This document shows positions 1 through 61,254 of a DNA stretch of 61,254 bases, one piece after another (the first letter of the stretch is position 1; each line of letters begins with the position of its first letter). Origin of the DNA: Vulcanimicrobiota bacterium. Its GTDB lineage: Bacteria; Vulcanimicrobiota; Vulcanimicrobiia; Vulcanimicrobiales; Vulcanimicrobiaceae. The notes under the pieces are model-generated. The model had not been told where the DNA came from, made no database searches, and worked only from the letters and a program-made list of their open reading frames with translations. The translations under genes were made by a program, and so were the position numbers. The DNA lies in the NCBI GenBank assembly GCA_013036105.1, contig JAAXCX010000013.1:1-61254 (forward strand), written 5' to 3'.

Positions 1-1026
1 CGGATGTACCTTGTCGTTGACGATGACGCGCGGGACGCCGAGCGTCAGGACGACTCGGGCGCCCGCCTTCGTGATGATGATCGTTTTGCTCGACGCATCG
101 TAAGCAACTTGCGCGCCGCCCATCTGCGCGAGCATCGCGCGCAGCGGGACGAGAATAGCGCTGCCGCGCACGAGCGCGGCCAGTACGCGGTCGCGGCTCA
201 AAATGTCGTCGGTATGCACCAAGTGGTCGTTGAAGAGGATGGGAACTTGTCCCAGCGGCGCGTTTCCGAACGGCGGCGTCGTCGCGACCGGTCCGGCCGG
301 CGGCGAATAGGTGCGCGGGGGCCCGGAATAGGCCCGCGGCCCGGTCGAGTAGATTCGTGGAGGCGTCGTGGCTGGACCCGGCAACGGCGCCGCGGCAGCA
401 GGTGGCGTGGCCGCCGCGATCGCGCTCGAAGCCGAGCGCTTTGCGCCGTGCAGGTTTGCGCCCTGGAGTCGAGCGCCGGTGAGGTTGGCTCCGATAAGAC
501 TGGTGTTTTGCAGATCGGCTTGCTGCAGGTTGGCGCCGGTCAGCGCTGCGTTGTGCAGGTTCGCACTGTGCAAGTTTGCCGTTCGCAGATCGGCGTTTTG
601 CAGATTAGCGCCGAAAAGATTCGCGCGCGTGAGGTTCGCACCGTACAAATCGGCGCCCGTCAGCACTGCGTTCTGGAGGTCGGCGCCCTGCAGATTGGCT
701 TGCTGCAGGTTTGCGTTTTGATAATTCGCGCCTTCAGAATCGGCGTGCTGCAAGTTCGTACCTTGCAAGATCGCGCCGGTTAAGGTTGCTGCCCCGAGAT
801 GGGCGCCGAGAAGGTTCGCTCCGCGCAGATTCGCACCGGCCAAATTTGCGCCGCGCAGATTTGCGCCTTGCAGATCGGCGTTTTGAAGATTGGCGTTGTG
901 CAGGTCCGCATTCTGCAGATTCTTGCCCTGCATGTTTGATCCGACAAGGTTGGCCGTCTGCGCCATCGCCGGCGCGCAAAGCAGCGCGGCCAGTAGTACG
1001 ACTGCCGCGAACAGATTGCGCCTCAC
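1..1026 (-). CDS. Secreted pentapeptide-repeat protein with copper-amine-oxidase-N-like domain (3' end outside window)
   Basis: The reading frame is open from a GTG at 1026 to the window edge, giving 342 residues without a stop. The N-terminus is a signal peptide (hydrophobic run AAVVLLAALL, cleavage near APAMAQ). Residues about 20-200 are tandem A(N/D)Lxx pentapeptides, which fold as a right-handed beta-helix. A Pro/Ala/Tyr-rich linker follows. The last 90 visible residues resemble the copper amine oxidase N-terminal-like domain (LVPLRAMLAQMGGAQVAYD and a following TLGV segment), a fold common in secreted proteins. No ATG is available, so GTG is assumed. The gene lies 10 bp downstream of a paralogous pentapeptide gene on the same strand and is probably cotranscribed. 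The function is unknown. Confidence 0.8.
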   Translation of the reverse strand, partial: MRRNLFAAVVLLAALLCAPAMAQTANLVGSNMQGKNLQNADLHNANLQNADLQGANLRGANLAGANLRGANLLGAHLGAATLTGAILQGTNLQHADSEGANYQNANLQQANLQGADLQNAVLTGADLYGANLTRANLFGANLQNADLRTANLHSANLHNAALTGANLQQADLQNTSLIGANLTGARLQGANLHGAKRSASSAIAAATPPAAAAPLPGPATTPPRIYSTGPRAYSGPPRTYSPPAGPVATTPPFGNAPLGQVPILFNDHLVHTDDILSRDRVLAALVRGSAILVPLRAMLAQMGGAQVAYDASSKTIIITKAGARVVLTLGVPRVIVNDKVHP

Positions 1027-1036
1027 GCGGCGCGGC

Positions 1037-2257
1037 CTATCTGGGTGGGCGCGTATGCGCCGGTGGGTGGCTCGGCGCCGGGGTTGGCACAGTGTGAGGC
1101 GACGGTGCGGGTGCCGGCATCGGGCTGAGGTTGTAGAGATTAGCGCTCTGCATCTTCGCGCCTTGCAGATTTGCGCCCTGAAGGTCGGCGCCTTGAAGGT
1201 CTGCATGCTGAAGAATAGCGTTAAGCAAACTCGCCCCGCGTAAGTTTGCGTTTTGAAGATTTGCGTTTGCTAGATTGGCGCCTTGTAAATTAGCCGTTGC
1301 AAGAATGGCGGTTTGCAAGTTGGCGCCCTGTAGATTCGTTAGGTACATATTGGCGCCGGTCAGATCGGTTCCGTATAGCGTTGCGCCGCTAAAATTTGCG
1401 CCTTGCAGATGCGCGCCTTGCATCCTTGCGTTTTGCAGGTTGGCGTCTTGGAAGATCGCGTGCTGTAAGTTGGCGCCGTTCAAACCGGCACCGTAAAGAT
1501 TTGCCTTTTGCAAATTCGCGCCCTGAAGGTTCACGAGCCCGAGATCCGCATTTTGCAGATTGGCTCCGCGGACGTCGGCGCGCGTCATGTCGGCGCTGTA
1601 AAGTGTCGCGCCGTAGATGGTGGCGGATTGCAAGTTGGCGCCTTGCAGATGCGCGCCTTGCAAATTGGCGCCTTGCAGGTTCGCGCTCTGAAGTTTCGCT
1701 CCGCGGAGATTCGCGGTCTGAAGATTCGCGCTCTGGAGCTTACCGCTTTGCAGCGAGGCTCCGCTCAGGTTCGCGCCCTGCAAGTCCGCGCGTTGAAGAT
1801 TGACGTCGTAGAGATGCGCGCCCGCAAGATTTCCGCCGCGCAGGTGGGCGCCGTACAGATTGGCGCTTCTAAAGTTGACGCTCTGCAATTTGGCGCCGCG
1901 AAAGTTCGCGCCGCGTGAGTCGGATGAGGTGAGATCGGTGCCTTGCAGATCCGCTCCCATTAGCGTGGCCCCGCGGAGGTTTGCTCCGCGCAGGTTCGCA
2001 CCGCGCAGATTTGCGCCGGTCATGTGCGCGCCTTGCAAGTTCGCGCCTTCTAAGTCGGCGTTCTTTAAATTTGTGGATTGCAAATTCGCGTTCTGTAAGT
2101 TCGCATTCTGCATGTTGGCATTTTGCAAATTCGCGCCCTGAAAATTCGAGGCGCGTTGTGCGAGAGCCGGGGCAACCAATAGTAGGGCGGCAGCACAAAC
2201 TGCGCCCAACATAAACCAAGCGCGTGCGCGCGCTGCGTGCCGCTTCAACCAAGCCAC
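1037..2257 (-). CDS. Secreted pentapeptide-repeat protein
   Basis: This 406-residue protein starts with basic residues and a hydrophobic stretch ending in APALAQ, a clear Sec signal peptide. Almost all of the remainder is an uninterrupted pentapeptide array (ANLQ/ANLR/ADLQ-type units, residues about 37-380), followed by a short Pro-rich tail. Pentapeptide arrays form a rigid quadrilateral beta-helix; in secreted proteins the role is usually structural or unknown. The repeat DNA is itself repetitive, so assembly collapse or copy-number change is possible. It sits 38 bp downstream of uraH and just upstream of a second pentapeptide gene. There is no enzymatic motif and I assign no function. Confidence 0.85.
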   Translation of the reverse strand: MAWLKRHAARARAWFMLGAVCAAALLLVAPALAQRASNFQGANLQNANMQNANLQNANLQSTNLKNADLEGANLQGAHMTGANLRGANLRGANLRGATLMGADLQGTDLTSSDSRGANFRGAKLQSVNFRSANLYGAHLRGGNLAGAHLYDVNLQRADLQGANLSGASLQSGKLQSANLQTANLRGAKLQSANLQGANLQGAHLQGANLQSATIYGATLYSADMTRADVRGANLQNADLGLVNLQGANLQKANLYGAGLNGANLQHAIFQDANLQNARMQGAHLQGANFSGATLYGTDLTGANMYLTNLQGANLQTAILATANLQGANLANANLQNANLRGASLLNAILQHADLQGADLQGANLQGAKMQSANLYNLSPMPAPAPSPHTVPTPAPSHPPAHTRPPR

Positions 2258-2295
2258 CTGGCCGACCGATTGAACCCTCTCTTGGGCAGGTCCTC

Positions 2296-2625
2296 TTAAG
2301 AGCCCCTGTACGTGGAGTAACCGAAGGGCGCCAGCAGAAGCGGAATGTGATATTTTGACAAACCTCGTTCGATGACAAAGCGGACGGGGATTTCGTCGAA
2401 AAACGTCGCGACGCCGCCGCCGCGAAAATATGCTCCGGCCGAGAACAGCAAGACGTACGTCGCCGCTTCGAGCTCGCCGGCGAAGATCGGCGCGATGCGG
2501 CCGTCGGCGTCGGTTTCTCCCGTGGCGAGTAATTTGCGCGCGTCGCCGTCAATGCGAAAGAGCTGCACGGTTACGCCGCGGGCCGGCTCTCCACGCGACG
2601 TGTCGAGCACGTGGGTTGAGATCAT
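2296..2625 (-). CDS. uraH: 5-hydroxyisourate hydrolase (transthyretin-like)
   Basis: UraH hydrolyses 5-hydroxyisourate, the product of urate oxidase, to OHCU. The 109-residue product has the family hallmarks: ISTHVLDTSRGEPA at the N-terminus and a C-terminal HIPLLLAPFGYSTYRGS in which the YRGS tetrapeptide is the classic HIUase signature; His5 and the C-terminal Arg are active-site residues in characterised members. The start is the ATG at 2625, overlapping the stop of puuD by four bases (ATGA), so translation is probably coupled. A longer frame to 2835 is a shadow inside puuD. Confidence 0.95.
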   Translation of the reverse strand: MISTHVLDTSRGEPARGVTVQLFRIDGDARKLLATGETDADGRIAPIFAGELEAATYVLLFSAGAYFRGGGVATFFDEIPVRFVIERGLSKYHIPLLLAPFGYSTYRGS

Positions 2626-3812
2626 TTGAGCGGCGCTCCCGAGGCTATCCAGCCTGCGATTTGCACGCGTTCGGCTTTCGTCATCCCCGTTACGTTTCCA
2701 AGCGGCATCGCTTGAGAAGCCACGGCTTGCTGGTAGATTCGCTGCGCATTGCTCGCGATGTGCTGCGGCGTGTCGAGCAAAACCCCTGCGGGCGCGGCCG
2801 CAAAGCCGGGCTGCGTGGGATGGGCCGAATGGCACACCGCGCAGCGTTGCGCGAAGATCGGTTGAACTTGCTCGAATGCCACGGTTCGGCTCGTGCCGGC
2901 TCCCCGTGGCATGATCGCAATGGCAATCACAGCAAGGATCACAAACGCCGCAATGGGCAGAGCCGGTACCAGTTTTCCTTTGTGCGAGAGAATGAACGCG
3001 TAACGCACGAGTACGCCGGAAAGGCTGATGCCGGCCAAGATCAGCCAGCCGTACGGATTTTCGTACGTCATCGGGTAATGGCTGCTGATCATTATGAAGA
3101 GTACGGGTAACGTAAAGTAGGTATTATGGACCGATCGAATCTTACCGAGCTGCCCCGGCAGCGGATCGGGGGCTTGTCCGGCGCGGATCGCGTCGACCAT
3201 TTTCTTTTGTCCGGGAATAATAACATGCGCGACGTTGGCAACCATGATCGTTCCGACGATCGCTCCGATGTGAATGTATGCGGCGCGCGCACCGAAAACG
3301 TGGAAGAGTCCCCAAGCGGCGACCACGAGAAAACCGTAGACGGCGACGCCGAGCGCCAGCGGCCGGCGTCCTAAGAGTTTGCACAGCGCGTCGTACACCA
3401 GCCAGCCCGCAAAGATCGAACCGACGCTGATCCCGATCGCTTCGAGCGGCGTAAGGTTCATCACCGAACGATCGATGAGGTAGTTGCTCGCGCCGATCCA
3501 GTACATGATCGCGAGCATGCCCATGCCGCTGATCCACGTCCAGTACGCTTCCCATTTAAACCAATGCAGTGTTTGCGGCAGCGGCTGACCGACCGGTCCG
3601 GTCAAGTATTTCTGGTTGTGATAGAATCCGCCGCCATGCACCGACCACAGCTCGCCGCTTACGCCGTGCGTTTTATCCGCGTCGCTTTCGGGCGGCGTCA
3701 AGTGGTTGTCGAGCCACACAAAATACAGCGACGTTCCAATCCACGAAATCCCCGCGACGAAATGAAACCAGCGGAAGAGCAAGCTCAGCCATTCGAGCGC
3801 GTACGCGGTCAT
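2622..3812 (-). CDS. puuD: Membrane-bound urate oxidase with C-terminal cytochrome c (PuuD type)
   Basis: The 396-residue protein has about eight transmembrane segments (urate oxidase N-terminal/DUF989 family, beginning LSLLFRWFHFVAGISWIG) and a C-terminal cytochrome c domain with the heme site CAVCH at residues 324-328 and a probable axial Met near 369. PuuD-type enzymes oxidise urate to 5-hydroxyisourate and pass electrons to the respiratory chain instead of producing peroxide as soluble uricase does. It lies between uraD (upstream) and uraH (overlapping its stop), so the three genes give urate to allantoin. A family-B hairpin repeat separates it from uraD. Confidence 0.93.
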   Translation of the reverse strand: MTAYALEWLSLLFRWFHFVAGISWIGTSLYFVWLDNHLTPPESDADKTHGVSGELWSVHGGGFYHNQKYLTGPVGQPLPQTLHWFKWEAYWTWISGMGMLAIMYWIGASNYLIDRSVMNLTPLEAIGISVGSIFAGWLVYDALCKLLGRRPLALGVAVYGFLVVAAWGLFHVFGARAAYIHIGAIVGTIMVANVAHVIIPGQKKMVDAIRAGQAPDPLPGQLGKIRSVHNTYFTLPVLFIMISSHYPMTYENPYGWLILAGISLSGVLVRYAFILSHKGKLVPALPIAAFVILAVIAIAIMPRGAGTSRTVAFEQVQPIFAQRCAVCHSAHPTQPGFAAAPAGVLLDTPQHIASNAQRIYQQAVASQAMPLGNVTGMTKAERVQIAGWIASGAPLK

Positions 3813-3825
3813 GTGCGTTTCACGC

Positions 3826-3898
3826 GTGGTTCGACTACGCGCATCGAAGATGCGCTGCTCACCATGACACCGGTATGTGCGCTGCTCACCATGACACT
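3826..3898. repeat. Dispersed hairpin repeat, family B, plus partial copy
   Basis: The copy runs from GTGGTTCGACTA through the hairpin GCGCATC-GAA-GATGCGC to GCTCACCATGACA (3826-3869). A second partial copy of the right end follows at 3879-3898. It occupies the uraD-puuD intergenic gap. Family B differs from family A by GTGGTTCG/ACCATGAC in place of GTCCTTCG/AGGATGAC. Confidence 0.85.
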
Positions 3899-3918
3899 AC
3901 TGGGGAGTGCGCCTGCTG

Positions 3919-4425
3919 TCATGGTTCCACCGTGTATGAGAGGCGGAGGCGGGCGATCTTCGCTATCTCGCGCAGGGCCGTCGAAACTTCGGTCGTGCGA
4001 TCGTTTTGCGCGCGGCTCTCCAGCGCAGCGAGGATCGAACCCTTGGTGTTTTCGCGCGCACAGATGACGAACGGAAACGAAAAGCGTGCGCGGTAGGCTT
4101 CATTGAGGCGTTCAAAGCGCTCGAGTTCTTCCTTTGAAAGGCGGTCGAGGCCGGCCGAACTTTGCTCGTCTTGCGAGGCGGGCGTCAAGCGGCCTTCGCG
4201 CGCGACGCGGCCGGCGAGGTCGGGGTGCGCGGCGATCAGTTCGATGCGTTTCTCCTCAGGCGCTCGCTCGACGATGGCGACCATGGCGGCGTGCATCTCG
4301 TCCACGCTTGCAAACGGCCGCTTCTCCCAAGCCTGCCGGGCGATCCACGGCGAGTTTTCGAATGCGAACCCGACCGCATTGCAAAAATCTTCGCGGCCGG
4401 ACCGGTTCAATTCCGAGACCGTCAC
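3919..4425 (-). CDS. uraD: OHCU decarboxylase
   Basis: The 168-residue product matches 2-oxo-4-hydroxy-4-carboxy-5-ureidoimidazoline decarboxylase: the motif AAHPDLAGR near residue 67 and a later [20 protein letters not shown] segment are characteristic. The His in AAHPDL is the proposed catalytic residue. It catalyses the last step to S-allantoin, after puuD and uraH encoded just downstream on the same strand. The gene starts divergently from guaA, leaving 56 bp between the two start codons, so the promoters must overlap. Length is typical of the family. Confidence 0.93.
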
Positions 4426-4481
4426 GCCATGGCGCTTACCCCCTGCATGCGTCGGCTTCCTGTGCCGCGAAGAGCGCAGCG

Positions 4482-6020
4482 GTGCCGGCGACTGTCTTCG
4501 TTTTGGATTTTGGCGCTCAATACAGCCAGTTGATCGCGCGCCGCGTGCGCGAGCTCAACGTGTATTGTGAGATCGTTCCTTACGACACGCCGTGGAAAGA
4601 ACTGGCCGCGCGCAATCCGCAAGCCCTCATTTTGAGCGGCGGTCCAGAAAGCACGCTCGTGCCCGATGCGCCGCGCATGGATCCGGCGATCGTGCAAAGC
4701 GGCGTGCCGCTGCTGGGTATTTGTTACGGCATGCAGCTGATCGCGGGCGATGCCGGCGGCGAGCTGGTGAAACTCGATCGGGCGGAGTACGGACCGGCCT
4801 TCGTTGCGGTTAGGCGCGATAATCCGCTGTTTGCGGGCGTGCCGTCCGAGTCGCGCGCGTGGATGTCGCACGGCGACTCTGTGGTAAAACTTCCGCCGGG
4901 CTTTTCGGAGATTGCCTCCACGGAGCGCTGCAAGGTTGCGGCGATGGCCGATGACAAACGGAAAATATACGGCGTGCAGTTTCACCCGGAAGTGGCGCAC
5001 ACCGAAATTGGCCGCCGCATACTTGACAACTTCGTGCACGGCATCGCAGGGATCGGTTCGGATTGGCGTATGGAGTCATTTGTCGAGCGCACCATTGCCG
5101 AGATTCGCGAGCGCGTCGGCAGCGACAAGGTGATCTGCGCACTTTCGGGCGGCGTCGACTCGGCGGTAGCGGCCACGCTGGTTTCGCGGGCCATCGGCGA
5201 GCAGCTGACCTGCATCTTCGTAGACCATGGGCTGCTGCGCAAGAACGAGGCCGCGCTGGTGGTCGAGGCGTTCGTTGAGGTCCTTCATTTAAATGTAGAC
5301 GCGGTCGACGCGCGCGAGCGTTTCCTGCGGCGGCTGGACGGCGTTTCCGACCCTGAGGAGAAGCGCATCCGCATCGGCCACGAGTTCATCGCCGTCTTCG
5401 AAGAGGAAGCCGCCAAGATTCCGGGCGTCAAGTACTTGGTGCAGGGCACGCTCTATCCCGACGTCATTGAATCAAAGACGCCCGCGAGCAAGGCCGGCCA
5501 CAAAATCAAATCGCACCACAACGTCGGCGGTTTGCCCGAAGAGATGAGCCTCGAACTTATCGAGCCACTGCGCGCGCTCTTTAAAGATGAAGTTCGCGCG
5601 GTCGGTAAGGTCTTGGGTTTGCCGGAGCGGATCGTGCAGCGCCAGCCGTTTCCCGGCCCGGGATTGGCCGTGCGCATCATCGGCGATGTTACCGACGAGC
5701 GCCTGGATCTGGTGCGCGAGGCCGATGCGATCGTCTGCGAAGAGATCGACGCCGCGACGCTCGATCCGAAACCGTGGCAATACTTCGCAGTGCTTACGCC
5801 GGTCAAAAGCGTCGGCGTCATGGGCGATGGGCGGACCTATTCCAATTTGGTTGCGGTGCGCGCGATCACGAGTGAAGACGGTATGACCGCCGACTGGGCG
5901 CGGCTGCCGTATCCTTTGATGGAACGCATCAGCACTCGCCTGGTCAATGAAGTTCCGGGAATCAACCGCGTTGCATACGACATCACGTCGAAACCGCCAA
6001 GCACGGTCGAGTGGGAATGA
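4482..6020 (+). CDS. guaA: GMP synthase (glutamine-hydrolysing)
   Basis: GuaA converts XMP, ATP and glutamine to GMP. The class I glutamine amidotransferase domain is at the N-terminus, with nucleophile Cys81 in GICYGMQL and the His/Glu of FHPEV further on. The ATP-pyrophosphatase domain has the P-loop SGGVDS, and the C-terminal dimerisation domain ends in KPPSTVEWE, the usual GuaA terminus. I chose GTG at 4482 ([13 protein letters not shown]), which gives 512 residues, the normal family length. The frame is open to 4134, but the extra N-terminus is antisense to uraD. The stop overlaps the start of purD. Confidence 0.95.
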
Positions 6021-7291
6021 AAGTTCTGGTTATCGGGAGCGGCGCGCGCGAAGATGCGCTCTCGTGGCGGCTGGCGGCCTCGCCTTCATGTGAAGCCGTC
6101 TTTGCGGCGCCGGGAAATGCGGGCACGGCATCGCGCGGCGTAAATTGGGGGATCGCTCCGACGAATGGCAAAGCGCTCGGCGCGCGGTGCAAAGCCGAGG
6201 GCATCGATCTCGCCATCATCGGTCCGGAGACGGCCATCGCATCGGGCGTCGGCGACCGTTTGCGCGAAGCGGGAATCGCGACGTTCGGTCCCGATCGTTC
6301 CGGCGGGCGTTTAGAGTCGAGCAAAATCTTCGCCAAGCGTTTTATGGAGCGTCACAATATTCCGACCGCGCGTGCGGCCGTCGTGCATTCGCTCGGCGCC
6401 GCGCAAAAAACCCTCGACGAATGGACCGGCGCATGCGTGATCAAAGCCGACGGATTGGCCTCGGGCAAAGGCGTGGTCGTCGCCGCCGATGCAGCCGAAG
6501 CGCGCAGCGTACTAGAGGATTGGTACGGCGGGAATCGCGTGCCGGGAGGCGGCGCCGACGTGCTGCTCGAGGAAAAGCTCGAAGGGCGCGAAGTCAGCGT
6601 CTTTGCGATCGGCGACGGGCGCACGCTTCATACGTTTGCGTCGGCATGCGACTATAAACGCGCCGGCGACGGCGATACCGGCCCGAATACCGGCGGCATG
6701 GGCGCCTATTCACCGCCACACGGCTTTCCAAGCGATCTCAACGCGCAAGTGCAGGCGCGCATTATCGCACCGGCGCAGCGCGGGCTGGACGCAGACGGCG
6801 AGCACTACATCGGCGTCTTGTACTGCGGGCTCATGTGGACCGATAAGGGTCCGTACGTGATCGAGTTCAACGCGCGTTTTGGCGATCCGGAGACGCAGGT
6901 GTTGATGCCGCGCGTCGACGGAGACTTCGCGCTTTTTCTAAAGTCCGCAGCAGACGGAAAGCTGGATACGGGTGCGGCGTCTTTGGGTGACCGCGCTTGT
7001 GTCGGCATCGTCCTCGCGAGCGCGGAATATCCGCGCAGCAGCGCGCCGCTTGCGGACTTGCCGCGCGAGATTACGCTGCCGGATGGCGTGAACGCTTTTT
7101 GGGGGACGTCCACGCAGCAAAACGGTTCAGTCAAGTCAGCGGGCGGGCGCGTTCTTACGGTAAGCGCGCTCGGAGAAGATCTACACGCGGCGCGAATGCG
7201 CGCTTACGATGCGGTTCGCGATCTCACGCAGCGCTTCGGATCTGCCACGGGGCTCACATTCCGCCGCGATATCGCGCAACTCACAAAATGA
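6017..7291 (+). CDS. purD: Phosphoribosylamine-glycine ligase (GAR synthetase)
   Basis: PurD ligates glycine to phosphoribosylamine with ATP. The protein (424 residues) begins [17 protein letters not shown], a variant of the usual GSGGREHAL loop, and contains the ATP-grasp signatures [11 protein letters not shown] and [12 protein letters not shown] at 6017 is preceded by AGTGGGA and overlaps the guaA stop (ATGA); GTG at 6011 would add two residues. It forms a translationally coupled pair with guaA. The last 11 bp overlap the end of the convergent AttH-like gene. Confidence 0.95.
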
Positions 7292-8333
7292 CGCGTTCGA
7301 CGTAGCCGGTCAGTTCGACATAGCCTTGTCCGCGAGGCCGTGAGCTCGCAGCGTCGCGCACGTCGACCGCACCTTCCCAATACGACGGAGACGATCGCAA
7401 CACGAGTTCCTGGTTTGCCAGCACCGGCGTCACCTCGAGATCGAGCGACGCGGAAGGCACACGCACGCGCCAGCTGGCCGGATATGATGCGTGCGTTGCC
7501 GCGCTGCGCCAGTGACTTGTTGCGTTGACGCTCAGCTCGCTAAGCGAGAGCGGACGCACGCGGCCGTCGCGTTCGATGAGGCTGCCGGACGATTGCGGTT
7601 CGATCGTGTTGTCCGGCCGGCGGAAGAGATAGAGCATGAGCTCGCGGCCGTCGTCGAGTTGCAGCGACATCCAATCCCAGCCGGTTTCTTCCGGGAGCAG
7701 CTGGTTCGTGCCGAACTCGTGATCCATCCAAGACGTGCCGTTGACCCTGAGCGACTTGCCGGCGTACGTCAGCACGCCTTGCGTCTGCAAGCGTGAGTAC
7801 GAATAGTAATGCGAAGCGCAGCTCGCGCACGCGCCTTTGCGGAAGAGGCCGTCGTGGCCGTGGATCGCGGGCGGTTTGAGCGGCTTTTGCGTGAGATCGA
7901 GTCGCATATCGCCATCGTCGGCATGCAGGGTCATCGGGAAGCCCTTGAGCGACCACGTATCGACGTTGACCGCGAGCCTTCCCACCGCGGACGCGCCCAA
8001 GCCGAGCGCTGAGCGCGCCAGGCGTTCGGCGTGAAAAAATTTCCCGCCCTGCCGATCGGTGAGCGCGAAATGCGCGGCATAGACTTGGTCGCCGCGCCAC
8101 CGGCTGCCGCCGAAGACGCGCTGGGCACGCGCCACGTCTTGGGGACGGACGCGCGCGCGGAAGAACGTAACCTCGTATCCGAATTTGCGGCCATCGGCGG
8201 CTTTGAGATGCCCGGTGAAATACCACCATTCGGTTTGGTAGGACGGATGCGAACCGTGATCGGCCGGAAAATGGAACTGATAGGGAGCGGTTGCAATCGA
8301 CAATGCGGCCGCGGCTGCGAGTAGAAGTTTCAT
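7281..8333 (-). CDS. AttH/CrtC-like secreted protein (lipocalin-like predicted hydrolase)
   Basis: The 350-residue protein has a short signal peptide (MKLLLAAAAALSIATA) followed by YQFHFPADHGSHPSYQTEWWYFTGHL, typical of the COG5621 predicted secreted hydrolase/AttH/hydroxyneurosporene hydratase family. SWMDHEFGTNQLLPEETGWDW is the second conserved block. The start overlaps the stop of the FtsX-family permease (ATGA), and the ATPase gene is next upstream, reproducing the AttE-AttF/G-AttH arrangement known from Agrobacterium-like clusters. The biochemical activity of this family is not well defined, so only family membership is claimed. Confidence 0.85.
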   Translation of the reverse strand: MKLLLAAAAALSIATAPYQFHFPADHGSHPSYQTEWWYFTGHLKAADGRKFGYEVTFFRARVRPQDVARAQRVFGGSRWRGDQVYAAHFALTDRQGGKFFHAERLARSALGLGASAVGRLAVNVDTWSLKGFPMTLHADDGDMRLDLTQKPLKPPAIHGHDGLFRKGACASCASHYYSYSRLQTQGVLTYAGKSLRVNGTSWMDHEFGTNQLLPEETGWDWMSLQLDDGRELMLYLFRRPDNTIEPQSSGSLIERDGRVRPLSLSELSVNATSHWRSAATHASYPASWRVRVPSASLDLEVTPVLANQELVLRSSPSYWEGAVDVRDAASSRPRGQGYVELTGYVERVIL

Positions 8334-10888
8334 TCGCTTCGCACCGCGTCGGCCGTCGCGATGCGCGCGGCGACTCGCGCCGGGTAAAGTCCGGCAAGGA
8401 CTGCGGCGGCGAGTACGAGCAGCAGCGATTCCGCCAGCGGCCAGTACGGTACGTGCAACTGCATGGGCCAGCCGAACGCTTGGCGATCGATAACGTAGAT
8501 CAAGAGCAACCCCAGCAACATTCCCGCTCCTATTCCGAACAATCCGCCCAGGACGCCAATCAGAGTGGCCTCATAGAGTACCATATTTCGAACCGCACGG
8601 ATCGTTAAACCCAGATAGCGCAACACGCCAATTTCGCGCCGGCGCTCCAGGACGAGCGCGAAGAGTGTGCTCACGACTCCCATCACGGCAATCGTGATGG
8701 CGATGATGTTGAGCGCCTGCGTAATGAGAAAGGTGCGGTCGAAAATAGCGAAGACGACCGCGCGCAGATCGTGCGTCGTTTCTACGTCAACGCGCAGCGG
8801 CAGCGCCGCGCGAATGACCCGCGTGCGCAGGGCATTGAGATCGGTCCCCGGTTTGGCATAGACGGAAAACATGCCCGCGGAATCGTCGCGGTAGAGGCGG
8901 TTGAACGTGCGCTGATCGACCAAGACGGTGCCCGAATCGTTCGAGTAATCGTCGTAAATCGCGGCTATGAGGAACGAGGTGGGTCCGTCCGGCGTGTCAA
9001 GCACGATCGAATCGCCCGGATGCAGATTCGCCTTTTCGGCAAAGGGTGCGCTCACGATCACGCGCGTTGTCCCGGGCAGTGTGCGTGCGAGCGTCGCGGC
9101 GTTCGCGCCGCCGGAGACGTGCACCCAATCGCGTTGCGCGATCGTGCGGAAATCGGTGCGCGCAAGCGTTATTAGCGACCCCTGAAATGGAATCTCCACG
9201 CCCCGAAATGTATCGACGGCGGCTACGCCGGGCAACGCGCGAACTCGCTCCGGGATGTTCGCCGGAATGCGCGCGTCATAGACTTCGCCCGAAACGCCCA
9301 TCGGGCGCACGAAGAGATCGGCGATGAGCGTTTGGTCGAGCCACGCGGCGACGGTGGCGCGTAACGAATAGACGCTCACGGCGACGCTTACGATCATCGC
9401 TACTGCAATCGCGAGCGCCGCTATGGCCAAGCTGTTGCGCCGGGGCGTTCCGCCGAAATTTGCCGCGGCCAGCAACGCCGCCGATGAAAGGCTGTAGCCC
9501 AGTTTTTGCAGCAGGCGCGCCGTGACGATCACGCCGAGCGGCACGAGCAGTGAGGTGCCAAGTATGATGCAGAGCGCCGACGCATAGCCGAAGAGGGGGA
9601 GCCCATCGATCGCAGGCGCTTGCGCTGCAATGTATGCCAAGCCGAGGAGAAGCAGCCCGACGAGCGAGAGCAAGATGGCCAAGCGGTTCATCTGCGGTTC
9701 GAAACCGCGTGAGCCCATGACGCGCGAAGGCTGCGTGCCGGCGGCTTCGATGGCGGGCGCTATCGCGGAGATCATCGCGACGGCGATGCCGAACAACAGC
9801 GCTTCGAGCATCAGGCGCGGATCGTAGAGTACGCGATCCACGTGCGTTCCGACATAGAGCGTGTTCACCGTGTGCGTTACCGCGCCGACCGCTAGACGCG
9901 CGAGAAAGTATCCGAACACCAAGCCCAAGCATGAGCCAAGTATGCCGAAAACCGCACCTTCAGCGAGAAATGTGCTGAAAATCTGTCCGCGCGTCGCTCC
10001 TACTGCGCGTACCGTCCCGATCTCGGCGCGCCGCTGCACGACCGAGATGGCGACCGTGTTGTAGATGAGAAATGCGCCGACGAGCAGCGCGATCAAGGAG
10101 ATCGCGGCGAGATTTACTTGGAAGCTGCGCAGCAGCCGGCGCACTTCGTCTGTGCGCGTTGCCGGTTCCACGACGCGCGTACCCGGCGGAACGATCGTTG
10201 CTAGCGCGGCTTTGGCTTGCCGTAAGCGCTGCGGGAGGACGATGCAGTCAATGCGATCGATCGAGCCGACTTTTCCGAAAAGCTCCTGTGCGGTAACGAT
10301 GTCGACGAAGACGACACTTGAGTCGGCCGCGCTGACGGAGCGCGGAACGATTGCGGCGACGGTAAATGTGACGGGCCGCCCGCCTGCCAGCGCGGTAAAG
10401 TTGTTGCCGACATGCAGATGAAGACGATCGATGACGCGTTGGGAGACGATCGCGCCGCGTCCGTCCATGAGGCCGTAGGGATCCGAGGTATTACCGCGCA
10501 CGTCGATCCCTTCGGGCAGCGGTTGCAGCAAATCTATCCCGAGGACGCGGAGAATTTCACCGGAGTTCGGGTCGCCTTGGCGCGCGCCGATGACGATCGA
10601 ATCTTCGATAACCGGCGAAGCTTGCACCACGCCGGGCGCCCGCATCACTTTCAGCAGCGTTCGTTCGTCGAATGCACGCCCTTCACCGAGCACCTGCAAA
10701 TTCACGCGGCTCGTTACGATATTTACATTGGAGGAGAACGAAGCGATCGCCGTTGCGTTTGCGAGATCGATTGCGACGAAGAGCCCTATGCCGAGCCCGA
10801 TCGCCAGCAGCGTTACGAACGAGCGTAAGCGGTTCTGCCACATATAGCCGAGCACCAAGCTTCGGAAGAGCGTGAGGAACGCTTTCAC
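8330..10888 (-). CDS. ABC transporter permease, duplicated FtsX/MacB type (AttFG-like)
   Basis: The 852-residue protein carries two FtsX-like permease halves. Each has an N-terminal transmembrane helix, a large periplasmic domain (MacB_PCD-like) and three C-terminal helices. The first half ends near residue 390 (helices around SLIALLVGAFLIYNTVAISVVQRRAEIGTVRAVGATRGQI) and the second near the C-terminus (VVSTLFALVLERRREIGVLRYLG). The RREIG.lRa.Ga coupling motif occurs in both. It is flanked by the ATPase upstream (adjacent, no gap) and the AttH-like protein downstream (overlap). Such systems usually export or extract lipids, lipoproteins or peptides; the substrate here is unknown. Confidence 0.9.
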   Translation of the reverse strand: MKAFLTLFRSLVLGYMWQNRLRSFVTLLAIGLGIGLFVAIDLANATAIASFSSNVNIVTSRVNLQVLGEGRAFDERTLLKVMRAPGVVQASPVIEDSIVIGARQGDPNSGEILRVLGIDLLQPLPEGIDVRGNTSDPYGLMDGRGAIVSQRVIDRLHLHVGNNFTALAGGRPVTFTVAAIVPRSVSAADSSVVFVDIVTAQELFGKVGSIDRIDCIVLPQRLRQAKAALATIVPPGTRVVEPATRTDEVRRLLRSFQVNLAAISLIALLVGAFLIYNTVAISVVQRRAEIGTVRAVGATRGQIFSTFLAEGAVFGILGSCLGLVFGYFLARLAVGAVTHTVNTLYVGTHVDRVLYDPRLMLEALLFGIAVAMISAIAPAIEAAGTQPSRVMGSRGFEPQMNRLAILLSLVGLLLLGLAYIAAQAPAIDGLPLFGYASALCIILGTSLLVPLGVIVTARLLQKLGYSLSSAALLAAANFGGTPRRNSLAIAALAIAVAMIVSVAVSVYSLRATVAAWLDQTLIADLFVRPMGVSGEVYDARIPANIPERVRALPGVAAVDTFRGVEIPFQGSLITLARTDFRTIAQRDWVHVSGGANAATLARTLPGTTRVIVSAPFAEKANLHPGDSIVLDTPDGPTSFLIAAIYDDYSNDSGTVLVDQRTFNRLYRDDSAGMFSVYAKPGTDLNALRTRVIRAALPLRVDVETTHDLRAVVFAIFDRTFLITQALNIIAITIAVMGVVSTLFALVLERRREIGVLRYLGLTIRAVRNMVLYEATLIGVLGGLFGIGAGMLLGLLLIYVIDRQAFGWPMQLHVPYWPLAESLLLVLAAAVLAGLYPARVAARIATADAVRSE

Positions 10889-11542
10889 TTAAGTAATTTT
10901 GCCGTCCTGGAGTTGGATCGAGCGGTCGCACCACTTCGCCGCTTCCGGTGAATGGGTGGCCATCAAGATCGTTTGGCCGCGGTCGGCGATGTCGCGCAGC
11001 AGCTGAAGAACGGTGATGCCGGAATGCGAGTCGAGATTTCCGGTCGGTTCGTCGGCAAGAACCAGCGCCGGTTTGTGAACGATCGCGCGCGCGACCGCGG
11101 CGCGTTGAGCTTGGCCGCCGGAAAGCTGTGACGGATATGCGCCGGCTTTGTCCGCGATCCCGACTCCATCGAGCGCCGCGGCGACGCGATCCTCCAACTC
11201 TTTCTGCGGGCAGCGCTGCAAGATCAGCGGGAGGGCGACGTTGTCGGCGACCGTCATTGCGGGCAGTAGATTAAAGAACTGGAAAATCGTTCCGATACGA
11301 TCGCGCCGGAGTGCGGTGAGGCGGTCGTCACTTAGCCGGCTGGTCTCTTGGCCGTCAACGAAAACGCTTCCGGCGCTCGGCAAGTCTATACACCCGGCCA
11401 AGTTCAGCAGCGTACTCTTTCCGCAGCCGCTCGGTCCGACCAGCGCCACCATCTCCCCGGGCGCGATTTCGCAGGAGACGCCGTCGAGCGCGCGCACTCC
11501 GTCGTAGTCCTTCGTGACCGAAACCAGCGCAAGGGCGCGCAC
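10889..11542 (-). CDS. ABC transporter ATP-binding protein (LolD/MacB-type)
   Basis: The product has Walker A GPSGCGKST, signature LSGGQAQR, Walker B ALVLADEPTGNLD and switch His in MATHSPEA. I chose GTG at 11542, preceded by AAGG, giving 217 residues (MRALALVSVTKDYDGV), the normal size of LolD-like ATPases. The frame is open to 11674, but those extra codons read through a hairpin repeat. It is the first gene of a three-gene operon with the permease and AttH-like protein. It is divergent from purF with two repeat copies between. Confidence 0.92.
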   Translation of the reverse strand: MRALALVSVTKDYDGVRALDGVSCEIAPGEMVALVGPSGCGKSTLLNLAGCIDLPSAGSVFVDGQETSRLSDDRLTALRRDRIGTIFQFFNLLPAMTVADNVALPLILQRCPQKELEDRVAAALDGVGIADKAGAYPSQLSGGQAQRAAVARAIVHKPALVLADEPTGNLDSHSGITVLQLLRDIADRGQTILMATHSPEAAKWCDRSIQLQDGKIT

Positions 11543-11591
11543 GCCCGCCTTGTTCTGGGTGATCTTCGCGCGGGCCTCGACAAGCTCGGCC

Positions 11592-11696
11592 GTCCTTCGA
11601 CGACGCGTTCGCCCAAGGCGAACGCTACTCAGGATGACAAACCTGGGCCGTCCTTCGACGACGCGTTCGCCCAAGGCGAACGCTACTCAGGATGAC
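11592..11696. repeat. Two direct copies of family-A hairpin repeat
   Basis: Nearly identical copies at 11592-11638 and 11650-11696 run from GTCCTTCGACGA through the stem GCGTTCGCC-CAA-GGCGAACGC to TACTCAGGATGACA. They lie in the divergent region between the ABC ATPase and purF, immediately upstream of purF. Recent local duplication is likely because both copies share the same variable stem. Confidence 0.9.
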
Positions 11697-11726
11697 ACCG
11701 TGGGGAGTGTTCCGAACCTGTTGGGC

Positions 11727-13094
11727 ATGTGCGGCGTCGCGGGAATCTATGCACCGGGGCACGACGCGGCGCGGCTTGCTTTTTTTGCACTCTACGCGCT
11801 GCAGCACCGCGGACAGGAATCGGCGGGCATCGCCGCGGCTGACGGCGGCACACTGCGATCGCACAAAGAGATGGGCCTGCTCGGCGCCATCTTCGATGAA
11901 GAGAATCTGCGCGAACTGAACGGCTACATCTCCGTCGGACATACGCGATACTCAACCACGGGGTCTTCGATCGTTGTCAACGCACAGCCACTGCTCGAAC
12001 AAAGCGTGCTCGGCGATTTTGCGTTCGCGCACAACGGTAACCTGACCAATACCGACGAACTGCGTGAGACACTCTCGCCCGGCGTGACGCTGCAAGCGAC
12101 GTCGGACTCCGAAGTGATGGCGAAGGTGATCGTCGAGGGCAGCGGCTCGATGATGGACCGGATTACGTCGTTGCTGGAACGAGCCCGCGGCGCTTACTCA
12201 ATCGCGCTTTGCACCAAAGACGAGCTCTACGCGTTCCGCGATCCGTGGGGCGTGCGGCCGTTATGCCTGGGAACCTACGGTCAGGGCGGCTACGTGGTGG
12301 CGTCGGAGTCGTGCGCGCTCGCGACGATCGGCGCGAACTACGTGCGCGAGCTCAAGCCCGGCGAAATCATCCGCGTATCCAAAGACGGTTTGGAATCCGT
12401 GATGGTGCGGCCGGGTGAGAAAACGGCTCTCTGCATGTTCGAGTACATTTACTTCGCGCGCCCGGACTCAAATTTCAGCGGCGAATCGGTTTATATGGCA
12501 CGGTACCGCATGGGACGCGAACTGGCGCGCGAGTATCCGGTCGAAGCCGACGTGGTGATGGCGGTTCCCGACTCTGCAATTCCGGGCGCGATCGGATACG
12601 CAGCTGAGGCGCAGCTGCCCTATGTTGAGGGCCTCATCAAAAATCGCTACATCGGCCGCACGTTCATCAGTCCCGAGCAAGACATGCGCAGTCGCGGCGT
12701 ACACTTAAAATTCAATCCGGTGGTCGAGAATCTGAACCAGCAGCGCGTCGTCGTTGTCGACGATTCGATCGTGCGCGGAACGACCACGCCGCGTATCGTG
12801 CAACTGCTTCGCGAAGCGGGCGCATCGGAAGTGCACGTGCGCATCAGCTCGCCGCCGATCATGCATCCGTGTTATCTGGGCGTGGACATGGCAACGTACG
12901 ACGAGTTGATCGCGGCAAATCATACGGTGGAAGAGATCCGGCAGCGCATCGGCGCCGATTCGCTAGGCTATCTCAGTCTCGACGGATTGGTTGCGTCGAC
13001 GGGCCGCAAGCGGGATGAAATGTGCTTGGGGTGCTTGACCGGCACGTATCCGAACGTCCCGGCTTGGCATGCCTCACGCGCGGCGCCGGTTTAG
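11727..13094 (+). CDS. purF: Amidophosphoribosyltransferase, iron-sulfur type
   Basis: PurF catalyses the first committed step of purine synthesis, PRPP plus glutamine to phosphoribosylamine. The start MCGVAGIYAPG places the nucleophile at Cys2, exposed after Met removal with no propeptide. The phosphoribosyltransferase motif VVVVDDSIVRGTTT is intact. Cysteines in CMFEYIYFARPDS, HPCYLGVD and the C-terminal MCLGCLTG (CxxC) match the four ligands of the 4Fe-4S cluster in Bacillus-type enzymes. Length is 455 residues. Upstream frame to 11514 reads through repeats and is rejected. The stop overlaps the stop of the convergent LCCL gene by four bases. Confidence 0.96.
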   Translation: MCGVAGIYAPGHDAARLAFFALYALQHRGQESAGIAAADGGTLRSHKEMGLLGAIFDEENLRELNGYISVGHTRYSTTGSSIVVNAQPLLEQSVLGDFAFAHNGNLTNTDELRETLSPGVTLQATSDSEVMAKVIVEGSGSMMDRITSLLERARGAYSIALCTKDELYAFRDPWGVRPLCLGTYGQGGYVVASESCALATIGANYVRELKPGEIIRVSKDGLESVMVRPGEKTALCMFEYIYFARPDSNFSGESVYMARYRMGRELAREYPVEADVVMAVPDSAIPGAIGYAAEAQLPYVEGLIKNRYIGRTFISPEQDMRSRGVHLKFNPVVENLNQQRVVVVDDSIVRGTTTPRIVQLLREAGASEVHVRISSPPIMHPCYLGVDMATYDELIAANHTVEEIRQRIGADSLGYLSLDGLVASTGRKRDEMCLGCLTGTYPNVPAWHASRAAPV

Positions 13095-13939
13095 CTTCGA
13101 ACAAAGACGAAGCTGCCGCCCCAGCTTCCGAAAGCTTGTGAATCGACGCCGTTTTGCGACGACCCATTGTAGGAACTTTGGCCGGGACGGATTTCAATGC
13201 GGACCGCTCCCCCGCCCGATTGCGTGATTATGCCCGCATGCACCGCCGCGGTGCAAATCGAGCTGTCGTCGGTGTAAACGCCGGTTCCCCAAACTGTTCC
13301 GAGATCGCCATGAGCCGTGCAGACAAAAGTAAAGCGCTGGTTGTTGCGGCCGCGCAACTTTACCGCATTGGCCTGCCAGCCGGTTCCGCTGGCCGCCGCT
13401 TCGCTGGGAAGTGTAGGCGCCGCCCCGGGCGGCAAAGGCTCCGCAACTTCGGCATATGTAGGCGGCTCCGGCGCCGGTTCCATAGTGCCGCTGCTGCTGG
13501 TGGCGTTATCCGTTTGGACGGCCGGTGCGGCCTTAGGTGGCGGCGTTGCGACGGCGCTAGCGCTCGTCATGGGCTGCGCGCCCACGACAGCGAAACTTCC
13601 ACGCCAACGTCCGTAAGCTAGGCTCGTTATTCCGTGACGGCTTGACCCCGAATATGCCGCTCGCCCGGGCAAGATGCGTATGAGCACGATGCCGCCCGAT
13701 GCGGGTGTAATCTTACCGGCGTGAATGGCCGCGGTGCAGACGGAGCTGTTGTCGGTGTAAACCCCGGTTCCCCAAATCGTACCCGCGATTCCGCTGGCCG
13801 GGCAGCGAAAGCGATATGATGCGCCATTGTGTCCGCGCAGATACTGGGCGGTTTTCTCTGACCCGCCGCCGCCTTGCGAGTGGACGGCGAGCGGCGCAAG
13901 CGCAAACGCGATGATGGAAACAGTCCGGAAAAACCGCAT
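13091..13939 (-). CDS. Secreted protein with two LCCL-like domains
   Basis: A 282-residue protein with a signal peptide (IIAFALAPLAVHSQ). It contains two copies of the same module, residues about 30-125 and 190-282. Each has the pattern GTxWGTGVYTD(N/D)SSxCTAAxHAGxI, then GGxVxIxIxPGxxxYxGSSxxGxxSxAxGxWxGSF. This is the core of LCCL domains, known mainly from secreted eukaryotic proteins and some bacteria. A Pro/Ala-rich linker with AAPTLPSEAAASG separates them. Two conserved cysteines per module probably form disulfides. Function unknown; it may bind a ligand or surface. Confidence 0.8.
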   Translation of the reverse strand: MRFFRTVSIIAFALAPLAVHSQGGGGSEKTAQYLRGHNGASYRFRCPASGIAGTIWGTGVYTDNSSVCTAAIHAGKITPASGGIVLIRILPGRAAYSGSSRHGITSLAYGRWRGSFAVVGAQPMTSASAVATPPPKAAPAVQTDNATSSSGTMEPAPEPPTYAEVAEPLPPGAAPTLPSEAAASGTGWQANAVKLRGRNNQRFTFVCTAHGDLGTVWGTGVYTDDSSICTAAVHAGIITQSGGGAVRIEIRPGQSSYNGSSQNGVDSQAFGSWGGSFVFVRS

Positions 13940-13967
13940 AGGGGCTCTCCTTGAAGAGGCTACAAGT

Positions 13968-14822
13968 TTATTCTGGAAAGTGCTTTTCCTTTACGTCCTC
14001 GGCGAATGCGCGGAGGGCCGTGGCCGCATCGGTTCCGATGGACGCGTAGCGCTTCACGAAACTCGGTGAATCCGGATACATGCCGAGCACGTCGTGCAGC
14101 ACGAGCACCTGCGAATCACAATGCGGACCCGACCCGATGCCGATGGTCGGGATGGTCAGCATCTCGGTGAGTTCGCGCGCGACTTCGTGATCGATCACTT
14201 CGAGCACGATCGCGTAGGCACCGGCAGCTTCGATCGCTTTCGCGTCGGCGACTAACCGTTCGCGATTCTTGCGCATCTTGTACCCGGGACCTAAGCTCGC
14301 GGTCTGCGGCATGACGCCGATGTGTCCGACAACGGGAATGCCGGCACTGTAAATGGCGCGGATGCGATCAGCGACGAACGTGCCGCCTTCCATTTTCACC
14401 GAACACGCGCCGCCGTCTTTTACTAACCGGATAGCGTTGCGCGTCGCGTCTTCGTCGCTGACTTGGTACGAACCGAACGGCATATCCACCATGATGTGCG
14501 CACGTGACGTGCCTCGCACGACGGCGCTCGCGTGGTGGACCATGTCTTCGATCGTGACGGGCGTCGTTTCATCGTAGCCGAGTACGACGTTGCCGACGCT
14601 GTCGCCGACGAGAATGACGTCGATGCCGGCCTTTTCGGCGAATTGTCCGAACGGCGCGTCGTATGCGGTGACGATCGGAAAGATCGTACGGCCTTTTCGA
14701 CGCTTTATCGCGCCGGCGGTAACGCGGCGGACCGTGCCCTTTTCAGGCTCGTACGGACGCGCGTTTTCGAGGACGTTCTTGTGTACGGTGTGCGTAGCCA
14801 CAGCCGTTGGACCTTCTGTCAC
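13968..14822 (-). CDS. panB: 3-methyl-2-oxobutanoate hydroxymethyltransferase
   Basis: PanB makes ketopantoate in pantothenate and CoA synthesis. Diagnostic segments are IVTAYDAPFGQFAEKAGID, LVGDSVGNVVLGY (metal-binding Asp), KMEGG and GIPVVGHIGVMPQ. The protein has 284 residues, about 20 longer than usual because of an N-terminal extension containing several His and Asn. Several downstream ATGs are absent before the domain, so the ATG at 14822 is kept. It stands alone here with no panC or panD nearby. Confidence 0.95.
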   Translation of the reverse strand: MTEGPTAVATHTVHKNVLENARPYEPEKGTVRRVTAGAIKRRKGRTIFPIVTAYDAPFGQFAEKAGIDVILVGDSVGNVVLGYDETTPVTIEDMVHHASAVVRGTSRAHIMVDMPFGSYQVSDEDATRNAIRLVKDGGACSVKMEGGTFVADRIRAIYSAGIPVVGHIGVMPQTASLGPGYKMRKNRERLVADAKAIEAAGAYAIVLEVIDHEVARELTEMLTIPTIGIGSGPHCDSQVLVLHDVLGMYPDSPSFVKRYASIGTDAATALRAFAEDVKEKHFPE

Positions 14823-14836
14823 GCCGGAGGGGACTC

Positions 14837-15445
14837 ATGCATTTCTCTACTATGACTCGCGCGCTCGCCTCGCTTCTCGCCTTTGTCGTGGCCAGCTGCG
14901 CGCACATGGTGCCGCCGGCACCGCTGCCCCCGCAACCGCCGCAGCAAGCAAATCCGATCATCATTATTAACGGGCGTCCCGAACGTACTGCGTCGCATGC
15001 GCGGGTGAACGTTGCAGTTAAACGGCCGACACCTACGCCTATTGCTTCGGCAACGCCGGACGTGGTTGCGATCGGCTGGTCACTGCGTGATACACTTGTA
15101 TGGGATGGAAGAAGTGCTGCTGCAGGACAAGCCGTACATCGAATACCTCGACGGCAAGGCGCATCCAAAGGCGATGAGCCCCAAAACGAGGCATTCGGTC
15201 GTACAGGGTGCAGCGTTGCGCATCTTGCATCGTTGCAGTGCGGGAATCGGCATCGCGGGGACCGAGTGGGATTTCCGGCTCGGAATTGCCGATGGAACAC
15301 AGACGATGTTCGTGCCGGACGTGGCCGTCCTCACGTTGGAGCGACTACGATCGCTACCGGAGGCCGAGCGCGAGCAGCCGCCCTTCGCGCCGGATGTCGC
15401 GGTGGAAGTACGCTCGCCGTCGTACCGCCCCGCCTTCGCCGCTGA
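14837..15445 (+). CDS. Putative lipoprotein, probably truncated or decayed
   Basis: ATG at 14837 follows a good Shine-Dalgarno stretch (CCGGAGGGG). The N-terminus has a lipoprotein signal (SLLAFVVASC, lipobox Cys) and a Pro-rich segment plausible up to about residue 88. Beyond that the frame overlaps the Uma2 gene starting at 15105 in another frame and becomes Arg/Gly-rich, like an antiphase shadow. I infer that a lipoprotein gene has been truncated at its 3' side, with the stop at 15445 fortuitous. Confidence is low beyond the first 90 codons. Confidence 0.35.
   Translation: MHFSTMTRALASLLAFVVASCAHMVPPAPLPPQPPQQANPIIIINGRPERTASHARVNVAVKRPTPTPIASATPDVVAIGWSLRDTLVWDGRSAAAGQAVHRIPRRQGASKGDEPQNEAFGRTGCSVAHLASLQCGNRHRGDRVGFPARNCRWNTDDVRAGRGRPHVGATTIATGGRARAAALRAGCRGGSTLAVVPPRLRR
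15066..15096 (+). promoter_or_regulatory. Candidate promoter of the Uma2 gene, near-leaderless
   Basis: TTGCGA (15066-15071), a 19-bp spacer and TACACT (15091-15096), followed only 8 bp later by the ATG of the Uma2 gene. The spacing predicts a leaderless or nearly leaderless mRNA. Confidence 0.4.
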
Positions 15446-15641
15446 AAAGATCGTGCGCTATTTGCGCACCGGAGCTACGTTGGTGCTAGACGTCGACCCG
15501 CTAAAGCGTGTGGTGTTCGCACATTCCGCGAGCGGCGTTCACACGTTCAATGAAGGCGATCGCTTCGCGCATGAAGCTGCGCCGTGGCTTTCGTTTGATG
15601 TCGCGGAGCTTTTTAGCGATATCGATCTGTTGATGTCGTAG
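15105..15641 (+). CDS. Uma2-family (DUF820) putative restriction endonuclease
   Basis: The 178-residue product matches the Uma2/DUF820 family. It has the N-terminal YIEYLDGKAHPKAMSPKTRHSVVQ block, the acidic VPDVAVLTLER, and later APDVAVEVRSPS, equivalent to the PD-(D/E)XK-like core Asp and ExxS segment. These genes are abundant in cyanobacteria, Chloroflexi and some uncultured phyla, often near mobile DNA; the biological role is unsettled. ATG at 15105 has no Shine-Dalgarno but sits 8 bp after a possible -10. It overlaps the tail of the decayed lipoprotein frame. Confidence 0.85.
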   Translation: MEEVLLQDKPYIEYLDGKAHPKAMSPKTRHSVVQGAALRILHRCSAGIGIAGTEWDFRLGIADGTQTMFVPDVAVLTLERLRSLPEAEREQPPFAPDVAVEVRSPSYRPAFAAEKIVRYLRTGATLVLDVDPLKRVVFAHSASGVHTFNEGDRFAHEAAPWLSFDVAELFSDIDLLMS

Positions 15642-15711
15642 GCCCGCCCGCCGCGTACCATTACAGGTCCGCGCTGGGTGCTCCCGAAGCCGCAATGCTT
15701 AGGAGCTTCCC

Positions 15712-18570
15712 ATGTCCTCACCGTGGCCCAGTTTAAGCTTTCTCCTCGTTCTGATCGTTTTCTGGCTGCTCTTTAGACTGTACGCGTGGCGCACGACGCT
15801 TTCAACCGGGCTATACGTCATGTTCTTCGTGTTTGGATGCGTCGGTTCGGTTCTTGTCGCCCTTTATCTTCAGGCGGTTCCGATCCACTTTCCATTAGAA
15901 GAGGGCGGTCTGGGACAAGCCGCCGCGGATCCCAAGTGGTGGCTTCTCGGACCGGTAGTCGAAGAATTCGCCAAGGCGCTCCCCGTCATTATCCTTGCAT
16001 TCTTTTTACCGGTATCGCGGCGACTCTCGATAGCGGATTTTGCGTTGGTCGGCTTTTCGACCGGAATGGGGTTTGCGTTCGTCGAGGGCAATCTCGGCGG
16101 CGTCATGGCTGCAGGGAACGCGCTCGTGCCGGCCGCGTTCCAACATCTCTTGGGGCTGGGCTATACCGTTGATACGCGCACGTACTCCATATTCTGGGCT
16201 GGGCACTATGCATATCCAGCGTTAGTCGGGGTGGGCGCTGGTCTGGGCGTGCGGTTTCTGCCGCGCGGATCGCGCGCTGTCTGGGTGCCGGCGGCGTTAC
16301 TCTTCGCACTCGCCGCCTTTGACCATTCGATGCTCAATTTCAAACTCTCGCACGTTTGGCCGAACACGTTTACCGAGGCCCCCGCATATTCCGAAGCGCT
16401 CTATCGGTTCACGCTCCATGGCTACCTTGCGATAGTATTATTGCCGGCGCTTCTCATTTGCGGAAGCTGGGTCGAAGGTTTTTGGTGCTGGAGGTTCGTG
16501 AAAAGTCCCGAGCAGACACGATTGCCGGGGGAGTTTCGCCCGCTGGTTCTTTCCGAGTTCGTGCTGGCGATTCGACGATTGCGTTTAGGATGGCAACCAT
16601 TCGCGCTGACGATGCAGTACTTCGCTCACCGCCGCGGGTTAACGATTGCAGCTGCCGAAGCCGCCGCCGATCCGAATGACGCCGGCGCTGCCGCGTACTT
16701 ACAATACTCACACGATCGGCTGATAGCAGAACAACCGCGAGTGGCCGATCCGGTGCGATCGGGGTGGATTCAACCCAAGAGCGTGCTTCTGGGGACGCTG
16801 CGCACGTTCGTCACGAAATACAGTCTCGTCTTGATCCTGCTCGTGGTTGCGGCCTTCGTCTTCATGATGCCGCCGGACGTTGCGCCGTTCTTTCACTCAA
16901 ACACATTTGCCATTGCGATCGCCCTGGTCGCGAGCGGATTCACATTGTGGCGCGTCCTGGCATTTCGCCGGCGCCCGAAGCCGGATTCGGAACACTCGGA
17001 CGGCGAGGTGCTGACCGCCTACCACGCTCGCGCGATGATGCTAAGCTCATCGGCTGTAACTGCGGGCATTCCGCTCTTAGCTATTTTTGTCAACCGCAGC
17101 TTCTTGATCCCCGTCTCTATCGGCTATGTTTCGAAGTACCTCGGCGACTGGATGACGGCCGGCGGGAACCCGATCTCGCTGATGGGGATCGGTTCGCTGA
17201 CCGGTACGGTCGAGCCGATACCCACACCCAAAGATAAGTGCGCGGAGGAGCGCGCGACGTACGAAGCCTTCAAGCGCGGCGCAGATGACGCCAAAATCGA
17301 CGCCGAGAAACTGCGCGCAAAATCGGATGCCGCTTCCGCTCCCTGCCGGGAAGCGCGGGCGGCCGCGCTTGCGGCCGAGAATGAACTCGAGGCGATCGAT
17401 GCGCCTGTCGATGAAACATCTTACGTGGAAGACGCGCAAACCGGCAGGCGTGTCACAGTCGGCGATAGCCGTTTGCTGCGCGCAGCGGCGCACGACGCCT
17501 GGCTGCGGTACCGCCGCGGCGAGCTCACGGCTGCGCAGCTCGAAGACGAGTGGAACAACCAAAATGATCCAGCCTTCCTCGATCAGCTGCGTGAACGCGA
17601 CCGGCAAACCCGTGACGCGAGACGAGCTGCCGCTCAACAACGGCTGACGGAGGCGCAAGCGCAACAGGAGCAGGCGTGTACCCCCGAGCTCGATCAGTTG
17701 GACGATAAGGCGTCAGCTGCTGAAAACTTTGCCGTACGGATTTGGTTGAAAGCCGGCGCGGCTCTCGAAGCGCTACAATACTGCGAAGGAAAGGCGGCCG
17801 CGCCGGCCGCGCCGGCCGCCGGCGACGACCCCAAACCGTTTGGGGCGCCAACGCCTCTTGCCGACGTTCCCGACGAGGGAGGCATCCCGAAACCGCCTGT
17901 GACTCCGGCGCCCGATGCCGATCCGTGCCGCTATTCACGTCTCGCGGCGCGCAACGCATCGGTTGCCACCGAAAATGCGTACGCCGCAGCGAAAGCGGCA
18001 GTGCAGACCACGCTGGACGCTTTTCACGCCTCCGACGCGGCGAATTCTCCCGAAGGCACGAGCAAGACGATGAAAGAGCAGGTCAGCATCATTCGGCAAG
18101 TACAGAGCCTGGACCGCGACAAAGATTCGCTGCACGAACAGTATCTGGATCTTCTCGATCACCGCAACAAGTTGCACGACCAGTTTCAAGCATCGGGCGA
18201 CCCAACGCTCAAGGCGCAGTCCGATCAGGTGGGTGCGCAGGCCGTTGCGATTGGCAAGCAGGTCGATGCGTTGGACGACCAGCGCACGGCCCTGGTGACA
18301 CGCGGGGACGAACTGAGCCACATCTGTCAGACACTTTGGTCCAAAGCGCTTACCCAGAAACGGCACTACGACGATCTGGTATCGGCCTACGACCGGCTCA
18401 ACGCTGCGCAAATTTCGACAATCCAAGAGTTTAATGGTTGTCAGAGCGTCAACCCAGGCGCTGGACCGGCCTACGCGATGCCGGATCGCGTGCCGCTGCC
18501 AACGATCCACACGCCGCCGACGCCCGAATTCTTCGTGCAAGATGATGGGCAGACCGACGAGGACCAGTAA
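15712..18570 (+). CDS. PrsW-like intramembrane protease fused to a long coiled-coil/Ala-rich C-terminus
   Basis: A 952-residue protein. The N-terminal third is a PrsW/CPBP-type multi-pass domain with the motifs of this metalloprotease family: EEFAK (residues 84-88), FAFVE ending at Glu125, and His145 and His165 in later helices. Two further membrane segments lie near 370-460. Residues about 500-930 are hydrophilic, rich in Ala, Gln, Glu and Arg with heptad-like stretches, Pro-rich linkers and evenly placed Cys. Typical PrsW proteins are about 220-400 residues, so the C-terminal region is an unusual addition. The C-terminus is probably extracytoplasmic or cytoplasmic depending on helix count, which I cannot fix. 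Confidence 0.75.
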   Translation: MSSPWPSLSFLLVLIVFWLLFRLYAWRTTLSTGLYVMFFVFGCVGSVLVALYLQAVPIHFPLEEGGLGQAAADPKWWLLGPVVEEFAKALPVIILAFFLPVSRRLSIADFALVGFSTGMGFAFVEGNLGGVMAAGNALVPAAFQHLLGLGYTVDTRTYSIFWAGHYAYPALVGVGAGLGVRFLPRGSRAVWVPAALLFALAAFDHSMLNFKLSHVWPNTFTEAPAYSEALYRFTLHGYLAIVLLPALLICGSWVEGFWCWRFVKSPEQTRLPGEFRPLVLSEFVLAIRRLRLGWQPFALTMQYFAHRRGLTIAAAEAAADPNDAGAAAYLQYSHDRLIAEQPRVADPVRSGWIQPKSVLLGTLRTFVTKYSLVLILLVVAAFVFMMPPDVAPFFHSNTFAIAIALVASGFTLWRVLAFRRRPKPDSEHSDGEVLTAYHARAMMLSSSAVTAGIPLLAIFVNRSFLIPVSIGYVSKYLGDWMTAGGNPISLMGIGSLTGTVEPIPTPKDKCAEERATYEAFKRGADDAKIDAEKLRAKSDAASAPCREARAAALAAENELEAIDAPVDETSYVEDAQTGRRVTVGDSRLLRAAAHDAWLRYRRGELTAAQLEDEWNNQNDPAFLDQLRERDRQTRDARRAAAQQRLTEAQAQQEQACTPELDQLDDKASAAENFAVRIWLKAGAALEALQYCEGKAAAPAAPAAGDDPKPFGAPTPLADVPDEGGIPKPPVTPAPDADPCRYSRLAARNASVATENAYAAAKAAVQTTLDAFHASDAANSPEGTSKTMKEQVSIIRQVQSLDRDKDSLHEQYLDLLDHRNKLHDQFQASGDPTLKAQSDQVGAQAVAIGKQVDALDDQRTALVTRGDELSHICQTLWSKALTQKRHYDDLVSAYDRLNAAQISTIQEFNGCQSVNPGAGPAYAMPDRVPLPTIHTPPTPEFFVQDDGQTDEDQ

Positions 18571-18588
18571 ATCTACACGGTAGGCTAG

Positions 18589-19752
18589 CTACTGCGTCGT
18601 AAGCGAATTTATGACACCAACAAATAACAGCGAGCCCGTCTGTTCGTCGCGCAAGACGAATACGAAGGGGCGATTGACGATGAACTGCTTGGGCGGCATT
18701 TGAATCGCGGTGGTCGTTACCGTGATTGAGGTTGCGGCGGCAGCGGTCGTTCCTTTTTCATCCACGCGCACGTAGGCTTGGTGGCGCACGTCGGAGATCG
18801 CCAGCCCCGGCGGCGGCGCGTGCATTAGGGAGAAGTCGGCCTGCGCAGTAAACGCGACGCCCATACCGAGCGATTTTAAGACGTCGACCAGCGAAGTGTC
18901 GTACCTCGCCGTGAACTTCGGAAGCATGACTTGCAGACGTTGCGTCGTCATGCTGGAAGCCATGCGATCGAAATTAGCCGCGCTCATGAGGCTGACAAAT
19001 TTCGTCGCGGAGGTGCCTGCATTCGGCAAAATCACATACGCGGCGTAGCCGCCTTTTCCGTAGGGCATTCTGATGGCGCTGTAGTTCGAACCGTCAATCT
19101 CTTTGAACATCCCCGTTTCCGACATGGTCTCGACGTCCGGTTTCGAACCGTCGGCGTTGTTGAATGGGCGCGGGCGCGTGTCGCTTTTTTTGAAGGGCTG
19201 CGTCCAGTCGGCTTTAAAGGCGAGCGCGTTGGTCAAGTAGGCGAAGTCCGTTTTCTTCGTTTGGCTTACGAGTTTGTCGATGAGCCCGAGCGTGTGCGCC
19301 TTGGTCCACGCGTTGATCGCCGCCGCGGCCGACGGGTTGCCGAATTGCAGCGCCTGCGCTTGCGCGCCGTAGCTTTTCTTCAAAAGGCTGACGTAAGCGG
19401 CTTTGGGCGGAATGTCTTGCCGAAGCCAGAGCGCGTTCGCAACGCCGACTTGGGCGTCGCGATTTTCGGCTAGGGCATGTATCAGCACCGCGTTGGGCCA
19501 CGCGAAGCTGCCGGCCGCGAACCCGAGTACATGAGCGATTGCGGCGCGGGTCTTTCCGCCGGCACCGTCGCCGGCCATGGAGAGGGCCATCCCGATGCTC
19601 AGCGGCGAGATGAAAACGTTTTGATTTTTTGCTTGCGGCGCGAGCCGCTGCAGTAGCGCGATCCCGAATGCGTCGTAGTTAGCCGGCTTGGGAGCGGGCG
19701 CCGCCGCGCTGAGCGTGCCGAGCGCAAGCGCCAATGTTAACCATCTCTTCAT
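18589..19752 (-). CDS. Secreted serpin (serine protease inhibitor)
   Basis: A 387-residue serpin with a signal peptide (LALALGTLSAAAPA). Conserved segments include NVFISPLSIGMALSMAGDGAGGKT, FKADWTQPF, PYGKGGYAAYVILPN and the C-terminal RPFVFVLRDEQTGSLLFVG. The reactive loop begins with the inhibitory hinge DEKGTTAAAATS. Counting from Glu as P17, P12-P9 are all Ala and P1-P1' falls at about Thr-Ala, suggesting inhibition of elastase- or subtilisin-like proteases that accept small residues. It is convergent with the PrsW-like gene, 18 bp apart. Confidence 0.93.
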   Translation of the reverse strand: MKRWLTLALALGTLSAAAPAPKPANYDAFGIALLQRLAPQAKNQNVFISPLSIGMALSMAGDGAGGKTRAAIAHVLGFAAGSFAWPNAVLIHALAENRDAQVGVANALWLRQDIPPKAAYVSLLKKSYGAQAQALQFGNPSAAAAINAWTKAHTLGLIDKLVSQTKKTDFAYLTNALAFKADWTQPFKKSDTRPRPFNNADGSKPDVETMSETGMFKEIDGSNYSAIRMPYGKGGYAAYVILPNAGTSATKFVSLMSAANFDRMASSMTTQRLQVMLPKFTARYDTSLVDVLKSLGMGVAFTAQADFSLMHAPPPGLAISDVRHQAYVRVDEKGTTAAAATSITVTTTAIQMPPKQFIVNRPFVFVLRDEQTGSLLFVGVINSLTTQ

Positions 19753-19809
19753 ACTAGAAAGAACGATTCCAGCAAGCGGTCCGTTACGCCCTACCGAAGG
19801 AGAGAATGG

Positions 19810-22034
19810 ATGCGTTTTGCGGCGTTAGGAGTGCTGCTTTCAGCCGTTATACTGACGGGCTGTTCTTCGAACTTGCCGCGGGTCCTCAACCCCGGTAGCG
19901 GTGCGCAGACGTTGGAACTCTCGCCTTCGCCGGTAGACCTCACGAACGATATCCCCGTCTCGTCGTTCACAGCGCAAAACGACGTTCCGGGACTTACCTA
20001 TACGCCGAGCGCGGATCCGAGCTGTCAGAACTCCGGCGGCGGCATTTTCGTCGCGGGCGACGGCGAGGCGCAGGCCGACGTGGCCGGTTCACCGCTGATG
20101 TTAACGTGTACGCGGTTGGAACGCCGCCGGCGACGTGCACGATCACCGTGCGTTCGTCCAATGGAGATTCGGCGACCGTCGACGCGACGTATCAGGTCAT
20201 GCTCGTGCAGTCGGTTGGCCGAAAACCGGATGCGATCACCATGGCGGTGTCGCCCGGCGTGACCCCGAGTGCGACCACGATTACGAAACTCACTCAGGTC
20301 GTTTCGCTGGCGGCCAGCGGCTTTAGCGGAGCGATCTCGGCCTCGGTGAGCGGCTGTCCGGCGACCGGAAGCGGAATGCAAGTGAGTCCCAAGCAACTTT
20401 CCGGCGGAAACGGAACGTTTGTGGTCGTGGCGTTCGGGCAAGGCAACTTGTCGTTTTCGTGCAACGTGATTATTACCGACAGCGCGAACAATACCGTCAC
20501 CGTTCCGATAACGGTCACGATCGGCGCCCTCAACAAGTTTACCGCTACTCAATCGGGCAAACTGCAGTTTGCCTGCGCGGGAACCACCGTTCCCAAGCAC
20601 TGTCAAACGATTCAAACCGTAACCTTGCAAGAAACCGGTGCGGCATCGTTTCAAATTGCCGATAAACCCTCGCTGATACACACGTGCGCGAACTCATTCA
20701 ACGGTCCGCTGAAGATGGTGACCACGCCTACGAGTGCGCCGCGGATCAGCGTTGCCGGACCGACGGCAACCGTTGCGTTCGACGGCCTGCTGCCGGCTGC
20801 CACATTAGGCTGTTCGCGGATTGTCGTGACCGACGGGCGCTCGCCCGAGCAAACCGTGAATGTCCCGGTCGAAAATTCGCTGGCTGCGGCACCGCCGCCG
20901 CCTATTTCAACGGCAGCTGCGCCGCCGTGTAAGGGCAGCGATCCGTTCGTCGCCGTGCCGGGCGCGCCGCACGGTATGTACGTATGGAATCCAAACGCCT
21001 TTCCGAAGTATCTCACGCCCCTTGCCAACGACGTGATCGGGATCGATCACACATTGTGCGGAGCGAGCTTGGTGATCTCGTGGGCTGACTTGGAGCCGAC
21101 GAAGGGAAATTTTAATTGGCAATTCGTGGCTGACGAAGCCAAACCGTACACGGACAAAGGCTTAACGGTCAATCTGCTTTTCTCGGATTCAACCGAAGGG
21201 CCGACCAACAACATCACGCCGGCTTGGGTAACGGCTCCGGCGAGCGCCGGGGGCGATGGAGCTCCGACCGTCACGTGCGCCGGCCAACCGACGATTCCGG
21301 TATTTTTCAGCCAAGTTTTCGAGAGCGACTGGGAAGCGTTTATTGCGACCGTAACGCATCAGTATAGCTTCAACAATTCAGCGCTTGCCCCGAGCGTCGG
21401 CTATCTGCGCTTTGCCACTGCCGGCGGAGCGGAGGCGCTCCCGCCGACGGGTTACAACGACGGCGGCGCATGTCAGGCAAAATGGGCGGCGGCGGGCATG
21501 ACCTATCCGGTTTGGAAGCAACACGAGATCAACATCGTGAATACGATGGCGGCCCAGTCGACGGACAAACAGATGATCGTGTCGCTGCCGGGGCTCTCGG
21601 GTGGACCGAATAAGCCGGGCACGAACACCGCCGACATCTACGACATGTCCAACGCAGTTGCAGCTATCGCTGCATCCAAGCACGTCGGCTTCTCGTTTGA
21701 AAACCTCGGGACGAAGCCAGTGTCGCCGCCGGCACCCTGCAATCCGGCGACCAACCTCATCGAGTTGCATTGGTGCCAGGCGTATCACACCTACGCAGGC
21801 GTAGTTCCGCTCAACATGCAGCCGATCACGGCGACGAGCAACCATAACACCGCGACATTCGATATCGCGGATATCTTGCCGTACGCACTCGACAACAACA
21901 TCCAAGTTTTCGAGCTCTATCCGGACGAGTGGATCCAAGCCGACTCACCGGAGTTTGCCGGTTTCCTCGGCCAGGCCGCGCACTATAAAGCAGCGCTCAA
22001 TAACGCATCGCTCGTCTTAGGGGTATCGCCCTAG
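19810..22034 (+). pseudogene. Secreted lipoprotein with glycosidase-like TIM-barrel domain, frameshifted
   Basis: The 5' part (19810 to about 20085) encodes a lipoprotein signal with lipobox LTGCSS. The rest continues in the frame one base earlier, visible as an ORF from GTG 20106 to 22034. Across the join, FTADVNVYAVGTPPATCTITV continues the Ig-like beta region sensibly, so one base appears missing between about 20070 and 20095. The C-terminal 340 residues (from HGMYVWNPNAFPKY) resemble a GH42/GH-A clan barrel, with SWADLEPTKGNFNW and GYLRFATAGGAE as candidate catalytic-strand motifs. Either an assembly error or a true pseudogene; no slippery heptamer was seen. Shine-Dalgarno GAAGGAGAG precedes 19810. 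Confidence 0.7.
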
Positions 22035-22068
22035 CTCGGCAGCTTGCGGTGGCCTCGCCAAGCTCGGC

Positions 22069-22237
22069 CGTCCTTCGCCCTTCGACTCGCTTCGCTCGCT
22101 CAGGAGTAAACACTACGCTCAGGATGACAATGCGCGCCGCTCACGCTGTAGCGTTCTGCCGCGCCGAAGCGCGGCTTGACGACTCGCGCGGGCCCTTCGA
22201 CTACGAGTTCGCGACGCGAACTCTACTCAGGATGACA
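22069..22237. repeat. Dispersed hairpin repeats, family A (two copies)
   Basis: One composite copy at about 22069-22129 contains GTCCTTCG, CCTTCGACTCGCTTCGCTCGCTCAG and a second right end AGGATGACA. A cleaner copy at 22192-22237 has the stem AGTTCGCG-A-CGCGAACT between CCTTCGACTA and TACTCAGGATGACA. They fill the gap between the glycosidase-like gene and pepA, which converge. Confidence 0.85.
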
Positions 22238-22240
22238 CCA

Positions 22241-23785
22241 TTACGTTGCCGCTTTTGTCGCTGCCGACGAGCGAGCGCCGTTCGTTTGCGTGCCGGTTGA
22301 GCCGTTGCGCGAAAGCTGTTCGGCAAAGGCGACAAAAGCGCGCACCGGCGTTCCGGTCGGGCCCTTCGCTTGCCACGGCGATTCACTATCGAGATAAGCG
22401 GTGCCGGCGATATCGAGATGCACCCACGGCGTGTCGCCGGCGAAGGCTTTTAAAAACGCCGAGGCAGTCAGCGTGCCCGCGGGGCGGCCTCCCGTGTTTT
22501 TAAGATCGGCGATGTCGCTCTTCATTAGATCACCGTATTCGTCGTAGAGCGGCATCCGCCAGTAGCGCTCGCCGGTCGGTTTGGCGGCGGCGAGAAATTC
22601 TTGCACGAGTCCGTCGTTGTTGCTCACGGCAGCGCTGGCGGTGTGGCCGAGCGCGATGACGCAGGCGCCGGTCAGCGTGGCCGCGTCAACGATCCGCGTC
22701 GCGCCGAGTTTATTCGCGTAGCAGAGCGCGTCGGCGAGAATCAGACGGCCCTCGGCGTCGGTGTTGATCACTTCGATCGTCTTGCCGTTCATCGCGGTGA
22801 AGATGTCGCCCGGCTTGGTGGCCCGTCCGCCCGGCATATTTTCGGTTGCAGGCGCGATGCCGACGACGTTGATCTTGGGTTTGAGTTTGCCGATCGCGCG
22901 CATGGCTGCGATCACGCCGGCTGCACCGGACATATCGTATTTCATTTCTTCCATGCGCTCGGGCGGCTTGAGCGAAACTCCGCCGCTGTCGAACGTGATG
23001 CCTTTGCCGACCAGCGCGAGCAGTTCTTTGCTGCCGGGGTTGCCGTTGTATTTCAAGACAATGAACTTCGGCGGCTGCGAGCTGCCTTGCGCGACCGACA
23101 GAAACGATCCCATGCCTTCCTTGCGGCAGCGATCTTCGTCGAGGATCTCAACGTCGAGTCCGCTATCCTTGGCGGCTTGCTCTGCGGCTTCAGCCAGATG
23201 CGTGGGCGTCATGTCGTTAGCCGGCGTAATTGCGAGCTTGCGCGCGAAGTTTACCGCGTCGCCAATGACTTCGCCGCGCGAAACACCGGCTTGCAATGCC
23301 TTCTCGTCGTTATCTCCGGCAACAAGCGTCAGAGTATCGGCGCCGCTGCGTTTCTCCGGCGACTTCTGGTAGACTGACGCGTCGAAACTTCCGGTAACGG
23401 CGCCTTCGACCAGCAGCGATGCGGCGTCCGTTTCATTTCCCTTTACTTGCGGCGGAAGAACTAATGCGATATCGCGCACGTTGCGACGGCCGAGATAACG
23501 GACTGCAGTGCCGGCGAGACGCGCGAGCATGTATGGCTCGAATCGCTTGGCGTCGCCCAGGCCGATCAGCAGCACGCGCTTAAACGGCTTGTCGTGCGCG
23601 TGAACCAGGCTTAATTCGCCGACCTTACCGCTGATTTCGCCTTTTAGGACCTCCCCAATCGCGCCTTGCAGCTGCGTATCGATCTCTTTGGCCGCGCCCT
23701 CGAACGGGGCGCCGCTAAAGATGGGAACCACGAGCGCGCCGGCGCGCACCGAACCCGGCGCATCATGAACGATACGAACTTGCAT
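22241..23785 (-). CDS. pepA: Leucyl aminopeptidase (M17)
   Basis: PepA removes N-terminal residues from peptides using two metal ions. The catalytic domain has VGKGITFDSGGVSLKP (metal Lys and Asp), MKYDMSGAAGV and the family signature NTDAEGRLILADAL with Asp, Glu and Arg. Product length is 514 residues including a Ser/Thr/Ala-rich tail after EQLSRNG. ATG at 23785 follows AAAGGT; the frame is open to 23938, but the extra N-terminus is antisense to the start of purM. It is divergent from purM, with 57 bp between starts. Confidence 0.95.
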   Translation of the reverse strand: MQVRIVHDAPGSVRAGALVVPIFSGAPFEGAAKEIDTQLQGAIGEVLKGEISGKVGELSLVHAHDKPFKRVLLIGLGDAKRFEPYMLARLAGTAVRYLGRRNVRDIALVLPPQVKGNETDAASLLVEGAVTGSFDASVYQKSPEKRSGADTLTLVAGDNDEKALQAGVSRGEVIGDAVNFARKLAITPANDMTPTHLAEAAEQAAKDSGLDVEILDEDRCRKEGMGSFLSVAQGSSQPPKFIVLKYNGNPGSKELLALVGKGITFDSGGVSLKPPERMEEMKYDMSGAAGVIAAMRAIGKLKPKINVVGIAPATENMPGGRATKPGDIFTAMNGKTIEVINTDAEGRLILADALCYANKLGATRIVDAATLTGACVIALGHTASAAVSNNDGLVQEFLAAAKPTGERYWRMPLYDEYGDLMKSDIADLKNTGGRPAGTLTASAFLKAFAGDTPWVHLDIAGTAYLDSESPWQAKGPTGTPVRAFVAFAEQLSRNGSTGTQTNGARSSAATKAAT

Positions 23786-23842
23786 GGTCGACCTTTCGAT
23801 TGGGTGAAAAGGACTTAAAATGCCGATTCGAGTCTTACCCGC

Positions 23843-24835
23843 ATGACGCGCGATTCCTACGCCGCCGCGGGCGTGGATATCGCCGCGGGCAACGAGGCCG
23901 TGACGCGTTACCAGGACGTGATGCGCGGGTGGCGGCACGCCGGCCAGCTTGACCAGATTGGCGGCTTTGGCGGGCTTTTCAGCCTCCCAGGAGATTCCGG
24001 TCGCGCGCTCGCCGCGTCAACCGACGGCGTGGGCACCAAACTGCTGATCGCCGCCGAGCTTCAGCGCTACGGCACGATCGGCGCGGATCTCGTGAACCAT
24101 TGCGTTAACGACATTCTCGTCGTGAATGCGACACCGCTATTCTTCTTGGATTATCTGGCGGTCGGAAAGCTCGAACCGGAGATCGCCGCGGAGGTCGTGC
24201 GCGGCTGTTTCGAAGCGTGCAAGAAACATAATTGCGCGCTCCTCGGCGGCGAAACCGCGGAGATGCCTGGATTATACGCGGAGGGACATTTCGATCTCGC
24301 CGGCACGATTGTCGGTCTGGTCGACCTGGCGGACGTGCCAAAGAAAGATGACGTCGTTCCGGGAGATGCGATCGTCGGGTTGGCTTCGGTCGGATTGCAC
24401 ACCAACGGATATACGCTGGCGCGTAAACTTCTCGACGTGCAAATATTCGGCGATGCTTTGCTGGCGGAGCATCCTTCGTATTATGACGGCGTGCGTGCCA
24501 TCCAAAAGGTCGCGCGCGTTCACGCGATGGCGCATATCACCGGCGGAGGGTTGCTGGAAAATATTCCGCGCACACTGCCGGAAAACGTCAAAGCCGTTTG
24601 CGAGCAATCGCGGTGGGAAGTGCCGGCGATCTTCAACGAGTTGGTAAAGCGCGGCGAACTGGGACACGAGGAGCGCTACCGGACATTTAATATGGGGATC
24701 GGCTACACGCTGGTCGTGCCGCTTGCGGACGCAGCCAAAGCGATCGCCGCCGTGCGCGGCGCCAAAGTTATCGGCTGGATCGAAGCGCGCAGCGGCGACG
24801 AGCCGCGCGTCGTTATTCATCCCGCGCGCGAATAG
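23843..24835 (+). CDS. purM: Phosphoribosylformylglycinamidine cyclo-ligase (AIR synthetase)
   Basis: PurM closes the imidazole ring of AIR using ATP. The 330-residue protein has IGGFGGLF, ASTDGVGTKLLIA, CVNDILVVNATPLFFLDYLA and LLGGETAEMPG, all standard PurM/PurL-family blocks, and the C-terminal NMGIGYTLVV. The gene is immediately followed, one base after its stop, by the purN fusion, so the two purine genes form an operon. Confidence 0.96.
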   Translation: MTRDSYAAAGVDIAAGNEAVTRYQDVMRGWRHAGQLDQIGGFGGLFSLPGDSGRALAASTDGVGTKLLIAAELQRYGTIGADLVNHCVNDILVVNATPLFFLDYLAVGKLEPEIAAEVVRGCFEACKKHNCALLGGETAEMPGLYAEGHFDLAGTIVGLVDLADVPKKDDVVPGDAIVGLASVGLHTNGYTLARKLLDVQIFGDALLAEHPSYYDGVRAIQKVARVHAMAHITGGGLLENIPRTLPENVKAVCEQSRWEVPAIFNELVKRGELGHEERYRTFNMGIGYTLVVPLADAAKAIAAVRGAKVIGWIEARSGDEPRVVIHPARE

Positions 24836-24836
24836 C

Positions 24837-25985
24837 ATGGCGGCACGCGAGCTGGTCAATCTTGTCGTCGATCTCAATAACGCGCCCCTCGATTACACTC
24901 GCGGTCCCTTCGAATGGGCGGTCTTGGGCCGTACTCGTCCCTTCGACACGCGCGCCAAGCGCGCTACCCAGGATGACAACGGTTTTTATGCGTGGATCGA
25001 TCATGAGTTCGGCGGTACGTGGAGTTCCGAAGCGTTCGCCGGCAAGAATATCGTTGCGAAGAGAGGCAGCCGGTTCGCGGGATTCGCGACCTACGATTCG
25101 GAGGGGCTGAAGTTTTCGTGGCTGCGCGGGCTGGGGGCGCAAACCGGCGTCGGGATCTTCGGGCCGTTCGGCGTGTCCGCCGAATTTCGCGGCTCGGAGT
25201 TGGGCCCGGCGTTGTTGCGGGCAGCGCTTGGAGGGTTACGCGGCGCTGGGCATGCGCGCGCCCTGATTCCGGCGGTCGGCAGTGACAAGCTGATCGAGTA
25301 TTACGAGAAGTATGTCGGAGCGAAGGTCGCGGAGCGATTCGATCGTTCGGGTTGGCACGAGAAGCAGTGGCGCACCGTTGTGCTGGCGTCGGGGCAGGGC
25401 ACGAATTTTCAGGCAATCATCGACGGAGCGGCAAGCGGCGCGCTTCCATTAACCATTACGACGCTGATTTCAAATAACCCGAATGCGTTTGCGCTGCAAC
25501 GCGCGAGGGCCGCAGGTATTCCGGCAATTTCCTTGCCGTGGAAACGCGGAGCGCAGCTGCGCCCTGATTACGATGCGCAACTTTCCGAAGAAGTGCGCCG
25601 CGCCGAGCCGGACCTGGTGTTGCTCCTGGGGTGGATGCATCTGCTCGACGATCGCTTCATCGCCGAATTTCCCGAGACGATCAATATCCATCCGGCTTTT
25701 CTTCCGCTGGCGGAGGGGGCGAATGAGGTCGTCTTTCCGGACGGCAGCTCCGCGCCGGCTTTTCGCGGTGCGCGCGCCGTTCGTGACGCACTGGCGTGGG
25801 GCAGCCGCTGGACCGGCGCGACCGCGCATCGCATTACGCTACACACCGATCGTGGTCCCGTGCTCGTGCGAAAACCGCTGGCGATTAGCGCGGGCGAAAC
25901 TGAGGGCGGCGTCTTAGAGCGGCTGCACCCAATCGAGCATCAAGTGATGCGCGAGGCGATTATGCGCTGGGTGTTCGAGCGATAA
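24837..25985 (+). CDS. purN: Fusion: GNAT-like N-terminal domain and phosphoribosylglycinamide formyltransferase
   Basis: The C-terminal part (from about residue 179, RTVVLASGQGTNFQAII) is PurN, which formylates GAR with 10-formyl-THF. It contains NIHPAFLPL with the catalytic Asn and His, and TDRGPVLV with the Asp. The N-terminal 175 residues look like an acetyltransferase fold (GIFGPFGVSAEFRGSELGPALLRAAL resembles the acetyl-CoA loop; ALIPAVGSDKLIEYYEKYVG is typical GNAT C-terminal). Residues about 34-47 are translated from a family-A hairpin repeat read in frame. Total 382 residues against about 200 for standalone PurN. ATG at 24837 directly follows purM. Confidence 0.85.
   Translation: MAARELVNLVVDLNNAPLDYTRGPFEWAVLGRTRPFDTRAKRATQDDNGFYAWIDHEFGGTWSSEAFAGKNIVAKRGSRFAGFATYDSEGLKFSWLRGLGAQTGVGIFGPFGVSAEFRGSELGPALLRAALGGLRGAGHARALIPAVGSDKLIEYYEKYVGAKVAERFDRSGWHEKQWRTVVLASGQGTNFQAIIDGAASGALPLTITTLISNNPNAFALQRARAAGIPAISLPWKRGAQLRPDYDAQLSEEVRRAEPDLVLLLGWMHLLDDRFIAEFPETINIHPAFLPLAEGANEVVFPDGSSAPAFRGARAVRDALAWGSRWTGATAHRITLHTDRGPVLVRKPLAISAGETEGGVLERLHPIEHQVMREAIMRWVFER
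24937..24978. repeat. Family-A hairpin repeat inside the purN fusion reading frame
   Basis: GTCCCTTCGACA, then the stem GCGCG-CCAAG-CGCGC, then TACCCAGGATGACA. The copy keeps the frame open and encodes part of a loop (RPFDTRAKRATQDDN) between predicted structured parts of the GNAT-like domain. Confidence 0.85.
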
Positions 25986-25988
25986 GAA

Positions 25989-26201
25989 TTAGGATTCGAG
26001 GATTTGCAAGCGGCGCTCGAATGCGTCGAAGCGCAAGTCGACGGAATCAAAGCGCTTGTTCATCTTGTGCTCGAACTCAGCGAAGCGGTGGTCCATGTCG
26101 GCGCGCAGCTCAGTGCGTAGGGAATCGAAACCATGGGCGGTCGCTTCGCTCAGGTCGATTATGGCTGCCATCAAGTCCGCAGTCGAATATCTTCGGCTCA
26201 T
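25989..26201 (-). CDS. Small coiled-coil protein
   Basis: A 70-residue hydrophilic protein. After SRRYSTADLMAAIIDL it shows heptad spacing of Leu, Met and Phe (FDSLRTELRADMDHRFAEF and a similar second block), so a parallel coiled coil is likely. It resembles the short DUF-type coiled-coil proteins often found as uncharacterised genes in this kind of genome. It converges with purN, three bases apart. No function is assigned; it could be a regulator subunit or part of a decayed gene. Confidence 0.5.
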   Translation of the reverse strand: MSRRYSTADLMAAIIDLSEATAHGFDSLRTELRADMDHRFAEFEHKMNKRFDSVDLRFDAFERRLQILES

Positions 26202-26289
26202 GGGCGCTACTGTGCCATACGATTGTGACTCGGTTATTTCCCGGTTGTTACTATTGCTCGGTTACCCGCGGGCCTCGACAAGATCGGCC

Positions 26290-26332
26290 GTCCTTCGACG
26301 GGGGCGCCTTATGGCGCCCGCTCAGGATGACA
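26290..26332. repeat. Family-A hairpin repeat
   Basis: GTCCTTCGAC, stem GGGCGCC-TTAT-GGCGCCC, GCTCAGGATGACA. It is followed at 26333-26403 by two AATATATA-containing segments and a partial family-B right end (GCTCACCATGACA). No gene is seen in 26202-26404. Confidence 0.85.
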
Positions 26333-26404
26333 ATATATAACAACGAGCCTGACAATATATAGCACCGAGACCTTCAGAACGCGGCTCACCATGACACGAG
26401 AGTG

Positions 26405-27391
<987 letters not shown>

Positions 27392-27463
27392 ACCGCCTGC
27401 CTTAGGTCGAAACAGCCGGGGCCCTCTAGGTCAGAAATCCACCTTTTGTGGTACTATTCAACC

Positions 27464-27709
27464 ATGGCGATTAACCTGAAAGACCCTGAAACCGAAGCGC
27501 TCGCGCGCGAACTGGCGCGGCAGACCGGCGAGAGCCTTACCGCCGCGGTGGGGCAGGCGGTTCGCGAGCGGCTGGAACGGCTACGCCTACGGCGAAGTCG
27601 CGGCGCCGCGCTCGAGCGGGTACTCATGAGCGCGTGGGAGTTGCCGCGCATTGATTCGCGAACGCCGGAAGAGATCATCGGTTACGACGAGCACGGACTG
27701 CCCCGCTAA
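27464..27709 (+). CDS. vapB: VapB-family antitoxin
   Basis: An 81-residue protein beginning MAINLKDPETEALARELARQTGESLTAA, the pattern of the PSK/VapB (Rv0623-like) ribbon-helix-helix antitoxins. The Arg-rich helix and the C-terminal DSRTPEEIIGYDEHGLPR tail would wrap the toxin. The gene starts 6 bp after TACTAT (27452-27457), suggesting a leaderless mRNA. VapC follows three bases after its stop. Confidence 0.9.
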   Translation: MAINLKDPETEALARELARQTGESLTAAVGQAVRERLERLRLRRSRGAALERVLMSAWELPRIDSRTPEEIIGYDEHGLPR

Positions 27710-27712
27710 CGC

Positions 27713-28102
27713 ATGATTCTCGATACCTCGGCCGTTGTGGCGCTGCTGCTTAACGAGCCCGAAGCTTCCGGATTTCTGAAGCTTGTGCAAAACGCGGATT
27801 CCGTCGCAATTAGTGCGCCCACACTTCTCGAATGCGAAATGGTCCTCGCGAAGGTCTTGGGGGCCGAGGGGCTCGTGCGCGTGGATGAGTTTGTCAGAGT
27901 TCTCGGTGTTGAGATCCTTCCGTTCGGCGAACGGGAATTGGCCGTGGCGCGCACGGCGTTTCGAAGTTACGGAAAAGGGCGGGGGCGCGCCGGCCTAAAT
28001 TTCGGCGACTGTTTCAGTTACGCTGTGGCGATTACGCGCGATGAACCGTTGCTTTTTAAAGGTAAAGATTTTTCGCAAACTGACGTGCGAACGGCTTGGT
28101 AA
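27713..28102 (+). CDS. vapC: VapC PIN-domain toxin ribonuclease
   Basis: A 129-residue PIN domain. Conserved acidic residues are Asp3 in MILDTSAVVAL, Glu in LLECEMVLAK and Asp in LNFGDCFSYA, which coordinate Mg for RNA cleavage. The terminal LLFKGKDFSQTDV is the usual VapC ending. It pairs with the antitoxin just upstream in one operon. Confidence 0.94.
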   Translation: MILDTSAVVALLLNEPEASGFLKLVQNADSVAISAPTLLECEMVLAKVLGAEGLVRVDEFVRVLGVEILPFGERELAVARTAFRSYGKGRGRAGLNFGDCFSYAVAITRDEPLLFKGKDFSQTDVRTAW

Positions 28103-28105
28103 CGA

Positions 28106-28498
28106 TCACTTACAATGTGCCAATCGGTTCAATTTTGCGGCGAGCGCGAATGCGGCGGCGTCTTCATCGCGATTGAATACCCACGTGCGCGCGCCGCTTT
28201 TTTGCGTGGTGAACAAGATGACGTCGCCTCTTGAGACTTGATCGCGGCGCATTTTCAACCCCTTGGCTTGCGTCGTCATCGTATGATTCGTGCCGACCCC
28301 AGTACAGCCCAAATCCTTGAGTTTCACAACCGTGTCGTCGCGCGTCCCGCCGGCCTCTTGCTCTTCGATAAGCAGACCGTTGCCGGTTAAAAGAAATTCG
28401 ACAACAGAGGAACCATGGTGCAGCACTCCCAGCGAGTCTTTGGCCGAGGCCGCCAGCGGCAGAAGCGCCAGCGCGCAAGCTAACGGTATGTAGCGCAT
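28106..28498 (-). CDS. Small secreted protein of unknown function
   Basis: A 130-residue protein with a signal peptide (MRYIPLACALALLPLAASA) and a mature part that begins KDSLGVLHHGSSVVEF. No family is recognised. Repeated short beta-type segments (FLLTGNGLLIEEQEAG, RGDVILFTTQKSG) suggest a small beta domain. ATG at 28498 follows AAAAAGG. It converges with vapC (three bases apart) and is divergent from hicA. Longer frames upstream antisense to hicA are rejected. Confidence 0.7.
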   Translation of the reverse strand: MRYIPLACALALLPLAASAKDSLGVLHHGSSVVEFLLTGNGLLIEEQEAGGTRDDTVVKLKDLGCTGVGTNHTMTTQAKGLKMRRDQVSRGDVILFTTQKSGARTWVFNRDEDAAAFALAAKLNRLAHCK

Positions 28499-28561
28499 GG
28501 GGACCTTTTTGCCAAGGATCGGCAGAATAACCTCCGTTAACATTCCGGATACGCGGAGGCA

Positions 28562-28792
28562 ATGTGCCGCGCCTATGCTCCTGACGTGCCTCCCAAGAAC
28601 CGGCAAATCGAGGTGGCGTTGCGATTGCACGGGTTCGTTTTTAAGGACCAGGTTGGAAGCCATTGCCATTTCGAGCATCCAGTACTAGGAATAAAGGTCA
28701 CGATTGTCGGCGATCCGGGCGACGAAATGCGCAAAGGAACGCTTCACCGCTTGCTGAAAATCGCAGGCATTCCGAAGAGGCCGAATTGGTAA
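28562..28792 (+). CDS. hicA: HicA-like toxin (YcfA family)
   Basis: A 76-residue protein with the HicA double-stranded-RNA-binding-like fold: LRLHGFVFKDQVGSHCHFEHP, containing the catalytic His in the GSH motif, and GTLHRLLKIAGIPK at the end. HicA degrades mRNA when free of HicB. The start could be ATG 28562 or GTG 28586; the conserved part begins after the latter. The antitoxin-like gene begins one base after its stop. Confidence 0.82.
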   Translation: MCRAYAPDVPPKNRQIEVALRLHGFVFKDQVGSHCHFEHPVLGIKVTIVGDPGDEMRKGTLHRLLKIAGIPKRPNW

Positions 28793-28793
28793 C

Positions 28794-29006
28794 ATGAATT
28801 ATCTTGTGATTGTTGAGGGTTCGCCTAAGAAGGGTTTCAGCGCGTACTCGCCCGACATCAACGTATTCGCCACCGGCAAAACCGAACGACAAGTTCGGAT
28901 GCGCATGGCAGTGGGCATCAAGGGCCATATTCGCTGGCTTCGCAGGACGGGCGACCGCGTGCCGCGGCCCAAAACGAAGGCCTACATACAGCCCGTCGAT
29001 CCGTAA
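28794..29006 (+). CDS. hicB: HicB-like antitoxin, short form
   Basis: A 70-residue protein beginning MNYLVIVEGSPKKGFSAYSPDINVFATGKT, the partial RNase H-like fold of HicB antitoxins. Most HicB proteins have a C-terminal DNA-binding domain; this one ends with basic KTKAYIQPVDP and lacks it, so autorepression may need another factor. It is adjacent to hicA, which supports the pairing. Confidence 0.78.
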   Translation: MNYLVIVEGSPKKGFSAYSPDINVFATGKTERQVRMRMAVGIKGHIRWLRRTGDRVPRPKTKAYIQPVDP

Positions 29007-29015
29007 AATTTTACC

Positions 29016-29795
29016 CTAGGCGATAACGGTGGCGTTGCCGGCTAGTGCGCCTGCAAGCGCGCCCGGCTGGGCGGCGCAGATATAGGCGCGCTTCACACCG
29101 GCGCCGACGGCTTCGATTGCCGCCAAAATTTTCGGCTTCATGCCGCTAGCGCAGCTGTCGGATGCGGCGAAGGTTTGCGCCTCCGCGACAGTGAGTTCGC
29201 TGATCGCCGAAGACGGGTCGGCAGGGTCGCGCAGCACGCGCGCGACGTTGGTGAGCGTGATGTAGGCTTCGGCGCGCAATGCGCCGGCGATCGCGCCTGC
29301 GGCGGTATCGGCGTTGACGTTGTACGCGTGAGCTGAATCTTCGGAAATGGCGACGGGCGCGACGACCGGCAAGAAGCCGCCGTCAAGCAGTGCGTGCAGC
29401 GGCGCCGGGTCGATGGCAGTAATTTCGCCGACGAAGCCGAGATCTTCGCCCGATGGCGAGGCTGCGCGGCGCGCGCGGATCAAGCCACCGTCTTCGCCGC
29501 TGATGCCGACAGCCGGGATGCCGCGCTGCAAGCACGCGCGCACTAGGCGCTTGTTAGCGGTCGCGCAGAGCACGGCTTCAACGATATCCAGCGCGTCATT
29601 TTCAGTGACTCGAAGGCCGTCGACGCGCCGGGACCCTACCCCCCGGCGCGCCAGCGCTTCGTCTATCTCCGGTCCGCCGCCGTGCACGAGGATGACGGCA
29701 TGCCCGGCGGCCCGGAGTTCGGCCAGCTCGGTGAGGAGCGATTCGTCCCCAGCCGAGCCCATGGCGTTCCCGCCATATTTCACGAGAATTTTCAA
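29016..29795 (-). CDS. argB: Acetylglutamate kinase
   Basis: ArgB phosphorylates N-acetylglutamate, step two of arginine synthesis. The amino acid kinase fold shows KYGGNAMG (phosphate loop Lys), HGGGPEIDEALARRGV, NVNADTAAGAIAGALRAE and the C-terminal SGMKPKILAAIEA. Length is 259 residues, slightly short of typical. It is transcribed away from argF; the shared 112-bp region holds a family-B repeat remnant and the ARG-box-like sites. Confidence 0.94.
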   Translation of the reverse strand: MKILVKYGGNAMGSAGDESLLTELAELRAAGHAVILVHGGGPEIDEALARRGVGSRRVDGLRVTENDALDIVEAVLCATANKRLVRACLQRGIPAVGISGEDGGLIRARRAASPSGEDLGFVGEITAIDPAPLHALLDGGFLPVVAPVAISEDSAHAYNVNADTAAGAIAGALRAEAYITLTNVARVLRDPADPSSAISELTVAEAQTFAASDSCASGMKPKILAAIEAVGAGVKRAYICAAQPGALAGALAGNATVIA

Positions 29796-29828
29796 AAGTT
29801 GCCCCTCGTCATGCGCCCCTTGGGCGCT

Positions 29829-29861
29829 GCTCGGGGTGGTTCGACAAGCTCACCATGACAC
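29829..29861. repeat. Family-B repeat without central hairpin
   Basis: GCTCGGGGTGGTTCGACAAG followed by CTCACCATGACAC. The variable stem is missing and the left and right ends are directly joined. It lies in the argB-argF divergent region. Confidence 0.8.
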
Positions 29862-29868
29862 TCGGGGG

Positions 29869-29905
29869 CTTGCAATTCTATGCACTATATGCATAAATAT
29901 ACAAC
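29869..29905 (+). promoter_or_regulatory. Probable tandem ARG boxes overlapping the argF promoter
   Basis: The site 29888-29905 matches the enterobacterial ARG-box consensus WNTGNATWWWWATNCANW at 17 of 18 positions. A weaker site at 29869-29886 matches at about 15. Both lie over a TTGCAA (29870-29875) and a TAAATA/ATAAAT -10-like stretch at 29893-29899, and 29908 is the argF ATG. ArgR is encoded just downstream of argF, so arginine-dependent repression of argF (and perhaps argB) is inferred. Confidence 0.6.
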
Positions 29906-29907
29906 AT

Positions 29908-30879
29908 ATGTACGTCCTCGCGCCAGCCCCCACCCTCTACGGGCGGCATTTTCTCACCGTCGATGATTTTTCGGCCGAGGAGTTGGGCGCGCTGTTGCGG
30001 TTGGCCGCCTATCTGAAGGGCCGGCGCACGGCCGAGCAGTCCTCGGTGATGCCCGGCAAAACGCTGGCGATGCTTTTTGAAAAGCCCAGTCTGCGCACGC
30101 GCGTTTCCTTTGAAGTTGCGATGACGCAGCTTGGCGGCCACGTCATTTTCGCCGACGGACAAGAATTTCTGATCGGAACGCGCGAGTCGCCCGAAGATGC
30201 GGCGCGCGCGCTTTCACGTTACGCCGACGCGATCGTCATCCGCACGCACGCGCACGAACCGCTGCAGCGTTTTGCCGACGCGGCGACCGTGCCGGTTATC
30301 AACGGTTTGTCCGCCGCGGCCCATCCGTGCCAGGCGCTTGCGGATCTGCTGACCATACAAGAGCGCTTCGGCTCGCTGCAAGGCTTGACGATCGCGTTTG
30401 TCGGCGATGCGAAAAATAACGTCGCGGCGTCACTCGCGGAAGCGGCGGTGATGGCGGGCGCGACGATACACTTCGGTTCGCCGCCGTCGCATCGGCCGTC
30501 GGAGCATTTTCTGGCTAAACTTAAAGCGATGGGGAAGGCGAATGGCGGAGACGCGCGCGCGTTCTGCAGCGCAGTGCGTGCCGTTCGCGGCGCCGATGTC
30601 ATTTACACCGACGTATGGACTTCGATGGGCGAAGAAGCCGCAACCGAACGCAATCGCGCGGTGCTTTCGCCGTTCCGTGTAACTGACGATCTGTTCGCGC
30701 ATGCAGCGGGACACGCAATCTTCATGCACTGCTTGCCCGCGCACCGTGGTGAAGAGGTGACCGCCGGGGTTATCGACGGGCCACGCAGCGTCGTTTTCGA
30801 CCAAGCCGAGAACCGCATGCACGCGCAGAAAGCTTTACTCGTCGCGTTGATGACGACGCTTAAAGGTTTTCCGGTATGA
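29908..30879 (+). CDS. argF: Ornithine carbamoyltransferase
   Basis: ArgF makes citrulline from ornithine and carbamoyl phosphate. Motifs are EKPSLRTRVSFEVA (carbamoyl-phosphate loop), AHPCQALADLLT, and FMHCLPAHRGEEV with the ornithine-binding Cys. Product length is 323 residues. ATG at 29908 lies about 8 bp after a -10-like box, consistent with a leaderless message; frames further upstream run antisense into argB. ArgR follows after one repeat copy. Confidence 0.96.
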   Translation: MYVLAPAPTLYGRHFLTVDDFSAEELGALLRLAAYLKGRRTAEQSSVMPGKTLAMLFEKPSLRTRVSFEVAMTQLGGHVIFADGQEFLIGTRESPEDAARALSRYADAIVIRTHAHEPLQRFADAATVPVINGLSAAAHPCQALADLLTIQERFGSLQGLTIAFVGDAKNNVAASLAEAAVMAGATIHFGSPPSHRPSEHFLAKLKAMGKANGGDARAFCSAVRAVRGADVIYTDVWTSMGEEAATERNRAVLSPFRVTDDLFAHAAGHAIFMHCLPAHRGEEVTAGVIDGPRSVVFDQAENRMHAQKALLVALMTTLKGFPV

Positions 30880-30881
30880 AC

Positions 30882-30925
30882 ATCCTTCGACTACGCGCAT
30901 CGAAGATGCGCTACTCAGGATGACA
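30882..30925. repeat. Family-A hairpin repeat between argF and argR
   Basis: ATCCTTCGACTA, stem GCGCATC-GAA-GATGCGC, TACTCAGGATGACA. It begins two bases after the argF stop and ends six bases before the argR GTG, so it lies inside the presumed arg transcript. Confidence 0.9.
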
Positions 30926-30931
30926 TAAAAA

Positions 30932-31399
30932 GTGAAAGAGCGGAGGCAGCGGGCGATCTTGACGTTGGTGGCGACGCGGCCCATTCATTCGCAAGAAGAG
31001 TTGGCATCGATGCTCGATTCGCAGGGTTACGAAACGACGCAGGCAACCATTTCGCGCGATATTAAAGAGTTGGGACTTGCGAAGGTTCCGATCAAGAACG
31101 GCAACGGGAACGGCCATCAATTTAAGTACGTGCTGCCAAGTCCGCAACTGTCGTTTGCTAGCCGGCTGCATCGCGCGGTGACCGAACTGGTAACGAGCAT
31201 TCAAAGCAGCGTCAATTTGATCGTGCTGCGGACGCCGCCGGGCAGCGCGATGCTGGTGGCAACGGCGATCGACGAGGCGCAGTGGCCGGAGGTCATCGGC
31301 TCGATTGCCGGCGACGACACAATTATGGTGATCGTACGCGATCCGAAAGAAACGCCCATCATCGTCCAACGCTTCATCGATTTGCGGGAGTCCACGTGA
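30932..31399 (+). CDS. argR: Arginine repressor ArgR
   Basis: A 155-residue ArgR/AhrC: winged helix with SQEELASMLDSQGYETTQATISRDIKELGL, the classic ArgR DNA-recognition helix, then the oligomerisation/arginine-binding domain with TPPGSAMLVATAID and GDDTIMVIV. It senses arginine and binds ARG boxes such as those upstream of argF. Start is GTG at 30932. The stop overlaps argG (GTGA), so it is embedded in the operon it probably controls. Confidence 0.94.
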   Translation: MKERRQRAILTLVATRPIHSQEELASMLDSQGYETTQATISRDIKELGLAKVPIKNGNGNGHQFKYVLPSPQLSFASRLHRAVTELVTSIQSSVNLIVLRTPPGSAMLVATAIDEAQWPEVIGSIAGDDTIMVIVRDPKETPIIVQRFIDLREST

Positions 31400-32622
31400 A
31401 CGACAAGACCATCGTTTTAGCTTATTCGGGCGGACTCGATACGTCGGTGCTGCTCAAGCGTTTCTTACTGGAAGGCTACGACGTCATCGCGTTGACGGCC
31501 GATCTCGGCGAGAGCGACGCAATTGCGGGTGGCGGCGCGGCCGCCGCGCTGCATGCCGTGAAGGCCAAGGCGCTTGCGCTCGGGGCGCGCGATGCGGTGC
31601 TGGTCGATGCGAAGGATCGCTTCATCGAAGACTTCGCACTGAAAGCGCTGCACGCCAACGCTTTATATGAAGGCGTTTATCCGCTGTCGGCCGCGCTCTC
31701 GCGGCCGCTGATCGCGCATCTTCTCGTCGAAACGGCGCATGTTCAGGGTGCCTCGGTGGTCGCACACGGGTGCACGGGTAAGGGCAACGATCAGGTGCGG
31801 ATTGAGTTGGGCGTTCGCGCGCTTGATCCGCAGCTGACGTGTCGTGCGCCACTGCGCGAACAGCCGCTTTCGCGGCCCGACGCAATCGCGTTTGCCAAAG
31901 AGCACGGCGTGCCGATTTCGCACACACAAGAGAAGCCGTATTCTATCGACGCGAATTTGTGGGGCCGCTCGATCGAGGCCGGCGTGCTGGAAGATCCGTG
32001 GAATGCGCCGCCCGAAGATGCATATGCGTGGACCGCTTCGCCGGAGTCACGGCCGGCGGAGGCCGACGAGATCGTCATCGAATTCGAAGACGGTATTCCG
32101 CACTGGGATCGCGTGGATGGTTGGGAGATGGTCGCGCGGCTCAACGTGCTTTCCGGAAAGCACGGCATCGGGCGGATCGATCTGGTCGAAGATCGCGTGA
32201 TCGGCTTGAAGTCGCGCGAAGTTTATGAATGTCCAGCTTCCACGGTATTGATTACGGCGCACAAGGCGCTCGAGCGCGTCGTTTTAACGCGCGACGAACT
32301 GCGCTTCAAAGCGCTCTGCGATCAGCGTTATTCCGAACTGATTTACGACGGATTGTGGATGTCGCCGCTGCGGGATGCGTTCGACGCTTTTAACGCTTCG
32401 TTCGCCGCGCGCATGAGCGGAAAAGTGCGCTTGAGTCTGTATCAAGGGGTCGCAACGGTTACCGGTGTTCAGTCGCCCTACGGAATCTATTCCGAAGCGC
32501 TCGCCACCTACGGAAAAGGCGACGCTTTCGATCACAACGCAGCTGAGGGGTTTGTGAAACTTCATGGCTTACCGCTGGAATTGGTCGCACGAGTTACGGC
32601 GCCTCACCCCGAGTTGGTATGA
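31396..32622 (+). CDS. argG: Argininosuccinate synthase
   Basis: ArgG joins citrulline and aspartate with ATP. The N-terminal PP-loop is VLAYSGGLDTSV, followed by ALTADLGE, and later GCTGKGNDQVRIE (citrulline/aspartate site). Length 408 residues is normal. GTG at 31396 is chosen because the conserved sequence begins there; it overlaps the argR stop. The stop overlaps the argH ATG by four bases. Confidence 0.96.
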   Translation: MNDKTIVLAYSGGLDTSVLLKRFLLEGYDVIALTADLGESDAIAGGGAAAALHAVKAKALALGARDAVLVDAKDRFIEDFALKALHANALYEGVYPLSAALSRPLIAHLLVETAHVQGASVVAHGCTGKGNDQVRIELGVRALDPQLTCRAPLREQPLSRPDAIAFAKEHGVPISHTQEKPYSIDANLWGRSIEAGVLEDPWNAPPEDAYAWTASPESRPAEADEIVIEFEDGIPHWDRVDGWEMVARLNVLSGKHGIGRIDLVEDRVIGLKSREVYECPASTVLITAHKALERVVLTRDELRFKALCDQRYSELIYDGLWMSPLRDAFDAFNASFAARMSGKVRLSLYQGVATVTGVQSPYGIYSEALATYGKGDAFDHNAAEGFVKLHGLPLELVARVTAPHPELV

Positions 32623-34016
32623 GCGCCAACCTCCAATGGGGAGGGCGCTTTCAGGACGCGCCGGATCCGGCGCTGATCGCTTTCGGTTCGTCGCTTGCAG
32701 ACGATCTGGTGCTCTCGCCGTTCGACGTGCGGTGTTCGCGCGCGCACGTGCAGGCGCTGCGCGGTGGCAAGATCCTTTCGCAAGCGCAGGCGGACGAGCT
32801 CTTAACCGCGCTCGACCGCATCGCCGCAGAGATTGAGAGCGGCGAGTTTCCGGCGTTTGCGTGGAATTGCGGCGCCGAAGATATCCATGGCGCGATCGAC
32901 GCGCGCGTGCGCGAACTTACGCCGGCGGGCGCGCATCTGCATACGGGACGCAGCCGGAACGATCAGGTCGCAACGACGCTGCTGCTGTACGCTGCCGATC
33001 GCGCGGAAAAAGGTAAAGCGCTCGTTGCGCGCATTATCGCGCGGCTACTCGACTTTGCCGAGCGCGAACTCAAAGCCGAAACGTTAGTCGCGGGAACCAC
33101 GCACTGGCAGCCGGCGCAGCCGGTGCTGCTGGCCTTTTATCTCGGCGCGATCGCCGAAGCATTCAATCGCGACATGCACCGCTTTTCGGAGACGGCGGCC
33201 AAAGCCAAGGAAGCGTGTCCGCTCGGTTCGGGCGCGCTCGCCGGTTCGACGCTGCCGCTCGATCGCAAAGTCGCTTGCGCTTCGCTGGGATTTCGGGAGC
33301 CGACGCGCAACGCGTTGGATGCGATCGGAAATCGGGACGGAGGACTGGATGTGGCGCACGCATTCGTGCGCGCACTCGTCGATGCCGCACGCATGAGCGA
33401 GGAACTGGTCATCTGGTTCACACCGGCGTTCGGGTACGCGCGGTTGGGTGACACGGCATCCACCGGTTCGAGTCTGATGCCGCAAAAACGCAATCCCGAT
33501 CCGTTCGAACTCGTGCGGGCGACCGCGGCCGATCTGTGCGCGCGTTATGCGGGCGCGATCTCGTCGATCGCGACGCTCGGTTTTTCCTATCACCGCGATT
33601 TGCAAGTCACTAAGGCCATCATCATCGCGATTGTCGAGCGCGGCATAGCGGCGCTCGATGCGTTCGAGAATGCGCTTTCACATGTGACCTTTGAGCGCGA
33701 GCGAATGAATGCGTTGGCAGGCGCGAACTTTACCGTTGCAACTGACGTGGCGGACGCGCTGATCGCAAACGGCGTGGCCGCGCGGGAGGCGCATGCGGCG
33801 GTCGGCGCGGCGGTGACGCGCGCCGAAGAAGAAGGACGCGGGCTGGATTCCACGGACTTAGCTCGGATGGCGGAAGAAGCGCAGCTCTCGGGATTGGACG
33901 CGCCGCTCACCGCGCAAGCGTCGGTGCGGGCGAAGAAGACGTTCGGATCGACGCATCCGGAGGAAGTCTCGCGCGCGCTCGGGACGCTGCGTCGCGAACT
34001 CGAGGCGGCGTCATGA
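32619..34016 (+). CDS. argH: Argininosuccinate lyase
   Basis: ArgH releases arginine and fumarate. Diagnostic segments: WGGRFQD at the N-terminus, DIHGAIDARV, HTGRSRNDQVATTL and the fumarase-superfamily signature GSSLMPQKRNPDPFEL with the catalytic Ser. The usual catalytic His is in GTTHWQPAQP. Length is 465 residues. It overlaps argG upstream and argC downstream by four bases each (ATGA), a tightly coupled operon. Confidence 0.96.
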   Translation: MSANLQWGGRFQDAPDPALIAFGSSLADDLVLSPFDVRCSRAHVQALRGGKILSQAQADELLTALDRIAAEIESGEFPAFAWNCGAEDIHGAIDARVRELTPAGAHLHTGRSRNDQVATTLLLYAADRAEKGKALVARIIARLLDFAERELKAETLVAGTTHWQPAQPVLLAFYLGAIAEAFNRDMHRFSETAAKAKEACPLGSGALAGSTLPLDRKVACASLGFREPTRNALDAIGNRDGGLDVAHAFVRALVDAARMSEELVIWFTPAFGYARLGDTASTGSSLMPQKRNPDPFELVRATAADLCARYAGAISSIATLGFSYHRDLQVTKAIIIAIVERGIAALDAFENALSHVTFERERMNALAGANFTVATDVADALIANGVAAREAHAAVGAAVTRAEEEGRGLDSTDLARMAEEAQLSGLDAPLTAQASVRAKKTFGSTHPEEVSRALGTLRRELEAAS

Positions 34017-35026
34017 CGCGCGTGCATGTGTGGGGCGCTTCAGGTTATGGCGCGTCGGAAGCGATTGCGTTTTTATCTGCGCATCCGCTTGTGGAATTGG
34101 GCGTGCTCGAAAGCGCGAGCCTCGGTGGCGAGCCCGTCGGCTTACACTTTCCGCGGTTGCGTAGGCTCGAGCGCTCCTTCGATTGGCCGGGGGCGATCTT
34201 GAGCGCACTTGAGCCGGACGACATCGTGATTATGGGCGGAGCGCATGGTTCGGCGAAAGCGTTGGCGCCAAAGTTTTTAGAGGCGGGCGCGCGGGTGATC
34301 GATCTCTCCGAGGATTTTCGGCTCGCGCCGACCCGGGCGGTTTATGGGTTGCCGGAGCGCTACAAAGCGCAGATTGCCGGCGCGCGGTTCGTTGCGAATC
34401 CGGGGTGTTATCCGACGGCAACGCTACTTGCCGTGCTGCCACTGGCAGGGTTTGAAGTAGCGCAGATCATCGTGGATGCAAAGAGCGGTATTACGGGAGC
34501 AGGGCGTAAGCCGTCGGTGCGCGCGTTGTATGCCGAAGTCGCCGGCGATATTCACGCGTACGGCTTGGAAGGGCACCGCCACGAGGGCGAGATTGCGCAA
34601 GAGCTAAACGCGGCCGGAATCGATGCGCCGCTGGTCTTTACGCCGCACGTCGTTCCGCTGGCGCGCGGTATGCTCGCGGATGCCTACGTTGTGATGCGCT
34701 CGGCGCCGGATGCGAGCGCGGTGCGCGCTGCGTATGCGCGGTTTTATGCGGGAAATCGATCTGTGCGGCTGCTCGATGAGGGCGTTTCTCCGAGCGTCGC
34801 GGCGGTTGCGTACACCAACGACGCGGAGATCGCGGTTTCGGTGCACGGCACCGTCGTGCGCTCCATTTGCGCGATCGACAACCTCGGCAAAGGGGCCGCC
34901 ACGCAAGCGGTGATGAACATGAATCTGATGCTGGGATTTCCAGAAGAGACTGGGTTGATCGCGCGCCCCCTTGCTGCGCTCGGGGTCCTTCGACCAGGCG
35001 CGCCGACAGCGCGCCGCTCAGGATGA
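34013..35026 (+). CDS. argC: N-acetyl-gamma-glutamyl-phosphate reductase with repeat-derived C-terminus
   Basis: ArgC reduces acetylglutamyl phosphate with NADPH. It has WGASGYGASEAIAFL (nucleotide loop), FVANPGCYPTATLL with the catalytic Cys, and EGHRHEGEIAQEL with the catalytic His region. Family members normally end just after MNLMLGFPEETGL. Here the frame continues through a family-A hairpin repeat, adding about 14 residues (VLRPGAPTARRSG), and the stop codon is the TGA of the repeat end AGGATGACA. The core enzyme is intact, so function is probably retained. Confidence 0.93.
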   Translation: MTRVHVWGASGYGASEAIAFLSAHPLVELGVLESASLGGEPVGLHFPRLRRLERSFDWPGAILSALEPDDIVIMGGAHGSAKALAPKFLEAGARVIDLSEDFRLAPTRAVYGLPERYKAQIAGARFVANPGCYPTATLLAVLPLAGFEVAQIIVDAKSGITGAGRKPSVRALYAEVAGDIHAYGLEGHRHEGEIAQELNAAGIDAPLVFTPHVVPLARGMLADAYVVMRSAPDASAVRAAYARFYAGNRSVRLLDEGVSPSVAAVAYTNDAEIAVSVHGTVVRSICAIDNLGKGAATQAVMNMNLMLGFPEETGLIARPLAALGVLRPGAPTARRSG

Positions 35027-35076
35027 CACGCATAAGGACCGCCGCAATTAGAGTCATGGTGAGCTTGTCGAACCAT
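34985..35076. repeat. Family-A repeat overlapping the argC end, plus inverted family-B copy
   Basis: 34985-35028 reads GTCCTTCGAC, stem GGCGCGC-CGACA-GCGCGCC, GCTCAGGATGACA. At 35053-35076 there is a family-B copy in the other orientation (GTCATGGTGAGC then TTGTCGAACCAT), without a hairpin. Together they fill the argC-argJ gap. Confidence 0.88.
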
Positions 35077-35104
35077 GCCCGAGCCGCGTCGAGGGCCGCA
35101 TGAA

Positions 35105-36319
35105 ATGATCGATCAACTCATTCTCCCGCGGTTGGTCGCGTTAAATGGTGGCCTTGGAAATGTGCCCGGCGTGCGGTTAGCCGGGGTGCATGCGGGCGTG
35201 AAGAAGCGAAAGCGCGATCTGGCGCTGATTGCGTTTGACGGGCCACAAGCGTGTGCTTCGGTTGTAACAACCAATGAAATCAAAGCCGCGCCGGTGTTGG
35301 TAACGCGCGAATCGTTGAAGACGCACGAATCGCAAATGCGCGCCATCGTCTGCAATTCAGGCAACGCCAACGCGTGTACGGGGGCGAAGGGCGAGCGTGA
35401 CGCGCGCGCGACGGCGCGCCAAGCTGCGGCGTTGCTGAGAATTCCTAAGCAGAGCGTGGTCGTCGCATCAACCGGCGTGATTGGCGTGCCACTGCCTATC
35501 GATCGCATTTCAAAATCCTTGGAGCGTGCCGCAGCTGACCTCGAAGCGGGAAGCGAAGCGGCCTGGGACGCGGCCGAAGCCATCATGACGACCGACCGCG
35601 TTCCGAAGTTGGCGGCATACGCATTTTATGACGGCGAAAAGCGCTACGTGGTGGGCGGTATCGCGAAAGGGTCGGGGATGATCGCTCCTCATCTTGCGAC
35701 GATGCTCGCGTTTATCGCGACCGACGCACCTATGTCGCAGAGCGAATTGCAGCGGCATCTGGTCGAAGCCGCCGACAAAAGCTTCAACATGATTTCGGTC
35801 GACGGCGATATGTCGACCAACGATTCAGCATATGCGTTCGCTCCGGTCTCGGAAGCCGCTGCGCCCAAACATTTCGGCGCGGCGCTCAATAAGCTGTGCG
35901 AAGAGCTCGCGCAGGCAATGGTGGCGGATGGCGAAGGCGCGACGAAGACGTTAACCGTGCACGTGACGGGCGCGAAAGACGAGACGCAAGCGCGAGCGGT
36001 TGCGCGCTCGATCATCAACCGCAATTCGGTGAAGTCGATGATCAACGGCGAGGATCCGAATTGGGGACGCATCGTTGCCGCGGCCGGGGAAGCGCGGTGC
36101 GGGATGGATCCCGAGAAGTGGTCGCTCTATCTCAACGACCTGTTGTGGGTCGACGTCGGTGCCGTTGAAGTGCTTTCCGAAGCCGAGGGGCATCGCGAAC
36201 TCGAGCACAAGAGCATTACGATCCGGCTCGATCTCGGCATTGGTCCCGCCGCCGCCACCGGTTGGGCGTGCGATATTTCACGCGACTGGGTGCGCATCAA
36301 TGCGAGTTATCGCACGTAG
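35105..36319 (+). CDS. argJ: Bifunctional glutamate N-acetyltransferase/amino-acid acetyltransferase
   Basis: ArgJ transfers acetyl from N-acetylornithine to glutamate, recycling the acetyl group, so a separate ArgE is not needed. It is made as a precursor that cleaves itself before a Thr: GGIAKGSGMIAPHLATMLAF, with nucleophile Thr199. Other conserved parts are NSGNANACTG, STGVIGVPLP and NGEDPNWGRI. Product 404 residues from ATG 35105; ten extra upstream codons in frame read through repeat DNA. Whether it also uses acetyl-CoA cannot be told from sequence. Confidence 0.95.
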   Translation: MIDQLILPRLVALNGGLGNVPGVRLAGVHAGVKKRKRDLALIAFDGPQACASVVTTNEIKAAPVLVTRESLKTHESQMRAIVCNSGNANACTGAKGERDARATARQAAALLRIPKQSVVVASTGVIGVPLPIDRISKSLERAAADLEAGSEAAWDAAEAIMTTDRVPKLAAYAFYDGEKRYVVGGIAKGSGMIAPHLATMLAFIATDAPMSQSELQRHLVEAADKSFNMISVDGDMSTNDSAYAFAPVSEAAAPKHFGAALNKLCEELAQAMVADGEGATKTLTVHVTGAKDETQARAVARSIINRNSVKSMINGEDPNWGRIVAAAGEARCGMDPEKWSLYLNDLLWVDVGAVEVLSEAEGHRELEHKSITIRLDLGIGPAAATGWACDISRDWVRINASYRT

Positions 36320-36331
36320 CGTGCGGGCCTC

Positions 36332-36377
36332 GTCCTTCGACTACGGGTTCGCAACCGCGAACCCTACTCAGGATGAC
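36332..36377. repeat. Family-A hairpin repeat between argJ and argD
   Basis: GTCCTTCGACTAC, stem GGGTTCGC-AACC-GCGAACCC, TACTCAGGATGACA. It ends nine bases before the GTG start of argD. Confidence 0.9.
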
Positions 36378-36385
36378 AATAACTT

Positions 36386-37573
36386 GTGAACAACCACTTA
36401 TTGCAGAATTATCGCAGCGCGCCGATTACGATCGTGCGGGGCGAGGGCTGTTACCTTTTCGATGATAGCGGCACGCGCTATCTCGATATGATCGGCGGGA
36501 TTGCGGTGTGTGCGCTTGGGCACGCGCACCCCGGCATTGCCGAGGCGATTTCGAAGCAGGCGCATACGCTGGTGCAGTCGAGCAACCTGTTCGGACACGA
36601 GCCGGCGCGCTCACTCGCCAATGAACTGGCGAAGCAATCGGAATTTGACCGCGTGTTTTTCTGTAACTCCGGTGCGGAGGCGAACGAAGCTGCGATCAAA
36701 CTGGCACGGAAGTTCGCATATCGGAACGGGGAAAGGAAGCGCCGCACGATTCTTTCCTGTATCGGCAGCTTCCACGGGCGCACGCTCGGCGCGCTGGCGG
36801 CGACGCCGAATGAAAAGTATCAAGAAGGCTTTGATCCGCTGCCGGGCGGCTTCCGGTATACGCCGTTTAACGATGTGGAAGCCCTAAAAGGCGCGATCGA
36901 TGAGACGGTGGCGGCGTTCATCGTCGAGCCGGTGCAGGGAGAGAGCGGCATTATTCCGGCGACGCGCGAGTTTTTGCAAACGGCACGCGAGCTGTGCAGT
37001 CAACACGGTGCGCTGCTGATCTTCGATGAGATCCAATGCGGAATGGGGCGCAGCGGCCCACTCTTTGCGTTTCAACATTTCGGCGTGCGTCCGGATGTCA
37101 TCACGATTGCAAAAGCGCTTGCCAACGGCTTGCCGATCGGTGCGATGCTGCTGACCGAGCGCGTCGCGAGCGGGCTGCAGCCGGGCGATCACGGCACGAC
37201 GTTCGGCGGGTCGCCGGTGCCTTGCGCGGCGGGACTCGCGCATCTGCGTATTCGCGACGAGATCGGCTTGCAGAAAAATGTCGAGCGCATGTCGACCGTA
37301 CTGTTTAGCGGGTTGCGCGATATTGCAAATGAATTTCCGGATATTTTCGGCGAGCCGCGCGGACTCGGGCTGCTTGCGGGCCTTCCGGTTAAGGACCCGC
37401 ACGACGCGGCGGCGCTGGTGACCCATGCTCGCGAAAAGGCCCGCGTGCTTTTCAATAAGGCCGGAAACAACACGATGCGCTTTGCGCCGCCGCTGATCGT
37501 TACGGAGCAGCAGCTAATGGATGCCTTGAAAGCGCTGCGGGCGGCGGCAGAGTCGTTGGCGGTCGCCGTTTAA
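36386..37573 (+). CDS. argD: Acetylornithine aminotransferase
   Basis: ArgD is a PLP enzyme converting N-acetylglutamate semialdehyde to acetylornithine. Class III aminotransferase motifs: FFCNSGAEANEAAIKLAR, SFHGRTLGALAAT, LLIFDEIQCGMGRSG (PLP Asp) and TIAKALANGLPIGAM with the Schiff-base Lys. GTG at 36386 gives 395 residues. It is the last gene of the arg block and converges with an FkbM methyltransferase gene one base away. Confidence 0.95.
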   Translation: MNNHLLQNYRSAPITIVRGEGCYLFDDSGTRYLDMIGGIAVCALGHAHPGIAEAISKQAHTLVQSSNLFGHEPARSLANELAKQSEFDRVFFCNSGAEANEAAIKLARKFAYRNGERKRRTILSCIGSFHGRTLGALAATPNEKYQEGFDPLPGGFRYTPFNDVEALKGAIDETVAAFIVEPVQGESGIIPATREFLQTARELCSQHGALLIFDEIQCGMGRSGPLFAFQHFGVRPDVITIAKALANGLPIGAMLLTERVASGLQPGDHGTTFGGSPVPCAAGLAHLRIRDEIGLQKNVERMSTVLFSGLRDIANEFPDIFGEPRGLGLLAGLPVKDPHDAAALVTHAREKARVLFNKAGNNTMRFAPPLIVTEQQLMDALKALRAAAESLAVAV

Positions 37574-37574
37574 C

Positions 37575-38306
37575 TTACTCGGCCATGCGCGTAGTAGTGT
37601 ACTTGATGTGGCCCGGAGGAATGACTTGCTGCAAGTGCTGCACGAGGCCGTCGATACTGTAGCCCAAATTCTCTAAGTGCATATTGATGTGGAACTCACC
37701 GGAGATCCAATCAATGCGATCGAGGCGGTCGCTGGTCATCAAGATTTCGTACTCGCTGCCCTCGCAATCGATCTTCAACAACTTGCACCGGTCGATTCCG
37801 TACTTTTCGAAAACGTCGGCCAGGGTGATCGACGGCACCGTGAAATACTCGCGGTCCGGCAGGCGCATATCTTCGAGTTGGCCGGTGGCGCCGCCGGTGT
37901 TTTCGACGTTCATGATCATGTCAAGGGTACGGCGATCTTTGGTGACGGCGCAGTTATCGACCGTCACGTTTTTCACGCCGTTGAGCGCGATGTTCTGCTT
38001 GAACGATTCGTAGTTTACCGGAGCCGGTTCGAACGAGTGAACTTTAATAAACGGATATTTCTTCGCAAGGTACAGCGCGACGATGCCGATGTGTCCGCCG
38101 ATGTCGATGGCGACATCTCCGGGATTGAAGTCCGGCCGATCGAGTCCGTAGTCGTCGGTCTTAATTTCATGTATGATGAGCGGGGCGATCGTCGTCGGAA
38201 TATCGGTAATTGTGAGTGTGATTCCGTTGACGCGGTAGTCACGCTGAATGCGTCCGTCGGATGACGGTTGCGGCTCCTTTTTTTTGAAGAGTCCGAGGAA
38301 ACCCAT
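37575..38306 (-). CDS. FkbM-family methyltransferase
   Basis: A 243-residue SAM-dependent methyltransferase of the FkbM type. Motif I is FNPGDVAIDIGGHIGIVALYLAKKYP, followed by VHSFEPAPVNYESFKQNIALNGVKNVTV and LLKIDCEGSEYEIL, all characteristic. Such enzymes methylate sugars, polyketides or peptides; the substrate here is unknown. ATG at 38306 lies in a CCATGG palindrome that also holds the start of the divergent gene, so the two coding regions overlap by two bases at their starts. A longer frame to 38528 is antisense to that neighbour. Confidence 0.85.
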   Translation of the reverse strand: MGFLGLFKKKEPQPSSDGRIQRDYRVNGITLTITDIPTTIAPLIIHEIKTDDYGLDRPDFNPGDVAIDIGGHIGIVALYLAKKYPFIKVHSFEPAPVNYESFKQNIALNGVKNVTVDNCAVTKDRRTLDMIMNVENTGGATGQLEDMRLPDREYFTVPSITLADVFEKYGIDRCKLLKIDCEGSEYEILMTSDRLDRIDWISGEFHINMHLENLGYSIDGLVQHLQQVIPPGHIKYTTTRMAE

Positions 38307-39087
38307 GGCAGAAACTTCTCGCGAGAAAGCGGAGCGCCTTCGAGTGCTGCACCACGGCGATCGGCCGCTGCTGCTTGTCAACGTGTGGGACGCCGCCGGC
38401 GCGAAGATCATCGAAGAGCTCGGCTTTCCCGCGGCCGCGACTGCGAGCGCGGCAATTTCCGCCTCGCTCGGATACGACGATAACGAAGAGATTGGGCGCG
38501 ATCTCATGCTCGCGAGCGTAGCGCGCATTGCAGCGGCGGTCGATATTCCGGTGACGGCCGACCTCGAGGCGGGTTACGGGCCTTCGATCGAGGATGCGAT
38601 TGCTACGGCGCGCGGGGCGATCGAAGCCGGCGCGGTCGGCTTGAATTTTGAGGATTCGGCGCATAAAGATACGGCGGTCTTGTATGACGCGGACTTGCAG
38701 GCCGAGCGAATTAAAGCGATCCGCCGCACCGGTGACGAGCTCGGCGTTCCGCTCGTCATTAATGCTCGTACCGATGTATTTTTCCGGACGGAATCTCCAG
38801 CCGACGAGAAGTTTCGCGAAAGTGTGCGCCGGGCGAACATTTATCTGAAGGCCGGCGCGGACTGTATCTACGTCCTTGGTCCGACTGATGAGGACGTCAT
38901 CACGCGGCTTGTGAAGGCGATTCCCGCGCCGCTCAACATGCTCGCGCTGCCCGATGCGCCTCCGATTGCGCGCATGGCGGAACTTGGGGTGAAACGCATT
39001 AGCTTCGGTCCGCGGCCGATGCGCCAGGCTATGGCTGCGTTTCGCGAAGCGGCCGAGCACGTGCGCGATCTCCGCATATTTCCTTAG
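38305..39087 (+). CDS. Isocitrate lyase/PEP mutase family protein
   Basis: A 260-residue PEP mutase/methylisocitrate lyase superfamily enzyme. It has LLLVNVWDAAGAKIIEELGFPAAATASAA at the N-terminus, VTADLEAGYGPS (metal Asp/Glu), GLNFEDSAH and LVINARTDVFF. It lacks the KKCGH/KxCGH loop of true isocitrate lyase, so it is probably a lyase acting on a small oxaloacetate-like compound. ATG at 38305 follows GAGGAAA; the open frame starts 57 bases earlier. Ends just before a bidirectional terminator. Confidence 0.88.
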   Translation: MAETSREKAERLRVLHHGDRPLLLVNVWDAAGAKIIEELGFPAAATASAAISASLGYDDNEEIGRDLMLASVARIAAAVDIPVTADLEAGYGPSIEDAIATARGAIEAGAVGLNFEDSAHKDTAVLYDADLQAERIKAIRRTGDELGVPLVINARTDVFFRTESPADEKFRESVRRANIYLKAGADCIYVLGPTDEDVITRLVKAIPAPLNMLALPDAPPIARMAELGVKRISFGPRPMRQAMAAFREAAEHVRDLRIFP

Positions 39088-39095
39088 ATAGATAC

Positions 39096-39147
39096 AAGAA
39101 AGGAGCACTCTTTCGGGTGCTCCTTTTGATGGTGTAGCAGGCGTGAC
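39096..39147 (-). ncRNA. Predicted short RNA, unit 1 (orphan relative of the antisense RNAs at 57.3-57.6 kb)
   Basis: The expected start is near 39147, 7 bases after a TAGAGT -10. The RNA would carry a 5' segment ending in ACCATCAA and the terminator hairpin GGAGCAC/GTGCTCC. It aligns with the two RNAs at 57316-57373 and 57541-57598 in layout and in the ACCATCAA block. Unlike them, no complementary tRNA-like partner exists upstream; only its 3' half remains (39194-39217). Confidence 0.5.
39101..39127. terminator. Bidirectional intrinsic terminator
   Basis: Stem AAGGAGCAC/GTGCTCCTT with loop TCTTTCGG. T-rich tracts flank both sides (TTTTGAT on the plus strand, TTTCTTG on the minus strand). 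It can end both the PEP mutase family gene and the minus-strand short RNA. Confidence 0.8.
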
Positions 39148-39153
39148 GCTATT

Positions 39154-39182
39154 ACTCTACCACACCGTCGGGAAGCTCTCAA
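39154..39182 (-). promoter_or_regulatory. Promoter of short RNA unit 1
   Basis: On the minus strand: TTGAGA (39182-39177), 17-bp spacer, TAGAGT (39159-39154). The GTGTGG stretch just before TAGAGT is shared with units 2 and 3. Confidence 0.65.
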
Positions 39183-39193
39183 GGAGCCTCACT

Positions 39194-39217
39194 GGAGCGT
39201 ACGGGAATCGAACATCA
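39194..39217 (-). other. Remnant of a tRNA-like element (T-arm and 3' acceptor strand)
   Basis: The minus strand shows TTCGATTCCCGT and ACGCTCCA, identical in the acceptor strand to the tRNA-like element at 57424-57494. The T-stem no longer pairs (TGATG against CCCGT) and the 5' half is absent, so this is a degenerate copy. It overlaps the 5' leader of the kelch gene. Confidence 0.5.
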
Positions 39218-39254
39218 AAATGGAAAGGAGGCGCCAGGCGAAGAAATTAGCGTG

Positions 39255-40220
39255 ATGCTTCACATTCGAATGGTTGTTGCCCTGATTATTCCCGCGATGC
39301 TTGCCGCTGCGCCGGCATTGCGGTGGCAATCGACGGAGCTGCCGGTCGCGCGCACGGAAGTGCAAGTAGCGCAGCTCGGGACGCGTCTCTATGTGATAGG
39401 CGGATATAGCGCGACGTCGGATTGCGAGGCACGCGTCGACGTTTTTGACGCGGCAAAAAACGCGTGGTCTTCGGCGCCGCCGTTGCCGCACGGCGGAAAT
39501 CATTTCGCGGTCGCGGCCGGTGACGGAAAGGTTTATGTTTTCGGGGGCGGCTGTGGAACAGCAGACTCGTATGACACCGCATACTCCCTCGACGTTCATG
39601 CCAAAAGCTGGACGGTGCTCAAACCGCCGCCGTTACGCTGCGGCGCGGGCTCGGCGACATTTTTCGCCGGCAAGGTGCACGTCGTGAGCGGAAGTTGCAA
39701 GGTCGGCCCGGGTATCTACCAAGACGTTACGACGCACTGGGTGTACGATCCGTCATCGAATACGTACGCAACGGCCGCTCCGTTACCGGAAGGACGCAAT
39801 CATTATTGCTTGATTACGGCGTCGGGACACATATACGCGATCGGCGGGCGCCATGAAGTCAAGACAAACGAACGGGCAAACGTTGACATTTATGATCCTG
39901 CTGCCGATCGCTGGACGGCTGGTGCGCCCATGCCGGCAAAGCGCAGCGGCGCCGCGTGCGTTGCTTACAAGGGAAAAATCTTCGTCATCGGCGGTGATGC
40001 CGGAACCGAAACCACGCCCGCGCCGGCACATGACGATATCTTTGTGTATGATCTTGCCGCCAATAAATGGTCTCGCGACGGGGTCTTACCGTACGGACTG
40101 CATGGCACGGACGCGGCGATTTTACTGGGAAGGCTCTATCTTCCGGGAGGTTCGGTGATCGGTGGTCACAAGCGCCCAGCCCATACAATGCTCGTATCAA
40201 CGCCGCTGAGCGGCTTTTGA
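39255..40220 (+). CDS. Secreted kelch-repeat protein
   Basis: A 321-residue protein with a signal peptide (MVVALIIPAMLAAAPA) and about six kelch blades. Typical blades are LGTRLYVIGGYS, GKVYVFGGGC, SGHIYAIGGRHE and KGKIFVIGGDAG, each with a following W or Y in the aromatic position, forming a beta-propeller. Kelch propellers bind proteins or sugars; no catalytic motif is seen. Start may be GTG 39252, ATG 39255 or ATG 39270; a GGAGG lies 20 bp upstream. Its last 55 bp overlap the end of the convergent CAAX-protease gene. Confidence 0.85.
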   Translation: MLHIRMVVALIIPAMLAAAPALRWQSTELPVARTEVQVAQLGTRLYVIGGYSATSDCEARVDVFDAAKNAWSSAPPLPHGGNHFAVAAGDGKVYVFGGGCGTADSYDTAYSLDVHAKSWTVLKPPPLRCGAGSATFFAGKVHVVSGSCKVGPGIYQDVTTHWVYDPSSNTYATAAPLPEGRNHYCLITASGHIYAIGGRHEVKTNERANVDIYDPAADRWTAGAPMPAKRSGAACVAYKGKIFVIGGDAGTETTPAPAHDDIFVYDLAANKWSRDGVLPYGLHGTDAAILLGRLYLPGGSVIGGHKRPAHTMLVSTPLSGF

Positions 40221-40972
40221 GACATTCGGACGAGGAAATAGCCGGCACCAATCCATAGCAGCGCCAAGGTAAGCCACGAGATGAGCGTGGTGTTCAGCGC
40301 AAACGGCCCGATTGTGGCAAAGCCCGAGTGCACGATGTCGTGGGTGTTGTTAATGGCGGAGTGCATGAGCATTGCGAGGAGCACGCTGCCCCTCGTATGC
40401 ACGAAGAGCCATCCCATGGCGATCGAAAGCGCGGTCGTTCCAAGCAAGAAGAGTGGAAATGACTGGCCGTAATTGCCGTTGCCGGGAAGCATAAAAAACA
40501 CCGGCAGATGCCAGACCGCCCAGAGCACGCCGAGGATTGCGCTCCCCACGCCGTATCCGAATCTAGCGCCGAGTCGCGGAAGGGCGTAGCCGCGCCAGCC
40601 GATCTCTTCCCCGGCTTGCACGGGCAGAGAGAAAACAATCGCCGCTACGATCAGCAACCACGGTTCGTGTCCGAATTGCGGCCAAGCGCCCGTTGCTATT
40701 CGCTGCATCACGGCGGCCGCGAGGCGGATGGCGATCATGTAACCGATTGCGAAAACATACCACTTCAGATCGACGCGCCATTGGCAGATGCGCGCGAACA
40801 ACGCACGTAATCCGGGCGTGCCCTGTGTTGCTCCGGTCAGCCAAATTGCGACCAAGGCGGGCATGAATACCGCGAACAAAAAGATCGGGCCGTCGAATTT
40901 TGGCACGGCTGCGGCGAGCGCGAAGCCGAGCCAGCTTAGCGCGATCGTGTAAAAGAAGAACCGAAAGGTCAT
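40166..40972 (-). CDS. CPBP-family intramembrane glutamic endopeptidase (Abi/CAAX type)
   Basis: A 268-residue membrane protein with about eight helices. The CPBP motifs are visible: EEIGWRG with the catalytic Glu pair at 122-123 and Arg127, His155 in LWAVWHLPVFF, and HSAINN near 213. Family members process prenylated or peptide substrates, or give phage/bacteriocin immunity; the role here is unknown. The C-terminal 18 codons overlap the convergent kelch gene. Confidence 0.92.
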   Translation of the reverse strand: MTFRFFFYTIALSWLGFALAAAVPKFDGPIFLFAVFMPALVAIWLTGATQGTPGLRALFARICQWRVDLKWYVFAIGYMIAIRLAAAVMQRIATGAWPQFGHEPWLLIVAAIVFSLPVQAGEEIGWRGYALPRLGARFGYGVGSAILGVLWAVWHLPVFFMLPGNGNYGQSFPLFLLGTTALSIAMGWLFVHTRGSVLLAMLMHSAINNTHDIVHSGFATIGPFALNTTLISWLTLALLWIGAGYFLVRMSQKPLSGVDTSIVWAGRL

Positions 40973-41001
40973 CAGCTTGCTGGCCTCGACTCCGCTCGGC
41001 C

Positions 41002-41261
41002 GTCCTTCGACTGCGGCGCCTATTGGCGCCCGCTCAGGATGACAACGTTAAACGTCCTTCGACTGCGGCGCCTATTGGCGCCCGCTCAGGATGACAACGT
41101 TAAACGTCCTTCGACTGGGGCGCCCATTGGCGCCCGCTCAGGATGACAACGTTAAACGTCCTTCGACTGGGGCGCCTATTGGCGCCCGCTCAGGATGACA
41201 ACGTTATACGTCCTTCGACTCGCGCATCTTCGATGCGCCCGCTCAGTGTGGTTCGACAGCT
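41002..41261. repeat. Tandem array of five family-A repeats, 52-bp period
   Basis: Left ends GTCCTTCGACT start at 41002, 41054, 41106, 41158 and 41210, exactly 52 bp apart. Copies 1-4 share the stem GGCGCC-TATT-GGCGCC (CATT in copy 3), the right end GCTCAGGATGACA and an AACGTTAAAC linker. Copy 5 has a different stem (GCGCATC-TTC-GATGCGC) and ends in a partial family-B end. It lies upstream of the CAAX-protease gene and downstream of the BlaR1-like gene. No gene is seen in 40973-41322. Confidence 0.95.
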
Positions 41262-41322
41262 CACCATGACACCATTAATCACCATGAGACCAGCCGGTCA
41301 GGGGCCGCGTCCGTCGGAAGGT

Positions 41323-43053
41323 CTAGGGTTTGAGCCAGCCCGTGAACGCCGTCATAATGATCTGGGTGCTCGGGACCGGCTTGCAGTTTACGACGCGCGC
41401 GGAATATGTCGTGCGATCGGCTGCCGCGACAGCTGCGTCGTCGAAGACTTTGTTGCCGCTGGATTTGTCGACGACGGCGCTCGTCACAGCGCCCGACGCG
41501 CTGATTTGAACGGTGACTAAGTTCAGATACGTCCGCTGCGTTGAGTCGATCACTTTAGCCATTGCATCGGTGATATCGGGTTTGACGAGGTGTTTCACCT
41601 TCGCGTAGAGATGCGGTACGGCGCACCCGGCGGCCGGTTTTGGCGCGGCCGCCGTTACGCGCGGTCCTGCGATGCCGGGACGCGTCATGACGAAAACGGT
41701 AGGCGCAGGCAGCTTTGTGATGGCCGATGAGAACGTGCCGGCCATTGCGGCGCAATTGTGACGCGCGGGTTGGAAAGTGCTGGCCATGACTTCCTCCACG
41801 GTTTGCTTGTCTACTTGGCTGTGATGCAAAATTGTGAGGTCATGCGGGTGGCCCGATGCGTCCACTTGGACTCGGAAGGTTGTCGTCGTTGCCGGGTAGC
41901 GAGCCACGATGTCGTTCAGCGTGCGCTGCGGAAGCGACGGCGAGCCCATCCTCGGACCTCCTGCGCCTAATTCGTGATTGCGAGTCGGTCCTACATCTTT
42001 CGAGCAGTTCGACGCTAATACAACCGGCGAGATTTGCGACGGCTCAAGTGCTTGCGGCGCAAATGCGAGCACCGGCGATATAGATTGCAGCGTGAAGGCG
42101 ATAAGCGCGAGCAACATGAGTGCACCTCCAAGTGCCGGACGTGAAAGGCGGAGCGTCCGCGGACGCGAGTCGAGAAGGCGTTCGATACGGACCACGATGC
42201 TGTGCGGCGATCCCATTGCACTGGGCGCGGCAATAGGCGCGGGGCCGCGCGCACGACCCGCGAGTTTGGCCAACGCACGGGCGAATGTGTCGCCGGCGCC
42301 GGTGTGAGCGACAACCCAATCATCGCAAGCGATTTCACGTTCGACCGAAAGGCGGCGCATGATAAACCACGCGGCCGGATTAAAGGCGGTGAAAACTTCG
42401 GCAATGCGGGCGAATGCGTTGGTCCATACGTCAAAGCGTTGCAAGTGGGCGACTTCGTGGATGAGGATCGATTGCAGCGCAGCTTCATCTAGTTCTTGGA
42501 TGAGCCGCGCCGGCAAGACAATGGCGGGATGGGAGAATCCAACGGCGATTGGCACCTCGACCCGATCGGAAAGGTAGACCGGATACCCGTGGGTGCGGGT
42601 CCAGAACTCCGCGCTCCGGCGGATCGAAGCCAGCGACGCGGCATTGCGGAGCAACATGAGACTGCGCGCAAGGACGATTATTATCCACGCGAGCGCAGCG
42701 GCGAGAGCAAAACTCTGCGGAATGCTGATTTGCCGACGTTGCTGAGCGGAAGAGGACGTCCCGTTTGCCAGGGCGGGGGCGCCGGCCGGTGTTGCGACTA
42801 GTTCTTGAACGCTTGGTGCAGGCTGAATTTGCTGACCGGCAACAGTTGCATCCGCGGGAGCGACCGGCTGTTTCGAAAAACTTACGGTAAAGGCCGGAAT
42901 GAGTACGAGTGCGGCGAGCGCGAGCAGCCACACTGCGTATGATGTCGCGGCGCTGCGTTTGGGCAGCCAGCGTAACCCGAGCCAGACGCAGCCAACGATG
43001 AGCGCGCCTTCCCAAAGACCGTTGAATATGGCAGCCGCGATGGTAAGTGTCAT
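41323..43053 (-). CDS. BlaR1/M56-family metallopeptidase with TonB-like C-terminal domains
   Basis: A 576-residue membrane protein. Four helices in the N-terminal 340 residues carry the M56 zinc site HEVAH (199-203) in LQSILIHEVAHLQRFDVW, plus EREIACDDWVV. The last helix (near 320) is followed by an extracytoplasmic part with two TonB C-terminal-like beta modules (TTTFRVQVDASGHPHDLTILHHSQ and LNLVTVQISASGAVTSAVVDKSSG) instead of a penicillin-binding sensor. It overlaps the BlaI-like gene by four bases and probably cleaves that repressor on a signal. The ligand is unknown. Confidence 0.88.
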   Translation of the reverse strand: MTLTIAAAIFNGLWEGALIVGCVWLGLRWLPKRSAATSYAVWLLALAALVLIPAFTVSFSKQPVAPADATVAGQQIQPAPSVQELVATPAGAPALANGTSSSAQQRRQISIPQSFALAAALAWIIIVLARSLMLLRNAASLASIRRSAEFWTRTHGYPVYLSDRVEVPIAVGFSHPAIVLPARLIQELDEAALQSILIHEVAHLQRFDVWTNAFARIAEVFTAFNPAAWFIMRRLSVEREIACDDWVVAHTGAGDTFARALAKLAGRARGPAPIAAPSAMGSPHSIVVRIERLLDSRPRTLRLSRPALGGALMLLALIAFTLQSISPVLAFAPQALEPSQISPVVLASNCSKDVGPTRNHELGAGGPRMGSPSLPQRTLNDIVARYPATTTTFRVQVDASGHPHDLTILHHSQVDKQTVEEVMASTFQPARHNCAAMAGTFSSAITKLPAPTVFVMTRPGIAGPRVTAAAPKPAAGCAVPHLYAKVKHLVKPDITDAMAKVIDSTQRTYLNLVTVQISASGAVTSAVVDKSSGNKVFDDAAVAAADRTTYSARVVNCKPVPSTQIIMTAFTGWLKP

Positions 43054-43436
43054 TTGCGAGCCTTTGTTTTACGAGCGAGCAATTTGCGGATTTGTTCGCG
43101 GTCGGTTTCGCGTAGCGGTACATCGTCGAGCAGCGTGACGGCCAGTGCGTTAGGTGAGTTTTGGAAGAAGCGCGTCAGCACATGATTAACGGCCGATTTA
43201 GCGGCGGCGTCGCGCTCAACGAGCGGGCGATACGTGAAGGCGCGTCCGGTTTCTTCGTGCGCGACATAACCTTTGTCTTCGAGCGTGCGCATGGTGGAGA
43301 GCACCGTGTTGTAGGCGAGGTTCGGCGGTTTCAGCGCTTGCGTGACGTCGGCGACGGTTGCCTCGCCCTTCGACCAAAGCACTTCCATCAATCGCAGCTC
43401 GTGATCGGTCAGGACGAGGGACTTTTTGCGAGACAT
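43050..43436 (-). CDS. BlaI/MecI-family repressor
   Basis: A 128-residue winged-helix repressor. After MSRKKSLVLTDHELRLMEVLW it has VADVTQALKPPNLAYNTVLSTMRTLEDKGYV, the standard BlaI recognition region, and a C-terminal dimerisation helix with FFQNSPNALAVTLLDD, where cleavage by the cognate peptidase usually occurs near an N-F/ A-L bond. ATG at 43436 follows AGGAGGTGCG, the strongest Shine-Dalgarno in the window. It forms an operon with the M56 peptidase and probably binds the inverted repeat in its own promoter. Confidence 0.93.
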   Translation of the reverse strand: MSRKKSLVLTDHELRLMEVLWSKGEATVADVTQALKPPNLAYNTVLSTMRTLEDKGYVAHEETGRAFTYRPLVERDAAAKSAVNHVLTRFFQNSPNALAVTLLDDVPLRETDREQIRKLLARKTKARK

Positions 43437-43448
43437 CGCACCTCCTAC

Positions 43449-43492
43449 ATTCCTAGTTGTACGCCTTTCCCGTGCTGGTGTCAACTAGGAAT
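43449..43492 (-). promoter_or_regulatory. Promoter and BlaI-type operator of the blaI-like operon
   Basis: Minus strand: TTGACA (43484-43479), 17-bp spacer, TACAAC (43461-43456). The perfect 11-bp inverted repeat ATTCCTAGTTG (43449-43459) and CAACTAGGAAT (43482-43492) covers both promoter hexamers. A repressor dimer on each arm would block RNA polymerase, so autoregulation is inferred. Confidence 0.8.
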
Positions 43493-43526
43493 CTAGGAGA
43501 TGTGCGGGCCTCGACTCCGCTCGGCC

Positions 43527-43643
43527 GTCCTTCGTCCTTCGACACGCGCATCAAAGATGCGCTACTCAGGATGACATTGCTACGCTCATGACACTGGTTG
43601 CGTCCTTCGACTGGGACGCCTTATGGCGCCCGCTCAGGATGAC
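43527..43643. repeat. Family-A hairpin repeats (two copies)
   Basis: The first copy (about 43534-43576, with an extra partial left end at 43527) has stem GCGCATC-AAA-GATGCGC. The second copy (43602-43643) has stem GGCGCC-TTAT-GGCGCC with a left flank GGGAC. A partial family-B right end (TCACCATGACACC) follows at about 43650. No gene is seen in 43493-43670 apart from these. Confidence 0.88.
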
Positions 43644-43670
43644 ACCATTATCACCATGACACCATTTGCG

Positions 43671-45344
43671 CTAGTCACCGCTAAGGCGCCAACTGGCGAC
43701 GTTCCAAAAAACGCTGTCGCTCGAGCCGCTCTCGCCATGCAGACGCGACGTGAACGCGTCAATCTCGCGGCGCTGGTAGATGAGGATGATCGGCAGCTCC
43801 TGGTAGAGCAGTCGCTGGAGTTGCGCGTAGATCGCTTTGCGTTTGGCGAGGTCGAAGGTGCTACGAGCGGCGGCGAGCAGCGCGTCGATGCGCGGATCGC
43901 AGATGCGCGACTTGTTGTAGCCGTGCGGCGGAACGTTGGCGCAGGCGAACTGGTCGGTGGTGTCCGGATCGTCGCCGTTAACGAACGAGTAGAGTGCGAG
44001 GTTGAATTTCCCGCCGTAGACGGGGCCGCCGGCGCTGACGGGCGCAACGAATTGCGTTACGTTAAAGGCTTTGATTTCGACGCGAGCGCCCACGGCGCGT
44101 TCGTATTGCGTCACCAGATTGCCCATGATCGCGTCGCCGGGCGTCGCGGCCTGAATGACCATCAGCAGATCGAGCGGCGTGCCGTTTTTCGTGCGAACGC
44201 CGTTCGGTCCGAGGTGCCAGCCGGCAGCTTCCAATAATGCTCGCGCGCCCGCCGGGTCGTAGGAAATGTCGGGATAAGCGTTCTTGTCATACGACCAGAT
44301 AAAGAGTCCGCGCCCCGCGTTATTACTGTTGAGGGCGCCGCGCGTGCCTTTTGAGACAAGACTGCGGATATCAATTGCTTGCGCGAGTGCATGACGCACG
44401 CGCGGGTCGTTCGTTTGCGGGGATCGGGTGTTGAAGATGATCGAGCCGACGGCGCTGACCGGCGTGCTGAGTACGCGGTAGCCGCTCAGCTTGATAAGGA
44501 TCGGGTACTGCGCGTAATCTTGCGCGTTGAAATAGCCTTGGACTTCATGCGTCTGCAGCAGGTTGAGCGCGGTTTGTGCGTCAGGAATGAAGCGGATGAC
44601 CAGATGTTCGATGCGCGGCTTGCCGCCGAAGTAATAAGGATTGGCGTGCATCTCGACGCGATCGCCGCGCAGCCAGTGGTCGACGACGTATGGGCCCGAG
44701 CCGATCGGCTTGCTGTCGAAGTCGATGCGGTTGAAGTCGGGATATTTTGCGAGCAAGTGTTTAGGCAGAATCGGAAAGCCTTGCGGCGCCATCACCAGCG
44801 TGAGCAGCGGCGAGAATGGTTCTTTCAGATGAAGAACGAGGGTCGTTGGATTAGGCGCTTGCGCGGAGGCGATGCGATCGTAACCGTAGCGCGATTGCAC
44901 ATTGTTTGCCGTGTTGTTGATTGCGTTAACTGACCAGACGCAGTCGCTTGCGGTGAGCGGCTGCCCGTCGGCGAAGCGCACGTTCTTGCGAAGATGGTAG
45001 GTAACGGTGCGGCCGTCGGCACTGATGCCGCCGTTGGCGATTGTGGGAACCGCCGTCGCGACGTCGGGCACCAGCTCGCCGCGGTCGCCGTACTTCACGA
45101 GAAACGAGAAGAGCAGTTCGCCCCATTGCGTCTGCGACTGTCCGTTTTCAAGCGCCGGGTTTAACGACATCGGCTCGCGCTGTTGCGCGATCACGAGGGT
45201 TGATGGCGCGGCAGTGCCTTCTTGTTGGCCGCTTTGCGAGCAAGCTGTTGCGAGCAATAGCGCTGCTACCGCGGCCCTCGACACGGCTCGGGCGTGGTTC
45301 GACCAGGGAGCCTTATGGCGCCCGCTCACCATGACAGTATTCAT
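43671..45344 (-). CDS. Peptide/solute-binding lipoprotein (ABC transporter family 5)
   Basis: A 557-residue SBP family 5 protein. After the lipobox LLLATAC it has STLVIAQQREPMSLNPAL, the usual N-terminal DppA/OppA block, TVTYHLRKNVRFADGQPLTASD and a long C-terminal lobe. It binds oligopeptides, nickel chelates or similar; no permease or ATPase genes are adjacent. ATG at 45344 overlaps the tsaD stop (ATGA). Residues 3-17, before the hydrophobic stretch, are encoded by a family-B repeat. GTG at 45284, just after the repeat, is an alternative start. Confidence 0.88.
   Translation of the reverse strand: MNTVMVSGRHKAPWSNHARAVSRAAVAALLLATACSQSGQQEGTAAPSTLVIAQQREPMSLNPALENGQSQTQWGELLFSFLVKYGDRGELVPDVATAVPTIANGGISADGRTVTYHLRKNVRFADGQPLTASDCVWSVNAINNTANNVQSRYGYDRIASAQAPNPTTLVLHLKEPFSPLLTLVMAPQGFPILPKHLLAKYPDFNRIDFDSKPIGSGPYVVDHWLRGDRVEMHANPYYFGGKPRIEHLVIRFIPDAQTALNLLQTHEVQGYFNAQDYAQYPILIKLSGYRVLSTPVSAVGSIIFNTRSPQTNDPRVRHALAQAIDIRSLVSKGTRGALNSNNAGRGLFIWSYDKNAYPDISYDPAGARALLEAAGWHLGPNGVRTKNGTPLDLLMVIQAATPGDAIMGNLVTQYERAVGARVEIKAFNVTQFVAPVSAGGPVYGGKFNLALYSFVNGDDPDTTDQFACANVPPHGYNKSRICDPRIDALLAAARSTFDLAKRKAIYAQLQRLLYQELPIILIYQRREIDAFTSRLHGESGSSDSVFWNVASWRLSGD
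45294..45336. repeat. Family-B repeat inside the 5' end of the binding-protein gene
   Basis: GTGGTTCGACCA, imperfect stem GGGAGCC-TTAT-GGCGCCC and GCTCACCATGACA, read in frame on the minus strand as MVSGRHKAPWSNHA. Confidence 0.85.
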
Positions 45345-46363
45345 GACACCGCTTTCAATTCGAATGGTAGGTTGGGATCCGCCGATAGCGTCAGCGGATC
45401 GACGCGCACCGCTTCGCCTTGATGCGCCGCGGCCGCAGCGATCATGGCGGCGTTGTCGGTGCAGTATTTCGGCGGCGGGATGAAGACGCGGACGTTCATG
45501 TGCGCTCCCCAATCGCGTAGCGCTGCTTGCAGCGCGCTGTTGGCGGCGACGCCGCCGGAGAGGACGACGCCGGTGTAGGGCCTTCGTTCGAAAGCCATCG
45601 CAAGGCGCTGCATCAGTACGTCGACGACCGCGGCTTGAAACGAAGCGGCGATGTCGGCTTTGCTCGCTTTCGTGCCTTCGTCGGATTCGATGAAATAGCG
45701 CACGGCGGTTTTTATGCCGGAAAAACTCATATCGAGCGATCCCGGATCGGCGCGATGGCGCGGGAATTTTATCGCTTGTGCGTTGCCATCTCGCGCGAGC
45801 TTGTCGATCTCCGGGCCGCCGGGAAACGGAAGGCCGAGCAGCCGCGCGGATTTGTCGAAGGCTTCGCCGGCGGCGTCGTCGGTCGTGCGGCCGATCACCC
45901 GCATGTCGGTTGCGCTTTCGACCTCGACGAGCTGCGAATGTCCGCCCGAAACGAGCAACGTGAGGAATGGATATTGCGGCACGTCGTCGCCGCTGTCGAG
46001 AAACGTCGCGAAGATGTGGCCGTGCAAGTGGTTGATGCCGTAGAGTGGTTTGTGCAGCGCAAATGCGAGCGCTTTGGCCGATGCGACGCCGACGACAAGG
46101 CTGCCGATCAGTCCGGGACCGCGCGTGACGGCGATGCCGTCGACGGTGCTGAGCGACACATCCGCGCGCTGTGCGGCGTCTTCGATCGCGGCGGTAAGGA
46201 GCGCAACGTGCTGGCGACTTGCGATCTCCGGAACGATTCCGCCGTACTTTGCATGGAACGCATCTTGGTTTGTGGCAACGCTCGAGCGCACGCGGGTACC
46301 GTCCTCGACCACTGCGGCGGACGTATCATCGCAAGATGTTTCAATCCCGAGAATTATCGGCAT
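45341..46363 (-). CDS. tsaD: tRNA N6-adenosine threonylcarbamoyltransferase
   Basis: TsaD (Kae1/Gcp) transfers the threonylcarbamoyl group to A37 of ANN-decoding tRNAs, working with TsaB, TsaC and TsaE. It has ILGIETSCDDTSAAVV, GPGLIGSLVVG, the metal site HLHGH (His112 and His116), VSGGHSQLV and VLSGGVAANSAL. Length 340 residues is typical. It forms a translationally coupled pair with the downstream peptide-binding lipoprotein gene, an odd partner. Confidence 0.96.
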   Translation of the reverse strand: MPIILGIETSCDDTSAAVVEDGTRVRSSVATNQDAFHAKYGGIVPEIASRQHVALLTAAIEDAAQRADVSLSTVDGIAVTRGPGLIGSLVVGVASAKALAFALHKPLYGINHLHGHIFATFLDSGDDVPQYPFLTLLVSGGHSQLVEVESATDMRVIGRTTDDAAGEAFDKSARLLGLPFPGGPEIDKLARDGNAQAIKFPRHRADPGSLDMSFSGIKTAVRYFIESDEGTKASKADIAASFQAAVVDVLMQRLAMAFERRPYTGVVLSGGVAANSALQAALRDWGAHMNVRVFIPPPKYCTDNAAMIAAAAAHQGEAVRVDPLTLSADPNLPFELKAVS

Positions 46364-46445
46364 GGCCGTCTTCCTTTAGGCCCACCGGGGCACGAAGCAT
46401 CTAAGGATGGCAAAGGCGCATGCGGCAGGTGGCGAAGTGGATGGT

Positions 46446-46685
46446 ATGACCGCCTCCCGGTCCTACGCTGTCGTCCTTGAGCCGGCTTCCGCCGGTGGCT
46501 TTGTGGTTTCCGTCCCGGCACTCCCAGAAGTGGGTACTCAAGGCGAAACGGTGGAGGAAGCCTTGGACATGGCGCGCGTTGCCATTGCACTAGCTCTCTC
46601 GATTCGGCACGAAGAGGGCCAGGAAATCCCGCCTGACGATGCGCCGGTCCTTGAGCGCGTGCAAGTTCAAATCGAAGCGGCATAG
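46446..46685 (+). CDS. Orphan HicB-family antitoxin
   Basis: A 79-residue protein with the HicB fold pattern: SYAVVLEPASAGGFVVSVPALPEVGTQGETVEEALDMARVAIALAL. No hicA gene flanks it. It starts at ATG 46446; an upstream in-frame ATG at 46407 would add 13 residues. It is followed by a fragment of a second, unrelated antitoxin. Confidence 0.85.
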   Translation: MTASRSYAVVLEPASAGGFVVSVPALPEVGTQGETVEEALDMARVAIALALSIRHEEGQEIPPDDAPVLERVQVQIEAA

Positions 46686-46720
46686 CGCCTTATCGCTCCG
46701 ACATCTGGTAGGCTAGCGTT

Positions 46721-46789
46721 ATGCAAACCTGGTTCGATGAAACAGAAGCCAAGGCACGGTTTTCCGAGCTGGTCGATCAAGCTGAGTGA
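46721..46789 (+). pseudogene. Truncated Phd/YefM-type antitoxin (22 codons)
   Basis: ATG at 46721 encodes 22 residues (MQTWFDETEAKARFSELVDQ, then AE and stop). This is the N-terminal core of Phd/YefM antitoxins (TEAKARFSELVDQAE). Family members are about 80 residues, so the DNA-binding start is kept and the toxin-binding tail is gone. A TAGGCT -10-like box lies 6 bp upstream of the ATG. No toxin gene follows. Confidence 0.7.
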
Positions 46790-46799
46790 GAAACGCTAA

Positions 46800-46817
46800 G
46801 GCGGCCGTTTGGCCGCC
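46800..46817. terminator. GC-rich hairpin after the antitoxin relic
   Basis: Stem GGCGGCC/GGCCGCC with loop GTTT, followed by GTTACGG and no T tract. It may be a weak terminator or a hairpin of decayed DNA. Confidence 0.45.
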
Positions 46818-46833
46818 GTTACGGCGCTAGACG

Positions 46834-46938
46834 GTGGGACATAGGTACCGTTCTCGATCGCGAGGCGGATGTGTTCGGGTGGTTATTGTTATCCTAGCAG
46901 TCATTGTAGCGATAGTGTTTCTGTGGCATCGCCTATGA
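46834..46938 (+). CDS. Possible small membrane protein
   Basis: An open frame of 34 codons from GTG 46834 (or 19 codons from GTG 46879) ends in VVIVILAVIVAIVFLWHRL, one clear transmembrane helix. Its TGA overlaps the ATG of the downstream metal-transport-like gene (ATGA), consistent with translational coupling. There is no homologue I recognise and no good ribosome site, so it is tentative. Confidence 0.35.
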   Translation: MGHRYRSRSRGGCVRVVIVILAVIVAIVFLWHRL

Positions 46939-47694
46939 GTGCGCCGATATTACTTATCCTCGCGGTGGCTTCGGTCGGAGTCTTGCATACGATGGTCCCC
47001 GATCATTGGGCGCCGATTGCACTGCTTGCGCGTCAGCAAGGTTGGGGCAGAACGCAGACCGTGCGCGTTGCTGCAGGCGCGGGGCTCGGCCACACGCTCT
47101 CGACGCTCGCGCTCGCGCTCGTGGTGTGGTTCGTGGGTGTCCTTGCGGCGCAGCGGCTGGGGGCGACGCTTGGATATATTTCGAGCGGCGCGCTCATACT
47201 TTTCGGCAGCTGGATTGCGTTTTTTCGCGCTACGCGATCTTCGGCGCGAGGAAGGACACGGACATGCGCATCACCGGCACCTGCATTTGCACCGGCATGC
47301 GGGGGGCGTGGTGCATAGTCATCCGCACGAGCATCATGCCGACGATCTGCATGAGATCGAGGGGAATCTTGCGGTCGCGACGGCGCCTTTACACGAGCAC
47401 GAGCATGCGCCGCAGTCGTCGCGCATGGCGCTAATGTTGATCTTGGGGTCGTCGCCGATGATCGAGGGCATCCCGGCGTTTTTTGCGGCTTCGAAGTACG
47501 GTGTGCGGCAGCTGGCGATCATGGTGGTCGTGTTTGCGGCTTCGACGATCGCGACGTACGTTGCGCTCGTCTTAGTCGGGCGCGAGGGGCTTTCGCGCGT
47601 TAACCTCGGTCCGGTCGAGCGATATGGCGAAGTGTTGAGCGGCCTGGTCATAGCCGCGATAGGCGTCGTGTTCCTCATTTGGCCAGCTATTTAA
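46935..47694 (+). pseudogene. Membrane protein of the NicO/UreH-like metal transport type, frameshifted
   Basis: The first part (46935 to about 47220) encodes three helices beginning MSAPILLILAVASVGVLHTMVPDHWAPIALLARQQGW. Its frame then turns to nonsense, while the following frame continues with a His-rich loop (HGHAHHRHLHLHRHAGG...EHEHAP) and further helices ending VIAAIGVVFLIWPAI. The switch falls at a run of six T at 47220-47225; removing one T joins the frames as SWIAFFALRDLRR. The HxxxxD and His-rich loop fit nickel/cobalt or other metal transporters. A homopolymer sequencing error is as likely as a real mutation. Confidence 0.7.
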
Positions 47695-47729
47695 GCTCGT
47701 TTCGCGCGGCTCTCGCCAAGCTCGGGCGC

Positions 47730-47779
47730 CCTTCGACTCCGCGCTTCGCTGAAGGCGAAGCGCTCCGCTCAGGATGACA
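47730..47779. repeat. Family-A hairpin repeat
   Basis: CCCTTCGACTCC, then the stem GCTTCGC-TGAAG-GCGAAGC, then TCCGCTCAGGATGACA. It lies between the frameshifted transporter and the sensor-like membrane protein. Confidence 0.88.
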
Positions 47780-47806
47780 CTATGATGCGGCGCCGTACTT
47801 AGCAAC

Positions 47807-49534
47807 ATGGCAAGCTCCGAGCGTTCAGCCAGAGTGCGGGTTGCGCTCGTTTTCCTTCTGGCGTTCGTGTCGCTGGTGACGTGGCTGCCGGATTTACGGC
47901 GCGATTTCGGTCATCCGCTCGGTAGCTCGGATCTCGACATCAATTATCAGGGTGTCGTGATGGGTGTGGGGCCGCTGGCTGCGGCCGCGGGCGTGAAGAC
48001 CGGCGACAGGGTCGACCTGGCCGGCAAGAGTTTGGAGCAGCGCGATCGGGTGTACTATCCGCAGACGGCCGACGCAGGCACGCCGGTTTCCGTGCCGCTG
48101 ACGTCGCATGGCCGTCACTATTCGGCGCGTATCGTCACGGCGCCCGAAGTTCCCAACGTGCCTGTGATCGTGTTGCGGCAGTTGACCGCGCTGCTGATGC
48201 TGATTCTCGGCGCGTTCCTTGTCTTAAAGCGTCCAAACGTTGCGACGTGGGCGTTCTTTATTTTTTCGCTGAACGGCGGCGGTCCGGTCAATGATTTTTA
48301 TTTGCTTGGTCCACCGTGGTGGTTTCCGATCGCCCAATTGTGGTCGGGCGTTATCACCTGGGCGCCGCCATTTTTCGGAGCCATCTTCGCGCTGCATCTT
48401 TTACACGAGGGCCCGCTACCGGCGTGGCGCCGCAACGTGGAATTGGCGATTTACACGGTTATGCTTGCGGCGATCGCTTGCGGCGTTGTGCAGACCGTGC
48501 TCTACTTATACTTCGGAATTGATTGGGGCGAGGGCTCATTTATAACCATCGCCTTGACGCTGGTAGCGTACCTGAGCATACCGGCGATTCTAGTCGCGAC
48601 GTACGCCGAAAGCCATACCGCGACGCGGGAGCGGCTACGCTGGGTTATTTGGGCGTTTTCGATTGCCGCAGGTGCCGCGATCGTTGATTTCTTCGGTTCG
48701 CAGGGCAATCTGGGCGTGTATTCGACGACCTACCTCGAGCACTCGCTGCTCACGGTTGCCTACACGCTCATTCCGGCGGTTGCTGTGCTTTATACGATCC
48801 TCAAACACCGCATCATCGACGTCAACGTCGCGATCAGCCGAGCTGTGGTATATGCGGTGCTTTCGACGATTATCGTCGGCATTTTCGCGCTGGTCGATAT
48901 GTTCTTTTCAAGCGCGCTCTCGGCGTCGCGCGCCGGGCTGATCGCGGATATGGGGCTGGCGCTGGTCCTCGGTTTTTCCTTTAACGCGCTGCACGCGCGC
49001 GTCGACCGGTTTATGGACTGGCTGATCTTTCGCGCGCGCCATCGGGCCGAAGAGTATGTGGCGACCGTTGCGTCGGCGATACCGTATGCGCGTACGTCCG
49101 ATCACGTCAATCGTTTGCTGATCGACGAACCCGTGCGCGCCTTCGCGTTCGCCGACGGCGTGCTGATGCGCGTGCAATCGGACGGAACGCTGGCGTTCGT
49201 GCATGCGGCGCACGGGCGTCCGGGAGAAGTGCCGACTGAAGATGCGGAGTCGCTGATTGCGATCTTGCGTGCGCAGCGCAAACCCTACCGGCTGACCGAG
49301 CGGCATATGGCGTTGGCCGTGCCGCTATTTTCCGAGATGGAGTTGGAAGCGATCGCCTTCTACGCGCCACATTCCAACGGCACCGACATAGACGGAGACG
49401 AACTGATGCTGATCGAACGCGCGGCGGTGGCTGCGGGCGCTGCGTACGCACGCTTTAAGGCGACGGCGTTGCGCGAGCGCGTGGCGGAACTCGAGGACGA
49501 GAATGAGCAGCTCAAGGCAACGGTAACGGCGTAA
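47807..49534 (+). CDS. PDZ-containing multi-pass membrane protein, sensor-kinase-like without a kinase domain
   Basis: A 575-residue protein. One helix (residues 12-27) precedes a PDZ-like extracytoplasmic domain ([24 protein letters not shown]), then about eight helices, then a cytoplasmic part with a GAF-like fold and a C-terminal coiled coil ([19 protein letters not shown]). The segment [31 protein letters not shown] is typical of the membrane-to-cytoplasm junction of multi-pass sensor histidine kinases, but no HisKA or ATPase domain follows. It probably signals through a partner. TACTTA lies 5 bp before the ATG. Confidence 0.8.
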
Positions 49535-49551
49535 GCTTAGTCCGAACAAAT

Positions 49552-50070
49552 ATGTCAAAGGACTTGCGAACGGCTCAGACCCAGCAAACGGCTCAGGCTT
49601 CGAAGCAGCAGCATATCGTTCTGCAGATCATTCAGCCGGGCTTGGCGGGTTTGATGGACGGATCGGTTTCGACGCTCGCACCGATCTTCGCGGCGGCCTT
49701 TGCCACGCACACGTCACGCGCGGCATTTCTGGTGGGGCTGGCGGCGGCGGTCGGCGCCGGCATTTCGATGGCCTTTTCGGAGGGACTCTCCGACGACGGC
49801 TCGCTGACAGGGCGCGGTAACCCGGTGATCAGAGGAGCGATCACGGGCGCCATGACGTTTTTCGGCGGCGTCATGCATACGCTGCCGTTTCTCATTCCGA
49901 ATGTGCATACGGCGTTGACACTCGCGTATTTCGTCGTGGGCTGCGAGCTGATCGCGATTGCATACATTCGCTATAAGTTTTTCTCCTCGAGTTTTTGGAT
50001 CTCGGCGGTCGAGGTCATCGTTGGCGGCGCACTGGTTTTTGCCGCCGGCGTCATTATCGGCAGCTCATAA
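49552..50070 (+). CDS. VIT/CCC1-like (erythrin-vacuolar type) membrane protein, probable iron/manganese handling
   Basis: A 172-residue protein of four or five helices. [25 protein letters not shown] and [24 protein letters not shown] are the conserved blocks of the VIT1/CCC1-related domain found at the C-terminus of MbfA-type iron exporters. The N-terminal ferritin-like domain of MbfA is absent; instead there is a short Gln-rich tail. It would move Fe or Mn out of the cytoplasm. It follows the sensor-like gene by 17 bp, so they may be cotranscribed. Confidence 0.85.
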
Positions 50071-50078
50071 GGCGAGGC

Positions 50079-50107
50079 TTGCGGGGCGTATGAACATATG
50101 TTATAAC
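50079..50107 (+). promoter_or_regulatory. Promoter of the AbrB/Doc toxin-antitoxin operon
   Basis: TTGCGG (50079-50084), a 17-bp spacer and TATAAC (50102-50107). The ATG at 50114 begins 6 bp after the -10, where transcription should start, so the antitoxin mRNA is predicted to be leaderless. Confidence 0.7.
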
Positions 50108-50113
50108 ATGGAA

Positions 50114-50338
50114 ATGACCACGCTGAAATTGACCAAAATTGGAAACTCGGTGGGCGCGATTTTTCCGAAGGAAGTTCTAGCCCGTATGCATGTGGATGCC
50201 GGAGACGTCATCTATCTTACCGAGGCTCCCGATGGTGTGCGGGTTACGCCTTATAATCCCGAGTTTGAACGCCAAATGCAGATCGCAGATCGGGTGATGA
50301 AGCGGCGCCGGGCGGTTTTGCGTGAGCTCGCAAAGTGA
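50114..50338 (+). CDS. AbrB/SpoVT-type antitoxin
   Basis: A 74-residue swapped-hairpin AbrB protein: MTTLKLTKIGNSVGAIFPKEVLARMHVDAGDVIYLTEAPDGV is the AbrB/MazE DNA-binding domain, and the basic C-terminal helix (RVMKRRRAVLREL) would contact the toxin. The ATG at 50114 is favoured over 50091 and 50108 because it coincides with the predicted transcription start. The Doc toxin gene overlaps its end by 17 bases. Confidence 0.88.
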   Translation: MTTLKLTKIGNSVGAIFPKEVLARMHVDAGDVIYLTEAPDGVRVTPYNPEFERQMQIADRVMKRRRAVLRELAK

Positions 50339-50729
50339 GTATCGGTGGATTTCTGACGACGTAGTCCTCGCCGTTCACGAGGCCCAGATCGATGAGCACG
50401 GCGGTTCGAGCGGTGTTCGAGATCCGGGCCTTTTGCTATCCGCGCTTGCGCGTCCGCAGAATGCCGTGACCTATGGTCAACCCGATGTTCCCGAGCTGGC
50501 GGCGCTCTATGCGCTAGGAATCATCAAAAATCATCCATTCTTCGATGGAAATAAGCGCGTGGGCGCCGTGCTGCTAGAAATATTTTTGGAAAACAATGGA
50601 TATGAACTGGACGCGAGCGATGCGAAACTTCTTAGTGCTGTAGTCTCCTTGGCTGCCGGCGCCTCAGAAGACAAGTTTATATCTTGGGTGCGCGATCATG
50701 CGCGCCTTAAGCGTAAGCGGCGCAAATAG
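50322..50729 (+). CDS. doc: Doc-type Fic-domain toxin
   Basis: A 135-residue death-on-curing family toxin. The Fic motif HPFFDGNKRVG starts at His71, with Asn77, Lys78 and Arg79; Doc phosphorylates EF-Tu in the known case. EHGGSSGVRDPGLLLSALARPQNAVTYG is the standard Doc N-terminal region. Start is GTG 50322 inside the antitoxin gene. The usual partner of Doc is a Phd antitoxin, so the AbrB partner here is noteworthy. Confidence 0.92.
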   Translation: MSSQSEYRWISDDVVLAVHEAQIDEHGGSSGVRDPGLLLSALARPQNAVTYGQPDVPELAALYALGIIKNHPFFDGNKRVGAVLLEIFLENNGYELDASDAKLLSAVVSLAAGASEDKFISWVRDHARLKRKRRK

Positions 50730-50748
50730 CGGCGCGCCCGCGGGCCCC

Positions 50749-50791
50749 GCCTTCGACTACAGGCATCCAAGATGCCCTGCTCAGGATGACA
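50749..50791. repeat. Family-A hairpin repeat
   Basis: CCTTCGACTACA, stem GGCATC-CAA-GATGCC and CTGCTCAGGATGACA. A TATAAA -10-like box at 50805-50810 and the ATG of the propeller gene follow. Confidence 0.88.
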
Positions 50792-50819
50792 ATACGTAGC
50801 CTCGTATAAATTACGCGGC

Positions 50820-53800
50820 ATGAAGCGCCTTACAGCAGCCGCCCTCGCCGCTATTTTCTTGACCCCGATTTTCCTTTCACCCGCTGCGACGCGGGCCGCC
50901 GGCCCCGTCAAGGAAACAAACCCGTCGCCCGCGCCAGCAAAGGCACGGGCCGCAAGTCCGGCGACGCCCGAAATGACCACGCCGCAGAAGCTCATGAGCA
51001 AACTGCAGTGGCGGATGATCGGGCCGTTCATCGGAGGTCGCGTGGTCGCGATCGCCGGCGTACCGAGCCAACCAAGTTTGTTCTATATGGGCGGAGTGCA
51101 AGGCGGCGTGTGGCGCAGCAGCAACTACGGTACGAGCTGGGAGAACATCACCGACGGCCAGTCCGCGATGATGAACGGATACAGCATCGGGGCGCTTGCG
51201 GTCGCATCGAATCCGAAGATCATCTATGCCGGGACGGGCGAAGCCGATCTGCGCGGCGATTTTTCGACCGGCGACGGAATTTACAAGACGACCGACGCGG
51301 GCAAGACTTGGCACTTCGCAGGCCTGCGCGATACGCATACGACGACGGCGCTGGCGATCGATCCCCGCGATTCAAACATCGTGTACGCAAGTTCGATGGG
51401 GCACGTCTTTGCACCCAACGCCGAGCGCGGCGTCTTCAAAACAAGCGACGGCGGGGCGACGTGGAGCAAAGTACTCTACGTCGACGAGAATACCGGTTCC
51501 GTAGACGTCGTCATGGACGCGCGCAATCCCAACGTGCTCTTCGCCGCGATGTGGCAGGCTTCGCGCAAGCCGTGGAACTTTACGAGCGGCGGTCCGGGCA
51601 GCGGACTCTATAAGACGACCGACGCGGGCGCGCATTGGAGCAAGATCTCGAGCAACCCGGGATTCGCGACGGGTGTGCTGGGCAAGATCGGCGTGAGCGT
51701 CTCGGCGCGCGACGGGAAGAGCGTCTACGCAATCGTGCAAGCCAAGGACGGCGGTGTGTTTCATTCCAACGACGGCGGCGCGACGTGGCAGCACGTCAAC
51801 CGCGAGATGAAACTGCGCCAGCGCGCTTTCTACTACACGGCGATTTTTGCCGACCCGACGAATTCCAAAGTGGCGTACGCACCGCAGGTCGACGGCGTCT
51901 TCAAAACCACTGACGGCGGAAAAACTTGGAAGGCGATCACGCGCCCCGGCGATCATCACATCATCTGGATCAACCCGCGCAATCCGAAGATCTTGCTCGA
52001 GGGCGACGACGGGGGCGCGATGGTCTCGGTCGACGGCGGTAAGACCTGGAGTTCCAAGCAGAATCAGCCGACCGATCAATTTTACAAGGTCGCGATCGAC
52101 AAGCAGTTTCCGTTTCACGTCTACGGTGCGTCGCAAGATCACGGTGCGTACGAAGGACCGAGTGCGTCGAGCGAAGGTCTTGGCGCCGGTGGCTGGCATG
52201 GCGTGGCGCTGGGCGAGAGCACCTGGGTTGCGCCCGATCCGAACAATCGGTACGTCACCTATGGCAGCGGCTATCAGAGTGCGATGGCGCGTTTCGATCG
52301 CTCAACCGGCGAACAGAAGAACGTGAGTCCGTGGCCCAAATATATGTCGGGCGTCTCGTCGGCGGAGAGCAAATTCCGTTTCGGCTGGACGCATCCGATC
52401 TTTTTCTCGCCATCGAAACCACACGAGCTCCTGGTTGGCGGCAACGTGGTCTTCAAGAGCGACGATTACGGCGAGCGCTGGCAGCAGATCAGCCCCGATC
52501 TCACGCGCAACGATCCGACCACCGAAGGACCCAGCGGCGGACCGGTCGATTTCGATCAGACCGGCGTCGAGACGTTCCCGGATATTTCTGCGCTCGCTGT
52601 TTCGCCGCTCACGCCCGATCTGATGTGGGCGGGTTCGGCCGACGGCTTGGTGCACGTGACCACCGATTCGGGCGCGCACTGGAAGCTGGTTACACCGCCG
52701 GAGTTGCCGCAGTGGGCCCAGATTAGCACGATCGAGCCGTCGCACGTGTCGGCGGGCACGGCGTATCTATCGGCGTCGCGCTTTCAGTGGGACGATTTTC
52801 ATCCCTACATCTATAAGACGACCGATTACGGCGCGCATTGGAGCGCGCTGACCGACGGATTGCCCAACGACCAATACGTCTTCGCGGTGCGGCAGGATCC
52901 GCGCGATCCGCGCGTGCTCTTCGCGGGGACGCGCAGCACGATCTACGTGAGCTTGAACGGCGGCGGCAACTGGCAGCCGCTCACGCTCAACCTGCCGTAT
53001 GCGCAGGTGCGGGATATCGCGATCGATGCACAGCAGGGTGACGTTGTGGTTGCGACGCACGGTCGCTCGTTTTGGATTTTGGATAACCTGAGCGTGATCG
53101 AGCAGCTCGCCCACGGCGCGAGCGGTTCGCCATTGCTCTTCGCGCCGGAAACCGCATGGCTGACGCACGAGTACGGCTCGGGAACTGCTCGAGCGGGGAC
53201 GGGGCAAGGCCCGACCTACGGAACGAGCGTCTTTTTCAACGTGCCGACGGATTACAACGGCACGACGCCGATGACGCTGACGTTTATGGATGGCAACGGC
53301 CGCACGGTGCGCAGCTTCGACCTGCATTTGCACAACAAGAAAGAGAAGAAACCTTCGGCGCAGCAGCTCGCGGCGATGGACGAAGTGCAGAAGCGGGCGC
53401 ACGATCTGCACGATCTTACGAGCGCCGATCCGGGGATGAATCTTTTTGTGTGGGATATGCGTTATGCGCCGGCAACCGAAGCTCGCGGCGTGCAGGCCTT
53501 TGGAACCGATGATTTCAGCGATACGGTGGACGGTCCGACGATCGTCCCGGGAAAGTATTCCGTCGTGCTGAGTTACGGTGCGAAGAAGTGGCAACAGCCG
53601 TTTCGCGTGACGCTCGATCCGCGGTTGCATCCGGCCGCGGGCGAGCTCGCGGCGAGGTTAGCGCTTTCGATGCGGATTCGTGGCACGCTCGATGCGTTGA
53701 ATCGCGCGGCTAACGCTGCGGAGGCGGTGCGCTTGAGTTTACCGGCGGTGAAGCGCGCGCAAGTAGATGCGGCGCTGGCCGACATCGCCCAGCTCAACCC

Positions 53801-53981
53801 GAACCGCTCCAGCGAAAGCGATCTGGCGCACGAGAGTAAAATGCGCGATGCGCTCGCGTTTCTCTTGGGCTCGCTCGACTTGGCGTACCAGGCGCCGACG
53901 CCGGCGGAGTACGCGATTTATGACGAACTGCGGGCACAGGCCGTAACCAAAATCGCGCGCCTAAAGGCGGCGATGCAATAG
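50820..53981 (+). CDS. Secreted BNR/VPS10-like beta-propeller protein
   Basis: A 1053-residue protein with signal peptide (AALAAIFLTPIFLSPAATRA). Residues about 60-760 hold many BNR/Asp-box repeats (SxDxGxTW pattern, for example TTDAGKTWHF, SDDYGERWQQI, TTDSGAHWKL) as in sortilin/xyloglucanase-like propellers. These proteins are usually annotated as glycosyl hydrolases, but no catalytic pair is obvious here. The C-terminal 250 residues contain a beta domain and an Ala-rich helical bundle. A -10-like TATAAA lies 9 bp before the ATG. Confidence 0.88.
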   Translation: MKRLTAAALAAIFLTPIFLSPAATRAAGPVKETNPSPAPAKARAASPATPEMTTPQKLMSKLQWRMIGPFIGGRVVAIAGVPSQPSLFYMGGVQGGVWRSSNYGTSWENITDGQSAMMNGYSIGALAVASNPKIIYAGTGEADLRGDFSTGDGIYKTTDAGKTWHFAGLRDTHTTTALAIDPRDSNIVYASSMGHVFAPNAERGVFKTSDGGATWSKVLYVDENTGSVDVVMDARNPNVLFAAMWQASRKPWNFTSGGPGSGLYKTTDAGAHWSKISSNPGFATGVLGKIGVSVSARDGKSVYAIVQAKDGGVFHSNDGGATWQHVNREMKLRQRAFYYTAIFADPTNSKVAYAPQVDGVFKTTDGGKTWKAITRPGDHHIIWINPRNPKILLEGDDGGAMVSVDGGKTWSSKQNQPTDQFYKVAIDKQFPFHVYGASQDHGAYEGPSASSEGLGAGGWHGVALGESTWVAPDPNNRYVTYGSGYQSAMARFDRSTGEQKNVSPWPKYMSGVSSAESKFRFGWTHPIFFSPSKPHELLVGGNVVFKSDDYGERWQQISPDLTRNDPTTEGPSGGPVDFDQTGVETFPDISALAVSPLTPDLMWAGSADGLVHVTTDSGAHWKLVTPPELPQWAQISTIEPSHVSAGTAYLSASRFQWDDFHPYIYKTTDYGAHWSALTDGLPNDQYVFAVRQDPRDPRVLFAGTRSTIYVSLNGGGNWQPLTLNLPYAQVRDIAIDAQQGDVVVATHGRSFWILDNLSVIEQLAHGASGSPLLFAPETAWLTHEYGSGTARAGTGQGPTYGTSVFFNVPTDYNGTTPMTLTFMDGNGRTVRSFDLHLHNKKEKKPSAQQLAAMDEVQKRAHDLHDLTSADPGMNLFVWDMRYAPATEARGVQAFGTDDFSDTVDGPTIVPGKYSVVLSYGAKKWQQPFRVTLDPRLHPAAGELAARLALSMRIRGTLDALNRAANAAEAVRLSLPAVKRAQVDAALADIAQLNPNRSSESDLAHESKMRDALAFLLGSLDLAYQAPTPAEYAIYDELRAQAVTKIARLKAAMQ

Positions 53982-54014
53982 CCTAGAAGACAGTTTTTCC
54001 GTGGAGGGCCGGCT

Positions 54015-55388
54015 ATGCGCATAGCACGTTTTGCATTTCTGTGGGCGGTACTGTTCGTTCTCGCGCCGCTCGCGGGCTTGGCGTCGGACAGCTGGGGCGG
54101 GTCCACGGCCGATGACGGTATGGGCCATTCGATCACCGTCGAGGGCGAAACGCGCGGCACGGAAAGCAACGTCACGATCACCGTGCGCGATAACGCGACG
54201 GGCAAGGTCATCAAAGTTACTAAGCGGCATCGCAGCCGGACGGGTGCGCGCACGGAAACCCTCACCAACAACCCCGATGGGACGTCGACGCGCGAAATCA
54301 TCGATGAAGATACGCGCCTCATCGAAACGACCGGACAGCTCGAGTGGCGGCGCATCGAATCCACGACGACGTTCAACGGACCCAATGGCACCGGTCACGT
54401 GACGAGCGGCAAAGAATCCGACACCAAACGCCTGACCGATCCCAAAACCGGCAAGCTGATCGGGCGCACGAAGACCGGCATCGAATACGATCCCGCCAAA
54501 GATGAGTGGCGGACGATCTCGTCTGTGCCGGCACCTCCGACCGATCAGCGCTTTGCGCTGGTCGCACCGCACACTGCCGAGACGCAAGGGGTGGTCGAGG
54601 GAAGCGTCACCATTGAAGTAACCGATGCAGACGGCACCCGAACGATCGAGCCGGGCATCGGAGCTGTAACAGCAGTTGTTACCGTAGAGTCCGCGCATCA
54701 GAATCGATGGCCGCACAGTTTCCAATCCACGACCGGCGCGCTTGCGCTCACGGAGGCGGTGAAGTATTTCGCACATCATGGCGGCGCAGCGGGGCGCTAC
54801 GACGTCACCGCGAGTAACGGCGGCGGGAGCGATTCGGCGCAGATAAATGTGACGAAAGGCACCGGCCAAACCGTGCCTCAGATCGCGCAGCCGGGAATGG
54901 TTTTGCCGATTGGCGGCATTGCGGATATTACTGGGCGGGGATTTGCTCCGCAGCGCGAGCCCGAGGTTTTCCTGTGTACGCGCGATGGCGCCGAACTGCT
55001 CAATCCGGGCGCGATTTCCAATAACGAGATTCGTACGCTGGTTCCGACGCGAACCACTCCCGGGACGGCGACGGTGATCCTAGAGAACGGGAGCGGACAA
55101 TTCAGCCGCCCGGTCGAGGTCAATCCGGTCGGCGTGCAACTGCAGGTCCCGCCGCGCGTGCGAGTCGGACAAACGTTTCAAGGTGTTGTCGAGCTCGTCG
55201 GGCTGACGGCGGCGAACCAGAGTAAGCGGTTCACCGCCCGTATGTACGTTTCGGGTCACGGGCGGTTCGCGAGCGGCGGCAACGTAGTGACGACGCAGAT
55301 CGTCAACGGCCGCGCGTCGGCGGCGTTGATCGCGACCAGCGCCGGCACGCTCAACGTATCCGTGAGCGACGTTACGCCTCTACCGTAA
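54015..55388 (+). CDS. Secreted IPT/TIG-domain protein of unknown function
   Basis: A 457-residue protein with a signal peptide (FAFLWAVLFVLAPLAGLAS). Residues about 25-165 are rich in Thr, Asp and charged beta-hairpin repeats (TTGQLEWRRIESTTTFNG). Around 285-375 lies an IPT/TIG-like Ig fold (QPGMVLPIGGIADITGRGFAPQREPEVFL, then TPGTATVILENGSG). No catalytic motif is seen. It is transcribed in the same direction as the propeller gene 33 bp upstream, and both products are exported. Preceded by GTGGAGGGCCGG, a reasonable ribosome site. Confidence 0.75.
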   Translation: MRIARFAFLWAVLFVLAPLAGLASDSWGGSTADDGMGHSITVEGETRGTESNVTITVRDNATGKVIKVTKRHRSRTGARTETLTNNPDGTSTREIIDEDTRLIETTGQLEWRRIESTTTFNGPNGTGHVTSGKESDTKRLTDPKTGKLIGRTKTGIEYDPAKDEWRTISSVPAPPTDQRFALVAPHTAETQGVVEGSVTIEVTDADGTRTIEPGIGAVTAVVTVESAHQNRWPHSFQSTTGALALTEAVKYFAHHGGAAGRYDVTASNGGGSDSAQINVTKGTGQTVPQIAQPGMVLPIGGIADITGRGFAPQREPEVFLCTRDGAELLNPGAISNNEIRTLVPTRTTPGTATVILENGSGQFSRPVEVNPVGVQLQVPPRVRVGQTFQGVVELVGLTAANQSKRFTARMYVSGHGRFASGGNVVTTQIVNGRASAALIATSAGTLNVSVSDVTPLP

Positions 55389-55394
55389 CGAGGC

Positions 55395-55808
55395 TTATTG
55401 CGGCGACGTGATCATCCACTCGGTGCCGAAGCGGTCCTGAATGATTCCGAACTTTCCGCCATCGCCCCACGCGACGTTGTCGAGCGGCACGGTGACTTTG
55501 CCGCCTTCGGCGAGCGCCTCGAAAACGCGTTTTCCTTCGGCTGCGCTGGAGAGCTCTAACGATAGCGAGATATTGCCGGCGTCGGGATCGACCGTTTTTC
55601 CGGGTGGCCCGTCGGAAGCCATGAACGCAAAGCCGGAGCCTTTAAAATCGGCGTGCATGACTTTGTTTTGGTAATCCGCCGGCACTTGGTGACCCTGCGG
55701 CGCGCCATCGAAACGGATGATAGTGTATTCTCCGCCGAGGATTTTCTTGTAAAAGGCAAGTGCCTCTTCGCAGCGGCCATAGAAGAAGACATATGGTTCT
55801 AATTTCAT
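55395..55808 (-). CDS. VOC-family (PhnB-like) protein
   Basis: A 137-residue glyoxalase-fold protein of the PhnB/YjdN group: MKLEPYVFFYGRCEEALAFYKKILGGEYTIIRFDGAP, then FMASDGPPG and FGIIQDRFGTEWMITSP. These dimers have paired beta-alpha-beta modules; many have no known substrate. It converges with the IPT/TIG gene and diverges from the flavoenzyme gene. Confidence 0.9.
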   Translation of the reverse strand: MKLEPYVFFYGRCEEALAFYKKILGGEYTIIRFDGAPQGHQVPADYQNKVMHADFKGSGFAFMASDGPPGKTVDPDAGNISLSLELSSAAEGKRVFEALAEGGKVTVPLDNVAWGDGGKFGIIQDRFGTEWMITSPQ

Positions 55809-55831
55809 GCCGAATATTTCATGCGCACGGG

Positions 55832-55859
55832 TTGAGTAAACCTGTTTGATTGGGATAAT
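55832..55859 (+). promoter_or_regulatory. Promoter of the flavoenzyme gene
   Basis: TTGAGT (55832-55837), 16-bp spacer, GATAAT (55854-55859). The expected start is near 55866, downstream of the GTG at 55862, which favours ATG 55883 as the start of translation. Confidence 0.6.
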
Positions 55860-55882
55860 GCGTGCATGAAACGCCCGCTCAC

Positions 55883-57316
55883 ATGTTAGACCGGCGCGAG
55901 TTTCTCAGGGGCGTCGCGGGCGCCGCCGCGCTAGGCGCGGCCGGAGTGGAGCTCCTTGCCGCGGCGCGCCGGCTGCCGTGGGAGGCGCTTGCGCGCCGGC
56001 TTTCGGGAAGCGTCGTGCTTCCCGGCGGTCGTGGATACGGTGAACTTGCGCTTCCGAATAATCTGCGGTATTCCGCGCTGCGCCCGGCGGGCATCGCGAT
56101 GTGCAAGAGCGCGCGAGATGTGAGCGCAGCGATTTTGTGGGCGCGCGAGAATGGCGTGCCGCTCGTAGCGCGTTCCGGTGGTCACTCATATGCGGGCTAT
56201 TCTACGACGAGCGGGTTGATGATCGACATGGTCGAGATGAACGGCATATCGCTGGACGAGAGTACGGGCGTCGCGACCGTCGCCGGCGGCGCCAGGAACG
56301 GTGATGTTTACAGTTATTTCAGTAACCGCAATGTCGCGATTACGCACGGCCGGTGCCCGACCGTGGGGATCGCAGGCTTAGCCCTGGGCGGCGGCATCGG
56401 CTTCAACATGCGTGAGCACGGTCTGACCTGCGATCACATGGTTGCCAGCGAGATCGTGCTGGCCGACGGATCGATTCAAACGCTTACCGGCGACGACGAT
56501 CTGTTGTGGGCGTGCCGCGGTGCAGGTGGCGGAAACTTCGGGATCAACACGTCGTTTGCGTTCCAAACGTTCGACGTTGGTTCGATTACGGTTTGCGATC
56601 TGACTTGGGACGAGCGGCCCGAACGCGTCTTCGCCAGTCTCGTTGAGACGCTCGATCGCGCTCCGCGGACGTTCGGTTCGAAAGTTTCCGCCAAAGCGCC
56701 GACCGGTTCTTCAGGGATACAGATTGAGTTGCTCGGTCAGTTCACCGGTACGCCGGCTGGGCTACGCGAACTGCTTGCCGGCGCATATGCGATCGCGCCA
56801 CCAAAGGGCGTCGTTACCATGGAGCGCTACTGGAAGGCGCAAAAAGTGCTCGCCGAGCCCGGAGTTCCAGCCTACTTCCAAGAGCGCTCGCGGTTTTTCA
56901 ATGAGGCGATCGATCATCGAGCGGTCGCGGTGATTTTCGAGTGGTTGCGGCGATGCCCGAAGACCGCAACATCGGCCGAGTTCAAAGTCTTTCAAACCGG
57001 CGGCCGCGTGAACGATAAGAAGCCAAGCGAGACGGCGTTCGTGCACCGGCAGAGCCGGTGGCTCGGATCGATCGACCTGTATTGGGAACGCGATACGCCG
57101 AACCACACGCTGCAGCACTACTTAGCGTGGCTGAGCGCGTTCTACGAAGCAATCGTTCCGATTGCCAAAGGCGGCGCGTACCAAAACTTCATCGATCCGT
57201 CGCTCACCGATTGGAAGCGCGCCTATCACGGATCGAATCTAAAAAAACTCGAAGCGATCAAGAAGCGCGTCGATCCGACCGGAGTGTTTACGTTCCGGGA
57301 AGCGATTCCAAGTTAA
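55883..57316 (+). CDS. Tat-exported FAD-linked oxidase, berberine-bridge-enzyme type
   Basis: A 477-residue PCMH-fold flavoprotein. The N-terminus LDRREFLRGVAGAAALGAAG is a twin-arginine signal. Residues 98-101 (SGGHSY with His101) and Cys158 in GRCPTVGIAGLALGGGIGFN match the two residues that hold FAD covalently in BBE-type oxidases. The C-terminal BBE segment is YQNFIDPSLTDWKRAYHGSN. Such enzymes oxidise sugars, alcohols or aromatic compounds with oxygen. The start could also be GTG 55862 (seven more residues). A minus-strand terminator follows at once. Confidence 0.92.
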   Translation: MLDRREFLRGVAGAAALGAAGVELLAAARRLPWEALARRLSGSVVLPGGRGYGELALPNNLRYSALRPAGIAMCKSARDVSAAILWARENGVPLVARSGGHSYAGYSTTSGLMIDMVEMNGISLDESTGVATVAGGARNGDVYSYFSNRNVAITHGRCPTVGIAGLALGGGIGFNMREHGLTCDHMVASEIVLADGSIQTLTGDDDLLWACRGAGGGNFGINTSFAFQTFDVGSITVCDLTWDERPERVFASLVETLDRAPRTFGSKVSAKAPTGSSGIQIELLGQFTGTPAGLRELLAGAYAIAPPKGVVTMERYWKAQKVLAEPGVPAYFQERSRFFNEAIDHRAVAVIFEWLRRCPKTATSAEFKVFQTGGRVNDKKPSETAFVHRQSRWLGSIDLYWERDTPNHTLQHYLAWLSAFYEAIVPIAKGGAYQNFIDPSLTDWKRAYHGSNLKKLEAIKKRVDPTGVFTFREAIPS

Positions 57317-57373
57317 ATAAAACGAGGCGCTCGGTGAGAGCGCCTCGTTGATGGTTGACAGCGGGACTGAGAC
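57316..57373 (-). ncRNA. Predicted short RNA, unit 2, antisense to the tRNA-like RNA
   Basis: Expected start near 57373 from the promoter at 57408-57380. The 5' part is complementary to 57456-57484 of the tRNA-like element (including a 13-bp perfect match over GCGGGACTGAGAC), with the inverted repeat at 57350-57379. The conserved block ACCATCAA and the terminator hairpin ACGAGGCGCTC/GAGCGCCTCGT with TTTTATTT end it. Length is about 58 nt. Confidence 0.6.
57321..57352 (-). terminator. Intrinsic terminator of unit 2
   Basis: Perfect stem of about 11 bp (ACGAGGCGCTC/GAGCGCCTCGT), 5-nt loop, then TTTTATTT on the minus strand. It also lies just after the plus-strand flavoenzyme gene and may serve it. 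Confidence 0.85.
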
Positions 57374-57379
57374 GACTCC

Positions 57380-57408
57380 ACTCTATCACACCGAAGCATC
57401 GGTCGCAA
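57380..57408 (-). promoter_or_regulatory. Promoter of short RNA unit 2
   Basis: Minus strand TTGCGA (57408-57403), 17-bp spacer, TAGAGT (57385-57380). The bases before the -10 (TCGGTGTGA) are identical to unit 3. Confidence 0.7.
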
Positions 57409-57423
57409 TTGACCTACTCCACT

Positions 57424-57494
57424 GGAGCGTGCCGGAATCGAACCGACTGCGGCGTGGAGTCTCAGTCCCGCCGTCGACACCATCGAAACGCCCC
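57424..57494 (-). ncRNA. tRNA-like RNA, unit 2
   Basis: The minus strand folds as a cloverleaf of 71 nt. It has a 7-bp acceptor stem GGGGCGT/ACGCTCC (extendable outward by up to 5 bp), one linker base, and a short D-like hairpin (TCGA/TCGA, 5-nt loop). A 24-nt anticodon-like hairpin follows (CGGCG/CGCCG plus GGA/TCC with a bulged A, 7-nt loop CTGAGAC). Two linker bases lead to a T-arm GTCGG-TTCGATT-CCGGC. A canonical D-loop is missing and no CCA is encoded. GTTTCGAYGG at the 5' side recalls tmRNA. The shared motif CGTCGTGAATG lies 10 nt upstream. Confidence 0.55.
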
Positions 57495-57540
57495 AGCGGA
57501 TTCGCATTCACGACGAAACGTGCATTTAGCAAGAGCGGGT

Positions 57541-57598
57541 AAAATAAAACGAGGCGTTCTTGCGAGCGCCTCGTTGACGGTGTGACGGGCTTGAGGGT
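57541..57598 (-). ncRNA. Predicted short RNA, unit 3, antisense to the tRNA-like RNA
   Basis: Expected start near 57598. Its 5' part (inverted repeat 57576-57603) is complementary to 57677-57704, with an 11-bp core CCCTCAAGCCC. The block reads ACCGTCAA instead of ACCATCAA, matching the change GATGGT to GACGGT in the tRNA-like partner. Ends in a hairpin with TTTTATTTT. Confidence 0.6.
57545..57576 (-). terminator. Intrinsic terminator of unit 3
   Basis: Minus-strand stem AACGAGGCG(CTC) with (GA)ACGCCTCGTT and a small loop, then TTTTATTTTAC. Nearly the same stem as in unit 2. Confidence 0.8.
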
Positions 57599-57604
57599 AC
57601 CTCG

Positions 57605-57633
57605 ACTCTATCACACCGATGCGTGTGGCTCAA
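57605..57633 (-). promoter_or_regulatory. Promoter of short RNA unit 3
   Basis: Minus strand TTGAGC (57633-57628), 17-bp spacer, TAGAGT (57610-57605), with TCGGTGTGA directly before the -10. Confidence 0.7.
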
Positions 57634-57645
57634 GGCCAACGTGCT

Positions 57646-57714
57646 GGAGGGTGCGGGAATCGAACCCGCAGCGGCAGAGCCCCTCAAGCCCGCCGTCGAC
57701 CGTCGAAACCCCCC
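57646..57714 (-). ncRNA. tRNA-like RNA, unit 3
   Basis: Same architecture as unit 2, 69 nt: acceptor GGGGGGT/ACCCTCC (extended by GCT/AGC), one base, D-like hairpin TCGA-CGG-TCGA, 24-nt anticodon-like hairpin (CGGCG/TGCCG and GGC/GCT, bulged C, 7-nt loop TTGAGGG), two bases, T-arm GCGGG-TTCGATT-CCCGC. Acceptor, T-stem and inner hairpin pairs differ from unit 2 yet still pair. Both loops read T-GAG in the anticodon position. It may be a tRNA-derived regulatory RNA or a mimic; it is not a normal tRNA. Confidence 0.55.
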
Positions 57715-57755
57715 AGCGCGCGTCATTCACGACGAGCGCGCTCGGGAGAAAGCCT

Positions 57756-58898
57756 CTAGGATGATGGCGAGGTGACGACAATCGCCGATTGCGCTGCGTC
57801 GGTCCAGGCGGCGTGGGCGATGATCGGATGAGTGAGGTATTCGAATGCGAGCTGCGCCTCTTCGCGCGTGCAGGCGCGCTGAGAGCCCGTCGCTGCGAGC
57901 GCTTCGTCCACTAACACCATAGCGGCATCGAGCGTCAGCAACGCGGCGTTGCTGACGCTCGATGTCCCGTTAGTACTTGCCGCGCCGTTCGTGGCTGCGC
58001 CGTTGGTGCTGATCGTGCGCCCCTCGGCTGGCGCGGCTTCGCCGCGCTGCTCGGGGTGGTTCGACAGGCTCACCATGACACTCTCATGGCCGTGTTGCTG
58101 AACCATGAGGGTTTGCAGATGCCAGCCGGTGGAGCGAATCAGGTTGGCGACCGTGAGGATGCGTTTGCGTTGGCCGTGCTTGCGTTCCCACAAGAGATCG
58201 GCCAGTGCGTCGGCGGCGTAGCCCGGTTCGAAAAGCGCGCGCAGTTCGTACGCGTTGGCGGCGATGGTGAGCGCGGTTTGCAGATCGGCGAGCGTCCAGG
58301 CGCTGACGCCGTGCGTGTGGAGTTCGGACGTCAGTTTGAGTTCCTCGGAGAACGCGGGGCCGACGATCGCGCAAGACTGCGCGTGGAAGGCGTCGCGGTA
58401 TTTGGCAGCTTCGAAGATGTCGGGGTCGGGGACGATGCTTTTGGCGGTCTTGCACTCGAGCATGGCGCGATAGCCGAGCGCGCCGAGTTGGGCGTCGGCG
58501 TAGCCGTCGGGCGCGCTGTCGCCGCCCAGGTGAACCGTCGCGAATCCCATGTGCGCTAACGCATCGCAGACGGCGATTTCAAAGGCGGCGGGGTCGGAGC
58601 CGGTGGCGGTTTTGGTCAGGCGATCGATGAGGCCTTGGGTTTGCACATCGGGCGGAGCGGCCGGCTTTTCGGGAAGCGCGGGCCAATCGTCGAGCGTTCG
58701 TTCACGCGGAAGTTGCGCTCTTCGTCTTGGAGGATGGCCGCAGTACTGCAGGCCCTTGCGGGGAAGCTGCTGCTCGCAATACCGGCAGTTTGCTAGCGCT
58801 TCCACGCGTCGAGCTTCGTCTATCGTACGCCGTTCCGCGCGCCCTAAGCGATATGGAACTTTCATGCGTCGAAGCTGCTTCGCGTATTCGTTCGACAC
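57756..58898 (-). CDS. PD-(D/E)XK nuclease-like protein with an N-terminal zinc-ribbon-like segment
   Basis: A 380-residue protein. Residues 38-55 carry CxxC and CGH (Cys38, Cys41, Cys53, His55), a possible zinc ribbon. Residues about 104-155 resemble the Mrr/restriction-endonuclease-like core: FEIAVCDALAHMGF, then GGDSAPDGYAD and AMLECKTAK, giving an Asp and the ExK pair Glu148/Lys150. The middle part is helical. Residues about 273-294 come from a family-B repeat read in frame, followed by Asn/Thr/Gly-rich low-complexity sequence. A DNA-binding or nuclease role is plausible but unproven. Its 3' end lies 42 bp from tRNA-like unit 3. Confidence 0.7.
   Translation of the reverse strand: MSNEYAKQLRRMKVPYRLGRAERRTIDEARRVEALANCRYCEQQLPRKGLQYCGHPPRRRAQLPRERTLDDWPALPEKPAAPPDVQTQGLIDRLTKTATGSDPAAFEIAVCDALAHMGFATVHLGGDSAPDGYADAQLGALGYRAMLECKTAKSIVPDPDIFEAAKYRDAFHAQSCAIVGPAFSEELKLTSELHTHGVSAWTLADLQTALTIAANAYELRALFEPGYAADALADLLWERKHGQRKRILTVANLIRSTGWHLQTLMVQQHGHESVMVSLSNHPEQRGEAAPAEGRTISTNGAATNGAASTNGTSSVSNAALLTLDAAMVLVDEALAATGSQRACTREEAQLAFEYLTHPIIAHAAWTDAAQSAIVVTSPSS
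58020..58080. repeat. Family-B repeat inside the PD-(D/E)XK-like gene
   Basis: Stem GCGCGGC-TTC-GCCGCGC, then GCTCGGGGTGGTTCGACAGG and CTCACCATGACA. On the minus strand it reads VMVSLSNHPEQRGEAAPAEG without a stop. Confidence 0.85.
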
Positions 58899-59243
58899 GT
58901 GAAGCGCCTTTGATAAATCTCAGAGTTTTATCACGTCCATCCGAAATCGGATCGCGTCGTGTTAAGCGCAGTATTATGGTGCTTGCGCGACGGTAAAAAC
59001 CGTCAACAATGTGAGAGTTACCTAAGATAGTCCGCTCCCGCGCATCGTAACGGGCAGCGGCATCTGGATGCCGATGAAGTCCTAGGGCCCATTACTCCCA
59101 CGCGGCGAGGCTTCTAGGAGCGCGCAGCCTGGGTGTAAGCCGCGCGGCTACAAAGCCTGATCGCGGAGGAGCTAAGACACAGCCGCCTCGTTTTTGGCTG
59201 CCCTGTCTCCTATCTCGCGGCGGGGCGTGCTACACTGGGGGCT
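58899..59243. other. Gene-less region with several inverted repeats
   Basis: No convincing reading frame. Short inverted repeats are visible: AGGCT...AGCCT around 59107-59131, TGTAAGCCGCG/CGCGGCTACA at about 59132-59153 and GACACAGCC...GGCTGCCCTGTC around 59175-59208. A TACACT box at 59231-59236 is followed 7 bp later by ATG 59244 of a nine-codon frame that overlaps the next start. It could hold a structured RNA, but no known family (6S, SRP, RNase P, tmRNA) was recognised. Confidence 0.4.
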
Positions 59244-59269
59244 ATGGTCGTCGCTCAGGAGATCACGGA

Positions 59270-59338
59270 ATGAAACTGACGGTTTTACTTATCGGAGCAT
59301 TGTTGCTTTTGACGATGCAGTCGACCTATGGCAGCTAG
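59270..59338 (+). CDS. Possible 22-residue hydrophobic peptide
   Basis: ATG 59270 follows AGGAG by 9 bp and encodes MKLTVLLIGALLLLTMQSTYGS. The sequence looks like a signal peptide or a single membrane helix. It lies in the same direction as the aspartic protease gene 38 bp downstream, and its ATG overlaps the stop of a nine-codon frame (59244-59272). It may be a small membrane peptide, a leader, or a truncated secreted protein. Confidence 0.35.
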   Translation: MKLTVLLIGALLLLTMQSTYGS

Positions 59339-59376
59339 GTGCCGCCGTTAACGAAAATTGAAAGTTTGGCATTGCA

Positions 59377-60570
59377 ATGAAAAACCGTCCCTGGCGTCGG
59401 CTTATAAAAGTAGGGGGACTCGGCGTTGTTTTGCTCACGGCAGCTACGGTCTCAGCAGGGGCCGCCGAATTGCCCCAGGCAATTCGCCACGAGTTCCAAA
59501 CGGGGAGCGCGAAACTTAATCTGGGGTCTGACCCAGCGCACATTCGATTGCAGGGCACAAACTGGGTGGGGGGCTACGCATCGCCCTATGTGCGCGTGTT
59601 TATTAATGGGCGCGGTCCTTTTACTTTCCTGTTCGATACCGGCTCAAGCTTTACAGTTGTTAGTACCAAGCTAGTTAAGGATGCTGGACTTCAAGTCATA
59701 AGCAACGTTCGTGGTAGTCATGAGATTGTCAAAATGGCAGATGTCCGCCTCGGGCCAGTGAACATACGCGACTATTTTGCCGTCGTTCGGGATGGGAACG
59801 ATGTGGACGGTATACTTGGATTCAACGCCTTTGGGCAAGACTATCTGTTATTTGACTTTTTAAGCCACGAGCTTGTAGTCAGCTCCCAACCTATTCCACT
59901 CGCACGATCATTCTGGCTGTCATATACATTGACTCAGTGGTGCCCATACATCGACCTAACTGTAAACGGCAAGACGCTTTCTACCTTGATCGACACGGGT
60001 GATGATGCCTACGCCTGGGAAGCAGCAGCCGCGGATCTTAAAGGCCTTCCGTTAGCGCGCCGCACTGACATGGGCGAGCTTGTGCGGAATGGAGTTACCG
60101 GCGTAACGCGCACCCTCGTGGTGACGCTCGATGCTACTTTGAAGGTTGGACCCGTCTCGTCAGAACAGCCAGCCGTCGCAATTAACGATTCCCTTGAGGG
60201 TGCCCCAGATGTCGGCATGGACTTCATGAAAAATTTCACCTTCGAATTCGATCGGCATCATAAGAGGGTAGGCTTTGAGCCTCTGTTTAACGGCACACAC
60301 TTCACCGTGCCTGGTTTGATCACAATTGGATTCTCGATATCATATCGTCAGCCGGGAAGAGCTGTGTCAGATGTGCTGCCTGGCCTGGCTCCGTCTCTCG
60401 CGGGGATGAGAATTGGAGATACCATCGTCAAAATAGATGACGCTGCCGCCGATACGATTAGCTTTCAGCAATGGGACACGCTCCTAAGGGCCCGTCGACC
60501 GATTCGTATCGAATGGAGCGACAGAGGCAGTGTCCAGACCAGCGTCTTCAACGTTGTTGAACTAAAGTAA
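59377..60570 (+). CDS. Secreted retropepsin-like aspartic protease with C-terminal PDZ domain
   Basis: A 397-residue protein with a signal peptide (GVVLLTAATVSAGAA). It has two retropepsin-type halves: FLFDTGSSFTVVS with the catalytic DTG and, later, STLIDTGDDAYAW with a second DTG, so both catalytic Asp residues may lie in one chain. VDGILGFNAFG is the flap-strand block. The last 95 residues form a PDZ domain (GLAPSLAGMRIGDTIVKID). Codon and base composition is less GC-rich than in the neighbours, which suggests recent transfer. Likely periplasmic or surface protease. Confidence 0.85.
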   Translation: MKNRPWRRLIKVGGLGVVLLTAATVSAGAAELPQAIRHEFQTGSAKLNLGSDPAHIRLQGTNWVGGYASPYVRVFINGRGPFTFLFDTGSSFTVVSTKLVKDAGLQVISNVRGSHEIVKMADVRLGPVNIRDYFAVVRDGNDVDGILGFNAFGQDYLLFDFLSHELVVSSQPIPLARSFWLSYTLTQWCPYIDLTVNGKTLSTLIDTGDDAYAWEAAAADLKGLPLARRTDMGELVRNGVTGVTRTLVVTLDATLKVGPVSSEQPAVAINDSLEGAPDVGMDFMKNFTFEFDRHHKRVGFEPLFNGTHFTVPGLITIGFSISYRQPGRAVSDVLPGLAPSLAGMRIGDTIVKIDDAAADTISFQQWDTLLRARRPIRIEWSDRGSVQTSVFNVVELK

Positions 60571-60610
60571 GCGACTTTGCCGCACCGGATTGTTTCCAGC
60601 GTGCATATGA

Positions 60611-60812
60611 TATGAGCCATCGGCGCATCATGCATAGGGCATCGGCGCATTCCGCATCGATACACCGTGCAGCGTCGGCAACATTGCGCAGTGCGCATCG
60701 GCAACATTGCGCAGTGCGCATCGGCAGCATCACGCATTGGCGCACCGTGCATTGCGCATCGGAACAGCATGCATAGCGCATCGGCGCATCACGCATTGCG
60801 CACCGGCGACCG
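60611..60812. repeat. Degenerate tandem repeat, GCGCATCGGC units
   Basis: About 200 bp made of GCGCATCGGC, AACATTGCGCAGT, GCATCACGCATTG and related units in irregular order; a 23-bp segment is directly repeated at about 60675-60721. Reading frames on both strands give His/Ala/Arg low-complexity peptides that I do not call as genes. It marks a boundary between the protease gene and an amidohydrolase remnant. Confidence 0.8.
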
Positions 60813-60901
60813 GACGTTTTGCGCGCTTGTGTATTATCCCGTGGCGAAAGCTTCTGATGGCATTAAGCACTGACGGGCCACGTTATTGCTGCTTAGGGTT
60901 G

Positions 60902-61254
60902 TCAGCCGGAGCTGGTAGCCGGACAGGAACATCCACTGTGAGGCCGCCCCCGAAGCGTTGCGGCCGCAGCGCCTGAACGTGGCTGAGAAAGTGTCGCAGC
61001 GCCTGAATATGTCGAAAGCACTTTTGTTCCCATAATCGCGTCTGCCGGCACTTTCATCCAATCGCGATCCATCACTACAAAATCCCCGTACTTCCCTGGT
61101 GAGATGGAGCCGATCTCGCGTTCCATGAAATTCGCGCGCGCGGCCCAGATCGTCATCGATTTGAGCGCTTCCTCGCGCGTCATCGCTTGATTGGGATACC
61201 ATCCGCCCGGCGGTTGGTTTTCTTCATTCTGCCGAGAGATCGCGGCGTGGAAGG
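60902..61254 (-). CDS. Amidohydrolase family 3 protein (5' end outside window), abnormal C-terminus
   Basis: The frame is open from the window edge: FHAAISRQNEEN, then GGWYPNQAMTREEALKSMTIWAARANF and GSISPGKYGDFVVMDRDWM are typical of YtcJ-like amidohydrolase C-termini, where the metal-site residues lie further upstream, outside the window. The family usually ends soon after VLSTYSGG; here the sequence after STYSGA turns into a low-complexity tail (about 30 residues with repeated SGAAAATLRG) before the stop at 60902. I infer a frameshift or deletion near 61000, next to the low-complexity repeat. Confidence 0.75.
   Translation of the reverse strand, partial: FHAAISRQNEENQPPGGWYPNQAMTREEALKSMTIWAARANFMEREIGSISPGKYGDFVVMDRDWMKVPADAIMGTKVLSTYSGAATLSQPRSGAAAATLRGRPHSGCSCPATSSG

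Follow-up and report, generated by a model that had tools for sequence, protein, structure and literature searches.

Two tandem units of 220 bp in the window (the whole 61,254-nt stretch of contig JAAXCX010000013.1 that was analysed) belong to a family in which a tRNA-like RNA with full alanine acceptor identity is followed by a short RNA complementary to its 5' half, and the two partners change together from copy to copy. The best reading, held at about an even chance, is that the first RNA is a tRNA mimic that engages the alanine-tRNA machinery and is restrained by the second, the two functioning like a type VIII toxin-antitoxin pair. Comparative sequence analysis shows the structure, the alanine identity set, the covariation of sense and antisense, the antisense promoter, cognate specificity and the order in which units decay.

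The host genome (2.34 Mb, 95% complete) comes from a phylum that goes by the name Candidatus Eremiobacterota in public records of relatives. Both units lie on the minus strand between a FAD oxidoreductase gene and an Mrr_cat-like ORF (Table 1), where the preliminary description of this DNA had placed two units of common layout; all the elements that it named are present, namely the shared motif, the cloverleaf-capable RNAs, TTGNGN-17-TAGAGT promoters, short-RNA starts in agreement with those proposed, and terminator hairpins with T tracts. The acceptor stems are as it described, and three further covarying pairs (GCU/AGC) extend them. No Rfam family matched the window units at its own cut-off. 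The upstream ORF contains a perfect 19-nt inverted repeat, CATCGAGCGTCAGCAACGC, with a 1-nt spacer (57926-57964), and a TGGTGAGCCTGTCGAACCA stretch upstream within the same ORF resembles a REP-like repeat (CCTTCGACAGGCTCAGG type) of relatives.

Table 1. Features of the two units and of their flanks in the window.
Feature	Position	Strand	Basis and remarks
Berberine-type FAD oxidoreductase gene	55862-57316	+	One flank of the units
ORF, weak Mrr_cat restriction-endonuclease match	57756-58898	-	18.1 bits vs Pfam cut-off 21; directly upstream of the units, same strand
Unit 1 putative tRNA-like-RNA promoter	57724..57751	-	-35-like TTTCTC 57751-57746; conserved TCGTCGTGAATG 57735-57724
Unit 1 tRNA-like RNA	57642..57717	-	R1 match 82.3 bits; family covariation; 7-bp acceptor GGGGGGT/ACCCTCC with G3:U70 and A73 (G1 = 57714, A73 = 57645); 3-bp outer extension, short D-like arm, 24-nt anticodon-like arm, T arm
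Unit 1 antisense promoter	57605..57633	-	TTGAGC-17-TAGAGT, extended -10 TG; sequence, family conservation
Unit 1 antisense RNA	57541..57598	-	Inverted repeat I19; family covariation; fold z=-3.7; start near 57598, predicted from the -10; ACCCTCAAGCCCG pairs with 57692-57681, ACCGTC with 57704-57699
Unit 1 terminator hairpin	57575-57548	-	Followed by T tract
Unit 2 putative tRNA-like-RNA promoter	57505..57532	-	TTGCTA 57532-57527; TCGTCGTGAATG 57516-57505
Unit 2 tRNA-like RNA	57420..57497	-	R1 match 89.9 bits; family covariation; acceptor GGGGCGT/ACGCTCC with G3:U70 and A73 (G1 = 57494, A73 = 57423)
Unit 2 antisense promoter	57380..57408	-	TTGCGA-17-TAGAGT, extended -10 TG; sequence, family conservation
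Unit 2 antisense RNA	57313..57373	-	Inverted repeat I3; fold z=-5.4; predicted start near 57373; GTCTCAGTCCCGCTGTCAACCATC pairs with 57484-57459
Unit 2 terminator hairpin	57349-57321	-	Followed by T tract

A blastn search that started from the unit 2 core found the element across many of the 99 genomes of the window's family. Around 60 loci were compared side by side, and covariance models R1 (49 units) and R2 (70 units) were built from the units. Searches with both models gave strong units, about 80 in all, from 46 of 149 Candidatus Eremiobacterota genomes, comprising 42 of the 99 genomes of the window's family and four in another family of the same class, with 1-4 units per carrier genome, sometimes in tandem at 220-700 bp. 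This recurrence with an unchanged layout places the arrangement far beyond chance. The model searches covered this phylum, and absence from other phyla is judged from a single exact-motif scan of 84,980 species, in which convincing units appeared only in Candidatus Eremiobacterota. Motif matches elsewhere (Nocardioides, Paenibacillus, Roseibium and others) had neither T arm nor antisense and are likely chance matches in coding sequence; the same lack marks two viral-contig matches as likely chance. The phage and plasmid record collections searched gave no match.

The tRNA-like RNA is 78 nt long and its arms stand in tRNA order (acceptor, D, anticodon, T): a 7-bp acceptor stem with three outer pairs, a D-like arm, an anticodon-like arm of 4 bp, a bulge, 3 bp and a 9-nt loop, and a 5-bp T arm. 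In 49 units, 97.3% of cells in the cloverleaf are paired. When distant members are included (70 units, 68 distinct), 22 of 26 pairs show compensatory changes, in all four helices, and 96.6% of cells are paired, against 37-47% in slid registers; none of 500 shuffles was as good. The covariance search of relatives that the preliminary description had called for, run with a shuffle control in place of R-scape, came out strongly in favour of its reading.

Alanine identity in tRNAs is conferred by G3:U70 together with A73 and neighbouring G:C pairs. The mimic carries the full set (G1:C72, G2:C71, G3:U70, G4:C69 and A73), with G3:U70 in 67 of 70 units (the exceptions being one without the G, one truncated and one A:C) and A73 in 68 of 70, and the host genome's own tmRNA has the same GGGG...CUCC ends. 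Features of the tRNA elbow are also retained, namely GG in the D-like loop and TTCGATT in the T loop. CCA is not encoded. The outer GCU/AGC pairs also covary (GUU/AAC, GGU/ACC) and lie beside position 73, an unusual place for them. Conserved pairs here, one of which joins -1 to 73, would get in the way of a free CCA end; it is therefore doubtful that the mimic is charged, and it may act by binding and not as a substrate.

The shared CGTCGTGAATG motif proved to be a variant of a box seen throughout the family, (C)GTGA or GGGA, which lies 14-15 nt before the tRNA-like RNA and occurs in 56 of 67 units, where shuffled sequences give 3.2. A TTG-like element (TTG/TTT) precedes the box in 54 units, at identical spacing in 45 of them. 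This TTG ... GCGTGA region is probably the promoter of the tRNA-like RNA and, having no consensus -10 hexamer, may be weak or used by another sigma factor. At the orthologous site 5' of sucC, two loci (L212 and L214) carry a small ORF in place of the tRNA-like RNA, behind a TTG...GTGATAGAAT or GTGATACAAT promoter; here a protein gene has seemingly captured the promoter region of the mimic.

The antisense RNA is about 60 nt long and ends in a terminator hairpin. From its 5' end it carries the anti-loop, the complement of the 5' side of the anticodon-like stem, the anti-D-like arm and often the complement of the acceptor 5' strand (for example ACATCGAAACGC against GCGTTTCGATGGTGT). The antisense pairing proposed earlier stands, while the term "cis-encoded" was inexact: the antisense has its own gene further downstream, on the strand that also carries the tRNA-like RNA, and this gene repeats the 5' half in inverted form rather than being the complementary strand of the tRNA-like gene itself. 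The change from GACGGT/ACCGTC to GATGGT/ACCATC between the two units, offered as a sign of covarying pairing, is indeed seen, and antisense and loop covary across the family. When 13 nt of the loop arm were set against 13 nt of antisense in 41 units, with the offset picked per unit, 95.3% of cells were paired and 12 of 13 pairs were compensatory, giving a covariation score of 0.806 against 0.236 for shuffled and at most 0.130 for slid registers. Choosing the offset per unit helps somewhat, although swapped partners given equal freedom reached 8.9 of 13 pairs against 12.3 for own partners. The mean Watson-Crick run is 11.8 nt with the unit's own antisense and 5.5 nt with swapped partners; predicted binding is -13.7 kcal/mol for cognate against -1.7 kcal/mol for non-cognate pairs, the cognate outscoring 20 random non-cognates in 54 of 64 units. 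Within the window, own partners are predicted to bind at -17.4 (unit 2) and -9.5 kcal/mol (unit 1), and cross pairs at -1.9 and -3.7 kcal/mol. The 5' half of the cloverleaf is lost in the predicted minimum free energy duplexes.

Some units depart from this plan. A hybrid unit (L049, position 2713) joins a 5'-truncated tRNA-like RNA to an antisense that fits a different unit (CCACAAGACCGTC type). In two distant relatives (L191, 2117-2260; L203, 1600-1743) the tRNA-like RNA is followed by a hairpin whose loop repeats the anti-loop sequence (ACAGGTCTG, GACGGGTCCA), and a kissing contact in cis is possible there; such a hairpin was rejected as a family feature, as it beats shuffles in only 2 of 6 distant relatives.

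In the proposed mechanism, the first gene would supply a tRNA mimic of tRNA size, with an elbow, alanine acceptor identity, a 3-bp outer extension and no usable anticodon, driven by the weak or special TTG ... GCGTGA promoter, and the second gene a short antisense made constantly from an ordinary sigma70 extended -10 promoter. The 5' end of the antisense, complementary to the 9-nt loop, would make contact first, and its body, complementary to the mimic's 5' half, would then open the anticodon-like and D-like arms and so disable the mimic. Should the antisense run short, free mimic would be expected to bind AlaRS first, perhaps EF-Tu or RNase P too, and to slow translation, with the antisense as antidote. 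Transcription of the two genes, opening in vivo, AlaRS binding and harm to the cell are all predicted steps of this scheme. As loop and antisense change together, modules in one genome would not cross-react. The preliminary description had likewise read the pair as a tRNA mimic and its antisense, a reading that gains support from cognate specificity and from the order of unit decay.

In two large groups the loci keep their synteny across genera, running from a glycosyltransferase/glyQS region to rlmN in one and from sucC to an acyl-CoA dehydrogenase gene in the other, and so are inherited vertically. Recurrent neighbours, named by eye from sequence (rlmN, glyQS and a UDG-like gene at one site, sucC and the acyl-CoA dehydrogenase at the other), vary between sites and are all housekeeping genes, so that no partner protein is apparent; nor was a recombinase noticed among them. 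With conserved chromosomal sites and absence from plasmids and phages, a role in plasmid-style addiction is unsupported. Meanwhile, units are often lost, and the loss is patchy even within genera. A survey of orthologous sites in genomes without an intact unit found the antisense gene complete with the tRNA-like part gone (G034, L219), the 3' half of the tRNA-like RNA lost with promoter and antisense kept (G031, L224/L104), an internal deletion with the antisense intact (G038, L217/L209) and a similar case of a damaged tRNA-like part beside an intact antisense (G002, L106); at one further site the terminator alone remains (G030, L216) and at another the unit is seemingly lost (G040, L211). The antisense was therefore kept after damage or loss of the tRNA-like part at at least four loci, an asymmetry that comes from few independent losses, and no full-length tRNA-like RNA without antisense occurs among about 67 distinct units, in searches that select for the tRNA-like part and should therefore have picked up such a case. 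Such asymmetry is expected if the tRNA-like RNA is harmful alone.

The main rival, unlikely yet deserving of weight, makes the same two RNAs a physiological regulator: the mimic would titrate AlaRS, RNase P or another tRNA-binding protein as a means of tuning, for instance in stress conditions by way of a sigma factor of its own, with the level of mimic set by the antisense. Vertical, syntenic inheritance beside housekeeping genes agrees with this, as do the mimic's distinct conserved promoter box and the retention of the alanine identity set. However, patchy loss within genera, the divergence of pairing sequences between orthologues and the lack of any mimic without antisense fit a harmful RNA better.

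It is improbable that each unit yields a single transcript with two exclusive folds, a cloverleaf when the 5' half pairs with the 3' half and a long hairpin when it pairs with the inverted copy downstream, serving as a switch or attenuator to which the internal promoter is incidental. The full strand of 204-206 nt does favour the long hairpin (z -4.6 and -7.7) and no terminator was noticed between the tRNA-like part and the antisense, but the internal promoter, a sigma70-type TTGNNN-17-TGNTANNNT lying about 30-60 nt downstream of the tRNA-like RNA on the same strand, is among the best conserved features of the family. In 94% of 72 units its score is above the 95th percentile for shuffles, 59 of the 72 have a spacing of 17, and in distant relatives the -10 becomes TATAAT with that 17-nt spacing retained. 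The antisense starts some 7 nt past the -10. Furthermore, the unit is closed by its own terminator and there is no downstream gene to control.

Two other accounts are both very improbable. In one, the effector is the short RNA, working in trans as an sRNA on mRNA targets, with the tRNA-like RNA as a sponge for it. Orphan antisense genes do occur (L219), but the seed differs between orthologous copies (54 versions of the anticodon-like loop in 70 units, around a conserved Y-G core), which makes shared mRNA targets unlikely, and the tRNA-like part is the constant one. In the other, an odd but true tRNA places alanine at other codons, a mistranslating tRNA held down by its antisense. Its advocates could point to conserved Y33, G34 and A37-like positions and to the tRNA calls that ARAGORN makes for 14 of 64 units, with anticodon-like GAU, GAC, GAG and GUC (in the window, unit 1 alone, as tRNA-Leu(gag)). 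Most units are nevertheless not recognised as tRNAs and, instead of a 7-nt anticodon loop, a readable anticodon and a standard variable region, have a 9-nt loop, a bulged stem, a short region before the T arm and the outer stem extension. A practical warning follows for annotation, where tRNA finders label some of these RNAs tRNA-Ile, -Val, -Leu, -Ser or -Asp. Least credible of all are remnants of a tRNA-derived mobile repeat (SINE-like or attachment-site debris), which several copies per genome, some in tandem, might suggest but which compensatory changes in two independent helix sets, syntenic inheritance, the lack of a phage or plasmid match and neighbours with no noticed recombinase argue against.

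An antisense-restrained mimic of this kind has relatives among known RNAs, although the claim that no described family has this layout was upheld by the search for a matching Rfam family or paper. Antisense control is familiar from hok/sok and from RNA I/RNA II of ColE1. These resemble the present units in contact through a single-stranded 5' end or loop, in cognate-specific coevolving pairing and in multiple compatible copies, but here the target is a tRNA-like RNA rather than an mRNA or primer, and the antisense gene is a downstream, same-strand inverted copy. A type I system requires a toxic peptide encoded in the target RNA, and no conserved peptide was found by inspection; compensatory changes in the 78-nt cloverleaf track RNA helices, not codons. 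Type VIII systems are made up of RNA partners, antitoxin included, and allow both genes to share a strand (PMC10767807). SdsR-RyeA and CreTA resemble the present pair in combining two RNAs, here from same-strand genes with pairing and coevolution seen by comparison and with neutralisation and harm predicted, but SdsR and RyeA are encoded opposite each other on one piece of DNA, CreA acts through Cascade on the creT promoter, and neither toxin RNA has been described as a tRNA mimic.

Among tRNA-like RNAs, tmRNA shares the G3:U70 alanine acceptor, the GGGG...CUCC stem, UUCGAYGG after the acceptor and the T arm. In contrast, the present RNA has about 78 nt and no mRNA-like domain, and the host genome has a separate ordinary tmRNA. 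The tmRNA model RF00023 had no match at gathering score and ARAGORN made no tmRNA call in the window; a permuted or split tmRNA was ruled out, as there is no coding part and the permuted model stayed below cut-off. Of the weak RF00023 matches of about 75-90 nt in relatives that were read, nearly all are ordinary tRNAs, and one tRNA-like match (L016, 2272-2383; GGTGGTGC...CATCTCCACCA) received no ARAGORN call. The long acceptor helix and 4-nt UGGU D-loop recall tRNA-Sec, but there is no long variable arm and the D stem is short (6 bp in tRNA-Sec); model RF01852 gave 26.2 and 22.7 bits against a cut-off of 47. The bacterial Y RNA YrlA is also a non-coding RNA with a tRNA-like domain (PMC7790460, citing Chen et al. 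2014), but in its Rfam alignment the T-like arm precedes the D-like arm, whereas the order here is normal; no antisense partner is described for YrlA, and model RF02553 scored 17.4 bits against a cut-off of 69. The mainly open-access literature searched contained no tRNA mimic with its own coevolving antisense, and so, as far as was found, the principle of antisense control is known and this combination is new.

Modules built of two RNAs, one of them the effector, are very rare, and we know of none that targets tRNA biology through a tRNA mimic. TADB 3.0 was built on two validated kinds of type VIII locus (PMC10767807), and if the toxin-antitoxin reading is true a stricter reader may file the present pair under that type. 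Tentatively, and somewhat short of an even chance, the family represents a new class of RNA-only module, in which an alanine-tRNA mimic would jam or divert the alanine-tRNA machinery and would be restrained by a dedicated antisense that arose when the mimic's 5' half was duplicated in inverted orientation; one phylum would contain many copies orthogonal to one another. If true, this may be a new route for RNA control of alanine charging. The approximately 80 natural, mutually specific sense/antisense pairs in these uncultured soil bacteria would offer a set for studying how orthogonal RNA-RNA recognition evolves.
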